NCBI RefSeq assembly: GCF_018885305.1
Contig: NZ_CP076544.1
Location: 2,232,001-2,296,000, forward strand
Source: Curtobacterium sp. L6-1
GTDB taxonomy: Bacteria > Actinomycetota > Actinomycetes > Actinomycetales > Microbacteriaceae
Direction: 5' to 3'
Length of the DNA stretch: 64,000 bases
Below are positions 1-64,000 of this stretch, in pieces (the first letter of the stretch is position 1; the number at the start of each line of letters is the position of its first letter). A program made the translations under genes and the position numbers. Below the pieces are notes generated by a model. It was not told where the DNA came from, did no database searches, and saw only the letters and a program-made list of their open reading frames with translations.

Positions 1-1439
1 TCGAGCGTCCCCTTCTTCATGAGGTCCTGCACGCGGCCCGGGGTCCCGACGATGATGTCGACCCCGCGCTGGAGGGCACCCTCCTGACGGCCGTACGGGA
101 CACCGCCGTAGATCTGCGTGGTGAAGAGCCCCACCGAACGGGCGATCGGCTGCACCGTGCGGTCGATCTGCAGGGCGAGCTCACGCGTCGGCGCGAGGAT
201 GAGCGCACGCGGGGCGCGGCCCATCTTCCGCTTCGTGCCGCCGCCGTGCTCCATGAGCTTCTCGACGAGGGGCGCACCGAACGCGATGGTCTTGCCGGAT
301 CCGGTCCGACCGCGGCCCAGGACGTCCTTGCCGGCGATGACGTCGGGGATCGTCGCCGCCTGGATCGGGAACGGGCTGCTGGCGCCGAGCTCGGCCAGGG
401 CGCGCGAGATGTTGCCGCCGATGCCGAGGTCGCCGAAGGTCACGCCCTCGACGTCCGCGGCGACGATGGACTCGGCCTGGAGCTTGTCGAGCTTGACGTC
501 GTCGGCGGGGACGAAGTGCCCGCGCGGGGCGTCGTCGCGACGCGGGGCGCGGTCGGTGCGGTCGAACGAGCGCGGGGCGCGGTCCTCGCGGTCGAAACGA
601 CGCGGGCGGTCGTCGTTGTCCCGACGCGGGGCGCGGTCGGTGCGGTCGAACGAGCGCGGTGCGCGCTCGTCGCGGTCGAAGCGACGCGGACGGTCGTCGT
701 TGTCCCGACGCGGGGCGCGGTCGGTGCGGTCGAACGAACGCGGCGCACGGTCGTCACGGTTGAACGAGCGCGGGGCGTCGTTGTCACGACGCGGGGCACG
801 GTCGTTGCGGTCGAAGCTGCGGGGAGCGCGGTCGTCACGGTCGAAGCGACGCGGGCGGTCGTCGTTGTCACGACGGGGCGCACGGTCGTTGCGGTCGAAG
901 CTGCGGGGAGCGCGGTCGTCACGGTCGAAGCGACGCGGGCGGTCGTCGTTGTCACGACGGGGCGCGCGGTCGGTGCGGTCGAAGCTGCGGGGAGCGCGGT
1001 CGTCACGGTCGAAGCGACGCGGGCGGTCGTCGTTGTCACGACGGGGCGCGCGGTCGGTGCGGTCGAAGCTGCGGGGAGCGCGGTCGTCACGGTCGAAGCG
1101 AAGCGGGCGGTCGTCGTTGTCACGACGGGGGGCACGGTCGTTCCGGTCGAAGCTGCGCGGGGCGCGGTCGTCACCGCGTGCGGGACGGCCCGCACCGCGG
1201 GGCTCCCATGCCGGACGGCTGCCGCGGCTGTCGCGCGGCTCCCAGTTCGGGCGCTCGCCCGAGGACGGGCGCGAGCGACGCTCGTCGGCGTCCCAGCGCT
1301 GCTTCTGGCGGGGAGCGGTCGGGTCGGCGGCACGGAAGCCGCGGTGCTTGGCGCTGCGAGCGGCAGGGGTGCCGTTCGGGTGGCGCGTGCGGTCGGAACG
1401 GTCGGCGCGGGAGTTCGCGCCCTTGTCGTACGGGGCCAT
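1..1439 (-). CDS. DEAD-box RNA helicase, N-terminal part (cut by window edge)
   Basis: ATP-dependent RNA unwinding enzyme of the DEAD-box (SF2) family; the first 479 residues are visible and the gene runs off the left edge. Residues 1 to about 300 are a charged low-complexity region rich in Arg, Asp and Pro, built largely from a 28-residue repeat. The helicase core follows: an FGDLGI Q-motif region near 334, motif I GRTGSGKT near 375-385, motif Ia APTREL near 415-420, a GG motif, and motif Ib TPGR near 465. The DEAD and SAT motifs would lie beyond the edge. The ATG at 1439 opens MAPYDKGANSRADRSDR. RhlE/CsdA-type helicases usually carry the basic tail at the C terminus, so the long N-terminal repeat is unusual. 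About 120-260 nt of leader lies upstream. Confidence 0.9.
   Translation of the reverse strand, partial: MAPYDKGANSRADRSDRTRHPNGTPAARSAKHRGFRAADPTAPRQKQRWDADERRSRPSSGERPNWEPRDSRGSRPAWEPRGAGRPARGDDRAPRSFDRNDRAPRRDNDDRPLRFDRDDRAPRSFDRTDRAPRRDNDDRPRRFDRDDRAPRSFDRTDRAPRRDNDDRPRRFDRDDRAPRSFDRNDRAPRRDNDDRPRRFDRDDRAPRSFDRNDRAPRRDNDAPRSFNRDDRAPRSFDRTDRAPRRDNDDRPRRFDRDERAPRSFDRTDRAPRRDNDDRPRRFDREDRAPRSFDRTDRAPRRDDAPRGHFVPADDVKLDKLQAESIVAADVEGVTFGDLGIGGNISRALAELGASSPFPIQAATIPDVIAGKDVLGRGRTGSGKTIAFGAPLVEKLMEHGGGTKRKMGRAPRALILAPTRELALQIDRTVQPIARSVGLFTTQIYGGVPYGRQEGALQRGVDIIVGTPGRVQDLMKKGTL
540..1180 (-). repeat. 84-bp in-frame tandem repeat in the helicase gene
   Basis: The period is 84 bp: the marker tcgaagctgc recurs at 811, 895, 979 and 1063. 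Each unit encodes 28 residues of the pattern DDRAPRSFDRTDRAPRR followed by DNDDRPRRFDR. Four units at 790-1130 are almost identical. Further degenerate, partly shortened units extend to both sides. The reading frame is kept throughout, so the array is a length-variable protein tract. Confidence 0.92.
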
Positions 1440-1678
1440 GAGTGCTTTCCGGGGTGCAGACGTACCACGCAGCCCGGCAGCGACATCGGCGGGGGCGGCT
1501 CGTGGAGAGGGGGTTCATCGCGACGTCGATCGACGCGACTCCAGCCCTCGAACTACACAACACCCAAACACGTCCGCGGCTCGCGGCCGCGGTGTCGAAG
1601 GCCGACCGAACGAGTCTACGCGACCGGGCGCGATGAGGCCACCCCGGTCGGGCCGGAGGCGGCGTGACGGGGGTGGGG

Positions 1679-1698
1679 CGGGCCTCCCGGCCGGCCGG
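1679..1698. repeat. GGGCCTCCCGGCCGG intergenic element, copy 1
   Basis: This is one copy of a 15-bp GC-rich word that recurs next to gene ends in this window (also near 12386, 16735, 24997, 32565 and 40341). This copy touches the stop codon of the PPK2 gene. Its function is unknown. It is partly self-complementary and may contribute to transcription termination. Confidence 0.5.
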
Positions 1699-2553
1699 TC
1701 AGGACGCGGCGAGCCGCTGGCGCTGCTCGGCGACGTCGAAGTCCGCCGCCGGCCACGACAGGTGCATGTCCTCGAGGGCGCGGAGCAGCAGCTGCTGGAC
1801 GGCGAGCCGGGCGTACCACTTGCGGTTCGCCGGCACGACGTACCAGGGCGCCTGCTCGGTCGACGTCCGGTCGAACGCCACCTGGTACGCCTCCTGGTAC
1901 TCGTCCCAGCGCAGGCGCTCGTCGATGTCCGCGGGGTTGAACTTCCAGTGCTTGTCCGGGCGGTCGAGTCGGTCGCCGAGGCGTTCGCGCTGCTCGTCCT
2001 TCGAGATGTGCAGCATCACCTTGACGACCGTGGTGCCCTGCTCCACGAGCCGGTCCTCGAAGTCGACGATGGCTCCGTAGCGACGCTCGATCTCGGTGGG
2101 TTCCGCGAGGCCGCGGACCCGCTGGATGAGGACGTCCTCGTAGTGGGACCGGTCGAACACGCCGAGCTGGCCGGCGTCCGGCAGCTGCCGCTCGACGCGC
2201 CAGAGGAAGTCGTGCTCGCGTTCCTCGGCGGTGGGTGCCGTGAAGCCCGCGTAGTGCACGCCGTTCGGGTCGACCGCGCCGACGACGTGCGAGACGATGC
2301 CGCCCTTGCCCGCGGTGTCCATCGCCTGCAGGACGAGGAGCACCCGGCGCTGGTCACCCGCCGTCGCGGCCGCCCAGAGGCGCTCCTGCAGGGCAGCGAG
2401 TCGTGACGCCCCGGAGGCCAGTGCCTCGAGTCCGTCGATCTTGCGGCCGGCGAACCCGGGCGTCCCGTCGGGGTCCACGGTGTCGAGGCGGAAGCCGGGA
2501 CCGACGCGGAGGAGCGGTTCGGGATCGGCGTTCCAGGACTTCTGACGGCTCAC
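1699..2553 (-). CDS. ppk2: PPK2-family polyphosphate:nucleotide phosphotransferase
   Basis: Cytoplasmic kinase of the PPK2 family, which transfers phosphate between polyphosphate and nucleotides. The 284-residue length is typical of one-domain PPK2 enzymes. The Walker A-like loop AMDTAGKGG is at 77-85 and the Walker B-like FDRSHYEDVL at 133-142; lid-region residues follow near 190-200. The GTG at 2553 is chosen because AGGAGG lies 4 nt upstream on this strand; a GTG/ATG extension to 2580 is possible but lies ahead of that ribosome site. Subclass (ADP- or AMP-phosphorylating) cannot be told by eye. The gene is divergent from the esterase gene at 2619. Confidence 0.92.
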   Translation of the reverse strand: MSRQKSWNADPEPLLRVGPGFRLDTVDPDGTPGFAGRKIDGLEALASGASRLAALQERLWAAATAGDQRRVLLVLQAMDTAGKGGIVSHVVGAVDPNGVHYAGFTAPTAEEREHDFLWRVERQLPDAGQLGVFDRSHYEDVLIQRVRGLAEPTEIERRYGAIVDFEDRLVEQGTTVVKVMLHISKDEQRERLGDRLDRPDKHWKFNPADIDERLRWDEYQEAYQVAFDRTSTEQAPWYVVPANRKWYARLAVQQLLLRALEDMHLSWPAADFDVAEQRQRLAAS

Positions 2554-2618
2554 GGGTCCTCCTGCGGGGTCGGGGCCCATCCTGGCACCTCCGCCGGGCC
2601 CATGTACCGTGGCTGGCG

Positions 2619-3722
2619 ATGAAGTCCGGCCGCCGTACCCTGCTCGCGCTCGTCGCCGCGGTCGCGGTCGCCGGGGCAGCGGCGTCGTGCAGTCTCGACG
2701 CGACGGGCGACCGGAACACCACGGTCACCGCCGGCCCCGTCATCTACCCGCTCTCGCTGGAGTACCACGGCATCGACGTGGTGCCCGACGTGCCGTACGG
2801 GCAGGACCCCCTGCAGCAGCTCGACGTGTGCCTGCCCGCGGACAGCCCGCCGGAGAGCACCGCCACGCCGACCGTGACGCCGCCCGCCGCCGGCACGGAC
2901 GACGGAGGGGCGACCGGCTCCGGCAGCGGCGACTCGCAGGACGGCGGCTCGGACGACGCGGCGGGCGGTTCCCCCGGCGACGCGGGCGCGGACGGCGGGT
3001 CGGACCGCGTCGACGTCGGCACCCGGCCGGCGGTGCTCATGATCCACGGCGGCAGCTGGTCACACGGCGACAAGGCCACGGCCGCGTACCGATCCGTGTG
3101 CCAGTACCTCGCCTCCGAGGGCTTCGTGACGTTCAACGTCGACTACCGCCTCGCCCCGACGGACCCGTTCCCCGCCGGCTACGACGACGTCCGTCGCGCC
3201 CTCGACTTCGTGTACCGGCCGACGACCCTGCAGACCTACGACGTCGACCCGGGGCGCATCGGGGTCTTCGGCGGCAGCGCGGGCGGCAACCTGGCGGCGC
3301 TGCTCGCGGTCGAGGACCACGAGTCCGCCGCCTACGCCGCCGGCCACCGCATCCGAGCGGTCGTCGACCTGAGCGGCCCGACCGACCTGACGGCACGGTC
3401 GACCCGGGCGGACGGGGTGTCGGCGTCGTTCCAGCGCAAGCAGTTGCTGTACCTCGGGTGCTCGTCGTACGCGTCCTGCCCCGCGGCCGAGCGCGCATCG
3501 CCGGAGTACCAGGTCACGAAGGCGACGGCGCCGTTCTTCATCGGGCACTCGTCCGACGAGTTCATCCCGCTGTGGGAGTCCCAGCGGTTCGCCTCGACCT
3601 TGCGGTCCCACGGTGTTCCGGTGACGTTCGTCGCGGTCCAGGGATCGGCGCACTCGATCGCCCAACTCGACGAGGCCATGAGCCGACGGGTGACGACGTT
3701 CCTCCGGGCCGGGCTGCGCTGA
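2619..3722 (+). CDS. Lipoprotein alpha/beta-hydrolase (carboxylesterase-like)
   Basis: Predicted surface lipoprotein esterase of 367 residues. A type II signal peptide ends at Cys24 (AAASC). Residues 80-135 are a Gly/Ser/Asp/Thr-rich linker. The hydrolase domain carries the oxyanion HGG at 143-145, nucleophile Ser220 in GGSAGG, Asp313 in SSDEF and His345 in GSAHS, so the catalytic triad is complete. The family resembles the BD-FAE/Abhydrolase_3 hormone-sensitive-lipase group; its substrate cannot be predicted. The ATG at 2619 follows TACCGT (2605-2610) by 8 nt, suggesting a leaderless transcript. The extra upstream open frame lacks a signal peptide and was not used. Confidence 0.88.
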   Translation: MKSGRRTLLALVAAVAVAGAAASCSLDATGDRNTTVTAGPVIYPLSLEYHGIDVVPDVPYGQDPLQQLDVCLPADSPPESTATPTVTPPAAGTDDGGATGSGSGDSQDGGSDDAAGGSPGDAGADGGSDRVDVGTRPAVLMIHGGSWSHGDKATAAYRSVCQYLASEGFVTFNVDYRLAPTDPFPAGYDDVRRALDFVYRPTTLQTYDVDPGRIGVFGGSAGGNLAALLAVEDHESAAYAAGHRIRAVVDLSGPTDLTARSTRADGVSASFQRKQLLYLGCSSYASCPAAERASPEYQVTKATAPFFIGHSSDEFIPLWESQRFASTLRSHGVPVTFVAVQGSAHSIAQLDEAMSRRVTTFLRAGLR

Positions 3723-3826
3723 CGGCCGGACCGCGGCCTCCGCGGCCCGCGGCGGTGCCGTGCCCCGGGTGGGTGGCACCCCAAGCGGGGCTGCCGTCAG
3801 CCCGCGGCGCTCGCCAGACTTCCGGG

Positions 3827-4075
3827 GTGCCTCTCCCCCTCAGCCCAGCCGCTGCTCCGGCAGGTCCCGACCGTCCGTCCACCCCGGTCCGGACCGCCGT
3901 CGAGCTTCTGCTCGGGCTGTCGTTCCTGGTGACGGTGTCCGCGGCCGGGTACGGCGCTGCCGCCGGTCACGGGTCGGTCGTGGCGCAGGTCGCAGCCATC
4001 GTGTTCCTGGTGACGGCCACGTCCGCGCTGGTGTCGTGGTTCCGCCCCGTGGAGACCGGCCGCGCTGACGGCTGA
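3827..4075 (+). CDS. Small two-helix membrane protein, hypothetical
   Basis: I do not recognise this 82-residue protein. A Pro/Ala-rich start is followed by two hydrophobic helices, about residues 24-44 (VELLLGLSFLVTVSAAGYGA) and 50-68 (VVAQVAAIVFLVTATSALV), and a short charged tail WFRPVETGRADG. The GTG at 3827 is the first start in the only frame with membrane-protein character. No clear ribosome site precedes it, so both start and gene are moderately certain. Confidence 0.5.
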   Translation: MPLPLSPAAAPAGPDRPSTPVRTAVELLLGLSFLVTVSAAGYGAAAGHGSVVAQVAAIVFLVTATSALVSWFRPVETGRADG

Positions 4076-4216
4076 CGGCCGACGAAAGGCGACCGACGGC
4101 CGACGGCACTCGCCGGGCCGCCGGGTCGCCGACGGCCCACTGGTCGCAGGGCCGCCGACGACCCGCTTGTCGCCGGTCGCCGACGACCAGCTGGTCGCCG
4201 GCCGTCGGCCCGCCGG
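4076..4216. repeat. Degenerate GTCGCCGACGACC-type repeats between convergent genes
   Basis: This 141-bp spacer is made of short diverged copies of GTCGCCGACGRCC and related words, for example near 4125, 4148, 4175 and 4192. The copies can pair with each other and the spacer lies between two convergent genes, so it may serve as a bidirectional terminator. No coding frame is supported. Confidence 0.45.
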
Positions 4217-7200
4217 TCAGGCCTCGGCTCGTGCGGCCCGCTTCGCGGCCTTCCGCTCGGCCCGACGCTCGCGCGCACCCTCGACGAGGGCGTACAGCGC
4301 CGGCAGGACGATCAGCGTCAGCAGCGTGGACGACACCAGACCGCCGATCACGACGAGGGCGAGCGGCTGCGAGATGAAGCCCGACTTGCCCGTCAGCCCG
4401 ATCGCCATCGGCAGCAGCGCGAAGATCGTCGCGGTCGCCGTCATGAGGATGGGCCGGAGACGACGGGTCGCTCCCTCGAGCAGGGCGTCCCGCACCCGGA
4501 GCCCTCGCCGGCGGTACTGGTTGACGAGGTCGATGAGCACGATGGCGTTCGTCACGACGATGCCGACGAGCATGAGCAGACCGATCAGGGACGCGACGCC
4601 GAGCGGCACACCGGAGATGATCTGCAGCAGCAGTGCACCCGTGAAGGCGAACGGCACCGACACCAGGAGCATCAGCGGCTGGAGCAGGCTCCGGAACGTC
4701 GCGACCATGATCACGTAGACGATCAGGACGGCCACGACGAGCGCGAGACCGAGCTGCGAGAACGCGGACGACTGGCTCGCGGCGACACCACCGATGGACG
4801 CACTCGCGCCGCGCGGCAGGTCGAGCTGGTCGACCGCCGCGGTGACGGACTGCACGGCCGCGCCGAGGTTGGTGGCGTCGGGCGTCACGGTGATCGTCGC
4901 GGTGCGCGCGGCGTTCGTCGTGGTGACCGTGGTCGGGCCCTCCGACCGCTCGACCGTGGCGACGTCGCGCAGCGGGACGGTGCCGGTGCTCGTCGGGACC
5001 TCGAGGTCGCGGAGTGCCGTGACGGTGGTCGGCGGCTCCGGGTCGGCGATGTAGACGTCGAGCGTCGCGTCGTCGATCTCGATGCTGCCGGTGTCCCGCG
5101 GGGAGACGGCCGCGGCGACGAGGCCGCCGACCTGGGTCTCGGTGAGCCCGAGGGACGCGGCCTTCGCCCGGTCGACGCGGACGGCCAGGAACGGCTCCGC
5201 CGCCGACAGGTTGCTCGTCGCACCCGTCGTGTTCTCGACGGACTGCATCGTCTTCAGGACCTTGCGCGAGGCCGCCTCGAGCTGCGACTGGGTCGGCGCG
5301 GTCACGTCGACCTCGATGTCACTGCTGCCGCCGAAGCCTCCGCCGGAGGACGCGATGGTGACCTCGCCGACCCCGTCGATGGCGTTCAGGCGCTTCCGGG
5401 CGTCGGACTGGATCGTCGTCTGGTCCTGCTCGGCATCGGTCGTGACGGCGTACTGCACGGACGCGGTCCCGCCGCCGCCGAAGGCCGCCTGGATGGACTG
5501 GCCACTCGTGCCGATGGTGGTCTGGACGGTCTCGACCCCCGTGATGTCCTGCAGCTCCCGCTCGACCTCGCGGGCGGACTCGGACTGGACGGCCAGGCTC
5601 GACCCGGCCTTCAGGTCCTGCGTGACGGTGAACGTGTTCTGCCCGGAGTCGCCGAGGTAGTTCGTCGTGACGAACGGCACCGATGCGGCTGTCCCACCGA
5701 GGACGACGAGGGCCAGGAGCACGACGACGACGGGCTTGCGGACAGCCCATCGGAGCACCGGCAGGTACACGCGGCGCAGACGGTCGGAGCTGCCGGCGTC
5801 GTGCAGGTCGTCCGCCGAGCCGAGGGCGCCCTCGGACCCGGGACGGATGGTGTCGAGGTCCCCGGTGGCGGGCACGACGGCGTCGGACGGGTCCTCGGCG
5901 GGCGTCGTACCCTTCTTCGCCTTCGCGGGCCGGAGCCACCAGTAGGCGAGCACCGGGACGATCGTGAGCGACACGAGCAGCGAGGCGACGAGCGCCAGGG
6001 TGACGGTGACGGCGAACGGACGGAAGAGCTCCCCGACGAGCTCGGCCACGAAGGCAACCGGCAGGAACACGGCCACCGTCGTGAGCGTCGACGCGGTGAC
6101 GGCCCCGGCGACCTCGCGCACGGCGTCGAGCACCGCCCGGCCGCGGTCGACACCGGGGACCATGTGCCGCTTGATGTTCTCGATGACGACGATCGAGTCG
6201 TCGACCACGCGGCCGATGGCGATGGTCAGGGCGGCCAGCGTGATGATGTTGAGGGTGTACCCAGCGGCCTGCATGCCGATCGCGGCGAGCAGCACCGAGG
6301 TGGGGATCGACACCGCCGTCACCAGGGTGGAGCGCACGGACAGCAGGAAGACCAGGATCACGACGACGGCGAACGCCAGGCCGAGCAGGCCCTCCTCGGC
6401 CAGCGAGTCGATGGACTGCTGGATGTAGGGCGCCTGGTCGAACACGATCGTGAAGCGGGGGTCGCCCGCGATCTTCTTCTCGATGTCGGGCAGGGCGTCG
6501 CGGACCGTCTCGGAGACGTCGACGGTGTTGGCCTCCTGCGTCTTCGTGATCGAGATCGTCAGGGCCTGCTCGCCGTCGACGCGGCTGATCGAGGTGCGCG
6601 GGGACTGCTCGATCGCGACCTTCGCGACGTCGCCGAGCGTGGTGTCGGTCGGGGTGGCGGTGGTCGTCGCCGCGGTGCCGTCGGCCGGGGCTGCACCGGT
6701 CGCGTCCCCCGTGGTGGCACCGGTCGTCTGGCCGGTCGCGGCGCCGGCGGCCGCTCCGGGAGCGCCACCCGTCTGACCGCCCGTGGAGCCGCCGCCGGCC
6801 GCGGCCCCGTCGGAGCCCGATCCGCCGGACGAACCCGATCCGCCGGACGAGCCCGACGACGAGTTGGTGAGGGGCAGTGCGCGGATGTCCTTCAGCGAGG
6901 AGATCCGCTCACCGGTCTGCACGGAGAGCGTGGAACCGTCCTGCGTGATCGTGCCGCCGGGGATGAGCGTGCCGTTGTCGTCGAGGGCGTCCGAGATGGC
7001 CGTCTGGCTGAGCCCGCGCGCCGCGAGCTCGTCCTGGTCGGGCGTGATGACGACGCGGCGGCCCGGGTTGCCGAAGACGTCGGCCTGGCGGACACCGTCG
7101 AGCTTCTCGATGTCGGGGATCGCCGTGGCCTGGAGCCGGTCGACGAGTTCTTCCTGGTTGCCGGACGCCGCGACCGCGACCTGCAGCACGGGCAGGTCGT

Positions 7201-7594
7201 CGAAGGACCCGGTGACGATCTGCGTCTGGACCGAGTCCGGCAGCGAGAGGGCGTTCACGGCCGTCTGGATCTTGTCCTCGGCGCTGGCGAGGTTCGAGCC
7301 GTACTGGAACGAGGCGGAGACGACGCTCTGCCCGGTCGACGACGTCGCACTGGTCGACTCGAGGTCGGGGACGACCTGGATCGCCTGCTCGATCTTCGTC
7401 GAGACGTCGTTGGACACGACCTCCGGCGTGGCTCCGGGGTAGGCGCTGACGATGGCGACCTGGGGGAACTCGACGCTCGGGATGAGTTCCTGCTTCAGGC
7501 TCGACAGGGCGACACCACCGAAGACGGCCACCACGATCGTCACGAGCGCGATGAGGGCGCGGTTCCGGAGACTGAAGACGGAGAGGAAGTGCAC
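4217..7594 (-). CDS. RND-superfamily (AcrB/HAE1-like) efflux transporter
   Basis: Proton-driven exporter of 1125 residues with the duplicated RND layout: TM1, a large extracellular loop, TM2-6, TM7, a second loop and TM8-12. The TM4 proton-relay pair is present in IGRVVDDSIVVIEN. An odd feature is the low-complexity Gly/Ser/Thr/Ala insert in the first loop, about residues 245-321 (nt 6630-6860). Another is a charged cytoplasmic linker near 5790-5920 containing KAKKGTTPAEDPSD. No adaptor or regulator gene is adjacent, so it probably acts without a dedicated partner, as expected for an organism with no classical outer membrane. The GTG at 7594 (VHFLSVFSLRNRAL) is chosen because it immediately precedes the first membrane helix. 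Substrate unknown. Confidence 0.9.
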   Translation of the reverse strand: MHFLSVFSLRNRALIALVTIVVAVFGGVALSSLKQELIPSVEFPQVAIVSAYPGATPEVVSNDVSTKIEQAIQVVPDLESTSATSSTGQSVVSASFQYGSNLASAEDKIQTAVNALSLPDSVQTQIVTGSFDDLPVLQVAVAASGNQEELVDRLQATAIPDIEKLDGVRQADVFGNPGRRVVITPDQDELAARGLSQTAISDALDDNGTLIPGGTITQDGSTLSVQTGERISSLKDIRALPLTNSSSGSSGGSGSSGGSGSDGAAAGGGSTGGQTGGAPGAAAGAATGQTTGATTGDATGAAPADGTAATTTATPTDTTLGDVAKVAIEQSPRTSISRVDGEQALTISITKTQEANTVDVSETVRDALPDIEKKIAGDPRFTIVFDQAPYIQQSIDSLAEEGLLGLAFAVVVILVFLLSVRSTLVTAVSIPTSVLLAAIGMQAAGYTLNIITLAALTIAIGRVVDDSIVVIENIKRHMVPGVDRGRAVLDAVREVAGAVTASTLTTVAVFLPVAFVAELVGELFRPFAVTVTLALVASLLVSLTIVPVLAYWWLRPAKAKKGTTPAEDPSDAVVPATGDLDTIRPGSEGALGSADDLHDAGSSDRLRRVYLPVLRWAVRKPVVVVLLALVVLGGTAASVPFVTTNYLGDSGQNTFTVTQDLKAGSSLAVQSESAREVERELQDITGVETVQTTIGTSGQSIQAAFGGGGTASVQYAVTTDAEQDQTTIQSDARKRLNAIDGVGEVTIASSGGGFGGSSDIEVDVTAPTQSQLEAASRKVLKTMQSVENTTGATSNLSAAEPFLAVRVDRAKAASLGLTETQVGGLVAAAVSPRDTGSIEIDDATLDVYIADPEPPTTVTALRDLEVPTSTGTVPLRDVATVERSEGPTTVTTTNAARTATITVTPDATNLGAAVQSVTAAVDQLDLPRGASASIGGVAASQSSAFSQLGLALVVAVLIVYVIMVATFRSLLQPLMLLVSVPFAFTGALLLQIISGVPLGVASLIGLLMLVGIVVTNAIVLIDLVNQYRRRGLRVRDALLEGATRRLRPILMTATATIFALLPMAIGLTGKSGFISQPLALVVIGGLVSSTLLTLIVLPALYALVEGARERRAERKAAKRAARAEA

Positions 7595-7738
7595 GGCTCG
7601 ATCCTCGCAGTCAGCGGGTGCCGACGAGTACCGGGATTGCACCCTGTGGGCGGACGTGCAGTTTCGACCCCCTGTGGAGGACGGTTCCCCCGACGGCGCT
7701 CCCCCCGGGGGACACGGCGGCCGTGTCCGCCGCCGGGG

Positions 7739-8494
7739 TCAGGAGGCGCCGATCGCCCCGAACGCGAGGTACACGGCCAGCACGCCCGCCGTCCCGACGA
7801 CCCCCGTGCCGAGGGCGAGCACCCGCCCGACCGGCGTCCGGGCGACGACGACCCCGGCGACCAGGACGGCGATCCCCACCACGATCTCGACGACCCAGGG
7901 CACCGTCCCCGTGGTGTCGGCGACCTGCAGCAGCGCGCGCACGCCCTCGCCGACGAGGACCGCCGCGGTCACCCCGGCCGCCGCACCCCGCCAGCGTCCG
8001 TCGACGGACCGGACGGCGACCGCCACGGCACCCGCCAGGAGCCCGGCGGGCAGGGCCATCACGACCCAGAAGTTCGTCCACGACAGGCTGTCGACGTAGC
8101 CGCGCAGGTTCGTGGCCGCCCAGTAGCCGATGTGCATGAGCTCGAGCAGGACGACGCCGAGCACCATCGCGGCCGCGGTCCGCAGGCGGGGGCGCCCCGG
8201 ACGGGTCCCACCGACCCGGAGGCGTCCGACCCCGGCGGCGAGCACGAGCGGCACGGCGACGACGAACCACGGCCCGGCAGCGTTCGACAGCGACGCGATG
8301 GCGGGCACCGCCTGCCCGAAGCTCGTCGCGACGCCGACCAGGACCGCGCCGGTGAGCGCCGTCGTGATGCGCACCAGCGGCGGCATCGCGGTCGTCGGTC
8401 GGACCGGACCGGCCGGGTGGCTCCGGCCGGTCGAGCGAGCCGGGTCGACGGGCGACGCGGCGCGGGACACGGTGGAGGGCGGAGTGCTGTGCAT
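7739..8494 (-). CDS. Multi-spanning membrane protein, DUF6518-like
   Basis: A 251-residue integral membrane protein with about seven to eight hydrophobic helices after a Pro/Ser/Arg-rich cytoplasmic start (residues 1-40). The central segment HIGYWAATNLRGYVDSLSW and the even spacing of helices resemble the DUF6518 family, which has no established function. The family assignment is tentative. The ATG at 8494 begins MHSTPPSTVSRAASP. The gene lies between the RND transporter and the MocR regulator, both also on this strand, with spacing too large for a clear operon. Confidence 0.7.
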   Translation of the reverse strand: MHSTPPSTVSRAASPVDPARSTGRSHPAGPVRPTTAMPPLVRITTALTGAVLVGVATSFGQAVPAIASLSNAAGPWFVVAVPLVLAAGVGRLRVGGTRPGRPRLRTAAAMVLGVVLLELMHIGYWAATNLRGYVDSLSWTNFWVVMALPAGLLAGAVAVAVRSVDGRWRGAAAGVTAAVLVGEGVRALLQVADTTGTVPWVVEIVVGIAVLVAGVVVARTPVGRVLALGTGVVGTAGVLAVYLAFGAIGAS

Positions 8495-8580
8495 GCTCCG
8501 ATGGTGCCGTCCGGTGCGCGGCCCGCGCATCCCCCGGCGGGCCCACCGCCCTCCCCCTCGAGGATGACGCAGCCCGGCGT

Positions 8581-10020
8581 TCAGACCACCGCGGCCAGCG
8601 ACCCCCGCGCTCCCGAGGACGCCCCGCCGACCCGCTCCCACGCCCGCCCGAGCACGTCCACCAGCCGCTCCCGGTCCGCCCCCGTCACGGTGAACGGCAC
8701 GCGCAAGGACCGCTCGAACCCGCCGTCGGGTCCGAACACGCCTCCGGAGGCCAGCACGACGCCCTCCGCCCGCGCGGCGAGCACCAGTGCGCTCGACACC
8801 GGCCGCCCGAGCCCGACCCACGTCGTCAGCCCGCCCGCCGGTGACGGCACGTCCCACTCGGGCAGTCGCGCGCGGAGCGCGGACACGAGACCGTCGCGAC
8901 CCTCGCGCAGGGCCGGACGGCGCGCCTCCAGGACGGCCGCGGTCTGCGGGACGAGCTCCCGCGCGACGAGCTGGTCGAGCGTCGGGGTGCCGAGGTCCCC
9001 GGTCGGCCGCGCGAGGAGCAGCCGCTGCAGCAGCTCCGGTGTGGCGCGGATCCACCCGATCCGCAGCCCGCCCCAGAACACCTTGTCCGCCGAGCCGACC
9101 ATGACGACCTCGCCCGGCGCGTCCACCGCGAGCGGCGGCGACGGCGGGCCGTCGATGCGGAGCTCGCCCATCGTCTCGTCGGCGACGACGACCATGCCGA
9201 CGGCCGCGGCAGCCTCGAGCAGCACCCGCCGGGTCGAGGCCGGCATCGTCGCGCCCGTGGGGTTGTGCAGGTCGGGCATGACGTACGCGAGCGTCGGGGC
9301 CGAGCGGCGGACGGTCGCGTCGAGCACGCCCTCGTCCCAGCCGCCCCGTGGGTCCACGGGGACCGTCACGGGGCGACCACCGGCGGCACGCAGGGCCTCG
9401 TGGGCGTGCGGGTAGGTCGGCGACTCGAGGAGCACAGGGTCGCCGCGACCGACGAGCACCCGGGCGAGCAGTGCGATGGCGTGCTGCGCGCCGACCGTGA
9501 CGACGACCTCGGCCGGGGTGGTCGGCAGGCCGCGCTCGGTGTACCGGTCGGCGATCGCGGCGCGCAGGCCCGGGTCGCCGACGGTGTCGAACCCGATCCC
9601 GGCGAGTGCCGCGGGCAGGTGCCGCATCGCACGCTCGACGGCCTCGGCGACGACGGGGGCGCTGCGGAGCGCCGCCTTCCGCAGGTCGAGCACGTCCTCG
9701 GGCACGACGCCGTCGAACTGCTCGGGGTCCGGTCGGCCGTCGAGCGGGAGGCGGACGACACTGCCGGACCCGCGCAGTGAGGTCAGGTACCCGTCCTCGC
9801 GCAGGCGTGCGTAGGCGTTGGCGACGGTCGTGCGCGAGACGCCGAGTGCGCCGGCCAGTCCGCGTTCGGCCGGCAAGCGGGCGCCGTGCGGGACGCGGCC
9901 GTCGATGACGAGGACCCGGACGGCGTCGGCGAGCGCCTCGTAGGCCGGGGCGTCGGAGCCGGCTCGCCAGTGTGTGAGCAGCAGTGCGGCGGAGCGGGCG
10001 CTGACCAGGACGGGCGTCAT
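8581..10020 (-). CDS. MocR-type PLP-dependent transcriptional regulator (YczR-like)
   Basis: Regulator of 479 residues with a GntR winged helix fused to a fold-type I aminotransferase domain. The DNA-binding part covers about 25-88 (SRTTVANAYARLREDGYL). The PLP domain shows NPTG at 253-256, Asp281 in the DET motif and the Schiff-base lysine K313 in SADKVFWGG. The divergent neighbour is a YczE/YitT-like membrane protein. The MocR-YczE pairing is known from Bacillus (YczR-YczE) and many Actinobacteria, so the regulator probably controls that gene and itself through the operator at 10036-10064. The ATG at 10020 follows TACCGT by 6 nt, consistent with a leaderless mRNA. Confidence 0.92.
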   Translation of the reverse strand: MTPVLVSARSAALLLTHWRAGSDAPAYEALADAVRVLVIDGRVPHGARLPAERGLAGALGVSRTTVANAYARLREDGYLTSLRGSGSVVRLPLDGRPDPEQFDGVVPEDVLDLRKAALRSAPVVAEAVERAMRHLPAALAGIGFDTVGDPGLRAAIADRYTERGLPTTPAEVVVTVGAQHAIALLARVLVGRGDPVLLESPTYPHAHEALRAAGGRPVTVPVDPRGGWDEGVLDATVRRSAPTLAYVMPDLHNPTGATMPASTRRVLLEAAAAVGMVVVADETMGELRIDGPPSPPLAVDAPGEVVMVGSADKVFWGGLRIGWIRATPELLQRLLLARPTGDLGTPTLDQLVARELVPQTAAVLEARRPALREGRDGLVSALRARLPEWDVPSPAGGLTTWVGLGRPVSSALVLAARAEGVVLASGGVFGPDGGFERSLRVPFTVTGADRERLVDVLGRAWERVGGASSGARGSLAAVV

Positions 10021-10035
10021 GGGTCCACGGTACCC

Positions 10036-10064
10036 GGATTGGCTCTCGACCAGCAGGCCAATCC
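10036..10064. promoter_or_regulatory. Inverted-repeat operator between mocR and yczE-like genes
   Basis: Perfect 8-bp arms GGATTGGC (10036-10043) and GCCAATCC (10057-10064) are separated by 13 bp. It sits in the 61-bp divergent spacer and overlaps the space where both promoters must lie. ATTGG-type half-sites are what has been described for YczR-like MocR regulators. The assignment rests on position and symmetry. Confidence 0.72.
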
Positions 10065-10081
10065 CGGCCACGATCGTCTGC

Positions 10082-10783
10082 ATGCCCCGCTCCCTCGCCC
10101 TGTCCCTGCGGTCCGTGCAGCTCTTGGTCGGCCTCTTCCTCTACGGCGCCTCCGTGGCACTGCAGGTCCGCGCGGTGCTCGGCGTCTCCTCGTGGACGGT
10201 CCTGACGCAGGGGCTCGAGCACGTCGTGCCATGGTCGTTCGGGGTCATCACCGTGGTGTCGAGCCTGGTGATCCTGCTGCTCTGGATCCCGCTCCGGCAG
10301 CGACCCGGCATCGGGACCCTCCTCAACGCGCTGGCGATCGGCCCGGCCGCCGACCTCGTGCTCTGGCTCGTGCCGACGCCGGGGACGCTGGTCGGACGCG
10401 TCCTGCTGCTGGCGGCGAGCCTCGCCCTGCTCGCCGTGGCGACCGCCTGCTACATCGGCGCCGGGTTCGGCACGGGCGCCCGGGACGGGCTGATGGTGGG
10501 GCTGCACGAGCGCTTCGGGTGGCCGGTCTGGGCGGCGCGCACCGTGGTCGAGGTCACGGTCGTCGTCGGCGGTTGGCTGCTCGGCGGCGACGTCGGGATC
10601 GGCACCGTGGTCGCCGCGTTCGCGATCGGACCGATGGTCCAACCGCTCATGCCGGTCTTCCGCCGGTTCCCGTGGAGCCCCGTCCTGGAGGCCCGCCCCG
10701 CGCCCGCGACGCTCCCCACCGCCCCGGACACCCTGGTCGCGGGCCCCCTGCCGGCCGAGAGTGCGCCGGACGTCTCCCGCTGA
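10082..10783 (+). CDS. YczE/YitT-family integral membrane protein
   Basis: A 233-residue membrane protein with about five to six helices, starting MPRSLALSLRSVQLLVGLFL. Features typical of YczE/YyaS are GVSSWTVLTQGL near 38, GIGTLLNALAIGPAADL near 78 and GAGFGTGARDGLMVGL near 125. Its molecular role is not established; in Bacillus yczE is linked to the MocR regulator YczR. It is transcribed away from the mocR gene and is the likely regulatory target. The ATG at 10082 gives the full first helix and excludes an unrelated 36-residue extension. Confidence 0.85.
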   Translation: MPRSLALSLRSVQLLVGLFLYGASVALQVRAVLGVSSWTVLTQGLEHVVPWSFGVITVVSSLVILLLWIPLRQRPGIGTLLNALAIGPAADLVLWLVPTPGTLVGRVLLLAASLALLAVATACYIGAGFGTGARDGLMVGLHERFGWPVWAARTVVEVTVVVGGWLLGGDVGIGTVVAAFAIGPMVQPLMPVFRRFPWSPVLEARPAPATLPTAPDTLVAGPLPAESAPDVSR

Positions 10784-10801
10784 CCCTGTCCCTCGACGAC
10801 G

Positions 10802-10842
10802 GACGCGATGTAGCGTGACTCGAGGACGCGATGTATCGCGTC
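10802..10842. promoter_or_regulatory. Palindromic operator upstream of DUF4097-padR operon
   Basis: The 18-bp perfect palindrome GACGCGATgtATCGCGTC lies at 10825-10842, and an imperfect second copy GACGCGATGTAGCGTGAC lies 23 bp upstream at 10802-10819. The tandem sits 26 bp before the ATG of the DUF4097 gene and probably overlaps its promoter. The co-transcribed PadR protein is the obvious ligand, implying autorepression. Confidence 0.75.
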
Positions 10843-10867
10843 CACCCAGCAGCAACGAGGAGACGTC

Positions 10868-11776
10868 ATGGCACAGGAGAAGTGGCTCGTCGACGAGCCG
10901 AAGGTCATCGACACCGGCATCGTCCGGGCACTGCGCGTCGGCCTGGTCGGCGGGCAGGTGGACGTCGTCACGCACGACGAGCCGACCGCCCGCGTGGAGA
11001 TCCACCAGGTGTCCGGCAAGCCGATCAAGGTCGAGATCGAGGGCGACACCCTCACGGTCGACCACCCCCAGATGCGGTGGGACGACCCGCTCGGCTTCCT
11101 CAAGTCCTTCCGGGGCGGTGGCGCCCGCGCGGACGTCAGCATCCTGGTGCCGCGCGACGTCACCGTGAACCTCGGTGCCGTGTCCGCCGGCGTCCTGCTC
11201 TCCGGCACCGAGCGCGGGGCGATGCTCAACAGCGTCTCCGGCGACGTCGTCGTCGACGGGGTCATCGGCGACGTCACCGTCAACGCCGTGTCGGGCACGA
11301 CCACCATCCGCGACCAGGTCGGTGCCGTCGCGCTCCGCACGGTCTCGGGTGACGTCGTCGCCACGGGCGAGATCCGCCGCTTCACGGCCGACGCCGTCTC
11401 CTCCGCCGTGGTGCTCGACCTGCACGGCTCCCCCGACCAGGTGAAGGTCAACACCGTCTCCGGTTCCGTCGACGTCCGCCTCGAGCACGGCACCGCCTAC
11501 TCGAGCACCGTCGCCACCGCCACCGGTCGCCTGCAGTTCGACGACGCCGAGATCCGCGGCACCCGCGGGTCGTACACCCGCACCGACGGCGAGCTGTCCG
11601 GCTCGTACGTCGACATCCGCGTCAACACGGTCTCCGGCGACGTCGCGATCGTGCACGGCCCGGCTCCGGTCCCGACGGCCGAGGCGACCGGCACCCCGGG
11701 CACCGCACCCGACGGCGGCGCCGGCGGCACGGGCAGCACCGCGCCGAGCTTCGACGAGCAGGGCGGCGTCGCATGA
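10868..11776 (+). CDS. DUF4097 beta-helix-like protein
   Basis: A 302-residue protein without signal peptide or membrane helix. From about 90 to 240 it consists of repeated short beta-strand motifs of the type NSVSGDVVVDG, NAVSGTTTI, RTVSGDVVAT and NTVSGSVDV, characteristic of DUF4097 (adhesin-like right-handed repeats). The tail from 265 is Gly/Thr/Pro-rich. Function is unknown, but in Actinobacteria these proteins are commonly coupled to a PadR regulator, as here: the last bases overlap the padR start in ATGA. GAGGAG 7 nt before the ATG supports this start. Confidence 0.88.
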   Translation: MAQEKWLVDEPKVIDTGIVRALRVGLVGGQVDVVTHDEPTARVEIHQVSGKPIKVEIEGDTLTVDHPQMRWDDPLGFLKSFRGGGARADVSILVPRDVTVNLGAVSAGVLLSGTERGAMLNSVSGDVVVDGVIGDVTVNAVSGTTTIRDQVGAVALRTVSGDVVATGEIRRFTADAVSSAVVLDLHGSPDQVKVNTVSGSVDVRLEHGTAYSSTVATATGRLQFDDAEIRGTRGSYTRTDGELSGSYVDIRVNTVSGDVAIVHGPAPVPTAEATGTPGTAPDGGAGGTGSTAPSFDEQGGVA

Positions 11777-12357
11777 GCCCCGTCTTCGCGCACGGTCACC
11801 TGCGCCTCTACCTGCTCGTCCTGCTCGCCGACCACCCGATGCACGGGTACGAGGTCATCACCGCCCTCGGCGACCGCTTCGGCGGTACCTACGTTCCGAG
11901 CGCCGGCACCGTCTACCCCCGGCTGTCCAAGCTCGAGGAGGACGGCCTGGTCACGAAGACCTCGGACGGCCGCAAGACGGTCTACGCGATCACCGACGCC
12001 GGGCGCGCGGAACTCGACGCCCGCGCGGACGAGGTCGCCCAGCTCGAGCACGGCGTCGCGGACAGCGTGAAGTCCCTGGCCGACGGCGTCCGCGCCTCGG
12101 TCGGTGCCGCGATGCAGTCGCTCCGTGCCGACCTCGCCGCCGCGCAGCACGGCGCCCCCACGAAGGACACGGCCGGCGAACCGACCGCGGTCCCCGGCAC
12201 GGGCGTGCGGTCCCTCCGCGACGCCGAGATGGCGGTGGCGGTGTTCCGCCAGCAGCTCCGCGCCGACCTGCGTCGGCGCGCGGCACGCGGCACGCTCGAC
12301 GACGCGGCGGTGCAGCGCCTCCGTGACGGCCTGGAGGCCCTGCGCAAGTCCTTCTGA
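11773..12357 (+). CDS. PadR-family transcriptional regulator
   Basis: A 194-residue regulator with an N-terminal PadR winged helix. LYLLVLLADHPMHGYEVI is near 12-29, followed by GTYVPSAGTVYPRLSKLEEDG (recognition helix and wing) and a TVYAITDAGRAEL wing near 72. The C-terminal half is helical, Ala-rich and likely dimerising. Translation is coupled to the DUF4097 gene by a 4-nt ATGA overlap. It probably represses its own operon at 10802-10842; the inducing signal is unknown. Confidence 0.9.
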   Translation: MSPVFAHGHLRLYLLVLLADHPMHGYEVITALGDRFGGTYVPSAGTVYPRLSKLEEDGLVTKTSDGRKTVYAITDAGRAELDARADEVAQLEHGVADSVKSLADGVRASVGAAMQSLRADLAAAQHGAPTKDTAGEPTAVPGTGVRSLRDAEMAVAVFRQQLRADLRRRAARGTLDDAAVQRLRDGLEALRKSF

Positions 12358-12385
12358 GCGGTGCGGGACGAGGCGGGCGCGATCC

Positions 12386-12400
12386 GGGCCTCCCGGCCGG
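12386..12400. repeat. GGGCCTCCCGGCCGG intergenic element, copy 2
   Basis: An exact copy of the recurring 15-bp word, 28 bp downstream of the padR stop codon. The rest of the 216-bp spacer holds the terminator at 12450-12489 and the start region of the permease gene. Confidence 0.5.
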
Positions 12401-12449
12401 ACGGCGGGTCACGCCACATCCTGTCCCTTCCCTCAGGAAACCGGACACC

Positions 12450-12489
12450 AGCCCCTCCGATCCGCGCGTGTGCGCGGATCGGAGGGGCT
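12450..12489 (+). terminator. Strong hairpin terminator after padR
   Basis: A perfect 18-bp stem, AGCCCCTCCGATCCGCGC paired with its complement, encloses the loop GTGT. There is no U-tract, as is usual in high-GC actinobacteria. It lies 93 bp past the padR stop and before the permease gene. Confidence 0.8.
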
Positions 12490-12573
12490 CGCCACGTCCG
12501 GTTCGGTCACGGCGGAATACCGTTCCGCCCTCCGGTGTTGCGTTCGCCCCCGGGATGAGTAAGTTCGTCGCTC

Positions 12574-14817
12574 GTGACCAACGAGATCCGGTCGTTGAAA
12601 GCGCGACTGATCGGCGACCCGCTCCCCTCCGAGAAACTCGAGGGGCAGCTCCTGCCGAAGCACCTGGCGCTGCCCATCTTCGCGAGCGACCCCCTCTCCT
12701 CCGTGGCGTACGCGCCGCAGGAGCTGCTGATGATCCTGCTGCTCGGCGGGATGGCGTTCCTGACGTTCGCACCGTGGGTCGCCGCGCTCGTGGTGCTGCT
12801 GCTCGTCGTGGTCGTCGCGTCCTACCGACAGCTCATCAAGGCGTACCCGTCCGGCGGCGGCGACTACGAGGTAGCGCACCGGAACCTCGGCGAGAAGGCC
12901 GGCCTCGTCGTCGCGAGCGCCCTGCTCGTCGACTACGTCATGACCGTCGCCGTGTCCGTCGCCTCGGGCGTCGACAACATCATCTCGGCCCTGCCGGCGC
13001 TCAACCCCTTCCGGGTCGAGCTCGCCCTGCTCTTCGTCGTCCTGCTCGCCGCCGCGAACCTCCGCGGGGTGCGGGAGTCGAGCAAGGCGTTCGCGGTCCC
13101 GACCTACCTGTTCGTCGCGAGCGTCTTCCTCATGGTCGTCACCGGGCTCGTCCGCGTCGCCGCCGGTGACGCGCCCGTCGCCGAGTCCGCCGCGTACACG
13201 GTCGAGAACGTCGAGCACACCACGCAGGCCGCGTTCATCCTGCTGCTCCTCCGCGCCTTCGCCTCGGGCTGCTCGGCGCTGACCGGTGTCGAGGCGATCG
13301 CGAACGGCGTGCAGGCCTTCCGCCGTCCGAAGATCAAGAACGCGCAGCAGACCCTCGTGCTCATGGGCGGCATCGCGATCGTCCTGTTCATCGGGCTCAT
13401 CACGCTCGCCCTCGTCTCGCGCGTGCACTACGCCGAGAACGCGTGCGACCTGCAGGGCTTCGCGGACTGCGCGACCACCCCGCAGCGCTCCCTCATCGCC
13501 CAGATCGCGGCGGCGACGTTCGGCGACAACTCGGTGCTGTTCTTCGTCATCCAGGCGACCACGGCGGCGGTGCTGCTCCTGGCGGCGAACACGGCCTTCA
13601 ACGGGTTCCCGCTGCTCGGCTCGATCCTGGCCCGTGACTCGTACGCGCCGAAGGCCCTGTCCACCCGCGGCGACCGCCTGATCTACTCGAACGGCGTCAT
13701 CGTCCTGGCACTCGTCGCGGCAGCGCTGCTCATCGTCTACCGGGCCAACGTCACGAGCCTCATCCAGCTCTACATCATCGGGGTGTTCGTGTCGTTCACC
13801 CTCGGGCAGAGCGGCATGGTGAAGCACTGGGTCACGCTGCTGCGCGCCGACCGTGCCGGGACCGCCGGCGAGCCCGTGAACCGCGGGCAGGTGCTCCGGA
13901 GCCTGACGATCAACTCGATCGGGGCGACCTTCACGTTCGTGGTCCTGGTCATCGTCACGATCACGAAGTTCACGCACGGCGCCTGGCTCGTCTTCGTGAT
14001 CATGCCCGTGCTGTTCGTCCTCATGCTCGGCGTGAACCGCTACTACCGCGACGTCTCGCACGAGATCGAGGTCGACGCCGAGACCGAGTTCGGCGCGACC
14101 GGCGACCACGCGATCGTCCTCGTGAACAAGCTGCAGAAGCCCGTCCTCAAGGCGCTCGACTACGCCATCGCGGCCGAGCACGCCGGGCTCGAGGCCGTGC
14201 ACGTGGCGATCGACGACGCCGACGCCGCCCGACTCCGCGAGCAGTGGGCCGAGCACGGCATCGAGGTCCCGCTCACCATGGTGCCGAGCCCGTACCGCGA
14301 CATCTCGATGCCGCTCATCAAGTACATCAAGGCGCACCGGCTCGAGCACGGCTCCGAGGTCGTCACCGTCTACACCCCGGTCTTCATCGTCGGACACTGG
14401 TGGGAGGGCCTGCTCCACAACCACCGCGGCCGCCGCATCCGGAAGAAGCTGCTGCTCACGCACGGCGTCACGGTCGCCCTCGTGCCGTGGCTCCTCGACT
14501 CGTCCGAGCTGCTCTACGGCCGCCGGTCCCGCCCCTTCCCCGGGCAGGACCGCCGCGGCGAGCCCGTCCGCCCCGCCCTCCGTCGCTCGCCGCACGGCGT
14601 CTTCCGCTCGGAGGCCGAGGAGGACCGCCTCATCCGGTCGGCCCAGCGCAACAGCCTGGAGCCGCAGAAGCTCGCGCACCACGGGGCGACGTCCCGCCGC
14701 GCCACCCGTCCCGCCGGCCCCGCCGACGGCGTCGACCCCGCGCTCTGCACCGGGGAGATCCGGTCCCTCGTGCCCACCGCGCCGCCGGTCCCGCCGACGC
14801 ACCAGGACCGCCCGTGA
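12574..14817 (+). CDS. APC-superfamily permease, KimA-like (potassium or amino acid uptake)
   Basis: A 747-residue membrane transporter with about 12 helices over residues 35-485 and a large soluble C-terminal region. The start of the membrane domain, LPIFASDPLSSVAYAPQELL, matches the conserved helix 1 of KimA (YdaO)-type APC transporters, which in Bacillus import potassium and are controlled by c-di-AMP. The cytoplasmic part from about 500 has a USP/CPA-like look (HAIVLVNKLQKPVLKALDYA). A Pro/Arg-rich tail follows 645. The GTG at 12574 follows TAAGTT (12560-12565) by 8 nt; an upstream ATG at 12555 is in another frame. I see no ydaO riboswitch upstream. Substrate inferred from family only. 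Confidence 0.85.
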   Translation: MTNEIRSLKARLIGDPLPSEKLEGQLLPKHLALPIFASDPLSSVAYAPQELLMILLLGGMAFLTFAPWVAALVVLLLVVVVASYRQLIKAYPSGGGDYEVAHRNLGEKAGLVVASALLVDYVMTVAVSVASGVDNIISALPALNPFRVELALLFVVLLAAANLRGVRESSKAFAVPTYLFVASVFLMVVTGLVRVAAGDAPVAESAAYTVENVEHTTQAAFILLLLRAFASGCSALTGVEAIANGVQAFRRPKIKNAQQTLVLMGGIAIVLFIGLITLALVSRVHYAENACDLQGFADCATTPQRSLIAQIAAATFGDNSVLFFVIQATTAAVLLLAANTAFNGFPLLGSILARDSYAPKALSTRGDRLIYSNGVIVLALVAAALLIVYRANVTSLIQLYIIGVFVSFTLGQSGMVKHWVTLLRADRAGTAGEPVNRGQVLRSLTINSIGATFTFVVLVIVTITKFTHGAWLVFVIMPVLFVLMLGVNRYYRDVSHEIEVDAETEFGATGDHAIVLVNKLQKPVLKALDYAIAAEHAGLEAVHVAIDDADAARLREQWAEHGIEVPLTMVPSPYRDISMPLIKYIKAHRLEHGSEVVTVYTPVFIVGHWWEGLLHNHRGRRIRKKLLLTHGVTVALVPWLLDSSELLYGRRSRPFPGQDRRGEPVRPALRRSPHGVFRSEAEEDRLIRSAQRNSLEPQKLAHHGATSRRATRPAGPADGVDPALCTGEIRSLVPTAPPVPPTHQDRP

Positions 14818-14844
14818 CGGTGTCGGCACGTACGATGTGACCCC

Positions 14845-15768
14845 ATGACGACCGCTCCCGAGGACCTCCGCACCTTCGCGACCTTCGACGGACACGGCGG
14901 CAAGGTCTCGAAGCGCGTCGAGGTGCTCGACCACCGGCCGCCCGCCTCCCCGGACGGCCGCTACGACGGGCTCGTCGCGGTCCGTGGCGAGCACCCGCTC
15001 GGCGCCCTCGACGAGCGCGCCGCCGACGACTCCGCGGAGCTGGCGCGCGGCGTCGCGAGCATCGGCTGGGTGGACCCGGCCACGCTCCGTGACTGGTACC
15101 GACCCGACCGGGTGGTGGTGAGCCTCCTGGACGCCCGCCGTTCCGGGCTCGAGCCCGGCGTCTACGCCGATTCCCGTGGCCGCGGTCGCGTCCGCATCGA
15201 CGGCCAGGAGGCGCACCTCGCCGCCGACGGTCGGCCCGCGTTCCGCGCGCTGGCCGGCTCCGTCGACGCCCCGAAGGTGGACGTGCCGCTGCCGATGGAC
15301 CAGGCGGTGCGGCTCGTGGTGGTGTCGGCCGCCGGCACCGGGGACGCTCCTGCCGACGGTTCCGGGGCCGCTCCTGCCGACGGTTCCGGGGACGCTCCTG
15401 CCGATCGCTCGGGGGCCGCTCCTGCCGATCGCTCGGGGGACGCTCCTGCCGACGGGACGGTCGGGCGGCCGGTGCGGACGGAGTCGGGAGCCCTCGGTGT
15501 CGAGGTCGTCACCACGCCCGTGGCGCCCGTGTTGACCCCCGGCGAGTACCCGACCTACGCCGACGACGTCCCCGGCCTCCCGCCGCGACCGGCGTCCGGG
15601 CGCGTGCGCGTCACGGCGTCCGTGCTGCTCGACGGCTCGATGCACCGGGTCGACCGACTCGACGGCCCCGCGAACACGCTCTGGATCGAGCGCGGTGGCC
15701 GGGTCGTCCCCGTCGCGGCGAGCGACGTCGGCAGCGACCTGGTCCGGTACACGGCGACCCCGGTCTGA
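14845..15768 (+). CDS. Hypothetical cytoplasmic protein with 8-residue repeats
   Basis: I do not recognise this 307-residue protein. It has no signal peptide or membrane helix. Residues 166-205 are five copies of an eight-residue repeat (GDAPADGS/GAAPADRS). The flanks look like folded alpha/beta sequence with many Asp/Arg/Val. TACGAT at 14831-14836 lies 8 nt before the ATG, so it is probably transcribed as a leaderless mRNA. The gene starts 27 nt after the permease stop and could also be read through from it. Confidence 0.75.
   Translation: MTTAPEDLRTFATFDGHGGKVSKRVEVLDHRPPASPDGRYDGLVAVRGEHPLGALDERAADDSAELARGVASIGWVDPATLRDWYRPDRVVVSLLDARRSGLEPGVYADSRGRGRVRIDGQEAHLAADGRPAFRALAGSVDAPKVDVPLPMDQAVRLVVVSAAGTGDAPADGSGAAPADGSGDAPADRSGAAPADRSGDAPADGTVGRPVRTESGALGVEVVTTPVAPVLTPGEYPTYADDVPGLPPRPASGRVRVTASVLLDGSMHRVDRLDGPANTLWIERGGRVVPVAASDVGSDLVRYTATPV
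15341..15460 (+). repeat. 24-bp tandem repeat, five units, in coding sequence
   Basis: Units start at 15341, 15365, 15389, 15413 and 15437, alternating GGGACGCTCCTGCC and GGGCCGCTCCTGCC openings. The period is a multiple of three, so copy-number change would keep the frame. Confidence 0.9.
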
Positions 15769-15855
15769 GCCCCTCCGCGCACCGGTTGTCCACGCACGGC
15801 GTCGGGGGACGTGCTGCTGCGCTGGCCGTCGGCGGTGCGGCGTACGGTCACGCTC

Positions 15856-16104
15856 ATGAGTGATGCAGACCAGAACCAGCCGGACACCCTCGGCGGCGAA
15901 CGCCCGGACCCGTCGACCACCGCGAGCAAGGACCCCGAGCAGTGGGTCACCGGCGACGAGCCGATGACCGGCCCGCAGCGCAGCTACCTCGACACCCTCG
16001 CGCGTGAGGCCGGCGAGGAGCTCTCGGCCGACCTCACCAAGGCGGAGGCGTCGGAGCACATCGAGCGCCTGCAGGAGAAGACCGGACGCGGCGCTTCTTC
16101 CTGA
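15856..16104 (+). CDS. DUF3072 domain protein
   Basis: An 82-residue acidic soluble protein. The segment from about 37 (MTGPQRSYLDTLAREAGEEL) to the end (KAEASEHIERLQ) is the DUF3072 domain, a small helical module found in many bacteria and of unknown function. The N-terminal 35 residues are disordered-looking. TACGGT (15843-15848) precedes the ATG by 7 nt, again a leaderless arrangement. A strong hairpin follows 18 nt after the stop. Confidence 0.85.
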   Translation: MSDADQNQPDTLGGERPDPSTTASKDPEQWVTGDEPMTGPQRSYLDTLAREAGEELSADLTKAEASEHIERLQEKTGRGASS

Positions 16105-16121
16105 GCAACAGTCGTTGCTGT

Positions 16122-16151
16122 ACGGCGGTCCGCAGTTCTGCGGACCGCCGT
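16122..16151 (+). terminator. Hairpin terminator after DUF3072 gene
   Basis: A perfect 13-bp stem ACGGCGGTCCGCA with loop GTTC and its complement, 18 nt past the stop codon. A short T-rich stretch follows (CTGGCATTC). Confidence 0.78.
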
Positions 16152-16230
16152 CTGGCATTCCCCTGGTGGAGGTCCGGGAGTCGCCCGGGTGCCGTCGGTC
16201 GGTGACGCGTCACCGTCTAGCGTCGTGGGC

Positions 16231-16671
16231 ATGCGAACCACATCGACCTCACTCGGCCTCACCGTGCTCCGCGTCGTCCTCGGCGTGGTCTTCATCGCCC
16301 ACGGCGCGCAGAAGTTCGCGCAGGGCCTCCCCGGCGTGACCCGGGGCTTCGCGGGCATGGGCGTCCCGCTCGCCGAGGTCGCCGCACCCGTCGTCGCCGG
16401 ACTCGAACTCGTCGGCGGGGTGCTGCTCGTGCTCGGCGTCGCGAGCCGCGTGGTGGCCGTGTTGCTCGCCGTCGACATGGTCGTGGCCGGGTTCCTGGCG
16501 CACCTGGCGAACGGGTTCTTCTCGCAGGACGGCGGCTTCGAGTACGTGCTCGTCCTGGCGGCCGGGTCGATCGCCGTCGCGTTGACCGGGGCGGGGCGGT
16601 ACTCGGTCGACGCCCTCGTGGCGCGACGGGCCCGGGAGCGTCGGGGTGGGCAGGAGCCTGTGGCGGCCTGA
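16231..16671 (+). CDS. DoxX-family membrane protein
   Basis: A 146-residue membrane protein with four helices: VLRVVLGVVFIAHGAQKF near 11-28, VVAGLELVGGVLLVLGVASR near 52-71, VAVLLAVDMVVAGFLAHL near 73-90 and YVLVLAAGSIAVALTGAG near 104-121. The helix-1 motif with HGAQK and the Gly-rich second helix are characteristic of DoxX. Some members form redox complexes with SodA and SseA in mycobacteria; here the role is unknown. TAGCGT (16218-16223) lies 7 nt before the ATG, so I prefer 16231 over an earlier GTG at 16189. Confidence 0.88.
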   Translation: MRTTSTSLGLTVLRVVLGVVFIAHGAQKFAQGLPGVTRGFAGMGVPLAEVAAPVVAGLELVGGVLLVLGVASRVVAVLLAVDMVVAGFLAHLANGFFSQDGGFEYVLVLAAGSIAVALTGAGRYSVDALVARRARERRGGQEPVAA

Positions 16672-16734
16672 GGTCGGTACCCGCACGGCGGCGGGGCGGC
16701 GGGGTCGCGGTGAGCCGCGTGCCCGAGCCGGGGC

Positions 16735-16750
16735 GGGCCTCCCGTCCTGG
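16735..16750. repeat. GGGCCTCCCGTCCTGG intergenic element, copy 3
   Basis: A variant of the recurring 15-bp word. It abuts the stop codon of the monooxygenase gene, exactly as copy 1 abuts the PPK2 stop. Confidence 0.45.
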
Positions 16751-17908
16751 TCAGCTGGACGCGACCGCGGCGTCCTCGGCGAGGACCGTGAGGACCTGGC
16801 GAGCCGTCCGGCGGCCAGCCCGGTTCGCGCCGATCGTCGACGCCTGCGGGCCGTACCCGGCCAGGAAGAGGCGGGGCTCCGCGGTGGAGCGTCCGTCCTC
16901 GACGACCACGCCACCGTCCTCGGTCCGCAGCTGCAACGGCGCCAGGTGTCGCAGGTCGGCGCGGAACCCCGTCGCCCACAGCACCGCGTCGGCGTGGACG
17001 TGCTCGCCGTCCGCGGTGACGACGCCGTCCTCGTCCAAGCGGGTGAACATCGGTTCGGCGCGCAGGAGTCCGCGGTCCAGTCCCGCCCGGATCCTGCGCG
17101 ACACCGGCAGTCCGGTCCCGCTGACGATGCTCGGCAGCACCCGGCCCGCTCGCGCCGCGCGGTCCTGGTCCTCCACTGCCGCGACCGCCGCGCCGAGGGC
17201 CAGTGCGCGGTCCTCTGACCAGACGACCGGACGCCTCGTGAACCAGCGCGTCGACCGGGCGACGCCGTCGAGCTCGAGCAGGAACCCGATGCCGCTCGTG
17301 CCCCCGCCGACCACCACCACGTCCTGCCCGGCGAAGTCCGCGGCGTCCCGGTAGCCGGTCGTGTCGAGCTGCCGGCCACGGAAGACGTCCCGCCCGGGGA
17401 CCCACGGCACGAACGGCGTGCCCCAGGTGCCGGAGGCGTTCACCACGACCTCGGCGACGATGGTGCCGACGGTGCCGTCCTCGGCGCGGGTCTCCACCAC
17501 GAGGCGGCTTGTTGTGGCTGCGGCTGCGCCTGCGTCTGTGTCCGCGGCTGCGCTGACACGTCGCACGCTCGTCACCGCGACCGGTCGACGGACGCGGAGG
17601 TCGTGGTGCTCCTCGAACCGGCGGTAGTACTCGGCCACGACGTCGCGCGCCGGGCGGGAGCGGTCGGCATCGTCGAAGCGCAGGCCCATCTCGTGCATCC
17701 CCGGCAGGTCGTGCACGCGGTGCGCCAGGCCGAGACGGAGGGCGTCCCACCGGAACTGCCACGCGCCTCCCGTCCCCGGGGCACGGTCGAGGACGACGAC
17801 GTCGTCCCCGGCGACGAGGCCGGCGCGCTGGAGATGCCACGCGACGGAGAGCCCTGCCTGCCCCGCTCCGATGACGACGACACGGGCCTGTTGTGCGGCG
17901 GTGCGCAT
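16751..17908 (-). CDS. Flavin-containing monooxygenase / FAD-NAD(P) oxidoreductase
   Basis: A 385-residue soluble flavoenzyme. The FAD-binding Rossmann motif VVVIGAGQAGLSVAWHL is at 10-26, a second nucleotide-binding motif VVVVGGGTSGIGFL near 183-196, and the ATGFRADL motif typical of flavoprotein monooxygenases near 318. This composition matches YUCCA/FMO-like or putative trkA-like monooxygenases. Substrate unknown. The ATG at 17908 is followed directly by the beta strand of the FAD fold, so the 49-residue upstream extension was rejected. It is divergent from the DUF3073 gene, with about 160 bp between them. Confidence 0.87.
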   Translation of the reverse strand: MRTAAQQARVVVIGAGQAGLSVAWHLQRAGLVAGDDVVVLDRAPGTGGAWQFRWDALRLGLAHRVHDLPGMHEMGLRFDDADRSRPARDVVAEYYRRFEEHHDLRVRRPVAVTSVRRVSAAADTDAGAAAATTSRLVVETRAEDGTVGTIVAEVVVNASGTWGTPFVPWVPGRDVFRGRQLDTTGYRDAADFAGQDVVVVGGGTSGIGFLLELDGVARSTRWFTRRPVVWSEDRALALGAAVAAVEDQDRAARAGRVLPSIVSGTGLPVSRRIRAGLDRGLLRAEPMFTRLDEDGVVTADGEHVHADAVLWATGFRADLRHLAPLQLRTEDGGVVVEDGRSTAEPRLFLAGYGPQASTIGANRAGRRTARQVLTVLAEDAAVASS

Positions 17909-18070
17909 CACCCTCGATTCTGCTGTGTTCGGGACGCGCCGGGCGAAGTCGGCAACGGGGTACATGGTAAAGTGGCCGACGGATTTCTCACCACGAATCG
18001 TCTGTACTTCCCGGGTGTTCACTCGACGCCCGCCGAGACGGACACGAGCCGACACAAGAGGGGGTCACGC

Positions 18071-18277
18071 ATGGGGCGCGGCCGTCAGAAGGCGAAGCAC
18101 ACCAAGGTCGCCCGGGAGCTGAAGTACTTCAGCCCGGACACCAACTACGGTGCTCTCGAACGCGAACTCTCCGTCGCACAGCAGTCGGACGAGCCCGACT
18201 ACGTCGACCGCTGGGCCGACGACGTCGGTGACGAGGGCGACCTGGAGAACCAACCGGACACCAACAAGTCCGCCTGA
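18071..18277 (+). CDS. DUF3073 protein
   Basis: A 68-residue protein beginning MGRGRQKAKHTKVARELKYF, the highly conserved N terminus of the actinobacterial DUF3073 family. A basic start (1-18) is followed by an acidic half. Its function is unknown; the short basic head suggests nucleic-acid or ribosome contact, but that is guesswork. GAGGGG lies about 8 nt upstream of the ATG. The gene is a single unit closed by a hairpin 15 nt after the stop. Confidence 0.92.
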   Translation: MGRGRQKAKHTKVARELKYFSPDTNYGALERELSVAQQSDEPDYVDRWADDVGDEGDLENQPDTNKSA

Positions 18278-18291
18278 CCTCCTGGTTCCAT

Positions 18292-18322
18292 GACGCCGCG
18301 CGCCTCCGGGTAGCGCGGCGTC
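18292..18322 (+). terminator. Hairpin terminator after DUF3073 gene
   Basis: Ten-bp arms GACGCCGCGC and GCGCGGCGTC around an 11-nt loop, 15 nt past the stop codon. Confidence 0.65.
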
Positions 18323-18401
18323 TCGGCGCGCCCGGACGGTGCAGGCGCAGGCGCAGGCGCACACGTCCGTCGCTCGACGCAGGGATTGTGCCGCAGCCGA
18401 A

Positions 18402-18615
18402 GTCGCACGACGGGCCGCTTCCCGCACCTCCAGACGGCAGATCACGCGACCTCGACGACGGCCCCGCGGCAGGTCACGCGACCTCGACGCCGGGCCACCC
18501 ACCAGCCACGCCAGCGGCCCAGGTCGCACGACGTGCCGTGACCGGTACGCCGAGGTCGCACGACGGGCCGCTTCCCGCACCTCCAGGCGGCAGATCACGC
18601 GACCTCGGCGACGGG
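18402..18615. repeat. Duplicated 60-bp intergenic block
   Basis: The 423-bp gap 18278-18700 has no supported gene. Two copies of a 60-bp block beginning GTCGCACGACGGGCCGCTTC lie at 18402-18461 and 18555-18614, with about two mismatches. Shorter pieces (AGGTCGCACGAC, GTCACGCGACCTCGACG) lie between and after them. The recurring words GTCGCACGAC and GTCACGCGACC give local self-complementarity. It looks like a REP-type or satellite array with no mobile gene attached. Confidence 0.7.
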
Positions 18616-18700
18616 CCGGCGGCGTGTCGTACGACCTCGCGCCGACGCAGACGGCAGCGCCGACGCCCTGCGCCAGCGGCCGCACCAGGCACCGAGCGCG

Positions 18701-19795
18701 TCAGCCCCGGTACGCCCCCACGAGACGGACCGCGCCGCCGTCGACGCCCTTCGCGCCCTGCTCGAACCCGTCCAGGTCCCGAGCACTCGTCGACACCGAG
18801 CCGACCGTCCACGCCGGCAGTCCCGCGGCGCCGAGGCTCGCGATGACCTGCTCGGCCGCGGCACCGGCCACGACGGCGAACATGCCGATGCCGAGGTTCC
18901 AGGTGCCCTCGGTGTCCTCGATCGGGGTCCCGGCCAGCTCGGCGAGCACGCGGAACACCGGGAGCGGCTGCCAGGTGGAGCGCTCGACCTCGACCCACGA
19001 GCCGACGGGCAGCACGCGCGCCAGGTTCGCCGCGATGCCGCCGCCCGTGACGTGCGACAGGGAGTGCACGGCGCCCGGGTGCGCGTCGATCAGGTCGAGC
19101 AGCGGGGACGTGTACAGCCGGGTCGGCTCGAGCAGGGCCTCCCCCACCAGGCCGCCGAGCTCCGGCAGCGTGTCCGTGTACCCGATGCCGCGCTGGCCCA
19201 GGATGTGCCGCACGAGGGAGTAGCCGTTCGAGTGCAGCCCCGAGGACTCGATCGCGATGACCGCGTCGCCGTCCTGCACGAGGTGGGCGCCGAGTTGCGA
19301 TCCGGCCTCGACCGCGCCGACGGCGGCACCGGCCACGTCGTAGTCGTCCGGCCCGAGCAGCCCCGGGTGCTCCGCGGTCTCGCCGCCGACGAGCGCGGTG
19401 CCGGTCGCGGCGCAGCCCTTGGCGATGCCGGCGACGATGTCGGCGATCCGGTTCGGCACGACGCGTCCGCAGGCGATGTAGTCGGTCATGAACATCGGCT
19501 TCGCGCCGACCACGACGATGTCGTCGACGACCATGCCGACGAGGTCCTGCCCGATCGTGTCGTGCTTGTCGATGGCCTGCGCGATGGCGACCTTCGTGCC
19601 GACGCCGTCGGTCGAGGTGGCGAGCAGCGGGCGCTCGAAGTCCTTGAGGAACGAGACGTCGTACAGCCCGGCGAAGCCGCCGACCCCGCCCAGGACGGAC
19701 GAGTTGTGCGTCGCCGACACGGCGGACTTCATGAGCTCGACGGCCAGGTCACCGGCGGCGGTGTCGACGCCGGCTTCTGCGTACGGGTTCGGCAT
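18701..19795 (-). CDS. purM: Phosphoribosylformylglycinamidine cyclo-ligase (AIR synthetase)
   Basis: Purine pathway enzyme that closes the imidazole ring, converting FGAM plus ATP to AIR. The 364-residue protein shows the PurM fold: MPNPYAEAGVDTAAGDLAVE at the start, the GGFAGLYD strand near 40, the ATP/substrate motif STDGVGTK near 61, DIVVVGAKPMFMTDY near 92, VGGETAEHPG near 135 and SSGLHSNGYSLVR near 180. The ATG at 19795 is preceded by GGAGGACC. It is transcribed divergently from purF across a 71-bp spacer, an arrangement that allows one control region for both. Confidence 0.96.
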   Translation of the reverse strand: MPNPYAEAGVDTAAGDLAVELMKSAVSATHNSSVLGGVGGFAGLYDVSFLKDFERPLLATSTDGVGTKVAIAQAIDKHDTIGQDLVGMVVDDIVVVGAKPMFMTDYIACGRVVPNRIADIVAGIAKGCAATGTALVGGETAEHPGLLGPDDYDVAGAAVGAVEAGSQLGAHLVQDGDAVIAIESSGLHSNGYSLVRHILGQRGIGYTDTLPELGGLVGEALLEPTRLYTSPLLDLIDAHPGAVHSLSHVTGGGIAANLARVLPVGSWVEVERSTWQPLPVFRVLAELAGTPIEDTEGTWNLGIGMFAVVAGAAAEQVIASLGAAGLPAWTVGSVSTSARDLDGFEQGAKGVDGGAVRLVGAYRG

Positions 19796-19866
19796 GCGTG
19801 GTCCTCCGCGGAGCATGGCAGACTTGTTCGGTACCACCCGATCCTACGGTCTGGAGCACCCCGCGA

Positions 19867-21324
19867 ATGTGCGGCATCGTCGGCCTCGTTGCGCAGGGGC
19901 CTGCAAACCAATCCATCTACGACGCCCTGCTCCTCCTGCAACACCGGGGACAGGACTCCACGGGCATCGCCACGGTCGACGGGCACGTGCACCACATGCA
20001 CAAGACCCGCGGCCACGTGCGGGAGGCCTTCCGCACCCGTGACATGCGAGCGCTGCTCGGGACGATGGGCCTCGGCCACGTCCGGTACGCGACCCGTGGT
20101 GCCGCCACGAACGAAGAGGAAGCCCAGCCGTTCTACGTGAACGCGCCGTACGGCATCGTCCTCGTGCACAACGGCAACCTCACGAACACGCGGGAGCTCA
20201 CCCGCGAGTTGTTCGACATCGACCGCCGGCACCTCAACACGACCTCGGACACCGAGCTGCTCGTGAACGTCCTGGCGCACGAGCTGCAGGGCCAGGTCCG
20301 CGGCTCGCACCTCGACCCCGGGCAGGTGTTCGACGCGGTCGAGCGTGTGCACGAGCGCGTCGAGGGCTCCTACGCCACGATCGCGACCATCGCGGGGCAC
20401 GGTCTGCTGGCCTTCCGTGACCCGTACGGCATCCGGCCGCTCATCCTCGGGCACAAGTTCGACGACGCCGGCAAGAGCGAGTGGGTCGTCGCGAGCGAGT
20501 CCCTCGTGCTCGAGTCCGGCGGCTACGACATCGTCCGCGACGTCGCCCCGGGCGAGGCCGTGTTCATCGAGATGGACGGCACGATGCACGCCCGGCAGTG
20601 CGCGAAGGACCCGCGCCTCGTGCCGTGCGCCTTCGAGTACGTGTACCTGGCCCGCCCGGACTCGGTGATGAACGGCATCTCGGTGTACGACGCCCGGCTG
20701 CGCCTCGGCAACCGCCTAGCCGACACGATCGAGCAGTACGCCCCGACCGGCGACATCGACGTGGTCATGCCGATCCCGGACTCGAGCCGTCCCGCGGCCA
20801 TGCAGGTCGCGCAGAAGCTCGGCATCGAGTACCGCGAGGGCTTCTACAAGAACCGCTACGTCGGCCGCACGTTCATCATGCCCGGCCAGGCGGAGCGCAA
20901 GCGGTCGGTCCGGCAGAAGCTCAACGCGATGTCTTCCGAGTTCAAGGGCAAGAACATCCTGATCGTCGACGACTCGATCGTGCGCGGCACGACGAGCAAG
21001 GAGATCGTCGAGATGGCCCGCGCCGCCGGGGCGAACGAGGTCACCTTCACGAGCGCCGCGCCGCCGGTCCGCTTCCCGCACGTGTACGGCATCAACATGC
21101 CGACGCGCGCCGAGCTCATCGCGCACGACCGGAAGATCCCGGAGATCAACCGGGTCCTCGGCAGCGACCACCTGATCTACCAGGAGATCGGCGACATGCG
21201 CGACGCGATCATCGAGGGGTCCGACGTCACCGACCTCGAGATGAGCTGCTTCACCGGCGAGTACGTCACCGGCACCGTGTCGCCGGAGTACCTCGCCTGG
21301 GTCGAGGCGAACCAGCTCAGCTGA
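19867..21324 (+). CDS. purF: Amidophosphoribosyltransferase
   Basis: Committing enzyme of purine synthesis (PRPP plus glutamine to phosphoribosylamine), 485 residues. Mature Cys2 in MCGIVGLV is the glutaminase nucleophile, so the start is certain and no propeptide is present. Glutaminase motifs include HVRYATRG near 76 and HNGNLTN near 102. The PRPP-binding loop ILIVDDSIVRGTTSKE is near 368-383. It lies opposite purM; TACGGT at 19845-19850 may be its -10 box. A 21-bp hairpin terminator follows 22 nt after the stop. Confidence 0.97.
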   Translation: MCGIVGLVAQGPANQSIYDALLLLQHRGQDSTGIATVDGHVHHMHKTRGHVREAFRTRDMRALLGTMGLGHVRYATRGAATNEEEAQPFYVNAPYGIVLVHNGNLTNTRELTRELFDIDRRHLNTTSDTELLVNVLAHELQGQVRGSHLDPGQVFDAVERVHERVEGSYATIATIAGHGLLAFRDPYGIRPLILGHKFDDAGKSEWVVASESLVLESGGYDIVRDVAPGEAVFIEMDGTMHARQCAKDPRLVPCAFEYVYLARPDSVMNGISVYDARLRLGNRLADTIEQYAPTGDIDVVMPIPDSSRPAAMQVAQKLGIEYREGFYKNRYVGRTFIMPGQAERKRSVRQKLNAMSSEFKGKNILIVDDSIVRGTTSKEIVEMARAAGANEVTFTSAAPPVRFPHVYGINMPTRAELIAHDRKIPEINRVLGSDHLIYQEIGDMRDAIIEGSDVTDLEMSCFTGEYVTGTVSPEYLAWVEANQLS

Positions 21325-21346
21325 CGCCTCGCGTCACCGGCACGGA

Positions 21347-21392
21347 ACGGACGGGAGGCTCCCCACCAGATGGTGGGGAGCCTCCCGTCCGT
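21347..21392. terminator. Bidirectional 21-bp hairpin terminator
   Basis: Perfect 21-bp arms beginning ACGGACGGGAGGCTCCCC enclose the loop AGAT. The hairpin separates convergent purF and the two-helix protein gene and can serve both strands. The arm contains the CGGGAGGC core shared by other intergenic elements here. Confidence 0.88.
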
Positions 21393-21418
21393 CGTGTGGT
21401 CGCGTCGCGACCGCGACG

Positions 21419-21886
21419 TCAGCGCTCGGGCTGGTCGTCGCGGACCGGGTCCGTGACCGCCGGGTCCGTGACCATCGGGTCGGCCGTGGGCGCGGGTGCA
21501 GCGGACTGGCCGTCGCCCTCGAGCTCGCCGTCCACCGTCTCGGGGGCCGGGTCGACCGCGACGCGCTCGGCCGTCAGGCGGGCTGCCCGGCGCGAGGAGA
21601 CCTGGTCGAGCACGACGGCGGCGACCGCGCCGATGAGCATCCCGATCGAGACGCCGTACAGGCTGAAGTAGCCGACGAGTCCGGCGAAGCCCGTGGTCTC
21701 CTGCTGGTCGCCGCGGTCGATGCCCATGGTCAGCAGGACGACGAGGACGGTGACGAGGAACCCGAGGACCGCACCGCCGAGGATGAAGACGCTGAACCGC
21801 GGGGCGCGGCGGATGGTCACCTGGTCCGGGGACGTGACCGCGTTCGGCGCCGGGACGGGGCGCTCGGGTCGATCGGGGCTGCTCAC
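21419..21886 (-). CDS. Conserved two-helix membrane protein next to purF
   Basis: A 155-residue membrane protein of unknown function. A Pro/Arg-rich cytoplasmic start is followed by two helices, about 32-53 (FSVFILGGAVLGFLVTVLVV) and 70-90 (LVGYFSLYGVSIGMLIGAVA), a basic stretch SSRRAARLT and an acidic, repetitive tail. I recall a similar protein beside purF in other Microbacteriaceae but know no function for it. The GTG at 21886 is the only start that leaves the membrane part intact. It converges on purF. Confidence 0.75.
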   Translation of the reverse strand: MSSPDRPERPVPAPNAVTSPDQVTIRRAPRFSVFILGGAVLGFLVTVLVVLLTMGIDRGDQQETTGFAGLVGYFSLYGVSIGMLIGAVAAVVLDQVSSRRAARLTAERVAVDPAPETVDGELEGDGQSAAPAPTADPMVTDPAVTDPVRDDQPER

Positions 21887-21989
21887 CGACCCATTGTCCC
21901 CCACCTTGGGAGGGAGCACGCCCGCAGTGCGCCACCGGAACGCGAGATGATGGTCAATCACCGATGGACACGAGGGACGGAGGCGCGCG

Positions 21990-24569
21990 ATGGTCGATTC
22001 GACCCCCGCTGGTGACCGCCGTCCGACCTCCCCACCGGCCCGGCTGTCCTGGCCCGTCCTGACGCGACGCGAGGAGGACCGCGCCGTCGCCGTCGTCGCG
22101 GAGCACCGGTGGAGCGTGGCCCTCGTCGGTGCCGCCGGGCTCGGCAAGACCACCGTCGCCGCGCGGGTGACCGACCGGGTCGTCGCGCTGTCGCCCGGTG
22201 ACCCGCCGCTCGTTGTCCCGATCACCGCCGTCGCCGCGAGCTCGTCGATGCCGTTCGGCGCGGTGTCCGACCGCTTCGGCGACGTCCTCGGCGACGACCT
22301 GACGGAGCCGGTGTCCGCCGAGGAACGCCTCCGGCACGCGGCCGAGGCCGGTCGCGGCGACCTGGTGCTCCGGGTAGACGACGCCGACCTGCTCGACACC
22401 CTCTCCGCCCGGTACGTGGCGTGGCTCGTGCGCGACCAGGACGCCCGGCTGGTGCTGACCTGCCGCGACTTCACCGCCCTCGCCGACCCGCTGCGGGCGC
22501 TGTGGCAGGACGACCTGCTCGAACGCATCGACCTCGAACCGCTCGACGTCGACGAGGCCGCGAGCCTGGTCGAACGGGCACTCGGCGCGCCCCTCGAGCC
22601 GGCGTCGGTGGAACGGGTGCACCGGGCCACCGAGGGCAACCCGCTGTACCTGCGGGAGGTCGTGCGCGCCGGCCTCGCCTCGGGAGCCCTCGAGCACACC
22701 GCGCTGAGCTGGTACTGGCGCGGTCGGGTGACGGCGTCGCACAGCCTCGCCGACATGTACCGGACCGAGCTCGCGGGGCTGCCCGGCGACCTGCGCGACG
22801 TCGTGGAGATCGTCGCCCTCGCCGACCCGATCCCGCTCTCCCGGCTGCTCGCACTGGTGGACGGTGCCGACCTCGACCGCGCCGTCGGGCTCGGGTTCGT
22901 CCGCATCGACTCGACCGACGCCGGCAGCCCGGTCGCACGGTCGTCGCATCCCCTGGTCGGCGAGGTCGTGCGCGCCCTGGTGCCGGTCGCCCGCCGGACG
23001 GCGCTGTTCGCCCGCGCCAACGCCTTCCGCACCGACCGGCCCGAGGGCGCTCCGCCCGCCGCGCGGCTCCGGGCGACGCTCTGGGCGCTCGAGTGCGGTG
23101 TCGTGCCCCCGGTCGACCAGCTGCTCGACGCCGCCCGGGTGGCCGGTGGCCTGCAGGAGCACGAGAGCGCCATCGCCCTGACGACGGCCGCGCTCGGCTC
23201 CGGGCTGACCGCCACCGAGCGGGTCCGGACCCACTGTCTGCGGTCGCTCGCCCACGGCTACAGCAGCGGTCGGGAAGCCGGACGCCTCGACGCCGAGGCG
23301 GCGTGGGGCCTCGCGACCTCGGGTGCGGACGTGGACGACGTCGCCGTGGTCGAGGCGTGCGAGACCCTCGCGAACCTGCGGCAGTTCCACGACGACGACC
23401 CGGCTGCGGCCGTGGCCCTCGCGGAGGTCGCGACGCAGTACGTCCGCGCCCCGGAGACCGTCGAGCAGTTGCGCGTCCTGCGGTTGTCGCACCTCGGGTG
23501 GGGCGGGGACTTCGCCGAGGTCCGGGAGGAGATCGAGCGCACCGGCGTGCTGCGTTCCCCGACGATCCCGCGGTCCTTCCTGCCGATCGCTCCGTGTGCC
23601 ATCGCTGCGCTGGGGACCGGCGGCCGGCTCGACGACGCCCAGCGCCTGGCGCACGCCTGCCTGGCGACCGCGGCCGTGCACCTCGAGGACTCCCCCTGGA
23701 GCGTCGGCGAGGTCGTGTCCGTCCTGCACCAGGTGCAGGTCTGGCGCGGGGACATCGCGGACATGCTGACCCAGGTGCCGGTGAGCCGGGCGGACCCGTT
23801 CCTGAAGTACGACTTCACGCTCGAGCTGTTCGGCATCGGCAACCGGGCGCTCGGCCAGCGACGGTGGACGGACGCCGTGACCGCGTTCACCGCCGCCTGC
23901 GAACGGTACGAGCTCACCGACCCGGGTGGTTTCGCCGCCTACGCCTGGTCGCGTCTGGCGATGGCGCAGGCGTACGCGGGCATGACCGACGCCGCCGCGG
24001 AGTCCGTCGAGCGCGCCCGCACGACACCGCTCCGGGCGATGCGGATCCTCGGCGACCAGATCGAGACGACCATCTCGTGGACCGAGGCGCTGCTCGGCAA
24101 CCCCGCCGGACTCCGTCGCGCCGACGAGCTCATCGCGCGCGGGACGGCGACGGGCGCCTGGACGCACGTGCTCTACGCGCAGACGCTGCACTACGCGATG
24201 GACGCGATGAGCGGCCGGGACACCACCGCCTCGCTCGCCCGCATGCAGGAGGCCGCGACCCGCGTGGACGGTCCGCTCGCCGCCGCGATCACCGGGTACG
24301 CGGAGGCCCTGCGCTCCGGGGACCGCGGCTGGATCGCGAGCGCGCAGTCGGCACTGGCGGCGTGCGGCATGGCCGTGACCGCCGGGCGGACGAAGCAGCC
24401 GCTGACGAAGCGGGAGTACGAGGTCGCGGAGTACGCCGCGCAGGGTTTCTCGAACCGCCGGATCGCCGACCAGCTCGGGCTGTCGGTGCGGACCGTGGAC
24501 GCCCACATGTCGCGGGTCTTCTCGAAGTGGGACCTGCACGCCCGGTCGGAGCTCGCCGAGCTGCTCTGA
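21990..24569 (+). CDS. Large LuxR-type regulator with ATPase domain (LAL-like)
   Basis: An 859-residue STAND/LAL-type transcription regulator. The nucleotide-binding domain carries Walker A GAAGLGKTT at 47-55 and a Walker B-like LVLRVDDADLL near 125. The middle is helical and TPR-like, as expected for a signal-sensing arm. The C-terminal LuxR helix-turn-helix is at about 800-859 (LTKREYEVAEYAAQGFSNRR, then LSVRTVDAHMSRVFSKW). GGAGG lies 8 nt before the ATG. It stands alone between purine genes with no obvious target, so ligand and regulon are unknown. Family length of 850-950 residues is normal. Confidence 0.9.
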   Translation: MVDSTPAGDRRPTSPPARLSWPVLTRREEDRAVAVVAEHRWSVALVGAAGLGKTTVAARVTDRVVALSPGDPPLVVPITAVAASSSMPFGAVSDRFGDVLGDDLTEPVSAEERLRHAAEAGRGDLVLRVDDADLLDTLSARYVAWLVRDQDARLVLTCRDFTALADPLRALWQDDLLERIDLEPLDVDEAASLVERALGAPLEPASVERVHRATEGNPLYLREVVRAGLASGALEHTALSWYWRGRVTASHSLADMYRTELAGLPGDLRDVVEIVALADPIPLSRLLALVDGADLDRAVGLGFVRIDSTDAGSPVARSSHPLVGEVVRALVPVARRTALFARANAFRTDRPEGAPPAARLRATLWALECGVVPPVDQLLDAARVAGGLQEHESAIALTTAALGSGLTATERVRTHCLRSLAHGYSSGREAGRLDAEAAWGLATSGADVDDVAVVEACETLANLRQFHDDDPAAAVALAEVATQYVRAPETVEQLRVLRLSHLGWGGDFAEVREEIERTGVLRSPTIPRSFLPIAPCAIAALGTGGRLDDAQRLAHACLATAAVHLEDSPWSVGEVVSVLHQVQVWRGDIADMLTQVPVSRADPFLKYDFTLELFGIGNRALGQRRWTDAVTAFTAACERYELTDPGGFAAYAWSRLAMAQAYAGMTDAAAESVERARTTPLRAMRILGDQIETTISWTEALLGNPAGLRRADELIARGTATGAWTHVLYAQTLHYAMDAMSGRDTTASLARMQEAATRVDGPLAAAITGYAEALRSGDRGWIASAQSALAACGMAVTAGRTKQPLTKREYEVAEYAAQGFSNRRIADQLGLSVRTVDAHMSRVFSKWDLHARSELAELL

Positions 24570-24791
24570 CGCGGCGGACGGCATGCGCTCCCGGTACGGA
24601 AACGGGGTACTGCCGCGACGGACGGCCCCGTGCTGCCGCAGCGGGCAGCGCGCGCTGACGGCTCCGTGGGCCCCACGACGGGAGGCCGACGTGCGTCCGG
24701 GCGACCGGCCCTGATCCGGCCGAGCGACACAGAACGGTCGGGCCAGACCGCAAGAGAAGTTGCGGGATGCAGCACGACTCGCCGCACCTGT

Positions 24792-24952
24792 TGACACAGG
24801 TCGGCGGGTTTCGCGTAGCGTTGCATCCGTCGCCGGGTTCGGACCCGTTCGGGTCGGGTCCGAATCCCGGCGACTTCACCAGCGTAGGCAAGCGGGCACA
24901 CCGAGCACATCGGTAGCCACTACCTAATTCCCGCCGGTATCGAGTCCGGCGG
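24792..24952 (+). ncRNA. Candidate structured noncoding RNA with consensus-like promoter
   Basis: A perfect TTGACA box (24792-24797) is followed after 19 bp by TAGCGT (24817-24822), so a transcript could begin near 24829. A hairpin of two 9-bp stems with a small bulge starts there (24830-24875). Three more hairpins follow: CCGA/TCGG (24901-24913), GGTAG/CTACC (24912-24924) and CCGCCGG/CCGGCGG (24931-24952). No start codon with coding character follows. The piece ending CTTCACCA resembles a tRNA 3' end but no tRNA can be folded. The 573-bp gap 24570-25142 contains nothing else convincing apart from repeats. The RNA call is inference. Confidence 0.4.
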
Positions 24953-24996
24953 CGCCGACCACCTCGTCGAGGTGAGCCGACGGGCGGTCGCGGGAC

Positions 24997-25160
24997 GGGC
25001 CTCCCGTCCGGTCGCGGACGCGGACGGCGCGACAGACCGCCAGGACGAGCGGTCCGTCAGGACGAGCGGTCCGTCAGGACCAGGCGGCTCGTCTGCGCAG
25101 GCGGACCATCAGGGCAGGCCGACCGTCTGCGCTGGTCGACCGTCAGGGCAGGCGGACCGG
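24997..25160. repeat. GGGCCTCCCGTCCGG element followed by short tandem repeats
   Basis: Copy 4 of the intergenic word lies at 24997-25011. It is followed by two tandem copies of GACGAGCGGTCCGTCAG near 25045-25080 and degenerate relatives (CGTCAGGGCAGGCGGACC) to about 25160, just running into the 3' end of the next gene. Confidence 0.6.
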
Positions 25161-25502
25161 CAGGAAGGCGGCGAGGTCGGCGCGCGAACCGGAGGCGCTG
25201 ACTCGCTTGGCCGTCTCGGGGTCGTCCCAGCGCAGCTGCCCCGTCGCCAGTGCGAGCCACGTCGTCGCGTCGGTCTCGACGACGTTCGGCGGCGTCCCGC
25301 GGGTGTGGCGCGGTCCGGGCACGGCCTGCACGGCAGCGAACGGCGGGACCCGGACCTCGACGCTGTTGCCCGGTACGTCCTCGGCCAGGCGCTGCAGCGT
25401 CCACCGGACGGCGGTCGCGAGCGAGGGCCGGTCCGTCGCGCCGGCGGTCACCGCGTCGAGTGCGGCCCGTCCGACGGCGTCCTCGATGGTCTTCGGCGGC
25501 AT
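25143..25502 (-). CDS. Sterol-carrier-family / SCP-2-like small protein
   Basis: A 119-residue soluble protein. The N-terminal helix PPKTIEDAVGRAALDAVTAG and the C-terminal TDATTWLALATGQLRWDD near 80-97 are typical of actinobacterial proteins annotated as sterol carrier family, a fold that binds lipids or acts as a dimerisation module. No experimental role is known to me. It is divergent from purD. The ATG at 25502 is chosen over a GTG six bases upstream because TAGCCT lies exactly 6 nt before it, the spacing seen for leaderless genes here. Confidence 0.78.
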   Translation of the reverse strand: MPPKTIEDAVGRAALDAVTAGATDRPSLATAVRWTLQRLAEDVPGNSVEVRVPPFAAVQAVPGPRHTRGTPPNVVETDATTWLALATGQLRWDDPETAKRVSASGSRADLAAFLPVRLP

Positions 25503-25559
25503 CTCCACAGGCTAGCCGGTGCACTGCGGGCGGCGAGTCGGGCTCGGTAGGGTGATCGG

Positions 25560-26828
25560 GTGCGAATCCTCGTCCTCGGTTCCGGTGCCCGCGAGCACGC
25601 GATCATCACGGCCCTCCTGGCAGAACAGGCCGGGCACGTCATCACGGCGGCTCCCGGGAACGCCGGCATCGCCGCCGACGTCGAGACGGTGTCGCTCGAC
25701 CCGACCAACGGCGCCCTCGTCGCCGAGTACGCGCTCGAGAACGACGTCGAGCTCGTCGTCGTGGGCCCGGAAGCGCCGCTCATCGCCGGCGTGGCCGACC
25801 CGCTCCGCACCCGCGGCATCCCGGTGTTCGGCCCGGGCAAGGCGGCCGCACAGCTCGAGGGCTCGAAGGCCTTCGCGAAGCGGATCATGGCAGAGGCCGG
25901 GGTGCCGACCGGCCGCCCGGTGTACGCCGGCACGGTGGACGAAGCAGTCGCAGCGCTCGACGACCTCGGCGCCCCGTACGTGGTCAAGGCCGACGGGCTC
26001 GCCGCGGGCAAGGGCGTCCTGGTCACCGAGGACCGCCAGGCAGCCGTCGACCACGCCTCGTACTGGCTGCAGCACGGACCCGTCGTGGTCGAGGAGTTCC
26101 TCGACGGCGAAGAGGTCTCGTTGTTCTTCCTCAGCGACGGGCACGACGTCCGTCCGCTCTCGCCCGCGCAGGACTACAAGCGCCTGTCCGACGGCGACCT
26201 CGGTCCGAACACCGGCGGGATGGGTGCGTACTCGCCGCTGCCGTGGCTCGACGAGCGCTGGGGCTCCGAGCAGGCGTTCGTCGACGAGGTCACCGACCTG
26301 GTCGCGCTCCCCACCGTCCGTCGCCTCGAGCACGAGGGCACGCCGTTCATCGGGCTGCTCTACTGCGGCCTGATCGTCACCGAGCAGGGCGTGCGGGTCA
26401 TCGAGTTCAACGCTCGCTTCGGCGACCCCGAGACGCAGGTGGTCCTCCCCCGCCTCGCGACGCCGCTGAGCAGCCTCCTGCTCGCGGCCTCCACCGGCCA
26501 GCTCGGCGCCGTGCCCCGACCGGAGTTCCGCGACCAGGCTGCCGTCACGGTCGTCCTGGCCAGCGAGGGCTACCCGGAGAACCCGGTGACCGGCCGCACC
26601 ATCACGGGGGTCGACGCCGCGAACGCCCGCGACGGCGTGGCCGTGCTGCACGCCGCCACCGGCGTCCTCGACGGGGACCTCGTCGCGACCGGCGGACGGG
26701 TGCTCAGCGTCGTCGCGACCGGGACGGACTTCACCCAGGCGCGTGACCGGGCGTACGCCGGGCTGCACGACATCGACTTGCCCGGCGGCCAGTTCCGCAC
26801 CGACATCGCCGCGAAGGTCGCCCGATGA
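25560..26828 (+). CDS. purD: Phosphoribosylamine-glycine ligase (GAR synthetase)
   Basis: ATP-grasp enzyme joining phosphoribosylamine and glycine in purine synthesis; 422 residues, the normal length. It opens with a Rossmann-like strand MRILVLGSGAREHAI and has GPEAPL near 79, YVVKADGLAAGKGV near 139, the HDVRPLSPAQDYKR region near 196 and the metal-binding EFNARFGDPETQ near 281. The GTG at 25560 follows TAGGGT (25548-25553) by 6 nt, so the message is probably leaderless. The stop overlaps the purC start in ATGA, coupling the two. Confidence 0.96.
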   Translation: MRILVLGSGAREHAIITALLAEQAGHVITAAPGNAGIAADVETVSLDPTNGALVAEYALENDVELVVVGPEAPLIAGVADPLRTRGIPVFGPGKAAAQLEGSKAFAKRIMAEAGVPTGRPVYAGTVDEAVAALDDLGAPYVVKADGLAAGKGVLVTEDRQAAVDHASYWLQHGPVVVEEFLDGEEVSLFFLSDGHDVRPLSPAQDYKRLSDGDLGPNTGGMGAYSPLPWLDERWGSEQAFVDEVTDLVALPTVRRLEHEGTPFIGLLYCGLIVTEQGVRVIEFNARFGDPETQVVLPRLATPLSSLLLAASTGQLGAVPRPEFRDQAAVTVVLASEGYPENPVTGRTITGVDAANARDGVAVLHAATGVLDGDLVATGGRVLSVVATGTDFTQARDRAYAGLHDIDLPGGQFRTDIAAKVAR

Positions 26829-27703
26829 GCGGCGCACCGGTCGTCGAGGGCTGGCGACACGTCTCCTCCGGCAAGGTCCGCGAGCTCTACGTGCCGGCGT
26901 CCACGGCGGACGTCGCCGGGGCCACCGAACTGCTGCTCGTCGCCTCCGACCGGGTCAGCGCGTACGACTTCGCACTCGAGCCGCCGATCCCGGGCAAGGG
27001 TGAGCTGCTCACCCGCCTGTCACGCTTCTGGTTCGAGCAGCTCGGGGACGTCCCGAACCACCTGCTCACGCCGAGCGGCACGACGACCCCGGTGCCGGAC
27101 GCCGTCGCAGCCCGCTCGATGCACGTCATGCCGCTGCGGATGTTCCCCGTCGAGTGCGTCGTCCGGGGCTACCTGGTCGGCAGCGGGTGGGCCGAGTACC
27201 AGGAGACCGGCAGTGTCTGCGGTGTCGAGCTGCCCGCCGGCCTGTCCGACGGCGACCGCCTGCCCGAGCCGATCTACACGCCTGCGTACAAGGCGCCGCA
27301 GGGCGAGCACGACGAGAACATCTCGTTCGAACGCACCGAGGAACTCGTCGGGGCAGCCGATGCGGCCTCACTCCGTGACCTCTCGCTCGCCGTGTACTCC
27401 GAGGCGGCGGCGATCGCCCTGCAGCGGGGCGTCGTGATCGCCGACACGAAGTTCGAGTTCGGTCGCGACGCCGACGGTCTCATCCGGATCGCGGACGAGG
27501 TGCTGACCAGCGACTCGAGCCGCTACTGGGACGCCGTCGCGTACGAGTCGGGGAACCGCACGGACTCGTTCGACAAGCAGATCGTGCGCGACTGGCTCAG
27601 CGCGCACTGGGACCGCACGGGGACGCCGCCGGTGCTGCCGGACGAGGTCGTCGAGCGGACGGCGGCGCGGTACCGGGAGCTGATCGAGCGCCTCGGCGCC
27701 TGA
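26825..27703 (+). CDS. purC: SAICAR synthetase
   Basis: Phosphoribosylaminoimidazole-succinocarboxamide synthase, which adds aspartate to CAIR; 292 residues. Visible family motifs are SSGKVRELY near 16-24, ASDRVSAYDF near 41-50, VVRGYLVGSGWAEYQ near 112, the APQGEHDENISFE segment near 155 and ADTKFEFGRD near 208. It resembles the longer yeast-like and actinobacterial PurC rather than the short Bacillus form. Co-translated with purD through a 4-nt overlap. Confidence 0.96.
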   Translation: MSGAPVVEGWRHVSSGKVRELYVPASTADVAGATELLLVASDRVSAYDFALEPPIPGKGELLTRLSRFWFEQLGDVPNHLLTPSGTTTPVPDAVAARSMHVMPLRMFPVECVVRGYLVGSGWAEYQETGSVCGVELPAGLSDGDRLPEPIYTPAYKAPQGEHDENISFERTEELVGAADAASLRDLSLAVYSEAAAIALQRGVVIADTKFEFGRDADGLIRIADEVLTSDSSRYWDAVAYESGNRTDSFDKQIVRDWLSAHWDRTGTPPVLPDEVVERTAARYRELIERLGA

Positions 27704-27743
27704 GTCGTCGGGCGGCGCGCGGCGGCGCGCGGCCGCGGCGTCG

Positions 27744-28946
27744 TCAGGCGTCGCGGGAGACCACGACGACCGTCAGGTCGTCGCCCGGGTCGTGCTCGAT
27801 CGCCCGACCGCGCACCCCCGCCAGGAACGACGGCAGGTCCGTCGCCTTCCGGTAGAGCGCCCCGAGACGGGAGAGCGACGCGAGGGTCGAGTCCCACAGC
27901 TCGAGCGCACCGTCGCTGACGAGGACGAGCGAGTCGCCGGGCTCGATCACGAGCTCCCCGGAGGCGCGCTCCATGCCGACGGGGTGCAGGCCGATCGGCA
28001 GGTCCACCGAGCGCAGCACCGACTCGGTCCCGTCGGCGTGCAGGTGCAGCACGAGCCCGTGTCCGGCGTCGACGAAGGACAACCGTCCGGTCGTCGTGTC
28101 GAGCCGGCCGTGGAACAGGGTGGCGAACGCCTCGGCGGCGCTCAGGTCCGGGGCGACCTGCTCCTCGAGCGCGGCGATGGCGGTCGACGGGTCCTGGTGG
28201 CACCGGGCGAGCAGGGCTCCGCGCATGCCGGCGGCGAGGAGTCCGGCCGCCATCCCCTTCCCCATCACGTCGGCGACGGTGAGGTCGACGGTGCCGTCCG
28301 CCACGCGCCAGTCGTGGAAGTCACCCGAGACGATGCCGTGCGGGATCGACGTCCCACCGATCGTCCACCCGGGGAGGTCGACCGTGCGCGGCTGCAGCCC
28401 GGAGAGCACGACCCGCAGCCGGTCGTCGTCGAGGCCGGTCGCGAGCTCGCGTTCGGCCCAGACGCCGAGTTCCTGGAGCAGGGCGACGTCCTCGGCATCG
28501 AGGGCACGGGGGCTCGGGTCGATCAGGCACAGCGTGCCGACCTTCGTCGCGTCCGCCCCGACGCGCAGCGGGACGCCGGCGTAGAACCGCACGTTCGGGT
28601 CCTGGTTGACCATCGGCAGGTCGGAGAAGCGTCGGTCGTCGCGGGCGTCCGGCACCACGACCGGCCCGTCCTGGTCGAGCGTCCGGCCGCAGAACGTGTC
28701 CTTGAGCGGCGTCGTGCCGGGGAACACGGCGTCCGACTGCTGGGACTTGTGGAAGAGCTGGTCGTCACCGGCGAGGTTGAGGAACGACCCGGCCACGCCG
28801 AAGGCCTCGCGGGCGATGCGGGTGATGCGTTCGAACCGCTCCTCGGGTCCGCCCTGGACGACGTCGAGGGCGGCGAGGAGTGCGGCACGCCGGGCAGCGT
28901 CGGGAGCGGAAGCGGGGACCGTCTGCTCGACGTGCTCGATGCTCAT
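27744..28946 (-). CDS. GAF-domain SpoIIE/RsbU-type serine phosphatase
   Basis: A 400-residue soluble PP2C-like phosphatase. An N-terminal GAF sensor domain covers about 25-170 (with FCGRTLDQDGPVVVPDARDD). The PPM/SpoIIE domain covers 190-400 with metal-binding GDFHDW near 215, VADVMGKGMAAG near 228, DAGHGL near 300, VSDGALE near 353 and DDLTVVVV at the end. Such enzymes usually dephosphorylate anti-sigma antagonists in partner-switching stress pathways, but no STAS or anti-sigma gene is adjacent, so its partner is encoded elsewhere. It converges on purC. Confidence 0.9.
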   Translation of the reverse strand: MSIEHVEQTVPASAPDAARRAALLAALDVVQGGPEERFERITRIAREAFGVAGSFLNLAGDDQLFHKSQQSDAVFPGTTPLKDTFCGRTLDQDGPVVVPDARDDRRFSDLPMVNQDPNVRFYAGVPLRVGADATKVGTLCLIDPSPRALDAEDVALLQELGVWAERELATGLDDDRLRVVLSGLQPRTVDLPGWTIGGTSIPHGIVSGDFHDWRVADGTVDLTVADVMGKGMAAGLLAAGMRGALLARCHQDPSTAIAALEEQVAPDLSAAEAFATLFHGRLDTTTGRLSFVDAGHGLVLHLHADGTESVLRSVDLPIGLHPVGMERASGELVIEPGDSLVLVSDGALELWDSTLASLSRLGALYRKATDLPSFLAGVRGRAIEHDPGDDLTVVVVSRDA

Positions 28947-29050
28947 GCCTCCACGCTAACGCGGATACCGGACACGCCCCCGCGGTGTTCCGAGAACGCA
29001 TGCCCCCAGTGGGCGGGTCATCGTCGGACACCGCCGCGTACCCTGGCGAG

Positions 29051-29371
29051 GTGCTCCACCGCGTCCTCCTCGCCCTCGCCCTCGCCGGTGCCGCGGCCGT
29101 CGTCCTGACGGGGTGCGGCGCCCAGAACCCGACCGGCCAGGTGTCCGTCACGGTGTCGCCGAACGCTGCCGACCACGCCTACCAGGTCAAGGTCTACCTG
29201 CCGAACGGCGAGCCGTCGGCCCGGCAGCAGGTCTACCCCGGCGACACGGCGGACTTCGCGGGCGTCCCGCTCGGGAAGGTCACGGTGCGCGCCGGTGACC
29301 TGTGCGCCGAACGCGCGACGGTCGAGGCGGACCGCGTCGCACGGGTGACGCTCACCACGGTCGGTTGCTGA
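29051..29371 (+). CDS. Small putative lipoprotein
   Basis: I do not recognise this 106-residue protein. A type II signal peptide MLHRVLLALALAGAAAVVLTG ends at lipobox LTGC (Cys22). The mature part looks like a single beta-sandwich domain with two further cysteines, GDLCAER and the terminal VGC. The GTG at 29051 follows TACCCT (29039-29044) by 6 nt, which sets this start and indicates a leaderless transcript. It stands alone and converges on the signal peptidase gene. Confidence 0.78.
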   Translation: MLHRVLLALALAGAAAVVLTGCGAQNPTGQVSVTVSPNAADHAYQVKVYLPNGEPSARQQVYPGDTADFAGVPLGKVTVRAGDLCAERATVEADRVARVTLTTVGC

Positions 29372-29394
29372 CGCCCGGAGGCCGACCAGGGCCG

Positions 29395-30009
29395 TCAGCG
29401 CGGGTCGGGCACCGCGTCCCACTCCTCGCCGTAGCGGGACAGCACCGACCACCGGTCGACCGGCCAGGTGATCACGAAGGCCCGCCCGACGACGTCGTCC
29501 ACCGGGACGTTGCCGTGGATGCGCGAGTCCGCCGAGTTGTAGCGGTTGTCACCCATCACCCACACCCGTCCTGCCGGCACCGTGATCGAGAAGTCCTCGC
29601 CCGAGACCCGCTTCACGTCGGCGGGCAGCCGCACGTAGGGCTCGTCGACCGCGTGCCCGTTGACAGACAGCCGGCCCTGCGCGTCGCAGCACTCGACGTG
29701 GTCGCCGGGCAGCCCGATCACCCGCTTGATGAGGTCGTCGCCCTGCCCCGGACCGAGCCAGGCGTTCGGGTCGCGGAAGACGACGACGTCCCCGCGCTCG
29801 AGCGACATGACCTTCGGGACGAGCTCGTTCACCAGGACCCGGTCCCCGACGAGCAGCGTGTCCTCCATCGACTCGGACGGGATGTAGAACGAGCGCACCA
29901 GGAACGCCTTCACCAGGAACGACGCGATGAGCGCCGCCACGACGATGACGACGAGGTCGCGCAGGAACCGTCGGGTCGACCCCCCGCGGGTCTGCTCTGT
30001 CTCACTCAA
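29395..30009 (-). CDS. lepB: Signal peptidase I
   Basis: Membrane-bound Sec signal peptidase of 204 residues, one N-terminal anchor (about 17-37). The catalytic serine is in YIPSESMEDTL near 44-54 and the general-base lysine in DDLIKRVIGLPGD near 92-104. The C-terminal box E motif GDNRYNSADSR is near 150. The start is a TTG at 30009 whose last two bases form part of the upstream gene's TGA stop; no ATG or GTG is available at the right place, so translation is likely coupled to the upstream membrane protein gene. Confidence 0.92.
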   Translation of the reverse strand: MSETEQTRGGSTRRFLRDLVVIVVAALIASFLVKAFLVRSFYIPSESMEDTLLVGDRVLVNELVPKVMSLERGDVVVFRDPNAWLGPGQGDDLIKRVIGLPGDHVECCDAQGRLSVNGHAVDEPYVRLPADVKRVSGEDFSITVPAGRVWVMGDNRYNSADSRIHGNVPVDDVVGRAFVITWPVDRWSVLSRYGEEWDAVPDPR

Positions 30010-30539
30010 TGGGTGGCCACGACCTTCACGACGGAGATGGCGAGCGCGACGGCGGCGAGGACGACGCCACCCCACAGCCCGAGGAACGACGGCTGCTTGC
30101 CGCGGAACCGCTGGAGGAAGACGCCCACCAGGCCGATGCGCACGACGAGGATGGCCACTGCGGCGATCTGCGCCCACTCGGCCGGCAGCCATCCGGCCCA
30201 GGCTGCGGCGTAGAGCACCGCCGGGATGAGCCCCGACGTCGCGATGGGGTTCGCGTTCCGGGTGATGACCGCGACCGACTCCCGGCGCGCAGCGTCGTCG
30301 CCGGTGTCGCCGATCGCGTGCGCGACGAGGTGCGACAGCACGTGCGCCAGGTAGGTGAGCACCGCCGTCGCGAGCACCGTCAGCACCGCCGCTCCGTGGT
30401 GGATCTGGTCGGGCGAGACCGCGATCGCGACCGCGAGCACGGTGATGTTGCCGTAGATGTACGACGACATCCGGTCGCGGACGTGCTCGACCGGCAGGTC
30501 CTGGGGTCGGGGACGGCGACCGCGGCGTTCAGGGGGCAT
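30006..30539 (-). CDS. Four-helix membrane protein upstream of lepB
   Basis: A 177-residue membrane protein of unknown function. A basic N terminus (MPPERRGRRPRPQDLPVEHV) is followed by helices near 29-44 and 52-75 (LTVLATAVLTYLAHVLSHLV), then 103-117, 124-142 and 152-172. The His-containing second helix (AHVLSHLVAHAIGD) recurs in actinobacterial homologues. Its stop codon overlaps the TTG start of lepB. A link to secretion is suggested by position only. Confidence 0.75.
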   Translation of the reverse strand: MPPERRGRRPRPQDLPVEHVRDRMSSYIYGNITVLAVAIAVSPDQIHHGAAVLTVLATAVLTYLAHVLSHLVAHAIGDTGDDAARRESVAVITRNANPIATSGLIPAVLYAAAWAGWLPAEWAQIAAVAILVVRIGLVGVFLQRFRGKQPSFLGLWGGVVLAAVALAISVVKVVATH

Positions 30540-30645
30540 CGGTCCATCTTGGCCCGTCCGCGGGCCGCCGGGCTGACCGGCCACCGGGTGTGATGCCAAG
30601 GTGGACAGGACCGCGCACCGCAGCGCGGTCGGGACGGAGGCCCGG

Positions 30646-31425
30646 ATGACGACCCACAGACCGCTCGCCCTGGTGACCGGGGTCGGCCGCCGCGCCGGCA
30701 TCGGCGCGGCCATCGCGACGCGACTCGCGTCGGACGGGTGGGACCTGGCCCTGAGCTGGTGGGGGCCGTACGACGAGCGGGTGTACGGCGCCGCCGATCC
30801 GGAGGGGGTGGACGCGGTCGTGGTGGAGTGCCGGGCGGCGGGTGCTGCCGTGACGCGCCTCCCGGTCGACCTGGCCGACGCGACGCAGGCGGCCGCGCTC
30901 GTCGAGCGCGCCGAGGCGGAGGCGGGTACCGCGGTGGCCGCGGTCGTGTTCTCGCACTGCGAGTCGGTGGACTCGGACTTCGCGTCGACCACCGTCGAGT
31001 CGTTCGACCAGCACCTGGCCGTGAACGTGCGGGCGCCGTTCCTCATCGTGCAGGCGTACGCCCGGCGACTCCGGGACGGGGCGGACGCACCGCTCGACCG
31101 TCGGCGGATCGTCGCGCTCACGAGCGACCACGTCGGGTACAACCTGCCGTACGGGACGAGCAAGGGCGCCCTGGACCGGTTGATCGTCGGCGCGGCGATC
31201 GAGCTCGGTGACGTGCAGGTCAGTGCGAACGCGATCAACCCCGGGCCGAACGACACCGGGTGGATCACCGACGACCTCCGGCAGGCCCTGGTCGAGCAGA
31301 CGCCGCTCGGGCGGGTGTCGACGCCCCGGGACACGGCCGCGCTCGTGGGGTTCCTGTGCGGGCCGGACGGCGGGTGGGTGAACGGGCAACTGCTCAAGAC
31401 CGACGGCGGCTTCAGCGCGAAGTGA
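30646..31425 (+). CDS. Short-chain dehydrogenase/reductase
   Basis: A 259-residue classical SDR. The cofactor motif is TGVGRRAGIGAAIA near 11-24, and an NVRAPF strand lies near 127. The catalytic Ser is in VALTSDHVGYN, and Tyr/Lys in YGTSK near 166-170. The enoyl-reductase or FabG-like shape with GWVNGQLLKTDGGF at the end is typical. Substrate unknown. The ATG at 30646 is preceded by GGGACGGAGG. It lies between the lepB pair (divergent) and a VOC dioxygenase (same strand, 64-bp gap). Confidence 0.88.
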   Translation: MTTHRPLALVTGVGRRAGIGAAIATRLASDGWDLALSWWGPYDERVYGAADPEGVDAVVVECRAAGAAVTRLPVDLADATQAAALVERAEAEAGTAVAAVVFSHCESVDSDFASTTVESFDQHLAVNVRAPFLIVQAYARRLRDGADAPLDRRRIVALTSDHVGYNLPYGTSKGALDRLIVGAAIELGDVQVSANAINPGPNDTGWITDDLRQALVEQTPLGRVSTPRDTAALVGFLCGPDGGWVNGQLLKTDGGFSAK

Positions 31426-31453
31426 CGGCCGGTCTGGCCCATGACCATGTTTG

Positions 31454-31467
31454 GTTGACGCGTCAAC
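31454..31467. promoter_or_regulatory. Perfect 14-bp palindrome GTTGACGCGTCAAC before VOC gene
   Basis: The palindrome lies 22 bp upstream of the ATG at 31490. Its TTGACG could also be a -35 box with CACACT 17 bp on as -10. This placement fits a repressor site for the dioxygenase gene. No regulator gene lies beside it. Confidence 0.6.
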
Positions 31468-31489
31468 AAAGTGGGCGCACACTGAGGGG

Positions 31490-32512
31490 ATGAACTCGCA
31501 GGACCTCCTCGCCGCGGACACCGGGATGGGCGCCGTGACGCTCCGGGTCGCCGACCTCGACGCCGTCACCGCGTTCTACCGGGACGGCGTCCGGCTGACG
31601 GTCCTGGCGCAGGAGGGTGGCCGGGTGGTCCTCGGTCGGCCGTCCGCAGGAGCTGCGGTCGCTGGTGCCGGTGCCGGTGCCGGTGCCGGTGCCGGTGCCA
31701 CCGTCGCCGGCGCTCCTCTCCCCGGTGCTCGCGTCGCCGACTCCCCCGTCGCCGGCGCTCCCGTCGCCGACGCCCGGGCGGCCACGGGGCTCACCGTGCC
31801 GATCCTGGTCCTCGAGCACGAGCCGGCCCTCCGGAACGCCGGACCGGGGCAGGCAGGTCTGTTCCACACCGCGATCCTGTTCGACGACCGTTCCGACCTG
31901 GCCGCCGCCCTGTACTCCGTCGCCACGCGCTACCCGCGGTCGTTCACCGGCAGCGCCGACCACCTGGTCAGCAACGCGTTCTACTTCACGGACCCGGAGG
32001 GCAACGGCGTCGAGCTGTACTGGGACCGCGACCGCACCGAGTGGTCGTGGACGCACGGGTCGATCGACATGGACACCGTGTACATCGACCCGAACGCGTT
32101 CCTGCAGGAGCACCTCACCGCGGAGGCCGTCGAGCGCGCCGACACCCGGCCCGGCCGCGTCGGCCACGTCCACCTGTCGGTCGGCGACGTGGCCTCGGCG
32201 AAGGCGTTCTACGTCGACACGCTCGGCTTCGCGACCACCGCGGCGATGGGCGGCCAGGCACTGTTCGTCAGCGCCGGCGGGTACCACCACCACATGGCGA
32301 TGAACACGTGGAACTCCCGCGGAGCGGGGCGACGGCAGCAGGCGCTCGGACTCGGGCTGGTCCGGATCGAGGTCCCGGCCGCCGACGACCTCGGCGCCCT
32401 GACCGCCCGGATGCGCGATGCGGGCGTGCAGACCACTGACGACGGTCGCACGGTCGCGTTCGAGGACCCGTGGGCCAACCGCATCGAGGTGACGACCGCC
32501 GGTCGCGGGTGA
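31490..32512 (+). CDS. VOC-family extradiol dioxygenase-like protein (CatE-like)
   Basis: A 340-residue protein of two vicinal-oxygen-chelate modules, resembling catechol 2,3-dioxygenase CatE. First module: VTLRVADLDAVTAFYRDG near 15, LFHTAILF near 124, GNGVELYWDRDR near 172. Second module: GHVHLSVGDVASAKAFYVD near 224, GYHHHMAMNTW near 264 and RIEVTT at the end. The metal-ligand His and Glu residues are present. An Ala/Gly/Pro-rich insert at about 55-100, partly a GGTGCC microsatellite, interrupts the first module and is absent from typical CatE. GAGGGG precedes the ATG. Confidence 0.87.
   Translation: MNSQDLLAADTGMGAVTLRVADLDAVTAFYRDGVRLTVLAQEGGRVVLGRPSAGAAVAGAGAGAGAGAGATVAGAPLPGARVADSPVAGAPVADARAATGLTVPILVLEHEPALRNAGPGQAGLFHTAILFDDRSDLAAALYSVATRYPRSFTGSADHLVSNAFYFTDPEGNGVELYWDRDRTEWSWTHGSIDMDTVYIDPNAFLQEHLTAEAVERADTRPGRVGHVHLSVGDVASAKAFYVDTLGFATTAAMGGQALFVSAGGYHHHMAMNTWNSRGAGRRQQALGLGLVRIEVPAADDLGALTARMRDAGVQTTDDGRTVAFEDPWANRIEVTTAGRG
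31664..31699 (+). repeat. GGTGCC hexanucleotide microsatellite, six copies
   Basis: Six perfect GGTGCC units encode alternating Gly-Ala inside the VOC dioxygenase. They are followed by degenerate GTCGCCGGCGCTCC units up to about 31780. Confidence 0.92.
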
Positions 32513-32564
32513 CGTGTCGGAAGTGACGACCGCCGGTCGCGGGTGACGTGTCGGGCGCTCGCCG

Positions 32565-32579
32565 CGCCTCCCGGCCGGG
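32565..32579. repeat. GCGCCTCCCGGCCGGG intergenic element, copy 5
   Basis: A variant of the recurring word, between the convergent VOC gene and the permease gene of the peptide locus. Just before it a 26-bp stretch (GTGACGACCGCCGGTCGCGG) is duplicated at 32491 and 32524. Confidence 0.45.
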
Positions 32580-32648
32580 CGCGCGGTCGTGAGCTCGGAG
32601 ACGGTCGCCGGAGCGACAGCAGTGCGGGGTCGTCCGTCATCCGCCCGG

Positions 32649-33737
32649 TCACCGGGTGCGGAAGTAGCGGTGCAATGCACGCTCCCGGACGAGCGGCACC
32701 GCGGCTGCACCTCCCGTGACCGCGCCGACGAGTCCGAGCACGCAGAGGACCGTGCCGTCCGCGACGATCGGCAGCCCGTCCCCGGGCGGGAGACCACGGA
32801 CGAGCACGACGGACACGGCGAGCGCCAGGGCCGCGGCGACCGCACCCCACGCGAGGTGCTGGACGGCGATGCCGAGTGCCTGCGCCGCCACACGGACCCC
32901 GACGTGACGGTCCGAGGCGATCGACAGCCGTCGACGCAGGACCGCAGCGCACCCGACGACGAGACCGAGGGCGAGCGCCACCGACTCGAGCAGGCCGGGG
33001 GCCGGCGGGTCACTCGGGAGGAACGCGGTCCCGGAGCGGGGGTTCAGCTGGCCGAGCGTCGACCGCTCGCCGTCCTCTGACCCGGTCGCTGTGAGCAGTG
33101 TCCGCCGGAGCGCGCTGACGGCGGTCTCGTCCTGGGGCCAGACGGTCGCCCAGCACGCGTCGAAGGGCGCACCGTCGTCGACGGTCGGAGCCAGGACCGC
33201 GTACGACAGCTCGGGGTCGCGGCCGTCGTCCGGGTAGGCGTAGACCCCCGCGACCGGCACCGGACCGTCCGGTGTCGCGATCTGCTGCCCCGGACCGACG
33301 CCGAGGACCTCGGCCACCTCGGGGGCGACGAGGACACCCGTGGCACCGGTGGTCCCCGCGACGCCGAACAGCGCGGTCGCTCCACCGGTCACCTCGTACG
33401 TCGGGATCGACGTCCCCGGGAGCGCCGCGACGACCATGCCGTCCTCGGTCTTCCGGAAGGCGCCGGCTGCCAGGACGTCCGGCTCGTCGGCCAGCGCCGC
33501 GCACGCCCGCCCGTCGATCCGTCCGGCCGCGGTGAACACCTGCGTGGCGGCACCGGACGCCACCCATCGCGCTGCGGCGCGGACGTCATCCGCCACGGCG
33601 ACGGTCCGGACGCCGACGACCCCCGCGACCAGCACCGCCAGGACCCCGGCGCAGACGACCGCCGCACCCGCGCCCGAGGCGATGTCCCGCCAGGCCTCAC
33701 GGAGGACCTCCGTCGTCCGCATGCCGGGCCGTCTCAC
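32649..33737 (-). CDS. FtsX/MacB-like ABC transporter permease of the peptide locus
   Basis: Last gene of the eight-gene locus. A 362-residue membrane protein with the one-plus-three helix layout of MacB/FtsX permeases. The N-terminal helix is at about 24-47 (AAVVCAGVLAVLVAGVVGVR). A roughly 200-residue extracytoplasmic domain follows, with helices near 264-283, 303-325 and 331-352 and a basic tail. The GTG at 33737 overlaps the ATPase stop in GTGA; an ATG 15 bases downstream (33722) is an alternative. It presumably pairs with the ATPase and anchored adaptor upstream to export or respond to the small secreted peptides. Confidence 0.82.
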   Translation of the reverse strand: MRRPGMRTTEVLREAWRDIASGAGAAVVCAGVLAVLVAGVVGVRTVAVADDVRAAARWVASGAATQVFTAAGRIDGRACAALADEPDVLAAGAFRKTEDGMVVAALPGTSIPTYEVTGGATALFGVAGTTGATGVLVAPEVAEVLGVGPGQQIATPDGPVPVAGVYAYPDDGRDPELSYAVLAPTVDDGAPFDACWATVWPQDETAVSALRRTLLTATGSEDGERSTLGQLNPRSGTAFLPSDPPAPGLLESVALALGLVVGCAAVLRRRLSIASDRHVGVRVAAQALGIAVQHLAWGAVAAALALAVSVVLVRGLPPGDGLPIVADGTVLCVLGLVGAVTGGAAAVPLVRERALHRYFRTR

Positions 33738-34330
33738 CGGAAGGCCCCGAGGTCGAGGACTGCTCCACACGCAGCCCGTGTGGCGTCGTCGTGCGTCGCG
33801 ACGACGACGGTGGTGCCGGCCGCTGTGAGCTCGGCGATCACGTCGTTCACCTCGGCCGCGGTCGTCCGGTCGAGTTGCGCGGTGGGTTCGTCGACGAGCA
33901 TCAGGGTCGGGTCCGTGGCGACACCCCGTGCGAGCATCAGCCGCTGCGCCTCGCCGCCCGAGAGCTCGCGGAACCGCGCAGTGGCCCGCGCCGCCAGACC
34001 GAAGCGCTCGAGGACGACCATCGCCCGGTGCTCGGCCGCACGTCGACGCATCCCGCGGGCGAGCAACGGCAGGGTCACGTGGTCGAGCGCGGTTCGACGC
34101 GCCACCCCGTGCGGGTTCTGGAACACCCACAGCACGGCGGCGTCGTCGGGCAGTTCCACCCGTCCGGCCGTCGGGGTGGTCATCCGGGCGAGGATCGCGA
34201 GCAGCGTCGACTTCCCGGACCCGCTCGGGCCGACCAACGCCGTCACGGTGCCCTCGTCGAAGGTCCGGTCGACGTCGCGGAACAGTTCGGTGCCGTTCGG
34301 CCAGCGGTGCCCGACACCACGGAGACTCAC
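33734..34330 (-). CDS. ABC transporter ATPase of the peptide locus
   Basis: A 198-residue ATP-binding subunit, compact like LolD/MacB-type ATPases. Walker A GPSGSGKST is near 34-42, a Q-loop in WVFQNPHG near 74, signature LSGGEAQR near 124, Walker B LMLVDEPTAQLD near 144-155 and the switch His in VATHDD near 177. The GTG at 34330 overlaps the adaptor stop codon in GTGA, and its own stop overlaps the permease start the same way, so the three are co-translated. Confidence 0.93.
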   Translation of the reverse strand: MSLRGVGHRWPNGTELFRDVDRTFDEGTVTALVGPSGSGKSTLLAILARMTTPTAGRVELPDDAAVLWVFQNPHGVARRTALDHVTLPLLARGMRRRAAEHRAMVVLERFGLAARATARFRELSGGEAQRLMLARGVATDPTLMLVDEPTAQLDRTTAAEVNDVIAELTAAGTTVVVATHDDATRAACGAVLDLGAFR

Positions 34331-35385
34331 CGGCACGGCCGACCGCTGTCGGGCGCTGCGCGGACGCGGTCGAGTGTCGCTCCTGGGCCGACTCGGACGA
34401 AGGACTGCCCGAGCTCGGAACCGACGACCTCCACCCGGACCGGGTCCCCCGTCACCGGCTGTACGCACGCGTGGTCGTCGCGGAGGTCCCAGAGCGCGGT
34501 CGGCGGCACGACCTGGACCGTGAGGGGCTCGGCGAGCGCCCACGTGGCCGGGAGCGTCGGGACGCCGTCGGCGGACGCCACCGTGGCGGCGTACTCCGGC
34601 AGCGCGCCGATCTGCGCGAGTGCTGCCGGGTCCGTCACCACCCCGTGGTCGTCGACGGCGCTGTGGAACTGCCCGACGGCGACCACCCGCGCGCCGGCCA
34701 CGACGTCGGCGGGGAGCTGCTCGATCCGTGCTCCGCGGAGTTCCGCTGGCAGTTCGACGAGCGTGCCGTCGGCGTCCACCGGCGCTCCGACCACCGCCGT
34801 GCACGTCCGGACCGTCGCCTCCGCCGCGGGGATCCACGCGAAGGCCGAGCGCTCGATCGAGTCGTCCGACACCGCCGAACGGGGAACGTCGTGGGCCAGG
34901 AGGAACCAACGCGCCGCCCGGAGCGTTCCCGGTCCGACGATCCCGTCGACCGCGATGGTCGACCCCAGTCGGGCGAGTTCCTGCTGGAGCCCGCGGACGT
35001 CCGCACCCCGGTCGTCGACGTGGAGGTCCCGGAACAGCGGCGTCGCGCTGGCGAACGCGATCACCGGCAGGTCGTCGACGCGGGCGATCTCCGTGCCGCT
35101 CCGGATGACTCCGCCGGTCGAGCACGACGAGGACGTGACGATGCCGGTGCGGCTCGTGACCACGGCTCGGGGTGCTCCGGTGTCGAGCGCGAGCTGCACC
35201 TGGTGTTCATCGGCGTCCGTCCGCTCGGTGACCGCCACCGTGCCGACCGGCCTTGCCGTCCGCAGGGCCGCTGGAGGATCGGCCGGGAGCGCCACGACCG
35301 CACCGACGGCTGCGGCCGCAGCGAGGAGCAGGCTGCCGAGACCGAGGAGCGAGCCCGACAGCGCGGCGGTGCGACGCCCGCTCAT
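34327..35385 (-). CDS. Membrane-anchored adaptor with peptidoglycan-binding domain
   Basis: A 352-residue protein with one N-terminal membrane anchor (about 8-30). An HlyD-like beta region follows (TSRTGIVTSSSCSTGG and SGTEIARVDDLPVIAF), then a PG_binding_1 module near 135-175 (GADVRGLQQELARLGSTIAV, then GPGTLRAARWFL) and a C-terminal beta-rich domain. This combination is the usual third component of actinobacterial MacB-like exporters, spanning between membrane and cell wall. It starts in an ATGA overlap with the third lipoprotein and ends in a GTGA overlap with the ATPase. Confidence 0.85.
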   Translation of the reverse strand: MSGRRTAALSGSLLGLGSLLLAAAAAVGAVVALPADPPAALRTARPVGTVAVTERTDADEHQVQLALDTGAPRAVVTSRTGIVTSSSCSTGGVIRSGTEIARVDDLPVIAFASATPLFRDLHVDDRGADVRGLQQELARLGSTIAVDGIVGPGTLRAARWFLLAHDVPRSAVSDDSIERSAFAWIPAAEATVRTCTAVVGAPVDADGTLVELPAELRGARIEQLPADVVAGARVVAVGQFHSAVDDHGVVTDPAALAQIGALPEYAATVASADGVPTLPATWALAEPLTVQVVPPTALWDLRDDHACVQPVTGDPVRVEVVGSELGQSFVRVGPGATLDRVRAAPDSGRPCR

Positions 35386-35975
35386 CCCTGCCGCCAGAGG
35401 CCGAGTGGGTCCAGCCGGCACTGGACAGCAGCAGGGTCGTACTCGTCGAACGAGAACGTGCCGGTGTCGTGCTCGGACCGCCATCGGCGTTCGGTGTAGT
35501 CCGGGCCGACGAGGCCCGACGTCCGCAGACATGCGGCGGTGATCTTCGCGTCGTCCTGCTTCTCCGGATTGCGACGAGTCTCGGTGAAGAGGTACGTGAT
35601 GCTGTGGTCCCACCTGTCCAGGCACGCGAGCCGCGTCTTCTCGAGCGCGGCATCCACGCCCTCGGTGAGCGCACTGCCATCCGAGGGGGTCACCTCGTAC
35701 GTGTTCTCTTCCGACCACTCGAGGTCGAATCCGCCGTCGTGCATGCAGCTCTGCACCCGGCGATGCGAGTCACTGAGTTCAGCGGCCGTCACCACACCAT
35801 CCGTGAGCACCTTCCGCTCGTAGGGAGAGGCTTCGCCTCGAGCCTGCGCGAACTCCGCACTCCACGGACCATCCGCCATCGCCGAGTGAGCGTCGCGACG
35901 AGCATCTGTTCGACCTGGAGCGCAGCCAGCGAGGAGACCAGTTGCGAGGATGACGCCGAGGACACGGACCGCCAT
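35382..35975 (-). CDS. Four-cysteine lipoprotein, copy C (peptide-locus family)
   Basis: I do not recognise the family. The 197-residue lipoprotein has a signal peptide ending in LLAGC (Cys17). The mature part is Asp/Glu/Arg-rich with four conserved cysteines (VQSCMHDGG, RLACLDRW, TAACLRTSG, VQCRLDPLG), probably two disulfides. It ends QCRLDPLGLWRQG. The middle motif RRNPEKQDDAKI and DYTERRWRSEHD are shared with the two paralogues upstream. It follows peptide 1 by 27 nt and overlaps the adaptor start in ATGA. ATG 35975 is preferred to a TTG at 35990. A role as immunity protein or peptide-handling partner is inference. Confidence 0.85.
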   Translation of the reverse strand: MAVRVLGVILATGLLAGCAPGRTDARRDAHSAMADGPWSAEFAQARGEASPYERKVLTDGVVTAAELSDSHRRVQSCMHDGGFDLEWSEENTYEVTPSDGSALTEGVDAALEKTRLACLDRWDHSITYLFTETRRNPEKQDDAKITAACLRTSGLVGPDYTERRWRSEHDTGTFSFDEYDPAAVQCRLDPLGLWRQG

Positions 35976-36002
35976 CGGTAGCGAGAGCAACTCGTGGGCC
36001 GA

Positions 36003-36281
36003 TCAGGCTCGGACCATCCCGTACTGCGTCACGTCGGCGTAGCAGAGCCGTTCGAACGACCAAGCGTCGGCACCGACGGTGTTGCCGAACTTCTTCGTGC
36101 TGTTCCTGATGATGTTGAAGTGGACCGCCCTGCCGCAGCCCGTGTAGTTCTTGCCCTTCGTCTGGGTGATCTGTCCCCAGCACGCCGAGGCCGTCGCCTC
36201 GGTCGCGGACGCTGCATCGAGGGCGATGCCTCCGCTGACGACGATGCCGACGAGCGCGGTACTGACGAGCAACTTCTTCAT
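36003..36281 (-). CDS. Secreted three-cysteine peptide 1
   Basis: A 92-residue preprotein with a Sec signal peptide: basic MKK, hydrophobic LLVSTALVGIVVSGGIAL, and an Ala-rich cleavage region around SATEATASA. The mature 59-60 residues start ACWGQITQTKGKN and contain three cysteines, a GNTVGADAWS segment and the end YGMVRA. About 28 of 59 mature positions match peptide 2 in a hand alignment with one gap. AGAGGAAGA lies 7 nt before the ATG. I know no family; it resembles a Sec-secreted bacteriocin in size and style. It precedes lipoprotein C. Confidence 0.82.
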   Translation of the reverse strand: MKKLLVSTALVGIVVSGGIALDAASATEATASACWGQITQTKGKNYTGCGRAVHFNIIRNSTKKFGNTVGADAWSFERLCYADVTQYGMVRA

Positions 36282-36396
36282 GATGGTCTTCCTCTCTGTT
36301 CGCCACGGACCTCGTGGCAACGAACATCCATGCAATTCCGGAGGCAGGAGGCAGATCGGCTCCTCGGCGGCCCCCTCCGCCCCTCCGCCCGCGCGC

Positions 36397-36996
36397 TCAT
36401 CCCTGTCGCCCGAGGCCGAGAGGGTCCAGCCGGCACCGGGTCGCTTCCGGAGACCACTCCTCGAAGGAGAAGTGGTCTCCCGCCCGTTCGCTCCGCCACC
36501 GCCGTGGGGTGTAGTCCGCGCCGACGACGCCCGAGCGCCGGAGGCAGTCCGCCTGGATCACGGCCTCGTCCCGGTGCTCCGGGTTCCGTCTCACTGCGTC
36601 GAACAACTCCGAGATGCGGTGGTCGAACCGCCGCGAGCAGTCCGCCACGTACGCCATCACCTGATCGATGCTCTCGCTCTGACGGCGCAACGGGTCGATG
36701 GCGGCAGCGCCGTCACGGTGCTCCTCGTACCGGTACCCGTGGCCCCGCATGCACGTGCTCGTTCGCGCTCTGGCATCAGCGCGTTCGTCGGCGGTGATCA
36801 CACCGTCCGCGAGGATCCTCACCTGGTTCTGAGCCACCGCTGCTTCCGCGAACTCCGCCGCTCAGGGGCCGGCGGCCGCGAAGACCGCGGGGTCGGCCCG
36901 ATCGGAAGTCGATCCGCTCCGGTCCGGGTGGGCCTGGGCGCAGCCACTCAGGAGCAAGGACAGCAGCGCCGTCAGCGCGCACGATCGCAGCGTCAT
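36397..36996 (-). pseudogene. Four-cysteine lipoprotein, copy B, with internal TGA codon
   Basis: Reading from ATG 36996 gives MTLRSCALTALLSLLLSGC, a good lipoprotein signal with lipobox LSGC at Cys19, then a mature part to AAAGP. Codon 45 is TGA (36862-36864) at exactly the site where both paralogues have Trp (GPW-A-EF), after which the frame continues as AAEFAEAAVAQNQV through all four family cysteines to CRLDPLGLGRQG. One base change (TGG to TGA) explains it. Restart at the GTG at 36837 would lack a signal peptide. The ATG overlaps the copy A stop in ATGA. It could be a true pseudogene, a sequencing error, or, least likely, recoding. Confidence 0.88.
36862..36864 (-). other. In-frame TGA replacing a conserved Trp codon
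   Basis: The codon lies between CCC (Pro) and GCG (Ala) in the frame opened at 36996. The aligned residues in copies A and C are Trp (GPWADEF and GPWSAEF). No selenocysteine-insertion hairpin is evident just downstream. Confidence 0.88.
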
Positions 36997-37616
36997 GGTT
37001 CCCGCCACAACCCGAGTGGATCGAGCCGACACTGCTGTGCACGCTCGTCGTACTCGTCGAACGAGACGAGGCCGGAGTCGGACTCGGCCCGCCACTTCCG
37101 CTCGGTGTAGTCCTTCCCGACCACACCGGCCCTCCGGAGACACGCAACGGTGATCGTCGCTTCGTCCTGCTTCTCCGGATTGCGTCGGGACTCCTCGAAG
37201 AGCATGGTCACGTACTCGTCGTACTGCTTCTCGCACGCGCGCAGGACCGGATCGGACCGGTCGAAGAAGTCGTCGGGGTACTTCCCGTCGAGCGAGAGCA
37301 CGTCGAAGCCCCCGTCCGGGTCGTACTCGATCCCGAGCCCCGAGTCGGCGAGGCATGCACGCACCCGACCGTGCACGTCCTCGACCTCGGCGGTGGTGAT
37401 CTGCCCGTCGGCGAGGATCTTCTCCTCGTACGAGGAGATGCCCGCCCCGAGCGCTTCGCGGAACTCATCGGCCCACGGCCCAGCATGAGCGAGTGCCGGG
37501 TCGGAGGCGGCGCCCGTCAGCTGGGGTCCCGTGGCTCGTGCGCACCCGGACGCGAGGAGTGTGACGACCGCCGCCATCACGATCGCCACGCCGGCGCAGC
37601 CACGCTCCTGGCGCAC
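36993..37616 (-). CDS. Four-cysteine lipoprotein, copy A (peptide-locus family)
   Basis: A 207-residue lipoprotein, the best-preserved member of the family. The signal peptide MRQERGCAGVAIVMAAVVTL ends at lipobox LASGC (Cys25). The mature protein has an acidic middle (DPDGGFDVLSLDGKYPDDFF) and the four conserved cysteines (VRACLADSG, LRACEKQYD, TVACLRRAG, QQCRLDPLG). It ends CRLDPLGLWREP. The GTG start at 37616 lies 3 nt after the peptide 2 stop. The stop overlaps copy B in ATGA. Function unknown; pairing with a peptide gene is repeated twice in this locus. Confidence 0.86.
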   Translation of the reverse strand: MRQERGCAGVAIVMAAVVTLLASGCARATGPQLTGAASDPALAHAGPWADEFREALGAGISSYEEKILADGQITTAEVEDVHGRVRACLADSGLGIEYDPDGGFDVLSLDGKYPDDFFDRSDPVLRACEKQYDEYVTMLFEESRRNPEKQDEATITVACLRRAGVVGKDYTERKWRAESDSGLVSFDEYDERAQQCRLDPLGLWREP

Positions 37617-37619
37617 CGG

Positions 37620-37898
37620 CTACCTCGCGGTCATCCCGTACGAGACGACGTTCGCCCAGCAGAGGCGCTGGTGCGACCACCCCCCTCGACCGACCCAGGC
37701 TCCGTACTTCGACGACGAGCCCCGGATGGCGTTCCAGTGCCGCGCACTCGAGCAGGTGTTGTTCTTCCCCTTCAGCAGGCTGACCGAGCCGTAGCACGCC
37801 GCCGCCTCTGCCCGAGGCGCCGACGCCACGTCGAGCGCCAGGGCGCCGCTGACGATCGTGCCCACGACGGCTGCGCCGAGGATCACCTTCGCGATCAT
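37620..37898 (-). CDS. Secreted three-cysteine peptide 2, first gene of the locus
   Basis: A 92-residue preprotein, the same length as peptide 1. The signal peptide is MIAKVILGAAVVGTIVSGAL, with an Ala-rich cleavage region ending RAEAA. The mature part starts ACYGSVSLLKGKNNTC, carries GAWVGRGGWS and RLCWANV, and ends YGMTAR. The three cysteines and the KGKN, VG..WS, RLC.A.V and YGM motifs are shared with peptide 1. GGAGGG lies 7 nt before the ATG. It is not a recognisable lactococcin-972, lantibiotic or pediocin-type sequence. Confidence 0.83.
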   Translation of the reverse strand: MIAKVILGAAVVGTIVSGALALDVASAPRAEAAACYGSVSLLKGKNNTCSSARHWNAIRGSSSKYGAWVGRGGWSHQRLCWANVVSYGMTAR

Positions 37899-37940
37899 GT
37901 CCGTTCCCTCCACCCCCGCGAGCCCCTCGCGTTGATGTGC

Positions 37941-37969
37941 AACGTATTACCGTCTGCCGGCGATCGCAA
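37941..37969 (-). promoter_or_regulatory. Sigma-70-like promoter of the peptide locus
   Basis: On the minus strand TTGCGA (37964-37969) and TACGTT (37941-37946) are separated by exactly 17 bp. The -10 box lies 42 nt before the ATG of peptide 2, leaving room for a leader with the GGAGGG ribosome site. Confidence 0.6.
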
Positions 37970-38007
37970 CAGTTCATGTCGCATCTCGAATGGCCCAAGA
38001 TGGGCTC

Positions 38008-38574
38008 ATGAGCGAAGACATCCGGTGGGAGGTGGTCGAGGAGAGCGCGCTGACGCTCGCCGACCACGAAGCGATCGCGGCGATGCTGGCGCAGGCGTTC
38101 CCGAGCTGGTCGCACTGGTACGTCGGCGGTCGGAGCTGGGCGGGCATGCAGCCCGAACGACGGGTGCTCGGTCGGAGCGGGGACGGCGTCGTCCTGGCCC
38201 ACGTCGGCATCCGCCGGATGTTCGTCACGGTCGGCGGTGAGGACGTCCTGGTCGGTGACACGGGACTGGTCGGTGTGTCACCACGCCTGCAGGGCACCGG
38301 GGTCGGCCGCGAGTTGATGGACCACGTGCACGACGTGCTCGACGGCCTCCGCGTGCCGTACGGCTTCCTCGGCGCCGGCGAGGACCGCATCCCCTTCTAC
38401 GCACACATGGGCTGGCACGAGTTCCCGGAGGCGATCGGCACGTTCAGCGCGTTCACCGCGGACGGCGCGGGCATCGTCGAGACCGAACAGGGCGGGTGGA
38501 TGGTCCGTCCGGTGACCGCCCGGCTCGAGGACTGGCCGGAGGGTCCGGTCCTCCTCAACGGCCAGCAGGTCTGA
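38008..38574 (+). CDS. GNAT-family N-acetyltransferase
   Basis: A 188-residue soluble acetyltransferase. The acetyl-CoA-binding motif is VSPRLQGTGVGRELMDHVHD near 89-108, preceded by beta strands GVVLAHVGIRRMFVTV and DVLVGDTGLVGV. The fold and the GFLGAGEDRIPFYAHMGW segment are like NodA/aminoglycoside-type GNATs, but the substrate cannot be assigned. It is divergent from the peptide locus. ATG 38008 is chosen over 37990 because the CAAGAT hexamer lies 6 nt upstream. Its last codons form the first unit of an 18-bp repeat. Confidence 0.86.
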   Translation: MSEDIRWEVVEESALTLADHEAIAAMLAQAFPSWSHWYVGGRSWAGMQPERRVLGRSGDGVVLAHVGIRRMFVTVGGEDVLVGDTGLVGVSPRLQGTGVGRELMDHVHDVLDGLRVPYGFLGAGEDRIPFYAHMGWHEFPEAIGTFSAFTADGAGIVETEQGGWMVRPVTARLEDWPEGPVLLNGQQV

Positions 38575-38666
38575 ACCGGCCAGCAGGTCTGACCCGGCCA
38601 GCAGGTCCGACCCGACCAGCAGGCCCGACCCGGCCAGCAGGCCCGACCCGACCAGCAGGTCTGACA
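38559..38666. repeat. 18-bp tandem repeat, six copies, at gene 3' end
   Basis: Six units of CGGCCAGCAGGTCTGAAC (variants GACCAGCAGGCCCGACC) run from the last codons of the GNAT gene into the spacer. Each carries a TGA or CGA at the same place. No gene lies in the rest of the 169-bp spacer, which ends in a terminator. Confidence 0.88.
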
Positions 38667-38687
38667 CCGCCACCAGGGCGACGACGA

Positions 38688-38730
38688 ACGGGAGGCGCGG
38701 TGCGAGTCCGACTCGCACCGCGCCTCCCGT
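38688..38730. terminator. Bidirectional 20-bp hairpin terminator
   Basis: Perfect 20-bp arms beginning ACGGGAGGCGCGGTGCG around a 3-nt tip, between the convergent GNAT and catalase genes. The arm again contains the CGGGAGGC core. Confidence 0.88.
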
Positions 38731-38743
38731 CCGTGTCCGGCGG

Positions 38744-40249
38744 TTACGCCTCGACCGCGACCTTCTCCGGGTCCTCGTTCGAGCCCGGCGCGCTCGGCGC
38801 GACCGCGGCGCGCACACGCGCACCCAGGTCGGCGTCGACGTTGGTCCAGTAGGCGAAGACGCGCTCACGCAGGTCGTCGCGCGTCACCTTGGAGACGTGT
38901 CCGGCGATGTTGCCGACCAGGCGCTCGCGGGCGGCGTCGTCGAGGACCTCGCGGTAGAGCGTGCCGGCCTGGCCGAAGTCGTCGTCCTCGGGGTGCAGCG
39001 TCGCAGCGGAGCGCTGCAGCGCGCCGTCGGACTCCCAGCCCGGGACGTCGTCCGTGGCGTTCGGGTCGGCGTGCGCGCCGCCCTGGGTGTTCGGCGCGTA
39101 CACCGGCACCTCCGCCTTCTGGAAGTCGAAGCGCATGGCGCCGTCCTTCGAGTACGAGTGGACCTCGTTCTTCGGGGCGTTCACCGGCAGCTGTGCGTGG
39201 TTCGTACCGACGCGGTAGCGCTGGGCGTCCGCGTAGCTGAAGATGCGCGCGAGGAGCATCTTGTCGGGGCTCGTCGCGATGCCGGGCACGAAGTTCGACG
39301 GCGCGAACGCGGCCTGCTCGATCTGCGCGAAGTAGTTCTCCGGGTTGCGGTTGAGCTCCATCGTGCCGACCTCGATGAGCGGGTAGTCGGCGTGCGGCCA
39401 CACCTTCGTGAGGTCGAACGGGTTGAAGCGGTAGCTCTCGGCCTCCGCGTACGGCATGACCTGCACCTTGAGGACCCACTTCGGGAAGTCACGGCGCTCG
39501 ATGGCCTCGTAGAGGTCGCGGATGTGGAAGTCGGCGTCCTCACCGGCGATGCGGTCGGCGTCCTCCTGCGTCAGGGTCTTGTGGCCCTGCTGCGTCTCGA
39601 AGTGGTACTTCACCCAGAAGCGCTCGCCCGAGGCGTTGATCCACTGGTAGGTGTGCGAGCTGAAGCCGTCCATGTGGCGCCAGCTCGACGGGAGGCCGCG
39701 GTCGCCCATGAGCCACGTCACCTGGTGCGCCGACTCCGGGGAGAGGGTCCAGAAGTCCCACTGCATGTCGTGGTTCCGGAGGTGGCTGCCCGGCAGGCGC
39801 TTCTGCGAGCGGATGAAGTCGGGGAACTTGATGCCGTCGCGGATGAAGAACACCGGGGTGTTGTTGCCGACGAGGTCGTAGTTGCCCTCTTCGGTGTAGA
39901 ACTTCAGCGCGAAGCCGCGGGGGTCGCGCCAGGTGTCCGGGGAGCCCTGCTCGCCGGCGACGCTCGAGAAACGGGCGAGCATCTCGGTCTGCTTGCCCGG
40001 CTGCAGGAACGCGGCGCGGGTGTACTGCGACACGTCGTGCGTGACGGTGAAGGTACCGAACGCACCGCCGCCCTTCGCGTGGACGACGCGCTCCGGGACG
40101 CGCTCGCGGTTGAACTGGGCGAGCTTCTCGACCAGGTAGTGGTCATGGAGGGCGAGGGGGCCGTCGGCCCCGACTCCCATGGAGTGCTGGTCACTGGAGA
40201 CCGGAGCCCCGCTGTTGGTCGTCGTGGTGGGCGTGTTCTGGTCGGACAC
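38744..40249 (-). CDS. katA: Monofunctional haem catalase
   Basis: Small-subunit haem catalase of 501 residues that removes hydrogen peroxide. The catalytic His is in [11 protein letters not shown] near 56, the distal Asn in [17 protein letters not shown] near 129 and the proximal Tyr in [15 protein letters not shown] near 340. The NADPH-binding region and the short C terminus agree with clade 3. GTG 40249 is preceded by GAGGAGGAACC. The gene follows a Fur-family regulator on the same strand (124-bp gap), the arrangement known for peroxide-responsive FurA/CatR-catalase operons. Confidence 0.96.
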
Positions 40250-40340
40250 GGTTCCTCCTCAGGTGGAACGGTTGGTTCGGTCAGGGTGGCTCGGGTTGGT
40301 CTCTGGGTACCGCGTCAGCCAGACGCGGATCGAGCGTGGC

Positions 40341-40357
40341 GGGCCGGCCGGGAGGCT
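40341..40357. repeat. CCTCCCGGCCGGCC intergenic element, copy 6 (reverse)
   Basis: The recurring word in reverse orientation (GGCCGGCCGGGAGGC), in the fur-katA spacer 17 bp past the fur stop. Confidence 0.4.
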
Positions 40358-40373
40358 CGTCCTGCGCGGGCGC

Positions 40374-40841
40374 TCAGCTCGCGCTGGGCGCACCCGCCGG
40401 CACGACGGCGTCCGCCGTTTCGTCCCGCTCGGCTGCTGCGCACTGCTCGCAGATCCCCCAGTAGGTGACCTCGGCGGTGGTGACCGCGAAGCCGTGGGTC
40501 TCGGACGGGGTCAGGCAGGGGGCGTGTCCGACGGCGCAGTCGACGTCGCCGATCGCGCCGCACATGGTGCACACGATGTGGTGGTGGTTGTCCCCGGTCC
40601 GGCGCTCGTACCGCGCGGGGCTACCCGCCGGCTCGATGCGGCGGACGAGTCCGGCACCCGTGAGTGCCGCGAGGACGCCGTAGACCGCCTGGTGGCTGGT
40701 GGTCGGGAGCTCGGCGGCGAGCGCGGAGACGAGACTGTCGGCGGTCGCGTGCGGGCTGGCCCCGATCGCGCGGAGGGCGGCGAGCCGCGGTGCCGTGACG
40801 CGGAGTCCGGCGCCACGGAGGAGTTCGGTGTCGTCGACCAT
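40374..40841 (-). CDS. Fur-family regulator (peroxide or iron responsive)
   Basis: A 155-residue Fur-superfamily repressor. The winged helix covers about 10-80 (GLRVTAPRLAALRAIG and TTSHQAVYGVLAALTGAGLV). The metal site region has HHHIVCTMCG near 90 and the second zinc pair ICEQC near 130. Position directly upstream of katA suggests a FurA/CatR/PerR role in oxidative stress, repressing both genes. The ATG at 40841 is preceded by GAAGGG. A TCTTG-N7-CAAGA palindrome lies 13 nt upstream. Confidence 0.9.
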   Translation of the reverse strand: MVDDTELLRGAGLRVTAPRLAALRAIGASPHATADSLVSALAAELPTTSHQAVYGVLAALTGAGLVRRIEPAGSPARYERRTGDNHHHIVCTMCGAIGDVDCAVGHAPCLTPSETHGFAVTTAEVTYWGICEQCAAAERDETADAVVPAGAPSAS

Positions 40842-40853
40842 GTGGAGCCCTTC

Positions 40854-40870
40854 TCTTGCAGCGTTCAAGA
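40854..40870. promoter_or_regulatory. Candidate Fur-family operator upstream of fur-katA
   Basis: The interrupted palindrome TCTTGCAGCGTTCAAGA, arms TCTTG and CAAGA separated by 7 bp, is centred 21 nt before the fur ATG on the minus strand. Position and symmetry fit autorepression. It lacks the AT-richness of classical Fur boxes. Confidence 0.55.
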
Positions 40871-41002
40871 CAATGCCCACTGTACACGGCCGGGGCGATC
40901 CCGCGGAGGACACGTGCGCCTCCCGGAATACGGTGTGTCACGATCCGGTCGCGATCCGTCCCAGTACTCCTGCGCCGTCGACCCTGCCGGTAGCGTCCAG
41001 CC

Positions 41003-42322
41003 ATGTCCACGAAGCAGGCCGGCGCACCGTCGTCGCACTCCGCTCAGGACGCCCGGGGGACCATCGCGCAGCGGGACCTGGTCGTCGACCTCATCCGGAC
41101 GGCGTGCGTCGTCCTCGTCGTCGTCGTGCACGTCACGATGGTCGGTGTCGCGTCGGACGCGTCCGGCATCCGCGTGACGAGCCCCCTCCAGGAACTGCCC
41201 TGGTACGTGGCCGCGACGTGGGTCGGGCAGGTGATGCCGCTGTTCTTCGTGGTGGGCGGCTTCGCGAGCGCCGTGGGGTGGCGCAGCACCGTCGCACGCG
41301 CGGGCTCGACCGGCGACCCGGCGCGGGACTACGTCGCGACCCGGCTGGTGCGACTGTTCCGCCCCGCGGTCCCGCTGTTCGTGGTGCTCGCGGTCGGACT
41401 CGGCCTCGCCACGGCCCTCGGGACCCCGGCGGACCTCCTCGACGAGCTGGCGTTCGGCATCGGGTCCCCGCTCTGGTTCCTGGCCGCCTACGGCATCACG
41501 CAGTGCTGCGTCCCGTTCATGGCGCGGCTGCACGCCCGGGCACCGTGGCGGACCCTGCTCGTGCTGCTCCTGCTCGCGGCGGCGGTCGACGCCGTCCGTC
41601 TGGGGACGGGTGTCGCCGAGGTCGGTCTGCTCAACCTCGGGCCGGTCTGGCTGTTCGCGCAGCAGCTCGGGTTCCTGTGGGCGGACGGGTGGTTCGCCCG
41701 CCGCTCGCGTCTGCTGCTGCTCGGCACCGCCGCGGTGGCCTACGCGGCGCTCGTCCCGCTGACCTCGGTGGGGCTCTGGGCGCCGGACATGCTGCAGGAC
41801 CTGAACCCGCCGATGCTCCCGCTGGCGTTCCTCGCGGTCGGGCAGGCGTGTCTCGTGCAGGTCGTGCACGCACCGCTGACCCGGCTGATGGCGACGCGTC
41901 CGGCACAGGCCGTCGTGTTCCTGCTCGGCCGGGACGGCATGACGATCTACCTCTGGCACCTGCCGCTCTTCATCCTGCTCAACGGCGTCGGGTTGCTCGT
42001 CGGCCTGCCGTTCCCGGAGCCGGGTTCCGGCACGTGGTGGGCGACCCGCGCACTGGCGGTGGTGGTGCTCCTCGCCGCGGCCCTCGGCGTGGCCCGACTC
42101 GTCCGCCGCGCCGACCGGCCGCTCCCCCGCCTGGTGCCCGGGTCGGACCGGCCGTCGTGGGTGGTCCTGGCCGTCGGCGCGGTGTGCACGATCGGTCCGG
42201 CGTTCGCGGTGATGCAGCTCCACCTGTCGTTCCCGCTCGCGCTCGTCGGCGCGGTCGCGATCCCGGTCGGCACGTGGCTGCTCACCCGCACGGTCCCGGC
42301 CGTCGGCGTCCGCACCATGTAG
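41003..42322 (+). CDS. Acyltransferase-3 family membrane protein
   Basis: A 439-residue integral membrane protein with 10-11 helices. The first helix region QRDLVVDLIRTACVVLVVVV with a following HV and the loop RLVRLFRPAVPLFVVL are typical of the acyltransferase 3 (OafA/AlgI-unrelated) family that O-acylates surface carbohydrates. A GRDGMTIYLWHLPLFI motif near 312 supports this. Acceptor and donor are unknown. TAGCGT (40991-40996) lies 6 nt before the ATG, a leaderless arrangement. It is divergent from fur. Confidence 0.85.
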   Translation: MSTKQAGAPSSHSAQDARGTIAQRDLVVDLIRTACVVLVVVVHVTMVGVASDASGIRVTSPLQELPWYVAATWVGQVMPLFFVVGGFASAVGWRSTVARAGSTGDPARDYVATRLVRLFRPAVPLFVVLAVGLGLATALGTPADLLDELAFGIGSPLWFLAAYGITQCCVPFMARLHARAPWRTLLVLLLLAAAVDAVRLGTGVAEVGLLNLGPVWLFAQQLGFLWADGWFARRSRLLLLGTAAVAYAALVPLTSVGLWAPDMLQDLNPPMLPLAFLAVGQACLVQVVHAPLTRLMATRPAQAVVFLLGRDGMTIYLWHLPLFILLNGVGLLVGLPFPEPGSGTWWATRALAVVVLLAAALGVARLVRRADRPLPRLVPGSDRPSWVVLAVGAVCTIGPAFAVMQLHLSFPLALVGAVAIPVGTWLLTRTVPAVGVRTM

Positions 42323-42448
42323 GGATCCTCATCCGCCGGGGACCGTCAGGACCGCCCGTCGGGAGGATGATGACTCCCGCAGCGCGACCCCCGGGAGGCA
42401 CCCACGCCGTCACCCTCCGAGTTCTGGAGCACCTGGCACCTCGACCCG

Positions 42449-43279
42449 GTGGCCGCGGTCCTGCTCGCCGTCGCGGCCGTCGCATACGGCCGGTGGCTCG
42501 TGGTCGCCCGCCGCCGTGGTGCGTCCTGGCCGTGGTGGCGCACGACCGCCTTCGTGGCCGCGCTCGCCCTGTTCGCCGTCCTGCAGTTCGGCATCGTCGG
42601 GCAGGACGACCGGGTGCTCCGGTGGGCGTTCGTGCTGCGGCTGGCGGTGCTGTTCTTCGCCGTCCCCGCGTTCGCGGCCGCGGCCGGACCGCTCGCGCTG
42701 CTCCGGACGGGAGGCCCGACCCGCCTGGCCGGGACCGCCGACGCCGTCCTGCGGTCGCGTCCGGCACGGGTGCTCGGCAACGCGATCGTCGCACCGCTGG
42801 TCGCCCTCGTGGTGTTCGGGGTGCTCCTGACCCCCGTCGCGGCGGTGCTCCGGCAGTCCCTGCTCGGCACCGAGGCGGTCACCGTCGTCGTGCCGGTGCT
42901 CGGCTTCGCGCTGCTGGCACCGTTGTCCGAGGTCGGCGTGCTGCACTCCTCGGCGTTCGCCACCGCGGAGTTCCTGCTGGCGTTCGTGGAGCTCGTGCTC
43001 GACGCCGTGCCCGCGGTGGTGCTGCGGGTCACCGACCACGTGCTCGACGGTGCCGGCCGGGTCGCCCTGCACGTGCCGTGGGCGCCGTCGCCCCTCCGCG
43101 ACCAGCACCTGGCGGGCGACCTGCTCTGGTTCATCGCCGAGGTGGCGGACGTCCCCGTGCTCATCGCCCTGTTCGTGCGGTGGCAGCGTTCCGACCGTCG
43201 CGAGGCCCGCGCGCTCGACGACCTGACGGACGAGCAGGTGGCGGCGCTGACCCGCGAGCACCTGCAGCGCCGGTCCTGA
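42449..43279 (+). CDS. CtaG-like (caa3-type oxidase assembly) membrane protein, start uncertain
   Basis: Integral membrane protein of at least 276 residues with about seven helices, resembling the caa3_CtaG family (WAFVLRLAVLFFAVPAF, then GPLALLRTGGP). The open frame extends upstream to 42371 and encodes a plausible N terminus (PSEFWSTWHLDPVAAVLLAV) but holds no ATG, GTG or TTG before GTG 42449, which falls inside that first helix. An ATGATG with GGGAGG just upstream (42361-42372) is in another frame. Either a non-canonical start or a 1-base frameshift between 42370 and 42430 is likely. Its own role in oxidase assembly is inferred from the family. Confidence 0.72.
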   Translation: MAAVLLAVAAVAYGRWLVVARRRGASWPWWRTTAFVAALALFAVLQFGIVGQDDRVLRWAFVLRLAVLFFAVPAFAAAAGPLALLRTGGPTRLAGTADAVLRSRPARVLGNAIVAPLVALVVFGVLLTPVAAVLRQSLLGTEAVTVVVPVLGFALLAPLSEVGVLHSSAFATAEFLLAFVELVLDAVPAVVLRVTDHVLDGAGRVALHVPWAPSPLRDQHLAGDLLWFIAEVADVPVLIALFVRWQRSDRREARALDDLTDEQVAALTREHLQRRS

Positions 43280-43282
43280 ACG

Positions 43283-43325
43283 ACCGGAGCCCCGGCCCCT
43301 CACGTCGAGGGACCGGGGCTCCGGT
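43283..43325. terminator. Bidirectional hairpin terminator
   Basis: Nineteen-bp arms with one mismatch (ACCGGAGCCCCGGCCCCTC) around the loop ACGTC, 4 nt after the CtaG-like stop and facing the convergent MFS gene. Confidence 0.85.
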
Positions 43326-43345
43326 GCGGGTGGTGCGGATGCGGG

Positions 43346-45040
43346 CTACGCGCCGGCGTGCTTGCCGTGGTGGTCGGGCGCGGTGGCCTCCGCCTCCGCG
43401 CTGACCGGTGCCGGTGCGGCGGCGTGGGCACCGACGTGCTGGCGCTCCCCGGCGTCAACCTGCTCGGCGTCGACCAGCCGGGCGTCCGGCTGCCCGGCGT
43501 CGGCGTGCCCCGCTCGGGCCGCGGCGTCCGGCTGGGTCGCGCCCGAGCCGGTCTGCTGCCACGCGACCGTCTGCTTGGGCTTCGCGAGGAACAGCGCGGC
43601 GACGATCGCCGCGATGAGGACGACGGCCGGCAGCACGAGCGACTGGCCCATTGCCCGCGAGAACGGCTCGAGCAGGAAGCCCGGGAGCGAGCCGGTCTGC
43701 CCGACACCAGCGGCGGAACCGCCGGACTGCTGCGGGAACTCGGCGGTGATCCGGGCCTCCATGAGGGCGGCGATGCCGGCGGAGCCGAGCACCGCACCGA
43801 TCTGCCGGGTGGTGTTGTAGACGCCGGAGCCGGCGCCGGCCAGGCGCGGCGGCAGGTTGCGGGTGGCGGACACGGACAGCGGACCCCACATGCAGGCGTT
43901 GGCGAGCCCGAGCAGCGCGCTCGGCAGGAGCACCCATCCCCAGTCGGCGTTCGCGGCGATCAGCCCGCCGAACCAGAACAGGCCACCCGAGAAGCAGGCG
44001 AGACCGAAGGAGGCGACCCAGCGCGGGTTCCACACGGTGAGCTTCTTGCCGACGAACGGCGCGAGGCCTGCCGAGATGACCGCCTGCGGGACGAGGAGCA
44101 GCGCGGCCTGGGTCGGTGAGAAGCGCAGGACGTCCTGGGCCCACAGCATGATCGGGAGCGCGAAGGACGCGATCGCGACGCCGACCGCCGTGATGGCGAT
44201 GTTCGCGAGCGTGAAGTTGCGGTCCTTGAACAGGCCGAGCGGCAGGAGCGGCTCGCCCTTCTGCACGCCCTGCCAGACGACGAACGCGGCGAGCACGACG
44301 ATGCCGGCGATGATGAGCGACCAGACGGAGATCGGACCGGTGATGGTGCCCCAGTCGTAGGTCTCGCCCTCCTGGATGCCGAAGACGAGCAGGAACAGGC
44401 CCACGGCGGACAGGACGATGCCGAGGGCGTCGAAGCGGTGCCGGTTCGTCGCGAACCGCGGGACGAACCGCTGCGCGAGCACGAAGGCGACGATGCCGAC
44501 GGGGATGTTCACGAAGAAGATCCACTCCCAGCCGAAGCCGTCGACGAGCAGGCCGCCGAGGATCGGGCCGACGAGTGAGGCGACACCGGCGACCGCACCC
44601 CAGAGACCCATGGCGGCGCCACGGTTCTGCGGCGGGAAGATGCGCGTGATGACCGCCATCGTCTGCGGGGTCATCATCGCGGCGCCGAGGCCCTGTACGA
44701 CGCGGGCGAGGATGAGCACCTCGATCGAGCCGGCGAGGCCGCACCAGAGGCTGGCGAGGGTGAAGACGACGAGGCCGACCTGGTACAGGACCTTCGGGCC
44801 GAAGCGGTCACCGAGGCGGCCCGTGATGAGCAGCGGCACGGCGTACGCGAGGAGGTAGGCGCTCGTGACCCAGATCACGGCGTTGATGTCGGCGTCGAGG
44901 GCCCGGGCGATGGTCGGCGTCGCGACCGAGACGATCGTCGAGTCGACGAGGATCATGAAGAAGCCGACGACGAGCGCCCAGAGCGCTGGCCACGGCTTCT
45001 TGCCGTGTTCCAGGTCGGCGGCGGTGGAGGCGGATGTCAT
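43346..45040 (-). CDS. MFS multidrug transporter, DHA2 (EmrB/QacA) family
   Basis: A 564-residue 14-helix proton antiporter. Motif A-type GRLGDRFGPKVLYQVG is near 75-90, the R-containing helix 4 ILARVVQGLGAAMMTPQ near 112 and motif C-like GLWGAVAGVASLVGPILGG near 144-162, characteristic of DHA2 exporters. The C-terminal tail from about 500 is Ala/Asp/His/Gln-rich and disordered. It is co-translated with the PadR regulator upstream (ATGA overlap), so it is probably induced by a toxic substrate that releases PadR. Confidence 0.93.
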   Translation of the reverse strand: MTSASTAADLEHGKKPWPALWALVVGFFMILVDSTIVSVATPTIARALDADINAVIWVTSAYLLAYAVPLLITGRLGDRFGPKVLYQVGLVVFTLASLWCGLAGSIEVLILARVVQGLGAAMMTPQTMAVITRIFPPQNRGAAMGLWGAVAGVASLVGPILGGLLVDGFGWEWIFFVNIPVGIVAFVLAQRFVPRFATNRHRFDALGIVLSAVGLFLLVFGIQEGETYDWGTITGPISVWSLIIAGIVVLAAFVVWQGVQKGEPLLPLGLFKDRNFTLANIAITAVGVAIASFALPIMLWAQDVLRFSPTQAALLLVPQAVISAGLAPFVGKKLTVWNPRWVASFGLACFSGGLFWFGGLIAANADWGWVLLPSALLGLANACMWGPLSVSATRNLPPRLAGAGSGVYNTTRQIGAVLGSAGIAALMEARITAEFPQQSGGSAAGVGQTGSLPGFLLEPFSRAMGQSLVLPAVVLIAAIVAALFLAKPKQTVAWQQTGSGATQPDAAARAGHADAGQPDARLVDAEQVDAGERQHVGAHAAAPAPVSAEAEATAPDHHGKHAGA

Positions 45041-45645
45041 CGAGTGGTGTCCTTGCTGTTCTGGAGGTGTTCGTCGGGGAGGGCCGGGCCCTCCCAGGGG
45101 ATCTGACCGCTGTCGAGGCGGTCGGCGATGGCGCTGAGCCACTCGAGCTGCGCGGTGAGCATGGCGCGTGCGTACGACACGTCGAGCCAGTAGCGCTCGG
45201 CGAGGCCCTTGGCCTGGAGGCCCGTGGCGGCGTCGTCGTACCCGTCGCGCTGGGTACGCAGTGCGGAGATGCGCGCCCGGAGCGCGGCGGCCACGTCCTC
45301 GACGGGGAGGTTGTCGACGTGGGACACGGCGAGCCCGAACTGCGGGTACTCGTCGGCCGGCTCGGCGACCATGCGGCGGAGGCCCGCCTCGAGCGCCGTG
45401 CGTCCGGCGTCCGTGATCGCGTAGGTGGTCCGCTCGGGCCGGTTGCCCGCGCGGTCGGTGCCGACGGCCTCGGCGTACCCGAGGTCCGCCAGGCGGCCGA
45501 CCTGGTGGTAGAGCGTGCCCGGTCGGACCTTGACGTTCCGGTCCTCACGACGCTGCAGCATCGTCTGGAACATCTCGTAAGGGTGCATCGGCGCCTCGGC
45601 CAGCAGGCCGAGTGCCGCGAACGCCAGGGGCGTCAGGTCGGGCAC
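45037..45645 (-). CDS. PadR-family repressor of the MFS exporter
   Basis: A 202-residue PadR regulator, longer subfamily 2 (with the C-terminal effector domain). The winged helix contains AALGLLAEAPMHPYEMFQTM near 9-28, KVRPGTLYHQVGRLADLGY near 39-57 and TTYAITDAGRTALEAGL near 73-89; the C-terminal half is helical. GTG 45645 is preceded by GGAGGACCC. It probably binds the TTGTTCGAAG inverted repeat just upstream and represses itself and the exporter gene. Confidence 0.92.
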   Translation of the reverse strand: MPDLTPLAFAALGLLAEAPMHPYEMFQTMLQRREDRNVKVRPGTLYHQVGRLADLGYAEAVGTDRAGNRPERTTYAITDAGRTALEAGLRRMVAEPADEYPQFGLAVSHVDNLPVEDVAAALRARISALRTQRDGYDDAATGLQAKGLAERYWLDVSYARAMLTAQLEWLSAIADRLDSGQIPWEGPALPDEHLQNSKDTTR

Positions 45646-45670
45646 GGGTCCTCCGGGTGTTCGATGCCGA

Positions 45671-45712
45671 TTGTTCGAAGTGGAACATACGCCTTCGAAC
45701 AACCATCCACAA
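45671..45712 (-). promoter_or_regulatory. Promoter and inverted-repeat operator of padR-MFS operon
   Basis: Perfect 10-bp arms TTGTTCGAAG (45671-45680) and CTTCGAACAA (45693-45702) with 12 bp between. On the minus strand -35 TTGTGG (45707-45712) and -10 TATGTT (45684-45689) are 17 bp apart, so the arms bracket the -10 box. A third half-site TGTTCGA lies near 45658. Confidence 0.85.
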
Positions 45713-45739
45713 CTGCTCCGGCGGGTCGTGGGCGGCACC

Positions 45740-45745
45740 TAGACT
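45740..45745 (+). promoter_or_regulatory. Candidate -10 box of purSQL
   Basis: TAGACT lies 39 nt upstream of the purS GTG; GGAGTGAAC supplies a ribosome site, so this transcript has a leader. No clear -35 box. Confidence 0.4.
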
Positions 45746-45784
45746 GTTCTCGTCCCCACCCGACCCCTGTGCTGGAGTGAACAC

Positions 45785-46060
45785 GTGCCAACGATCGTCG
45801 TCGAGGTCATGCCGAAGGCCGAGATCCTCGACCCCCAGGGCAAGGCGGTGGGCAACGCCCTCGCCCGCCTCGGCAAGAACGACCTGACCAACGTCCGCAT
45901 CGGCAAGCGATTCGAGGTGTCAGTCGACGGCCCCGTCGACGACGCGAAGCTCGCCGAGGTCCGCGAGATCGCGGTCGACGTCTTCTCGAACGCAGTCATC
46001 GAGGACGTCGTCTCCGTGACCGTCGTCGACGACGACACCGAGACCGGCTCCGCCGCGTGA
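45785..46060 (+). CDS. purS: Phosphoribosylformylglycinamidine synthase subunit PurS
   Basis: A 91-residue small subunit of the three-part FGAM synthase. It opens [20 protein letters not shown] and contains the conserved [10 protein letters not shown] near 39, with the usual ferredoxin-like alternation. GTG start with GGAG upstream. The stop overlaps the purQ start in GTGA. Confidence 0.95.
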
Positions 46061-46758
46061 CGATGCGCATCGGCGTCATCACGTTCCCCGGTTCGCTCGA
46101 CGACCGGGACGCCCAGCGGGCCGTCCGCCTCGCCGGCGCCGAACCCGTCGCGCTGTGGCACGGCGACCACGACCTGCAGGGCGTCGACGCGATCGTGCTT
46201 CCCGGCGGGTTCTCGTACGGCGACTACCTGCGCGCCGGAGCCATCGCCGCCAAGGCCCCGATCATGGCCGAGGTCATAGACGTCGCGGGCAAGGGCATGC
46301 CGGTGCTCGGCATCTGCAACGGCTTCCAGATGCTGGCCGAGGCCCGCCTGGTCCCCGGCGCGCACACCCGCAACGCGCACCAGCAGTTCATCCGCCGCGA
46401 CCAGGTCCTCCGCGTCGAGAACGCCGACACCGCCTGGACCTCGGGCTTCGACGCGCAGCAGGAGATCACCATCCCGCTGAAGAACGCCGACGGCCGGTTC
46501 GTCGCCGACGCCGACGAGATCAAGCGCATCGAGGACAACGGCCAGGTCGTGTTCCGCTACGTCGGCGTGAACCCGAACGGGTCGATCGACGACATCGCCG
46601 GCGTCTCGAACGAGCGCGGCAACGTCGTCGGGCTCATGCCGCACCCCGAGCACGCGACGGAGCCCGGCTTCGGTCCGGACACCCGCGCTGCCATGGCCTC
46701 CGGCACGGACGGCCTCACCTTCTTCACCTCCGTGATCGAGCGCGCGCTCGTCAAGTGA
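46057..46758 (+). CDS. purQ: FGAM synthase glutaminase subunit PurQ
   Basis: A 233-residue class I glutaminase that feeds ammonia to PurL. The nucleophile Cys is in [12 protein letters not shown] near 87, and the His/Glu pair in [10 protein letters not shown] near 197. The N terminus [17 protein letters not shown] is diagnostic. GTG 46057 overlaps the purS stop; ATG 46063 is an alternative two codons later. It is followed directly by purL. Confidence 0.96.
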
Positions 46759-46790
46759 CCGCGACTCAAGTGACAGGGAACGACAACACC

Positions 46791-49172
46791 GTGACGACCC
46801 CCGTTCGCCCGAAGCCCGACACCGTCCAGGACGCCGCCGCGACGCCCGACAAGGAGCAGCCGTACGCGGCACTCGGGCTCAAGGCGGACGAGTACGCGAA
46901 GATCCGCGAGATCCTCGGCCGCCGCCCCACGTCGGGCGAGCTCGCCATGTACTCGGTCATGTGGTCCGAGCACTGCTCGTACAAGTCGAGCAAGAACTAC
47001 CTCCGACAGTTCGGCCAGAAGGTCACGCCGGAGATGAAGCAGAACCTGATGGTCGGCATGGGCGAGAACGCCGGTGTCGTCGACGTCGGCGACGGCTGGG
47101 CGGTCACCTTCAAGGTGGAGTCGCACAACCACCCGTCCTACGTCGAGCCGTACCAGGGCGCTGCCACGGGCGTCGGCGGCATCGTCCGCGACATCATCTC
47201 GATGGGCGCGCGTCCGGTCGCCGTCATGGACCAGCTCCGCTTCGGCGCGATCGACCACGAGGACACCGCCCGCGTCGTGCACGGTGTCGTCGGCGGCATC
47301 TCGTTCTACGGCAACTGCCTCGGCCTGCCGAACATCGGCGGCGAGACCTACTTCGACCCGGTGTACCAGGGCAACCCGCTGGTGAACGCACTCGCGGTCG
47401 GCGTCCTCCGTCACGAGGACCTGCACCTGGCGAACGCGTCGGGTGCCGGCAACAAGGTCGTGCTCTTCGGCGCGCGGACCGGTGGCGACGGCATCGGCGG
47501 GGCGTCGATCCTCGCCTCGGACACCTTCACCGAGGGCGGCCCGACCAAGCGTCCGGCCGTGCAGGTGGGCGACCCGTTCGCCGAGAAGGTGCTCATCGAG
47601 TGCTGCCTCGAGCTCTTCCAGAAGGAACTCGTCGAGGGCATCCAGGACCTCGGTGCCGCGGGCATCTCCTGCGCGACCTCGGAGCTCGCGAGCAACGGCG
47701 ACGGCGGGATGCACATCTCGCTCGACGACGTCCTGCTCCGCGACCCCTCGCTCACGGCAGAGGAGATCCTCATGTCGGAGAGCCAGGAGCGCATGATGGC
47801 GGTCGTCCGCCCCGAGAAGCTCGACGCGTTCCTCGCGGTCGTCGGCAAGTGGGAGGTCGAGACCAGCGTGCTCGGCGAGGTCACCGGTACGGGCCGCCTC
47901 GTCATCGACTGGCAGGGCCAGGAGATCGTCAACGTCGACCCGCGCACGGTCGCCGTCGACGGCCCCGTGTACGACCGCCCGGTCGCCTACCCGACCTGGA
48001 TCGACGCGCTCCAGGCCGACGGCGCCGAGTCGCTCGACCGCCCCGAGACCGGTCCGGCGCTCAAGGCGCAGTTCCTGCAGCTGCTCGGCTCGCCGAACCT
48101 GTCAGACAAGCGCTGGGTCACGAACCAGTACGACACCTACGTGCTCGGCAACACCGCGCTGTCCTTCCCCGACGACGGCGGCATGATCCGCGTCGACGAG
48201 GAGACCGGGCTCGGTGTCGCCATCGCCACCGACGCGAACGGCCGCTACTGCCAGCTCGACCCGAAGCAGGGCGCTCGTCTGGCCCTCGCCGAGGCCTACC
48301 GCAACGTCGCCGTCACCGGCGCGGTCCCCGCGGCGGTCACCGACTGCCTGAACTTCGGCTCTCCCGAGAACCCCGAGGTCATGTGGCAGTTCTCCGAGGC
48401 CGTCGAGGGCCTGGCGGACGGCTGCATGGAGCTGGGCATCCCGGTCACCGGCGGCAACGTGTCGTTCTACAACCAGACCGGCGACACCCCGATCCACCCG
48501 ACGCCCGTCGTCGGTGTGCTCGGCGTGATCGACGACGTCGCCAAGCGGATCCCCTCCGGCTGGCAGGACGACGGCCACAACATCTACCTGCTCGGCACGA
48601 CCTCCCTCGAGCTCGACGGCTCGGCATGGGCCGGCACCGTGCACGGGCACCTCGGCGGTCGCCCGCCGGCGGTCGACCTGCAGCGCGAGAAGGCCCTGGC
48701 GGACCTCATCGCCGCGGCGGCCGACGAGCAGCTGCTCACGAGCGCCCACGACCTGGCGGACGGCGGCCTCGGCCAGACGCTCGCCGAGTCGGTGCTGCGC
48801 TTCGGGCTCGGCGCCCGGGTCGTGCTCGACGAGCTCGAGTCGCGCGACGGCGTCGACACCGCGACCGCGCTGTTCTCGGAGTCGACCGGTCGCGTCATCG
48901 TCACCGTGCGCCGCGAGGACGACGTCCGCTTCCAGGGCCTCTGCGCCGGCCGGGGCTACCCGGTCCTGCGCATCGGCGTGACCGACGCGGCCTCGGGCTC
49001 GCTCGAGGTCCAGGGTGCGTTCGAGGCGACGATCGACGAGCTCCGCGGTGCCCACGGCGCCACACTGCCGTCGCACTTCGGCGACGTCATCCAGGAGAAC
49101 GTCACCGAGGGCTACGTCGGCCGCGGGCCGCTCGAGTCGCACGGAGCGTTCTCGCCCCGTACGGACGCCTGA
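46791..49172 (+). CDS. purL: FGAM synthase large subunit PurL
   Basis: A 793-residue ATP-dependent synthetase converting FGAR to FGAM with PurQ and PurS (small-type PurL of Gram-positives). Motifs: [20 protein letters not shown] near 43-62, [20 protein letters not shown] near 109-128, [14 protein letters not shown] near 140, [19 protein letters not shown] near 300 and [20 protein letters not shown] near 550-569. The GTG at 46791 ([14 protein letters not shown]) matches my memory of homologues; in-frame GTGs at 46755 (overlapping the purQ stop) and 46770 are possible. Confidence 0.96.
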
Positions 49173-49176
49173 CCCG

Positions 49177-50112
49177 GTGCCGATCGTCACGCTGCCCCTC
49201 CAGGAGCTGGTCGACCGGTTCGGTCCGGTGCCGGACGGCGTCGAACTCGACGTCTGGGACGTCGAGGCGCCGCACGCCCGGGCCGACGAGGTCGCCATCG
49301 CGTTCCTGCCGTTCTACTTCGCGGGGCGGCACCGCTGGCAGTACGTGCACGACCTGCCGAACCTCGAGCTGCTGCAGCTGCCGAGCGCCGGGTACGAGTG
49401 GGCGGTCCCGCACGTCCCCGGCCACGCACACCTGGCCAACGGCCGCGGCATCCACGACGACGAAACCGCGGAGCTGGCGGTCGGCCTGGCGCTGACGTCC
49501 CTGCGCGAGATCTCGGCGTTCCAGTTCGACCGCGTCGACCAGCGGTGGGACTCGCGCGAGACCCGATCCCTGGCCGACCGTCGGGTGACCGTCGTCGGCT
49601 ACGGCGCGATCGGCTCCGCCATCGCGACCCGCTTCGAGGCGTTCCGCACCGAGGTGACCGTCTTGGCCCGGACCGCTCGCGAGCAGGACGGCCGGCAGGT
49701 GCACGCGTTCGGTGAACTGCCGGACCTCGCGCGCGCCACCGACGTCCTCGTGCTCATCGCACCGCTCACCGACGAGACCGAGGGGCTGGTGGACGCGGAC
49801 CTCCTCGCGGCGCTGCCCGACGGGGCCCTCGTGGTGAACGTGGCGCGCGGCAAGGTCATCGACACCGACGCCCTGGTGGCGGAGCTGCGGTCCGGTCGAC
49901 TCTCGGCGGCGCTCGACGTCACCGACCCCGAGCCGCTCCCCGCCGGACACCCGCTCTGGACGACGCCGAACACGGTTCTCACGCCGCACGTCGGCGGCAA
50001 CACGGACCTCAGCGTGCCGCGGTCGCTCGACCTGGTACGCCGACAGGTGGCGGCGTTCGCCGAGGGGCGGCCGTTCGAGAACCTGATCGAGGTCCCGGTT
50101 CCCCAGGCCTGA
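49177..50112 (+). CDS. D-isomer-specific 2-hydroxyacid dehydrogenase
   Basis: A 311-residue NAD(P)-dependent dehydrogenase. Nucleotide motif VVGYGAIGSAIATRF is near 143, and the substrate Arg in NVARGKVID near 222. The Glu in DVTDPEPLPAGHPLW near 247 and the His in LTPHVGGNT near 268 complete the usual R-E-H triad. The substrate is uncertain (glyoxylate/hydroxypyruvate-type). GTG 49177 lies 4 nt after the purL stop, so the gene may be transcribed with purSQL though its link to purines is not obvious. Confidence 0.9.
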   Translation: MPIVTLPLQELVDRFGPVPDGVELDVWDVEAPHARADEVAIAFLPFYFAGRHRWQYVHDLPNLELLQLPSAGYEWAVPHVPGHAHLANGRGIHDDETAELAVGLALTSLREISAFQFDRVDQRWDSRETRSLADRRVTVVGYGAIGSAIATRFEAFRTEVTVLARTAREQDGRQVHAFGELPDLARATDVLVLIAPLTDETEGLVDADLLAALPDGALVVNVARGKVIDTDALVAELRSGRLSAALDVTDPEPLPAGHPLWTTPNTVLTPHVGGNTDLSVPRSLDLVRRQVAAFAEGRPFENLIEVPVPQA

Positions 50113-50178
50113 CCGCGTCGGAGCAGCCCGAGCCACAGGGCCGCCAGTGCCGCTCGTGCCCTCGTGCTGCTCGTATCG

Positions 50179-51351
50179 CTAGTGCTGCTCGAGCGGCACG
50201 ATGCAGGCCGGGCTGCCGACGGCGATCTGCCCGACGGCCTCCCCCGGTACCCCGTCGTCCCCGACCGGCAGGACCGCGATCGCGTCGGACATCTGGTTCG
50301 CGACGAGCAGGTACCCGGGCACACGTGCGAAGTGCCGCGGCCACACACCCCCGCACGAGGCGCTCCCGACCACGCGGAGTCCGCCGTCCGCAGCGTCGAG
50401 CACCACGATCTGGTCCCGCCCGCGCACGGCGACGGTGACGAGGCCGCGCTCGTCGACCTCGATGTGGCTCAGCAACGAGGTGCCGACCGGTCCGTCGAAG
50501 ACCGCCGTGTCGGCGATCGTCCGGAACGAGCCGGACTCGTCGCGATGGAGCCGGTGCACGCGACCGTCGAGTTCACCGGTGACGACGAGGTCGCCCTCGT
50601 ACCAGGCCATGTGCCGCGGCCCGGCACCGGGTGCGACGTGGTGGACGCGGACCGGCTCGATCGACACCGAGACGGCGTCGGCCTCGACCCGGAACTCGTG
50701 CAGGGCGTCGCCCCCGAGGTCGGCGACCAGCACGGTGCCGTCCGGCGTCGCGACGGACTGGTGGGCGTGCGGGCCCTCCTGGCGGTCCTCGTCCGGGCCG
50801 GTGGCGTCGGGCAGCAGCTCGGTGGCGACCGCGGCGTCGGGCAGCACGGCGGAGACCCCGGCGCCACGACCGGCGACCCCATGTCCGGCCGCGCCGCCGT
50901 CCGCCCCGGCAGCAGGACCGGCACCAGGACCGCCCGCGCCGGTACCCGTGTCCGCTGCGATCCCGTCGCTGGCCGCGACCGAGGACGCGTACGACTCGGC
51001 CGCCTCCAGCGAGACCGCGGTGACGGTGCCGGAGACGTAGTTCGTGACGACGAGGGCGCCGGACGGGTCGACCCGGATGTGGCAGGGCGCATCGCCACCG
51101 GCGGGGGCGTCCCACAGGTGCTCGAGGGACGACCCCGACATGCGGAACGCGTGGACGCCGCCGTCGGAGGTCTCGGAGACGGCGTAGACGCGGTCGCCGG
51201 ACACGGCGAGGAACGAGGGGTCGTCGAGGACGGCCACGGTCGACGCGACGGGAGCGGCGCCTCCGCTCGTGACCACGGAGATCCCGGTGGCGTTCCCGCC
51301 GCCGGTGGCCGTGTACGACCCGACGAGCAGGTGCAGGTCCGGCAGGGTCAC
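50179..51351 (-). CDS. Lactonase-family beta-propeller (6-phosphogluconolactonase-like)
   Basis: A 390-residue cytoplasmic seven-bladed propeller of the YbhE/lactonase family. Motifs include LHLLVGSYTATGGGNATGI near 5-23, PCHIRVDPSGALVVTNYVSG near 94-113, HAHQSVATPDGTVLVADLGG near 192-211 and a C-terminal WPRHFARVPGYLLVANQMSD. An Ala/Gly-rich insert at about 130-170 is unusual. It may hydrolyse 6-phosphogluconolactone. Its start overlaps the chorismate mutase stop in GTGA. Confidence 0.87.
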   Translation of the reverse strand: MTLPDLHLLVGSYTATGGGNATGISVVTSGGAAPVASTVAVLDDPSFLAVSGDRVYAVSETSDGGVHAFRMSGSSLEHLWDAPAGGDAPCHIRVDPSGALVVTNYVSGTVTAVSLEAAESYASSVAASDGIAADTGTGAGGPGAGPAAGADGGAAGHGVAGRGAGVSAVLPDAAVATELLPDATGPDEDRQEGPHAHQSVATPDGTVLVADLGGDALHEFRVEADAVSVSIEPVRVHHVAPGAGPRHMAWYEGDLVVTGELDGRVHRLHRDESGSFRTIADTAVFDGPVGTSLLSHIEVDERGLVTVAVRGRDQIVVLDAADGGLRVVGSASCGGVWPRHFARVPGYLLVANQMSDAIAVLPVGDDGVPGEAVGQIAVGSPACIVPLEQH

Positions 51352-51665
51352 AGCTCGCCCACCGCGATGCGCTCGTGGTGGTGGATGACCTCGGCGACGA
51401 TGAAGTTGAGGAACTTCTCGGCGAAGGCGGGGTCGAGGTGGGACTCGGCCGCCAGGGACCGCAGCCGCGCGACCTGGATCTGCTCGCGGGACGGGTCGGC
51501 CGCGGGCATGCCGGCAGCGGCCTTGAGGTACCCCACCCGCTGCGTGTACTTGAACCGTTCGGCGAGCATGTGGATCACGGCGGCGTCGATGTTGTCGATG
51601 CTCTGCCGGATGCTCTGCAGTTCGGCGACGGCGTCCTCGTCGTTCGTGGTCCGGGCCTCGTTCAT
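51348..51665 (-). CDS. Chorismate mutase (AroQ class)
   Basis: A 105-residue all-helical AroQ-type mutase converting chorismate to prephenate for Phe/Tyr synthesis. Helix 1 IRQSIDNIDAAVIHMLAERF, then VGYLKAAAGMPAADPSREQI and a C-terminal FIVAEVIHHHERIA match the family. TAGGCT (51672-51677) is 6 nt upstream of the ATG, hence leaderless. It is co-translated with the lactonase gene. Confidence 0.9.
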   Translation of the reverse strand: MNEARTTNDEDAVAELQSIRQSIDNIDAAVIHMLAERFKYTQRVGYLKAAAGMPAADPSREQIQVARLRSLAAESHLDPAFAEKFLNFIVAEVIHHHERIAVGEL

Positions 51666-51743
51666 GCCACGAGCCTACTGATCGAGCGCACGCGCGACGA
51701 GAGGCGGACGCGCGCACCCGCCCGGTCCTGAGAGGATGGCACC

Positions 51744-52148
51744 ATGACCGTTCTGCTCGCGATCTCCGGTGTGTTCGCTGTCCTCGCGGGCCTCGTGCAC
51801 GTGTACATCTTCTTCCTCGAGTCCGTGGCGTGGACCAGCCCCCGCGTCCGCCAGGTCTTCGGGATCGCCTCGGAGGCCGAGGCGCAGGCCACCCGTTCCC
51901 TCGCCTTCAACCAGGGCTTCTACAACCTGTTCCTCGCGATCGGCGCGATCCTCGGTGTCGTGCTCGTGCTCGCCGGCAACGGTGCCACGGGCTGGACCCT
52001 CGTCGTGTTCTCCTGCGCGAGCATGCTCGGTGCGGCCGTCGTCCTGGCCGGCACCGGCGCGAAGTACCTGCGCTCGGCGTCGATGCAGGGCGCGTTCCCG
52101 CTCCTCGCGCTGGTCTTCGCGTTCCTCGGTTCAACGTTCGGTCACTGA
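51744..52148 (+). CDS. DUF1304 membrane protein
   Basis: A 134-residue four-helix membrane protein of the DUF1304 family. The conserved first helix reads AGLVHVYIFFLESVAW and is followed by FGIASEAEAQATRSLAFNQG, which is diagnostic. Other helices are near 60-76, 82-101 and 113-130. Function unknown. The GAGGAT hexamer lies 6 nt before the ATG. Divergent from the chorismate mutase gene. Confidence 0.9.
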   Translation: MTVLLAISGVFAVLAGLVHVYIFFLESVAWTSPRVRQVFGIASEAEAQATRSLAFNQGFYNLFLAIGAILGVVLVLAGNGATGWTLVVFSCASMLGAAVVLAGTGAKYLRSASMQGAFPLLALVFAFLGSTFGH

Positions 52149-52224
52149 CCCGCCCGGCCTGGAGGCCCGGCCTCCTCCGCCCCGCCGCCCTCGGTCCGCC
52201 TCGTGGCCGGGCCGGGCAGCCTGG

Positions 52225-52345
52225 CCGGCCACCGCATCCGAGCAGAGCGGCCAGCGCCTCCGAGCGGAGCGGCCAGCGCCTCCGAGCGGAGCGGCCACCG
52301 CCTCCGAGCGGAGCGGCCACCGCCTCCGAGCGGAGCGACCACCGG
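52225..52345. repeat. 22-bp tandem repeat, about five copies
   Basis: The unit GCGGCCAGCGCCTCCGAGCG followed by GA repeats at 52247, 52269, 52291 and 52313, with degenerate units at 52225 and 52335. The 299-bp spacer 52149-52447 contains this array and the palindrome after it, and no gene. Confidence 0.9.
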
Positions 52346-52352
52346 CCGCCTT

Positions 52353-52408
52353 ACGACAGGAACCGGCTCGCGCCACGGGATCCCGTGGCGCGAGCCGGTT
52401 CCTGTCGT
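52353..52408. terminator. 56-bp perfect palindrome (bidirectional terminator)
   Basis: Twenty-eight-bp arms starting ACGACAGGAACCGGCTCGCG are perfectly complementary with no spacer, the tip being GGGATCCC. It lies between the convergent DUF1304 and iron-binding-protein genes. Confidence 0.88.
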
Positions 52409-52447
52409 GCAGGGCCGTGCGGCGCGAGCGGCCGCGCCCCCGCGGCC

Positions 52448-53467
52448 TCAGCCGAGCTTCGCCGCGAACTCGTCCGGCAGCCGCTCGAGCGCCCACTCGA
52501 TGGCAGCGGTCGTCCCGAGCGAGAACGCCGAGGAGACGTCCGCGTCGTCGATGACGATCGAGTGCCCGGCCTCGACCGACGGCACCTTCTTGAACAGCGG
52601 GTCGGACGAGGCCTTCGACGCCTCGACGTAGATCGGCAGCACGACGGTCAGGTCGGCGTTGAGCAGGTCGAGGTTCTCGTTCGACAGCGACACCGAGAAC
52701 TCCTTGCCGGCAGCCTGGTCGATCGCCTTCGGGGTGGTGAACCCGAGGTTCTGCATGAACGTCGCGCGGCTGTCCCGGGAGGCGTAGACGCCGAAGCCCT
52801 CGGACGTGTACGCGCCGATCGCCGCGGTCTTGCCCTCGAACTCCGGGTGCGCCTTGCGAGCGGCGGCGTAGGAGTCGTCGAGGTCGCTGAGGAGCTTCTT
52901 GCCCTCGCTCTCCTTGCCGAGCGCCTTCGCGATCATGTCGACCTGCTCCTCCGTGGAGGTCAGGTAGTTCTCGCCGCCCTTCGGGATCGCGACGGTCGGG
53001 GCGATGGCGGAGAGCTTGTCGTAGCGGTCCTTGTCGCCCGAGCTCTTCACGTCGAGGATCACGTCCGGCTTGAGCTTGAGGATCTCCTCGTAGCTGGGCT
53101 CGAGCGTGTTGATGATCGTCGGCTTCTCGTCGTACGCGCCCTGCAGCCACGGACCGACGCCGTCGCCGCCGAACGCGAGCCAGTCGCTGGCCCCGACGGG
53201 CTGCACGCCGAGCTCGAGCGCCGTCTCCGCGTCTCCCCAGCCGAGGGCGACGACGCGCTTCGGTGCGGAGTCGATGGTCGTGGTGCCGAGCCCGGTCGAG
53301 ATGGACACGGGGAAGGCCCCGTCGGACGACCCGCCGCCGGCCGAACTGGACGAGGACGGGGTCGAGGAGGAGCAGCCCGCCAGGACGAGGGAGGCGGCGA
53401 CGACGGCACCGGCCGCTGCGAGCACGCGCCCGAGGCGGCGGCGCTTGGGGAGGGAGGTACGGATCAC
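52448..53467 (-). CDS. Iron-siderophore ABC transporter substrate-binding lipoprotein
   Basis: A 339-residue FecB/FepB-like lipoprotein that captures ferric siderophores for an ABC importer. The signal peptide ends at lipobox VLAGC (Cys32), followed by a Ser/Gly linker. The TroA/FecB fold shows PKRVVALGWGDAETALELG near 69, PSYEEILKLKPDVILD near 121 and SFSLGTTAAIEWALERLPD-type helices at the end. No permease genes are adjacent. The GTG at 53467 follows TAGGCT (53475-53480) by 7 nt, which is itself inside an IdeR box, so iron-replete cells should shut the gene off. Confidence 0.93.
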   Translation of the reverse strand: MIRTSLPKRRRLGRVLAAAGAVVAASLVLAGCSSSTPSSSSSAGGGSSDGAFPVSISTGLGTTTIDSAPKRVVALGWGDAETALELGVQPVGASDWLAFGGDGVGPWLQGAYDEKPTIINTLEPSYEEILKLKPDVILDVKSSGDKDRYDKLSAIAPTVAIPKGGENYLTSTEEQVDMIAKALGKESEGKKLLSDLDDSYAAARKAHPEFEGKTAAIGAYTSEGFGVYASRDSRATFMQNLGFTTPKAIDQAAGKEFSVSLSNENLDLLNADLTVVLPIYVEASKASSDPLFKKVPSVEAGHSIVIDDADVSSAFSLGTTAAIEWALERLPDEFAAKLG

Positions 53468-53468
53468 G

Positions 53469-53487
53469 AAGGGTAGCCTAACCTAAC
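53469..53487 (-). promoter_or_regulatory. IdeR/DtxR iron box
   Basis: Minus-strand TTAGGTTAGGCTACCCTT against the consensus TTAGGTTAGGCTAACCTAA matches at about 16 of 19 positions. It covers the presumed -10 box of the binding-protein gene and ends next to its start codon. Confidence 0.85.
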
Positions 53488-53534
53488 GGTCCGCTCCGCA
53501 CCCGTTCGGCCGTCCCGCGGATAGGCTCCGGCGC

Positions 53535-54407
53535 GTGACACCGACCTTCCCCGACCCCGACCGCACGCACCTCGCGGTGCTCGGCTCCCCGATCGCGCAC
53601 TCGCTCTCCCCCGCGCTGCACGCTGCGGCCTACGACGTGCTCGGCCTCCCCTTCACGTACGGGAGGCACGAGGTCGCGTCCGGCGGACTGGGCGCGTTCG
53701 TCGCGGGGCTGGGTCCGGAGTGGCGCGGCCTCAGCCTGACGATGCCGTTGAAGCGCGAGGTGCTGCCCTTGCTCGACCGCACGACCCCGCTCGTCGACGA
53801 GCTCGGGGTGGCGAACACCGTGGCCGTGCGGCAGGAGGGACCGTCGGTCGTCCTGGCCGGCGCGAACACCGACGTCGCCGGGCTCGTCCGCCCGGTCGCC
53901 GCACTCGGGCACGTCCCCGGCGAGGCGACGGTCCTCGGCGGCGGGGCCACTGCGGCGAGCGCCCTCGCGGCCGCCCAGCGACTCGGTGCGCGGCTCGTCC
54001 GGGTGTTCCTGCGCGACACCGGCAAGGCGGGCGACCTCGTCCTGCTCGCCGCCCGGCTCGGGGTGACGCTCGAGGTGCACCCGCTCGACGACCTCGGCTC
54101 GGCGGACCCGATGGGCTTCGTGGTCTCGACCCTGCCGGGCGGCGCCGCGGACGACCTGCCCCTCGTGCCGTCCGGTCCCGATGCGGTGTTGTTCGACGTG
54201 GCGTACGAGCCGTGGCCGACCCGGGCCTCCACGGCGTGGGCGGCTGCCGGGGGTCGCGTGCTCAACGGGCTCGACATGCTCAGCGAGCAGGCGATCGGGC
54301 AGATCCGGTTCTTCCTGCACGGCGACGAGGACGAGCTGCTGCCCGACGAGGCAGCGGTCCGCCGGGCGATGCGCGCCGCCGTGGGCCTGCCGGAGACGAT
54401 CGGCTGA
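53535..54407 (+). CDS. aroE: Shikimate dehydrogenase
   Basis: A 290-residue NADP-dependent enzyme of the chorismate pathway. It has LAVLGSPIAHSLSPALHAAA near 13-32, catalytic Lys in LTMPLKREVLP near 68-78, ANTDVAGLVRP near 114 and the cofactor loop VLGGGATAASAL near 133. The C-terminal NGLDMLSEQAIGQIRFF is present. GTG 53535 follows TAGGCT (53522-53527) by 7 nt. It is divergent from the iron-binding-protein gene. Confidence 0.93.
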   Translation: MTPTFPDPDRTHLAVLGSPIAHSLSPALHAAAYDVLGLPFTYGRHEVASGGLGAFVAGLGPEWRGLSLTMPLKREVLPLLDRTTPLVDELGVANTVAVRQEGPSVVLAGANTDVAGLVRPVAALGHVPGEATVLGGGATAASALAAAQRLGARLVRVFLRDTGKAGDLVLLAARLGVTLEVHPLDDLGSADPMGFVVSTLPGGAADDLPLVPSGPDAVLFDVAYEPWPTRASTAWAAAGGRVLNGLDMLSEQAIGQIRFFLHGDEDELLPDEAAVRRAMRAAVGLPETIG

Positions 54408-54414
54408 CGCCGGG

Positions 54415-54795
54415 TCAGGCCACGACGCCGTCGACGTAGTACCAACGTCCGCCCTCGCGGACGAACGAACTCGCCTCCTCCAGCGTCCCCCGCGCGGAGC
54501 CGGAGCGCCACCACGCGCGGAAGGTGACGGAACCGGCGGAGTCGAACGGGCCTCCCGACCGGGTGTCCATGATGTCGAGGCGCGTCCAGCGCTGTTCCGG
54601 GTCGAGCTCGAGCGACGCGGGACGCGTGCTCGGGTGCCAGCTGTCGAGCAGGTAGGCGGGCAGCCCGAGCGCGAACGCGGAGAACCGCGACCGCATGAGC
54701 CGTTCGGCCGTCGGCGCGGGCGCGCCCTCGTGCAGGGGCCCGCAGCACTCGTCGTAGGGGTTGCCGCTCAGGCAGGGGCAGCGCTCGGTGCTCAC
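54415..54795 (-). CDS. YchJ/UPF0225 family SEC-C protein
   Basis: A 126-residue protein with an N-terminal SEC-C-like zinc motif CPCLSGNPYDECCGPLH and a YchJ-type NTF2-like domain (ERLMRSRFSAFALGLPAYLL, then SSFVREGGRWYYVDG). The family is widespread and of unknown function. GTG 54795 follows TAGGCT (54802-54807) by 6 nt. It converges on aroE. Confidence 0.9.
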   Translation of the reverse strand: MSTERCPCLSGNPYDECCGPLHEGAPAPTAERLMRSRFSAFALGLPAYLLDSWHPSTRPASLELDPEQRWTRLDIMDTRSGGPFDSAGSVTFRAWWRSGSARGTLEEASSFVREGGRWYYVDGVVA

Positions 54796-54818
54796 CGCCC
54801 CAGCCTAGGCAGCGGCGG

Positions 54819-55244
54819 TCAGTCGACGAGCGAGAGGGTGACCGTGATGTTGCCGCGCGTGGCGTTCGAGTACGGGCAGATGGTGTGGGCGGTCTCGGCG
54901 AGACGCTGGCGTTCCGGACCGGCTACGTTCGGCGCGTAGACGTCGAGCTCGACGGCCAGGCCGAAGCCACCCGCACCCTTGCCGCCGATGCTCACCTCGG
55001 CGGAGACCTCGGCGCCGGTGGTGTCGAGCTCGAGCTGCTTGCCGGCGACGTGCAGGGCGCCGAGGAAGCAGGCGGCGTACCCGGCGGCGAACAGCTGCTC
55101 CGGGTTGGTGCCCTCGCCGCTGCCGCCCATCTCCTTCGGCGGGCGGGTGTCGAGGTCGATGCGGTCGTCCTCGCTGCGGACGTGTCCGTCACGGCCGCCT
55201 CCGGTGGCGTGGGCGGCGGCGGTGTAGACGATGTCGAGACTCAT
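54819..55244 (-). CDS. ohr: Ohr-family organic hydroperoxide resistance protein
   Basis: A 141-residue OsmC/Ohr peroxidase that reduces organic hydroperoxides. The two redox cysteines are in AAGYAACFLGAL near 57 and ETAHTICPYSNATRGN near 124. PPKEMGGSGEGTNPEQLFAA matches the substrate-binding loop. No OhrR gene is adjacent. The start ATG 55244 gives the canonical N terminus MSLDIVYTAAAHATGG. Confidence 0.94.
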   Translation of the reverse strand: MSLDIVYTAAAHATGGGRDGHVRSEDDRIDLDTRPPKEMGGSGEGTNPEQLFAAGYAACFLGALHVAGKQLELDTTGAEVSAEVSIGGKGAGGFGLAVELDVYAPNVAGPERQRLAETAHTICPYSNATRGNITVTLSLVD

Positions 55245-55412
55245 GGCGCCAGGTGAGCGACCGACGCTGGATGATCGCTGTGGAGGCCCGGGGGTGCGCG
55301 GACGGGGTCGGTCCGGGGGCAGCACGGCCGGGCGTGTCCGCCGGTCCGGAGGGCTGGTGGTAGACAGGCCGCGTGTACCGACTGGGGTGGCAGGTGTTCC
55401 GGCCTCGTCGTC

Positions 55413-55874
55413 GTGTCGTGCTTCCCGGTGCGCCGCCGGGACGAACCACCGGCGACGATCAACGGGTACCAGGTGCGGCCGGACACGATGCACATCGCCC
55501 GCGACTCGGTGCAGCGGTACCTCGGCCGACGGATGCCCGAGGTCCGGCCGGAGGACCGTGACGTCGTCCTCGACGACACGGCCCTCGTGCGCCGGACGCT
55601 CGTCGTCGACGTCGTGCGTGCCGCGCCCGGGCTCGTGGGGCTCGCGTTCCTCGGCGTCGCCGTGCTCCTGCTCGGCGGCCGCCACGGCCTCGGGTTCATC
55701 GTCGCGATCGGCTACCTCGACCTCCTCCCGGACCGCGTCCTCCGGCTCGGTCGCGCCGAGCGTGCGCACCGAGCGGCTGCGGCCCTCCCGCCGACGGCGA
55801 CGGACGCCCCGACTGCCGGATCGGCGCGCAACCGCTTCCCGTCGGGCTCGAAGCTCCGCCTCCCCGGCGACTGA
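55413..55874 (+). CDS. Hypothetical protein with one or two membrane helices
   Basis: I do not recognise this 153-residue frame. A charged N-terminal half (YQVRPDTMHIARDSVQRYLG) is followed by a hydrophobic stretch near 72-99 (APGLVGLAFLGVAVLLLGG) and an Ala/Pro-rich basic tail. A second frame from GTG 55373 reads VYRLGWQVFRPRRRVVLPG and looks like a natural N terminus, so a 1-base frameshift near 55430 is possible. A terminator hairpin follows the stop. Confidence 0.5.
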   Translation: MSCFPVRRRDEPPATINGYQVRPDTMHIARDSVQRYLGRRMPEVRPEDRDVVLDDTALVRRTLVVDVVRAAPGLVGLAFLGVAVLLLGGRHGLGFIVAIGYLDLLPDRVLRLGRAERAHRAAAALPPTATDAPTAGSARNRFPSGSKLRLPGD

Positions 55875-55883
55875 CGGCGGTGA

Positions 55884-55918
55884 AGCCCCCTCCCCGCGAC
55901 ACGCGTGGGGAGGGGGCT
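55884..55918. terminator. Bidirectional hairpin terminator
   Basis: Twelve-bp arms AGCCCCCTCCCC and GGGGAGGGGGCT around an 11-nt loop, between the hypothetical gene and the convergent dehydrogenase gene. Confidence 0.8.
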
Positions 55919-55928
55919 CCGCAGCCGG

Positions 55929-57098
55929 TCAGGGACGGAAGACCGCCCGGACGCATCCGTCGGTCTTGTCCTTGAACATGGCGTACCCATCCGGGGCGTC
56001 GTCGAGGGGCATCACGTGCGTCGCGAGGTGTTCGGTGACGATCTCGTCGCGCGCCATCCGTTCCAGGAGCATCGGGATGTACCGGTGCCCGTGCTGCTGC
56101 GCGGACCGGAGTGTGAGGCCCTTGTTCATGATCGCCCCCAGGGGGAACTTGTCGACGTAGCCCCCGAAGACACCCAGCACGAAGAGGCTGCCACCCTTCC
56201 GCGCCGCGAACACGGCCTCTCGAACGGCCGTGGGCCTGTCGGTCTGCAGGCGCAGCTGCTGCTTCAGCTGGTCGTAGGCGAAGTCGGGGCCGTCACGGTG
56301 CGCCTCCATCCCGACCGCCTCGATGCACACGTCGGGGCCGCGGCCGCCCGTCAGTTCGCGGAGCTCCGCGGTGACCTCGCTGGTCTCGTAGTTCATGGTC
56401 TCCGCGCCGATGACCTGCTCGACCTGCGTCAGTCGCTCCTGGAAGCGATCGATCACGATGACGCGCTCAGCACCCAGCAGCAGCGAAGCGCGTGCCGCCA
56501 TCTGCCCGACGCCGCCGGCGCCCCAGACGGCGACGACGTCACCGGGGCCGACGCCGCCGAGGTCCGCTCCCATCCACCCCGTCGGGGCGGCGTCGGAGGC
56601 GAACAGGGCCCGCTCGTCGCTGACCCCGTCGGGGACGGGGAAGGCGCCCTGGTCGGCGTAGGGCACCCGGATGTACTCCGCGTGACTCCCGGCCCAGCCG
56701 CCCAGCGCGTGCGAGTAGCCGAAGCAGCCGCCCGGAGCCTGACCCCAGAGCGCTTCCGGGATGCCGGCGTTCGGGTTGCCGTTGTCGCAGAGCGAGTACA
56801 GCTCGTTCTTGCAGTACCAGCACTTCCCGCACGCGATGAACGAGCAGACCACCACCCGGTCACCGACCTTGTGCTTGGTGACGGCCGACCCGACCTCGAC
56901 GACCTCGCCGATGAACTCGTGGCCGAGCACGTCGCCCGCACGCATCGTCGGGACGTACCCGCCGAGGAGGTGGAGGTCGGACCCGCAGGTCGTGCTCAAC
57001 GTCACCTTGACGATGATGTCCTGGGTGTTGAGGATCTCTGGGTCGTCGACCTTCTCGACCGTGAGCTTGTCCACTCCGGTCCAGCACAGCGCCTTCAC
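55929..57098 (-). CDS. Zinc-dependent alcohol dehydrogenase (MDR family)
   Basis: A 389-residue medium-chain dehydrogenase. Catalytic zinc ligands are in TTCGSDLHLLGGY near 38 and GHEFIGEVVEVGS near 63. The structural zinc lobe is ACGKCWYCKNELYSLC near 94-109. The cofactor motif VWGAGGVGQMAA is near 194. It resembles the glutathione-independent formaldehyde dehydrogenase-like group. GTG 57098 overlaps the stop of the upstream small gene in GTGA. Third gene of a three-gene operon with a second, related dehydrogenase. Confidence 0.92.
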   Translation of the reverse strand: MKALCWTGVDKLTVEKVDDPEILNTQDIIVKVTLSTTCGSDLHLLGGYVPTMRAGDVLGHEFIGEVVEVGSAVTKHKVGDRVVVCSFIACGKCWYCKNELYSLCDNGNPNAGIPEALWGQAPGGCFGYSHALGGWAGSHAEYIRVPYADQGAFPVPDGVSDERALFASDAAPTGWMGADLGGVGPGDVVAVWGAGGVGQMAARASLLLGAERVIVIDRFQERLTQVEQVIGAETMNYETSEVTAELRELTGGRGPDVCIEAVGMEAHRDGPDFAYDQLKQQLRLQTDRPTAVREAVFAARKGGSLFVLGVFGGYVDKFPLGAIMNKGLTLRSAQQHGHRYIPMLLERMARDEIVTEHLATHVMPLDDAPDGYAMFKDKTDGCVRAVFRP

Positions 57099-57562
57099 AG
57101 CACACCCTCGCCCTTCGCATCGTCTTCTGCCGCGTCGACCGCGCTGCCCAGGAGGGTGTGCGGCCGGTCGCCGTGGGGTCTCGGTGTCGCCCGCAGGACC
57201 TCGCCGGTCTCGAAGAGCTGTTTCGCGTCCCGGAGCGCTGTCCGCAACGCCGCGTCCGGGTCGCCGTCGACGTCGACGTCGGCCCCTTCGCGGATCCGGG
57301 CGTGGACCTCGAAGCCCTCGTCCCCTGGGGCCGGGTCGACCCGGATCTCGAGTGATCCCGCGAGGTGCTGCAGCGGCTCGGGGTACCCGCCGCCGCTGTG
57401 GAACTCGTCCGCCTCGCCGAGGACGGTGACGGCCTTCCACCCCTCCGGGTGCGCTCCCTCGCCGTCCGACTGGCGCTCCTTCTTCACCAGGCTCCGTGCG
57501 ACGAGTCCCGCTGCGACCCCGGCCACCCCGATCCCGACTGCGACCGCCGCCTTGTCCGTCAT
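57095..57562 (-). CDS. Small anchored protein, SRPBCC/cyclase-like C-terminal part
   Basis: A 155-residue protein with an N-terminal membrane or Ala/Gly/Val-rich helix (KAAVAVGIGVAGVAAGLVAR) followed by a domain with GWKAVTVLGEADEF and SLEIRVDPAPGDEGFEVHAR. It also has ALRTALRDAKQLFETGEVLR, which is reminiscent of the C-terminal half of actinobacterial SRPBCC/cyclase-like proteins. Function unknown. It sits between two zinc dehydrogenases: 2 nt after the first and overlapping the second. Confidence 0.72.
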   Translation of the reverse strand: MTDKAAVAVGIGVAGVAAGLVARSLVKKERQSDGEGAHPEGWKAVTVLGEADEFHSGGGYPEPLQHLAGSLEIRVDPAPGDEGFEVHARIREGADVDVDGDPDAALRTALRDAKQLFETGEVLRATPRPHGDRPHTLLGSAVDAAEDDAKGEGVL

Positions 57563-57564
57563 GG

Positions 57565-58716
57565 TCAGGCCCCCTTCCCGGGCTTGAGGACGACCTTGGT
57601 CCATCCGTCGTCGCGGTTGTCGAAGTGCTCGTAGGCGTCGGGCGCCTCGTCGAGTGACAGCTCGTGGCTGACGATGAAGGACGGCGTCACCTTGCCTGCG
57701 GCGATCAGGTCGCGGAGTCGGCGGTTGTACTTCTTCACGGGCGCTTGTCCCGTGCCCATCGTCTGGCCCTTGAACCAGTGCAGCCCCATGTCGAAGGCGA
57801 CCTGCCCCTGCTTCGCCAGTTCGTCGGCGCCGCCGGGGTCCTGGGGCACGAACACGCCGACCGTGCCGATCCTCCCGGTGAACCGCACCGACTGGACCAG
57901 ACGGTTGAGCGTGAGGTTCGGCTGCTCCTCCCCACTGGGTTCGTGGGCCTGGTAGCCGACGCACTCGCAGCCGTTGTCCGCGCCGAGTCCCATCGTGTGC
58001 TCGAGCACGGCCTCCACCGGGTCGACCTTCGAGTCGTCGATCGCGATCGCACCGATCGACTCGGCCAAGCGGAGACGATCCGGGTGCCGATCGACGACCA
58101 TGACCTTGCTCGCGCCCTTGATGGTGGCGGAGAGCGCAGCCATCAGGCCGACCGGCCCGGCGCCGTAGACGACGGTCTGGTCGCCCGGACCCACGCCCGC
58201 CATCTCCGTCGCGTGGTAGCCGGTCGGGAAGATGTCGGCCAGCATCACGTAGTCCGCGGACTTCTCCTCCGCGTCCTCGCCGAGGCGGAGACAGTTGAAG
58301 TCCCCCCAGGGCACACGCAGCAGCTCGGCCTGGCCGCCCGCCCACGGGCCCATGTCCGCGAACCCGTAGGCCGCACCGGCCCACTCCGGGACCGGCTGCG
58401 CGGTGAGGCAGTAGTTGGTCAACCCCCGTTCGCAGTTCTTGCAGTGCCCACACGCCACGTTGAAGGGCAGGACGACGTGGTCGCCGACCGCGATCTTGTC
58501 GACGCCGCTGCCGACCTCGACCACCTCGCCCATGTTCTCGTGACCGAACCACCGCCCGGTCTCGAAACTGGTGCGCCCCTCGTACATGTGGAGGTCGGAA
58601 CCGCAGATGTTCGTCGTCGTGACGCGCACCAGCACGTCGGTGGCGCGCTCGATCCGCGCATCCGGGACGTCCTTGACCGTGACCCGGTGCGGGCCCTCGT
58701 ACACGACTGCTCTCAT
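57565..58716 (-). CDS. Zinc-dependent dehydrogenase, formaldehyde-dehydrogenase-like
   Basis: A 383-residue MDR enzyme. The catalytic zinc region is NICGSDLHMYEGR near 37 and GHENMGEVVEVGSG near 58. Structural zinc cysteines are in ACGHCKNCERGLTNYC near 88-103. The cofactor loop VVYGAGPVGLMAAL is near 182. A long QPNLTLNRLVQSVRFTGR insert typical of glutathione-independent formaldehyde dehydrogenases is present. First gene of the three-gene unit with the small anchored protein and the 55929 dehydrogenase. Confidence 0.93.
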   Translation of the reverse strand: MRAVVYEGPHRVTVKDVPDARIERATDVLVRVTTTNICGSDLHMYEGRTSFETGRWFGHENMGEVVEVGSGVDKIAVGDHVVLPFNVACGHCKNCERGLTNYCLTAQPVPEWAGAAYGFADMGPWAGGQAELLRVPWGDFNCLRLGEDAEEKSADYVMLADIFPTGYHATEMAGVGPGDQTVVYGAGPVGLMAALSATIKGASKVMVVDRHPDRLRLAESIGAIAIDDSKVDPVEAVLEHTMGLGADNGCECVGYQAHEPSGEEQPNLTLNRLVQSVRFTGRIGTVGVFVPQDPGGADELAKQGQVAFDMGLHWFKGQTMGTGQAPVKKYNRRLRDLIAAGKVTPSFIVSHELSLDEAPDAYEHFDNRDDGWTKVVLKPGKGA

Positions 58717-58947
58717 GGTGCTTTCCCTCCGTCAGTGACCGGACTTCGAACGGTGCGCGGGCCGGTCGACCTCGCGACACCTCCATGTCACGCCCCTCGG
58801 TGGACAGGCACCATCGGCAGACATGCCCACGCGGATGCGCCGCGATCTGCCGCGGCGGACAGCGACCCGGTGGTAAGCCTCAGGCAACGGATCTCGGACA
58901 GCTCAGACCCCTGCCCGCTCCCGATCCCCCGAAGGTGGTCGACTCTC

Positions 58948-59949
58948 GTGAAACGCACCGGCCCACACCAGCTCGTCGAGATCGCCGCGCGCCCGGGTCC
59001 GGTCCACGATCGGGCGCAGGCGATGCTCGAGGAACTCCACGACCACATCCCGTTCGACGGCGGATGGATGGCGCTGGCCGAACCGGGCGGTCCGGGCTAC
59101 ACCTCGCTCGCGAGCACCGACCTCGAAGCGTCGAGCGTCCGCTACCTGAGCGGCCCCCAGATGGCCCGGGACATCGAGACGACCGGCGCCGATCACGAAC
59201 GTCCCGCCATCAGCCTCTCGGACCTGCAGTACTCCTCGGCAGACCTGCAGACCTGGGCGGAGTGCCTGCTCCCTGCCGGGTTCCAGGAGATGCTCTCCGC
59301 CGCTCTGTTCGAGGACGGAGGGCGGCACGTGGGCTTCGTCACCCTGCTGTTCCAGAGCGCTGAGCCGCCCTCGCGGTCCGTTCGCCAGCAGTTCGCCCGG
59401 GTGCTCCCGGAGCTCGCGTACGGGATCGACCCCGTCCGCGATCTCGGAGCCGTGGCGGCGTTGGTCGGCGGAGCCGGAGCAGGCGTGGTCCTGCTCCCCG
59501 GACACGGCGTCGTCGGTCTTCCGGGCTTGTCCGACGACGAGCTCCTCGGAGCAGGATCGGCACTGGTCGCCGCGGCGCGGGACGCCATCGGTGACGGGGC
59601 GAACCACGTCTCGTTCCTGTGGCCGCGCGGCAGCCGTCGGTCGCCCGACGGCTTCGTCCGGGTGACGGTGCTGGCCTGCGGACGAGAGCTCCGCGCGGTG
59701 GCCTGTGGGGTCCTCGTGCTCTCGCCGGCCACGCACCTCCGCGGATTGACCCCGCGGGAGCTCGAGGTACTGGGCCACCTGGTGGAGGGCTGCTCCAACC
59801 TCGAGATCGCTCGTGCGCTGGCGGTGGCTCCCCGCACCGTGGCTGCCCACGTCGAGCACATCCTCGTCAAGTTGGACGCGACGTCACGCACGCTGGCCGC
59901 GGTGCGCGCCGAACGTGCCGGCCTCTACCTCCCGCTCGCCCGGACGTGA
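58948..59949 (+). CDS. LuxR-family regulator with GAF-like sensor domain
   Basis: A 333-residue regulator. Residues 1-130 look like a GAF-type sensor (LEELHDHIPFDGGWMALAEP). The C-terminal LuxR helix-turn-helix is at about 268-333 with LTPRELEVLGHLVEGCSNLE and VAPRTVAAHVEHILVKLDA. It faces away from the zinc-dehydrogenase operon across 231 bp that holds both promoters, making that operon a plausible target (inference). GTG 58948 is chosen with GAAGGTGG 10 nt upstream. Confidence 0.82.
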   Translation: MKRTGPHQLVEIAARPGPVHDRAQAMLEELHDHIPFDGGWMALAEPGGPGYTSLASTDLEASSVRYLSGPQMARDIETTGADHERPAISLSDLQYSSADLQTWAECLLPAGFQEMLSAALFEDGGRHVGFVTLLFQSAEPPSRSVRQQFARVLPELAYGIDPVRDLGAVAALVGGAGAGVVLLPGHGVVGLPGLSDDELLGAGSALVAAARDAIGDGANHVSFLWPRGSRRSPDGFVRVTVLACGRELRAVACGVLVLSPATHLRGLTPRELEVLGHLVEGCSNLEIARALAVAPRTVAAHVEHILVKLDATSRTLAAVRAERAGLYLPLART

Positions 59950-60026
59950 TCCGCGCATGCCGCACACAGTGAGTCCGAACCCCCCCACCCGCCGGACGAA
60001 GACCGGTCGACCAGGAAGGCAACCCC

Positions 60027-60656
60027 ATGTCCCACCTGTCAGGACAGGCCGTCGTCGCCGCCGTCGTCGGGTCGGTGGTGGCCGTGATCGCAGCGGTCCT
60101 CGGCGTCCCCGAGCTCTCGCCACTCCTCGGTTGGGCGATCGCTGCCGCCGTGTTCCTCACCTGGGCGTGGTCCCGAGCGTGGCCCGCCGATCCCGCACGG
60201 ACGCAGGCCCTCGCTCGGCACGAGGACCGGTCGCGGAAGCTGGTCGACTCGCTCATCATCGTCGCGACGTTCCTCAGCCTCGTGCTGGTCGTCCTCGCGC
60301 TCGTCCGCAGTCAGGAGAAGGACGCGATCGGATCCGCGTCCGCGATCCTCGCGGTCGTGGGTGTCGTCGCAGCCTGGGCGCTCATCAACACCGTCTACGC
60401 CTTCAAGTACGCGCGGATGTACTACCTCGACGACCACCATCGGTTCGACTTCGACCAGGACGAGGAGCCGTCGTACAGTGACTTCGCGTTCACGGCGTTC
60501 TCGATCGGGATGGCCTACAGCGCGAGCAGCATCACGCAGTCGTCGACCCCCTCCCGCCGTGTCGCGATGGGTCACGCGCTGCTGTCCTACTTCTTCGGGA
60601 CCTTCGTGGTCGCCGTGGCCATCAACCTCATCACCGGTCTCACGCAGGGCGGGTGA
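60027..60656 (+). CDS. DUF1345 membrane protein
   Basis: A 209-residue membrane protein with five helices (about 8-26, 33-48, 72-92, 105-125 and 185-204). The DUF1345 signature is visible as YYLDDHHRFDFDQDEEPSYS near 130 and DFAFTAFSIGMAYSASS near 151. Function unknown. An ATG start is preceded by AGGAAGGC. The spacer to the upstream regulator is 77 bp. Confidence 0.9.
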   Translation: MSHLSGQAVVAAVVGSVVAVIAAVLGVPELSPLLGWAIAAAVFLTWAWSRAWPADPARTQALARHEDRSRKLVDSLIIVATFLSLVLVVLALVRSQEKDAIGSASAILAVVGVVAAWALINTVYAFKYARMYYLDDHHRFDFDQDEEPSYSDFAFTAFSIGMAYSASSITQSSTPSRRVAMGHALLSYFFGTFVVAVAINLITGLTQGG

Positions 60657-60813
60657 CCGGGGCGGTCACTCCGTCGTGCTCCGGGGACAGCCGCTCGGGA
60701 AGCTCGAGCAGATGACGCCGTTCTCGTGGTCGTCCTTCACCGTGTCCACGAACGCGTCCGCCTCGTGGCTCGTCGGTCGGACAGCAGCCGCTGGCCGCTG
60801 GGACGATGAGCGC

Positions 60814-61275
60814 GTGAGGTTCCACACCGTGACCGGGCACGACGCCGACCGCCTTCGGACGTTCCTGCGCGACGCTGACCTCACCCTCGCCGGTCTCGAC
60901 GAGCCCGACGTCCATCTCTGGATGGAGCAGGACGAAGCCGGGACGATCGTCGGCAGCACCGGCTTCGAGTTGAGCCGGGACGGCGCCCACGCACTCATCC
61001 GGAGCGTGGCCGTCGCACCGAACCGTCGCGCAGCGGGTGCCGGCTCGCGTCTGGCCGTGTTCGCACTGGAACGAGCGGCGCAGGCGGGGGCCTCGCGAGC
61101 GTGGCTGTTCTCACGACGGTCGGGGCCCTTCTGGCAGCGACTCGGCTTCACCGGCGCCGACCGGGACGACCTGGCGGCCGTGCTCGCCGAGGCCCATCAG
61201 GTGCGCCTGTTCGTCGGGACCGGCCGGCTCGGCACGGAAGTCGCTTGGTCGCGCTCCTTGACCGACCTGTCGTGA
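60814..61275 (+). CDS. GNAT-family acetyltransferase, ArsN2-like
   Basis: A 153-residue acetyltransferase. Motif A is RSVAVAPNRRAAGAGSRLAV near 66-85, followed by RAAQAGASRAWLFSRRSGPF and FWQRLGFTGADRDD. The order and the TEVAWSRSL end resemble the ArsN2 group. No arsenic genes are nearby, so the substrate is open. The in-frame extension upstream (60713) lacks fold character; GTG 60814 starts at the first strand. Confidence 0.75.
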   Translation: MRFHTVTGHDADRLRTFLRDADLTLAGLDEPDVHLWMEQDEAGTIVGSTGFELSRDGAHALIRSVAVAPNRRAAGAGSRLAVFALERAAQAGASRAWLFSRRSGPFWQRLGFTGADRDDLAAVLAEAHQVRLFVGTGRLGTEVAWSRSLTDLS

Positions 61276-61312
61276 CGGGCGACCGGCTGTCGGGACGCCC
61301 GGCGGGCGGACG

Positions 61313-61906
61313 TCAGTCGGCCCCGTCGATCGCCCCCACGATCCGCGCGACCGCGTCGTCGACGGCCGCGCCCCGGGCCTCCGCGTCGTCCCGCTCGGAC
61401 TCGTACACGAACGCCGTCGCGCCCCGCTGCGCCCCGCAGTAGTCGACGATGCCGTGCTCGATCTGCGTCCGCAGCGCCTGCTCGTAGCCGTGCCGGTCGT
61501 AGGTCCCGGCGGCGTCCCCGGCGACCGGGAGCAGGTGCACCGTGAGCGAGCCGAGGTTGCGCCGGGTGCCGCCGGCGGGGTCGATGTCGAACGCCCACCC
61601 GTTGATGAACACCCGGTCGATCCAGCCCTTCAGGAGCGCCGGCATCGACCACCAGTAGACGGGGAAGACCAGGACCAGGTGGTCGACGTCGTCGAGCCGA
61701 CGCTGCTCGCGGAGGACGTCGTCCGGCGCGTCCGCCGCCCCGCGGTAGGCGTCACGGTCCGCAGCGCCGAAGCGCGGGTCGAACCCCTCCGCGACCAGGT
61801 CGACGAGGGCGACGCCGCCGGTCCGCACGGCCCGTCGGAGCTGGCGGGCGATGCCGATCGTGAGCGAGTCCTGGTCGGGGTGAGCGGTGACGATGAGGGT
61901 CTGCAC
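61313..61906 (-). CDS. NAD(P)H:quinone oxidoreductase, flavodoxin-like (MdaB/KefF-type)
   Basis: A 197-residue flavodoxin_2 fold enzyme. TLIVTAHPDQDSLTIGIARQ forms the FMN/FAD phosphate loop near 3-22, HLVLVFPVYWWSMPALLKGW is near 86-105 and INGWAFDIDPAGGTRRN near 111. It reduces quinones or other electrophiles with NAD(P)H. The CAGACT hexamer lies 6 nt before GTG 61906. Divergent from the SRAP gene. Confidence 0.9.
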   Translation of the reverse strand: MQTLIVTAHPDQDSLTIGIARQLRRAVRTGGVALVDLVAEGFDPRFGAADRDAYRGAADAPDDVLREQRRLDDVDHLVLVFPVYWWSMPALLKGWIDRVFINGWAFDIDPAGGTRRNLGSLTVHLLPVAGDAAGTYDRHGYEQALRTQIEHGIVDYCGAQRGATAFVYESERDDAEARGAAVDDAVARIVGAIDGAD

Positions 61907-61973
61907 CCCGCCAGTCTGACCGAGCCGACTGGACCGCGGCGCACACGTCGGCGGCTCCGTGCACACTGGTCCC

Positions 61974-62705
61974 ATGTGTGGCCGCTTCGTCGTCTCCGAC
62001 ACCACCGCTGACCTGCTGCCCGAGCTCGTCGGGGAGCTCGCCGCGCGCACCGAGCACGTCGACCAGGACACGGGCGAGGTGCACGCCGGCCTCGCCCCGA
62101 GCTGGAACGTCGCACCGACCGACCCCGTGTACGCGGTGCGGCAGCGCCACGGCCAGCGTGAGCTCCCGCAGATCAGCTGGGGCTTCGTGCCGAGCTGGGC
62201 GAAGGACTTCGCGAAGCAGCGCCCGAAGCCGATCAACGCCCGCATCGAGACGGTCGCGACGAGCGGCATGTTCAAGCGCGCCTTCGCCACGAACCGGTGC
62301 ATCGTCCCGGCGCAGGGCTACTACGAGTGGGTCGTGCGCGAGGACGGCAAGGAACCCCACTTCGTGCACGAGCCCGGCGGCGCGCTGGCGATGGCGGGCG
62401 TGGTGAGCGCCTGGCCGGACCCGACCAAACCCGAGGACGACCCGGACAAGTGGCGGCTGTCGCTCGCGATCATCACCCGCGACGCCCACGTGGCCCCGGG
62501 CGAGGTGCACGACCGGATGCCGGCGTTCCTGACGCCCGACGGCTACGACGCCTGGCTCGGCGAGGGTGCCGGGACGGACGACCTGCTCGCCCTGCTCGAC
62601 CGGGAGTCGCTCGCGGTCGCCGCGGGCCTCGAGCAGTACGAGGTCGCCCGGACGGTGAACAGCGTGCGCAACGACGGCCCGCACCTCATCGAGCCGCTGT
62701 CCTGA
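61974..62705 (+). CDS. SRAP-domain protein (YedK/HMCES)
   Basis: A 243-residue protein that in the known family forms a covalent link to abasic sites in single-stranded DNA and protects them during the SOS response. The catalytic Cys2 is in MCGRFVVSDT, the Asn in PKPINARIETVATS near 84, the active-site Glu in VPAQGYYEWV near 116 and the His in VHDRMPAFLT near 179. The CACACT hexamer is 6 nt before the ATG. Confidence 0.95.
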   Translation: MCGRFVVSDTTADLLPELVGELAARTEHVDQDTGEVHAGLAPSWNVAPTDPVYAVRQRHGQRELPQISWGFVPSWAKDFAKQRPKPINARIETVATSGMFKRAFATNRCIVPAQGYYEWVVREDGKEPHFVHEPGGALAMAGVVSAWPDPTKPEDDPDKWRLSLAIITRDAHVAPGEVHDRMPAFLTPDGYDAWLGEGAGTDDLLALLDRESLAVAAGLEQYEVARTVNSVRNDGPHLIEPLS

Positions 62706-62756
62706 GGGCGTGACCGGGGCGCCCTCGGCGATCGCAGTCGGAGCGGCGCCCAACGC

Positions 62757-63275
62757 TCAGCGCGCTCCGTCCTCGCCCGGACGCAGGGCGTCCCGCCGCG
62801 CCAGGCTCCTCCGGTAGGTCACGAGCGTCGCACTGCGCTCGACCTCGACGAACCCGTTCTTCTCGAGGACCCGCTGGGACGCGACGTTCACGGCGTCGGT
62901 GTCCGCGACGGCGGTCTCGGCGCCGCCGTCCGCCGCGAGTCGGAGCGCGAGGGCCACGGCCTCGGTCGCGAGCCCCGCGCCCCTGGCCGACGGCACGAAC
63001 CCGTACCCGAACTCCACGACCCCAGAGCCGTCCGGCGGGCCGGAGAACCCGATCCCGCCGACCGCCGCGCCGTCCGACGTCCGCCGCACCAGGTACATGG
63101 TGAAGACGGGGTCGGTGCTCGTCGCGGCCGCGAGGGACCGCAGCGGCACGAGTTCGTCCACGAAGGGGTACTCGGCGTGCCAGTCGTCTCCCGGGCGCTC
63201 GTCCCGGCGGACGATCCGCCGCGCGAGCTCCGGCGTGATCACCTCGAGTGCCGTCAGGTCCCCGCGGATCACCAC
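62757..63275 (-). CDS. GNAT-family acetyltransferase (RimJ/RimL-like)
   Basis: A 172-residue acetyltransferase of the RimJ/RimL Acetyltransf_3 type. GGIGFSGPPDGSGVVEFGYG is near 73-92, the CoA loop SARGAGLATEAVALALRLAA near 96-115, and VNVASQRVLEKNGFVEVER near 128-146. Start GTG 63275 or 63272 (adjacent). Substrate unknown. It converges on the SRAP gene. Confidence 0.88.
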   Translation of the reverse strand: MVIRGDLTALEVITPELARRIVRRDERPGDDWHAEYPFVDELVPLRSLAAATSTDPVFTMYLVRRTSDGAAVGGIGFSGPPDGSGVVEFGYGFVPSARGAGLATEAVALALRLAADGGAETAVADTDAVNVASQRVLEKNGFVEVERSATLVTYRRSLARRDALRPGEDGAR

Positions 63276-63315
63276 GCCGCCGATCCCTCGGAACCGCTAT
63301 CAACGCGTACCCGGG

Positions 63316-63900
63316 TCAGCACGTCTCCTCGCCGACGCCCGACATCCCCACACCGACCGGCAGCACCTGCGTCCCGAGGGTCCCGAGGGGCCCGTCCGTC
63401 ACGGCACGCACCGAGGTGAGGTGCCCCGCTCGAGCGCCGGGGCGCATGTGCATCTCCGCCGCCGCCCACACCTCACCGTGCGCGGGGACGACCACAGCGG
63501 TGTCAACGTCGCCCACCGGGGTACCGGACCACCCGAAGGCCGCTTCCTCTCCGCCGGACGGCATCGGACGGAGGGACAACTCCACCGACCGCAGCCCGCG
63601 ATCGGTCGTCGCCCTGGCGCCCCGGACCGCGACGGGGCGGTCCGACGGGTTGCGCAGGCCGAAGCCCACGGTCATCTGCGACTCGTCCCAACCGGGCAGG
63701 TCCTCGATCCACCCGCCGCAGCCACCCTCCGCGGCGACCGGCTGCAGCTGGGGGCTGCCGGGCCGCAGCACGACGACGAGGCCCGCCAGCAGCACGAGTG
63801 CGACCACGACGGCCGCGACGAGTGCGCCGCGTGCGCCGTTCCACCACCCGGACGCCGCGGCAGTCCTGCCGTGCGTCCGCTGCGTCCCGCTGTTCGTCAT
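63316..63900 (-). CDS. Hypothetical membrane-anchored secreted protein
   Basis: I do not recognise this 194-residue protein. A cytoplasmic start is followed by one membrane helix near 27-47 (ALVAAVVVALVLLAGLVVVL). An extracellular beta-rich domain follows, containing GGCGGWIEDLPGWDESQMTV, RNPSDRPVAVRGARATTD and a terminal Cys. It resembles other actinobacterial proteins with a single beta-sandwich that handles no known ligand. ATG 63900 is preceded by GGGGGACGCG. The remaining 100 bases to the window end carry no supported feature. Confidence 0.7.
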   Translation of the reverse strand: MTNSGTQRTHGRTAAASGWWNGARGALVAAVVVALVLLAGLVVVLRPGSPQLQPVAAEGGCGGWIEDLPGWDESQMTVGFGLRNPSDRPVAVRGARATTDRGLRSVELSLRPMPSGGEEAAFGWSGTPVGDVDTAVVVPAHGEVWAAAEMHMRPGARAGHLTSVRAVTDGPLGTLGTQVLPVGVGMSGVGEETC

Positions 63901-64000
63901 CGCGTCCCCCGTCCCCGGCCGCGACGAACGGCCTCGGCGTGATCCTGGCACACGGGAGGCCCGCAGCACGAGAGCGGGCTGGCCTTCGCCCCACGCACCG

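Follow-up and report, generated by a model that had tools for sequence, protein, structure and literature searches.

The operon at 32649..37898 of the window (the whole 64-kb stretch of Curtobacterium sp. L6-1 DNA analysed here) most likely equips its host against close relatives with two small secreted weapons, each paired with a protective lipoprotein, and with a membrane machine that both share. The explanation that we favor, with somewhat more confidence than doubt when it is taken as a whole, is that the locus is a variant of the lactococcin 972 type, combining bacteriocin peptides, cognate immunity lipoproteins, and a shared ABC clearance machine. The peptide family and the lipoprotein family, both actinobacterial, are unnamed.

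All eight genes lie on the minus strand in the order that had been given for them. For Curtobacterium, peptides were sorted by hand into two motif classes, Y (mostly ACYGS) and W (mostly ACWGQ). Peptide 2 (37620..37898; 92 aa, with a GTG at 37913 as an alternative start) belongs to class Y, with ACYGS at its mature start and 134 bits against the A1 profile, and appears secreted and bacteriocin-like. Its partner, lipoprotein A (36993..37616; 207 aa), falls in the class-Y clade and is likely an immunity lipoprotein. Lipoprotein B (36397..36996), of the class-W clade, is an extra lipoprotein lodged between the class-Y and class-W cassettes; it was rightly described as broken, by one in-frame TGA at 36862-36864, and intact relatives are known. 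Peptide 1 (36003..36281; 92 aa) is the class-W member, also secreted and bacteriocin-like in appearance, with ACWGQ at its mature start, and is followed by its partner of the class-W clade, lipoprotein C (35382..35975; 197 aa, possible TTG start at 35990). The set closes with a membrane-anchored adaptor (34327..35385; 352 aa, one TM segment, a sub-threshold peptidoglycan-binding stretch), an FtsE/LolD/MacB-like ABC ATPase (33734..34330), and a permease of MacB-like topology (32649..33737; 362 aa), in which TM1 precedes an extracytoplasmic part of ~190 residues and three further TM segments. Two plus-strand genes border the insertion site and stand outside the system: a GNAT acetyltransferase (37990..38574) and a VOC-family protein (31451..32512).

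Signal peptides and lipoboxes are present by eye, as had been reported. Overlaps of the ATGA or GTGA kind join four of the seven junctions, not five (lipoprotein A-lipoprotein B, lipoprotein C-adaptor, adaptor-ATPase, and ATPase-permease); the others are a 3-bp gap between peptide 2 and lipoprotein A, 12-27 bp between peptide 1 and lipoprotein C, and 115 bp between lipoprotein B and peptide 1, where the ATGA is the start of a short open reading frame and not of peptide 1. The unit is no product of chance, since 25 further genomes carry orthologous clusters, of which that of L078 is decayed. The host genome is a single contig of 3.40 Mb, and the named relatives retrieved in one search each with peptide and lipoprotein come from Curtobacterium.

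The conserved cysteines claimed for the mature peptide are indeed there (C34, C49, and C80, each in at least 90% of 78 relatives), as are those of the lipoproteins. Searches of Pfam and NCBIfam placed none of the peptides, lipoproteins, or permease in a family above its cut-off, and PADLOC families gave no match to them at E <= 1; the FtsX/MacB domain in Pfam is not matched by the permease. The ATPase matches ABC_tran at 93 bits; its best NCBIfam families (FtsE, AztA, and LolD) all score below their own cut-offs, as does L_ocin_972_ABC (122 bits against 254.85), and its PDB matches include LolD, FtsE, and MacB chains mixed with other ABC ATPases. The word "unrecognised" in the preliminary description is apt for the peptide and lipoprotein families; it does not suit the architecture, which ties to the lactococcin-972 kind, and of which no published description was found in the open-access literature.

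That tie comes from other genera. Of 398 genomes from the family, representing 85 genera, 43 genomes in 22 genera (three of the 43 being Curtobacterium) match the lipoprotein profile at a threshold of E <= 1e-8. At the level of the phylum, a second lipoprotein profile hits five genomes out of 396, including that of the window, and at the level of the order the peptide profile hits one genome out of 297, again that of the window. Forty regions from other genera were mapped, and adaptor, ATPase, and permease follow the lipoprotein in 32. Peptides in the slot ahead of the lipoprotein were chosen by hand from open reading frames, giving 34 genes in 33 of the 40 regions; those of L144 and L139 were added by eye, that of L133 is a remnant, and none was accepted in L127 (near a contig end), L151, L154, or L157. 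Open reading frames ahead of the lipoprotein in the last three were rejected as peptides by hand. To the eye, the slot peptide of L144 resembles lactococcin 972, and it carries that label in the cross-genus tree comparison. The scanned set numbered 35, the 34 plus that of L073, with L139, listed with a short start, and L144, which had escaped the open-reading-frame filter, left out. Eighteen of the 35 match PF09683 (Lactococcin_972) and 18 match TIGR01653; the remainder are relatives of the window peptides by the A1 profile (L128, L145, L147, L150, and L161) and further cysteine-bearing classes. A lactococcin-972 peptide with lipoprotein and ABC set occurs in Compostimonas, Agreia, Labedella, and Rathayibacter, among others, where named loci partly duplicate unnamed ones (L196 = L149) and the lactococcin profile used for them was built from such peptides. 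Window-type peptides also occur in Sanguibacter inulinus (L203), with the full gene set, and in Frigoribacterium (P0147), known from its peptide sequence alone. The neighborhood survey on which the preliminary description had staked its reading was run, and it found peptides and lipoproteins traveling with the ABC genes.

Seen from the lactococcin side, a PF09683 search of 347 genomes of the order gave 16 matches in 15 genomes, and 15 loci were mapped (two from G507; G597, at a contig end, was left out). By profiles, 13 of these loci are without lipoprotein or adaptor, 12 of the 13 having an ATPase, and two (L194 and L195) are of the lipoprotein-adaptor-ATPase-permease type. The canonical order was read from open reading frames at one of the 13, L181, which lies in the window's own genome and holds a lactococcin 972 peptide, a 673-aa protein, and an ATPase. 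The window does not have this canonical combination of peptide, large multi-TM protein, and ATPase; what it has is a secreted-peptide slot followed on one strand by the homologous lipoprotein, adaptor, ATPase, and permease.

A more far-reaching version of the favored explanation, compatible with it, would make the window peptides diverged true homologues of lactococcin 972 that share its target, lipid II, to which lactococcin 972 binds (PMC11796350, PMC9964109). The equal slot, the similar length, and an all-beta predicted structure for mature peptide 1 all point this way, and the structural list for that model includes lactococcin 972 (2LGN) at near-full coverage (55 of 66 residues aligned). 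One relative, P0079, carries the source name "Lactococcin 972 family." No sequence relation was found, however: none of the 78 members of the window-peptide alignment matches PF09683 or TIGR01653 at E up to 0.1, hhalign of the two families gives Prob 18.7, and the window peptides have conserved cysteines where the 2LGN stretch shown has none. Common descent with a common target is, on this evidence, doubtful, though worth keeping in view.

Within Curtobacterium, the cluster behaves as a unit. Across 66 genomes the lipoprotein profile matches 31 at E <= 1e-3 (28 strongly) and the peptide profile 28 at E <= 0.01 (26 strongly); the weak matches of ~20 bits (G003, G005, and G065 for the lipoprotein; G024 and G032 for the peptide) were discarded. 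Every one of the 26 genomes with a strong peptide match also carries the lipoprotein. All 26 mapped peptide-bearing loci, the window included, have a lipoprotein gene after the peptide gene, and 25 of them continue with adaptor, ATPase, and permease, at L065 as several reading-frame pieces; at L078 a permease tail is the sole ABC remnant. Four cassettes stand ahead of a single ABC set at L071. The GNAT gene, present in 64 of the 66 genomes, adjoins 24 of the 26 clusters, with the VOC gene on the opposite side in 23 of those, and the clusters of L072 and L073 sit at another genomic site. Empty sites were sought in 20 regions from the 42 genomes without a cluster at the main site (G026 and G027 have one elsewhere): VOC and GNAT are adjacent in 19, with 23-371 bp between the matched parts, and the remaining region ends at a contig end. 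With such clean empty sites, the cluster is an optional island at one main site.

Pairing of lipoprotein with peptide class is close. When the 33 first lipoproteins (the next one behind each peptide) are placed on a tree, the peptide class changes once, whereas 500 shuffles average 11.1 changes and never give fewer than 5; the W clade has support of 100/98. The single change persists among 31 lipoproteins when L072 and L073, labelled class Y, are dropped; L080_9457 was labelled W because a W-peptide remnant precedes it. Lipoproteins of <=150 aa or with a stop were left out of the trees, L089 was also left out of the one that gave the W-clade support, and the window's lipoprotein B is represented by the 152 residues downstream of its stop. 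Both classes occur together at six loci (the window, L066, L071, L076, L080, and L088), where the lipoproteins group by peptide rather than by genome; position is not the cause, since the cassette order is reversed at L088. Across genera, changes between lactococcin and non-lactococcin labels number two for the lipoprotein (38 rows; shuffled mean 12.7, shuffles having been run for this count only) and two for the permease (31 rows), four for the adaptor, and six for the ATPase. As the permease tracks the label as well as the lipoprotein does, the operon moves as a block at this distance. The earlier proposal, in which each bacteriocin-like peptide has a lipoprotein for a partner, is well supported by this tracking and by the lactococcin-972 peptides that fill the equal slot elsewhere.

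Nine lipoproteins are extras, encoded elsewhere than immediately after a peptide. In four cases (window, L066, L076, and L080) the extra belongs to clade W and is flanked by a Y cassette on one side and a W peptide or its remnant on the other, a position that makes a link to the adjacent W peptide possible; two more, of clade Y (L074 and L075), are duplicates behind a Y peptide. For the other three (L083 in clade W; L064 and L082 in clade Y), the single peptide detected in the genome is of the other class. In the pairs tested, dN/dS is 0.14-0.51 where an extra lipoprotein is involved (0.20-0.51 with L083, L064, or L082) and 0.19-0.47 between first lipoproteins; the lipoproteins, extras included, are under purifying selection. 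Mean pN among seven close loci is 0.027-0.038 for flanks and ATPase, 0.073 for the adaptor, 0.097 for the permease, 0.119 (Y) and 0.248 (W) for peptides, and 0.213 (Y) and 0.353 (W) for first lipoproteins. With 6-7 sequences per gene, sets that vary by gene, and paralogues within W, the higher divergence of peptides and lipoproteins is to be read as a trend and not as a test.

These extras bear on what the lipoproteins do, for which immunity, folding, and loading had all been offered. A lipoprotein could instead be a dedicated extracytoplasmic chaperone, with the ABC set carrying the folded peptide through the wall and immunity residing elsewhere. Cognate pairing fits a chaperone equally well, the peptidoglycan-binding stretch of the adaptor would suit passage through the wall, the ATPase resembles, below cut-off, TIGR03608 (named a putative bacteriocin export transporter), and four of the nine extras stand beside a peptide or remnant of their own class. 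The extras of L083, L064, and L082 weigh against it, being under constraint in genomes where the peptide profile finds no own-class peptide, as do the Sec-type signal peptides seen by eye. Retention of immunity genes without the toxin is familiar in bacteriocin loci; retained chaperones without their peptide would not be expected. What tips the balance toward immunity, over folding or loading, is that certain genomes retain a lipoprotein for whose class they have no peptide, and the Sec-type signals favor a role for the ABC set in clearance or target protection over the export first proposed. We judge the chaperone-and-export alternative unlikely.

Upstream of peptide 2, the promoter proposed at 37941..37969 (minus strand) lacks a sigma-70 consensus, none having been found there. 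Its core, TTGC-N16-20-ATACGTT, nevertheless recurs in front of the first peptide, at a distance of ~39-50 nt, in 15 of the 24 clusters inspected, with both peptide classes, and occurs once in the 64-kb window, so that the element is probably real. In L066 and L076, a palindrome, GGTAT-N5-ATACC, takes the place of the core upstream of the first peptide, and L081 has a similar one. Such a conserved element and such palindromes might be expected if the peptides were pheromones sensed via the lipoprotein and the ABC machine, for which BceAB-like sensing is a model. Locus maps show no additional recurring gene, regulators having been no specific target of the mapping, and lactococcin-972 bacteriocins use the slot too; a signaling role is accordingly very improbable. 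Still less credit can be given to the idea that the peptides inhibit a hydrolase (for example, a competitor's or a plant's) while the lipoproteins shield the producer's own enzyme, for the supporting match is no stronger than many unrelated ones and the context ties the slot to bacteriocins.

Under the favored bacteriocin-and-immunity explanation, each peptide would be secreted by its Sec-type signal and fold into a small beta structure acting on the envelopes of close relatives. The lipoprotein encoded directly after it, to judge from the pairing, would stay on the producer membrane and neutralize the cognate peptide. Adaptor, ATPase, and permease would form one shared machine of the MacB/LolCDE/FtsEX type, with the adaptor fixing it to the cell wall; removal or detachment of peptide from the producer envelope, rather than export across the membrane, would be its most likely task. 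Peptide-lipoprotein cassettes would be gained, lost, and duplicated ahead of this machine, and some extra lipoproteins, given the selection upon them, may be retained as protection from rivals' peptides.

A broader proposition, which we advance tentatively and at a little under an even chance, is that of a modular actinobacterial bacteriocin platform: a wall-anchored ABC machine with fast-evolving cognate immunity lipoproteins serving several sequence-unrelated peptide classes (lactococcin 972, the window's three-cysteine class, and others), the extra lipoproteins being a resistance repertoire. If so, a dedicated immunity protein family could be assigned to lactococcin-972-type systems, for which two papers place immunity in the cluster and call single genes putative (PMC11796350, PMC4055356). 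Two peptide classes, two lipoprotein clades, extras, and cluster-free relatives provide natural matched and mismatched pairs, so that producer protection becomes directly testable; herein lies the interest of the system.

Among known systems, MacAB, which includes an adaptor, and LolCDE and FtsEX resemble the window in the ATPase and in the layout of the permease, where a large outer part follows TM1; the window permease differs in having no Pfam family, and the window adaptor in its sub-threshold peptidoglycan-binding stretch. In lantibiotic self-immunity, the membrane lipoprotein NisI traps the peptide and the ABC machine NisFEG clears it. The window may share this two-part idea of lipoprotein plus ABC machine by analogy, although its lipoprotein belongs to no Pfam family and the unit is without lantibiotic-type genes by eye.

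The lactococcin 972 operon (lcn972-orf2-orf3; scbABC for streptococcin B) likewise begins with a small secreted peptide followed by ABC-type genes of presumed immunity or transport function. In the literature consulted, the genes behind lcn972 are given putative immunity or transport roles (PMC11796350, PMC4055356), the Lactococcus cluster as a whole strongly raises the tolerated dose, with orf2-orf3 as putative immunity genes (PMC4055356), and scbBC-only strains retain the immunity genes without the toxin (PMC11796350). Unlike the peptides of that operon, those of the window do not match PF09683/TIGR01653; where that operon has an ATPase and one large multi-TM protein (of 673 aa at L181), the window has an ATPase together with a 4-TM permease, a wall-binding adaptor, and a cognate lipoprotein, and several cassettes can use one machine. 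The loci of Compostimonas, Agreia, Labedella, and Rathayibacter differ from the window in having a lactococcin-972 peptide in the slot and one cassette; they share its gene order, with homologous lipoprotein, adaptor, ATPase, and permease.

Lipoprotein B (window 36397..36996, minus strand) is interrupted by a single stop at 36862-36864. Comparison with four relatives gives dN/dS values of 0.23-0.51 for the portion beyond this stop; because that portion has stayed conserved, the disruption looks like a recent event. At the border of the insertion site, the VOC-family protein encoded at 31451-32512 on the plus strand aligns to its relatives as two pieces, covering about residues 1-64 and 115-353; this two-piece match suggests that the window's copy carries a low-complexity insertion rich in Ala and Gly.

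A Propionibacteriaceae genome fragment (L209) holds a tandem of four lipoproteins of the window's lipoprotein family, possibly an immunity array. Two other loci, L125 and L126, have both peptide and lipoprotein; in a profile search of these loci, the adaptor-ATPase-permease set was not found near either pair. In protein P0149, the signal region of a peptide continues, as judged by eye, into the C-terminal part of a lipoprotein, apparently a fusion by deletion within one cassette. The contig at L089 (genome G021) encodes the ABC set and a lipoprotein with no recognised peptide; its stretch has a GC content of 64.5%, versus about 71% in three other loci, and the contig is possibly foreign or contaminating.

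Upstream of the first peptide in three loci (L066, L076, and L081), the palindrome GGTAT-N5-ATAC stands in place of the common promoter core TTGC-N16-20-ATACGTT, and is perhaps an operator for a different regulator.

The window's own genome also contains a canonical lactococcin-972 operon (L181, G000:C1:2960000-2976000, at 7770-11071), comprising a peptide, a membrane protein of 673 aa, and an ATPase; both operon types therefore occur in one strain.
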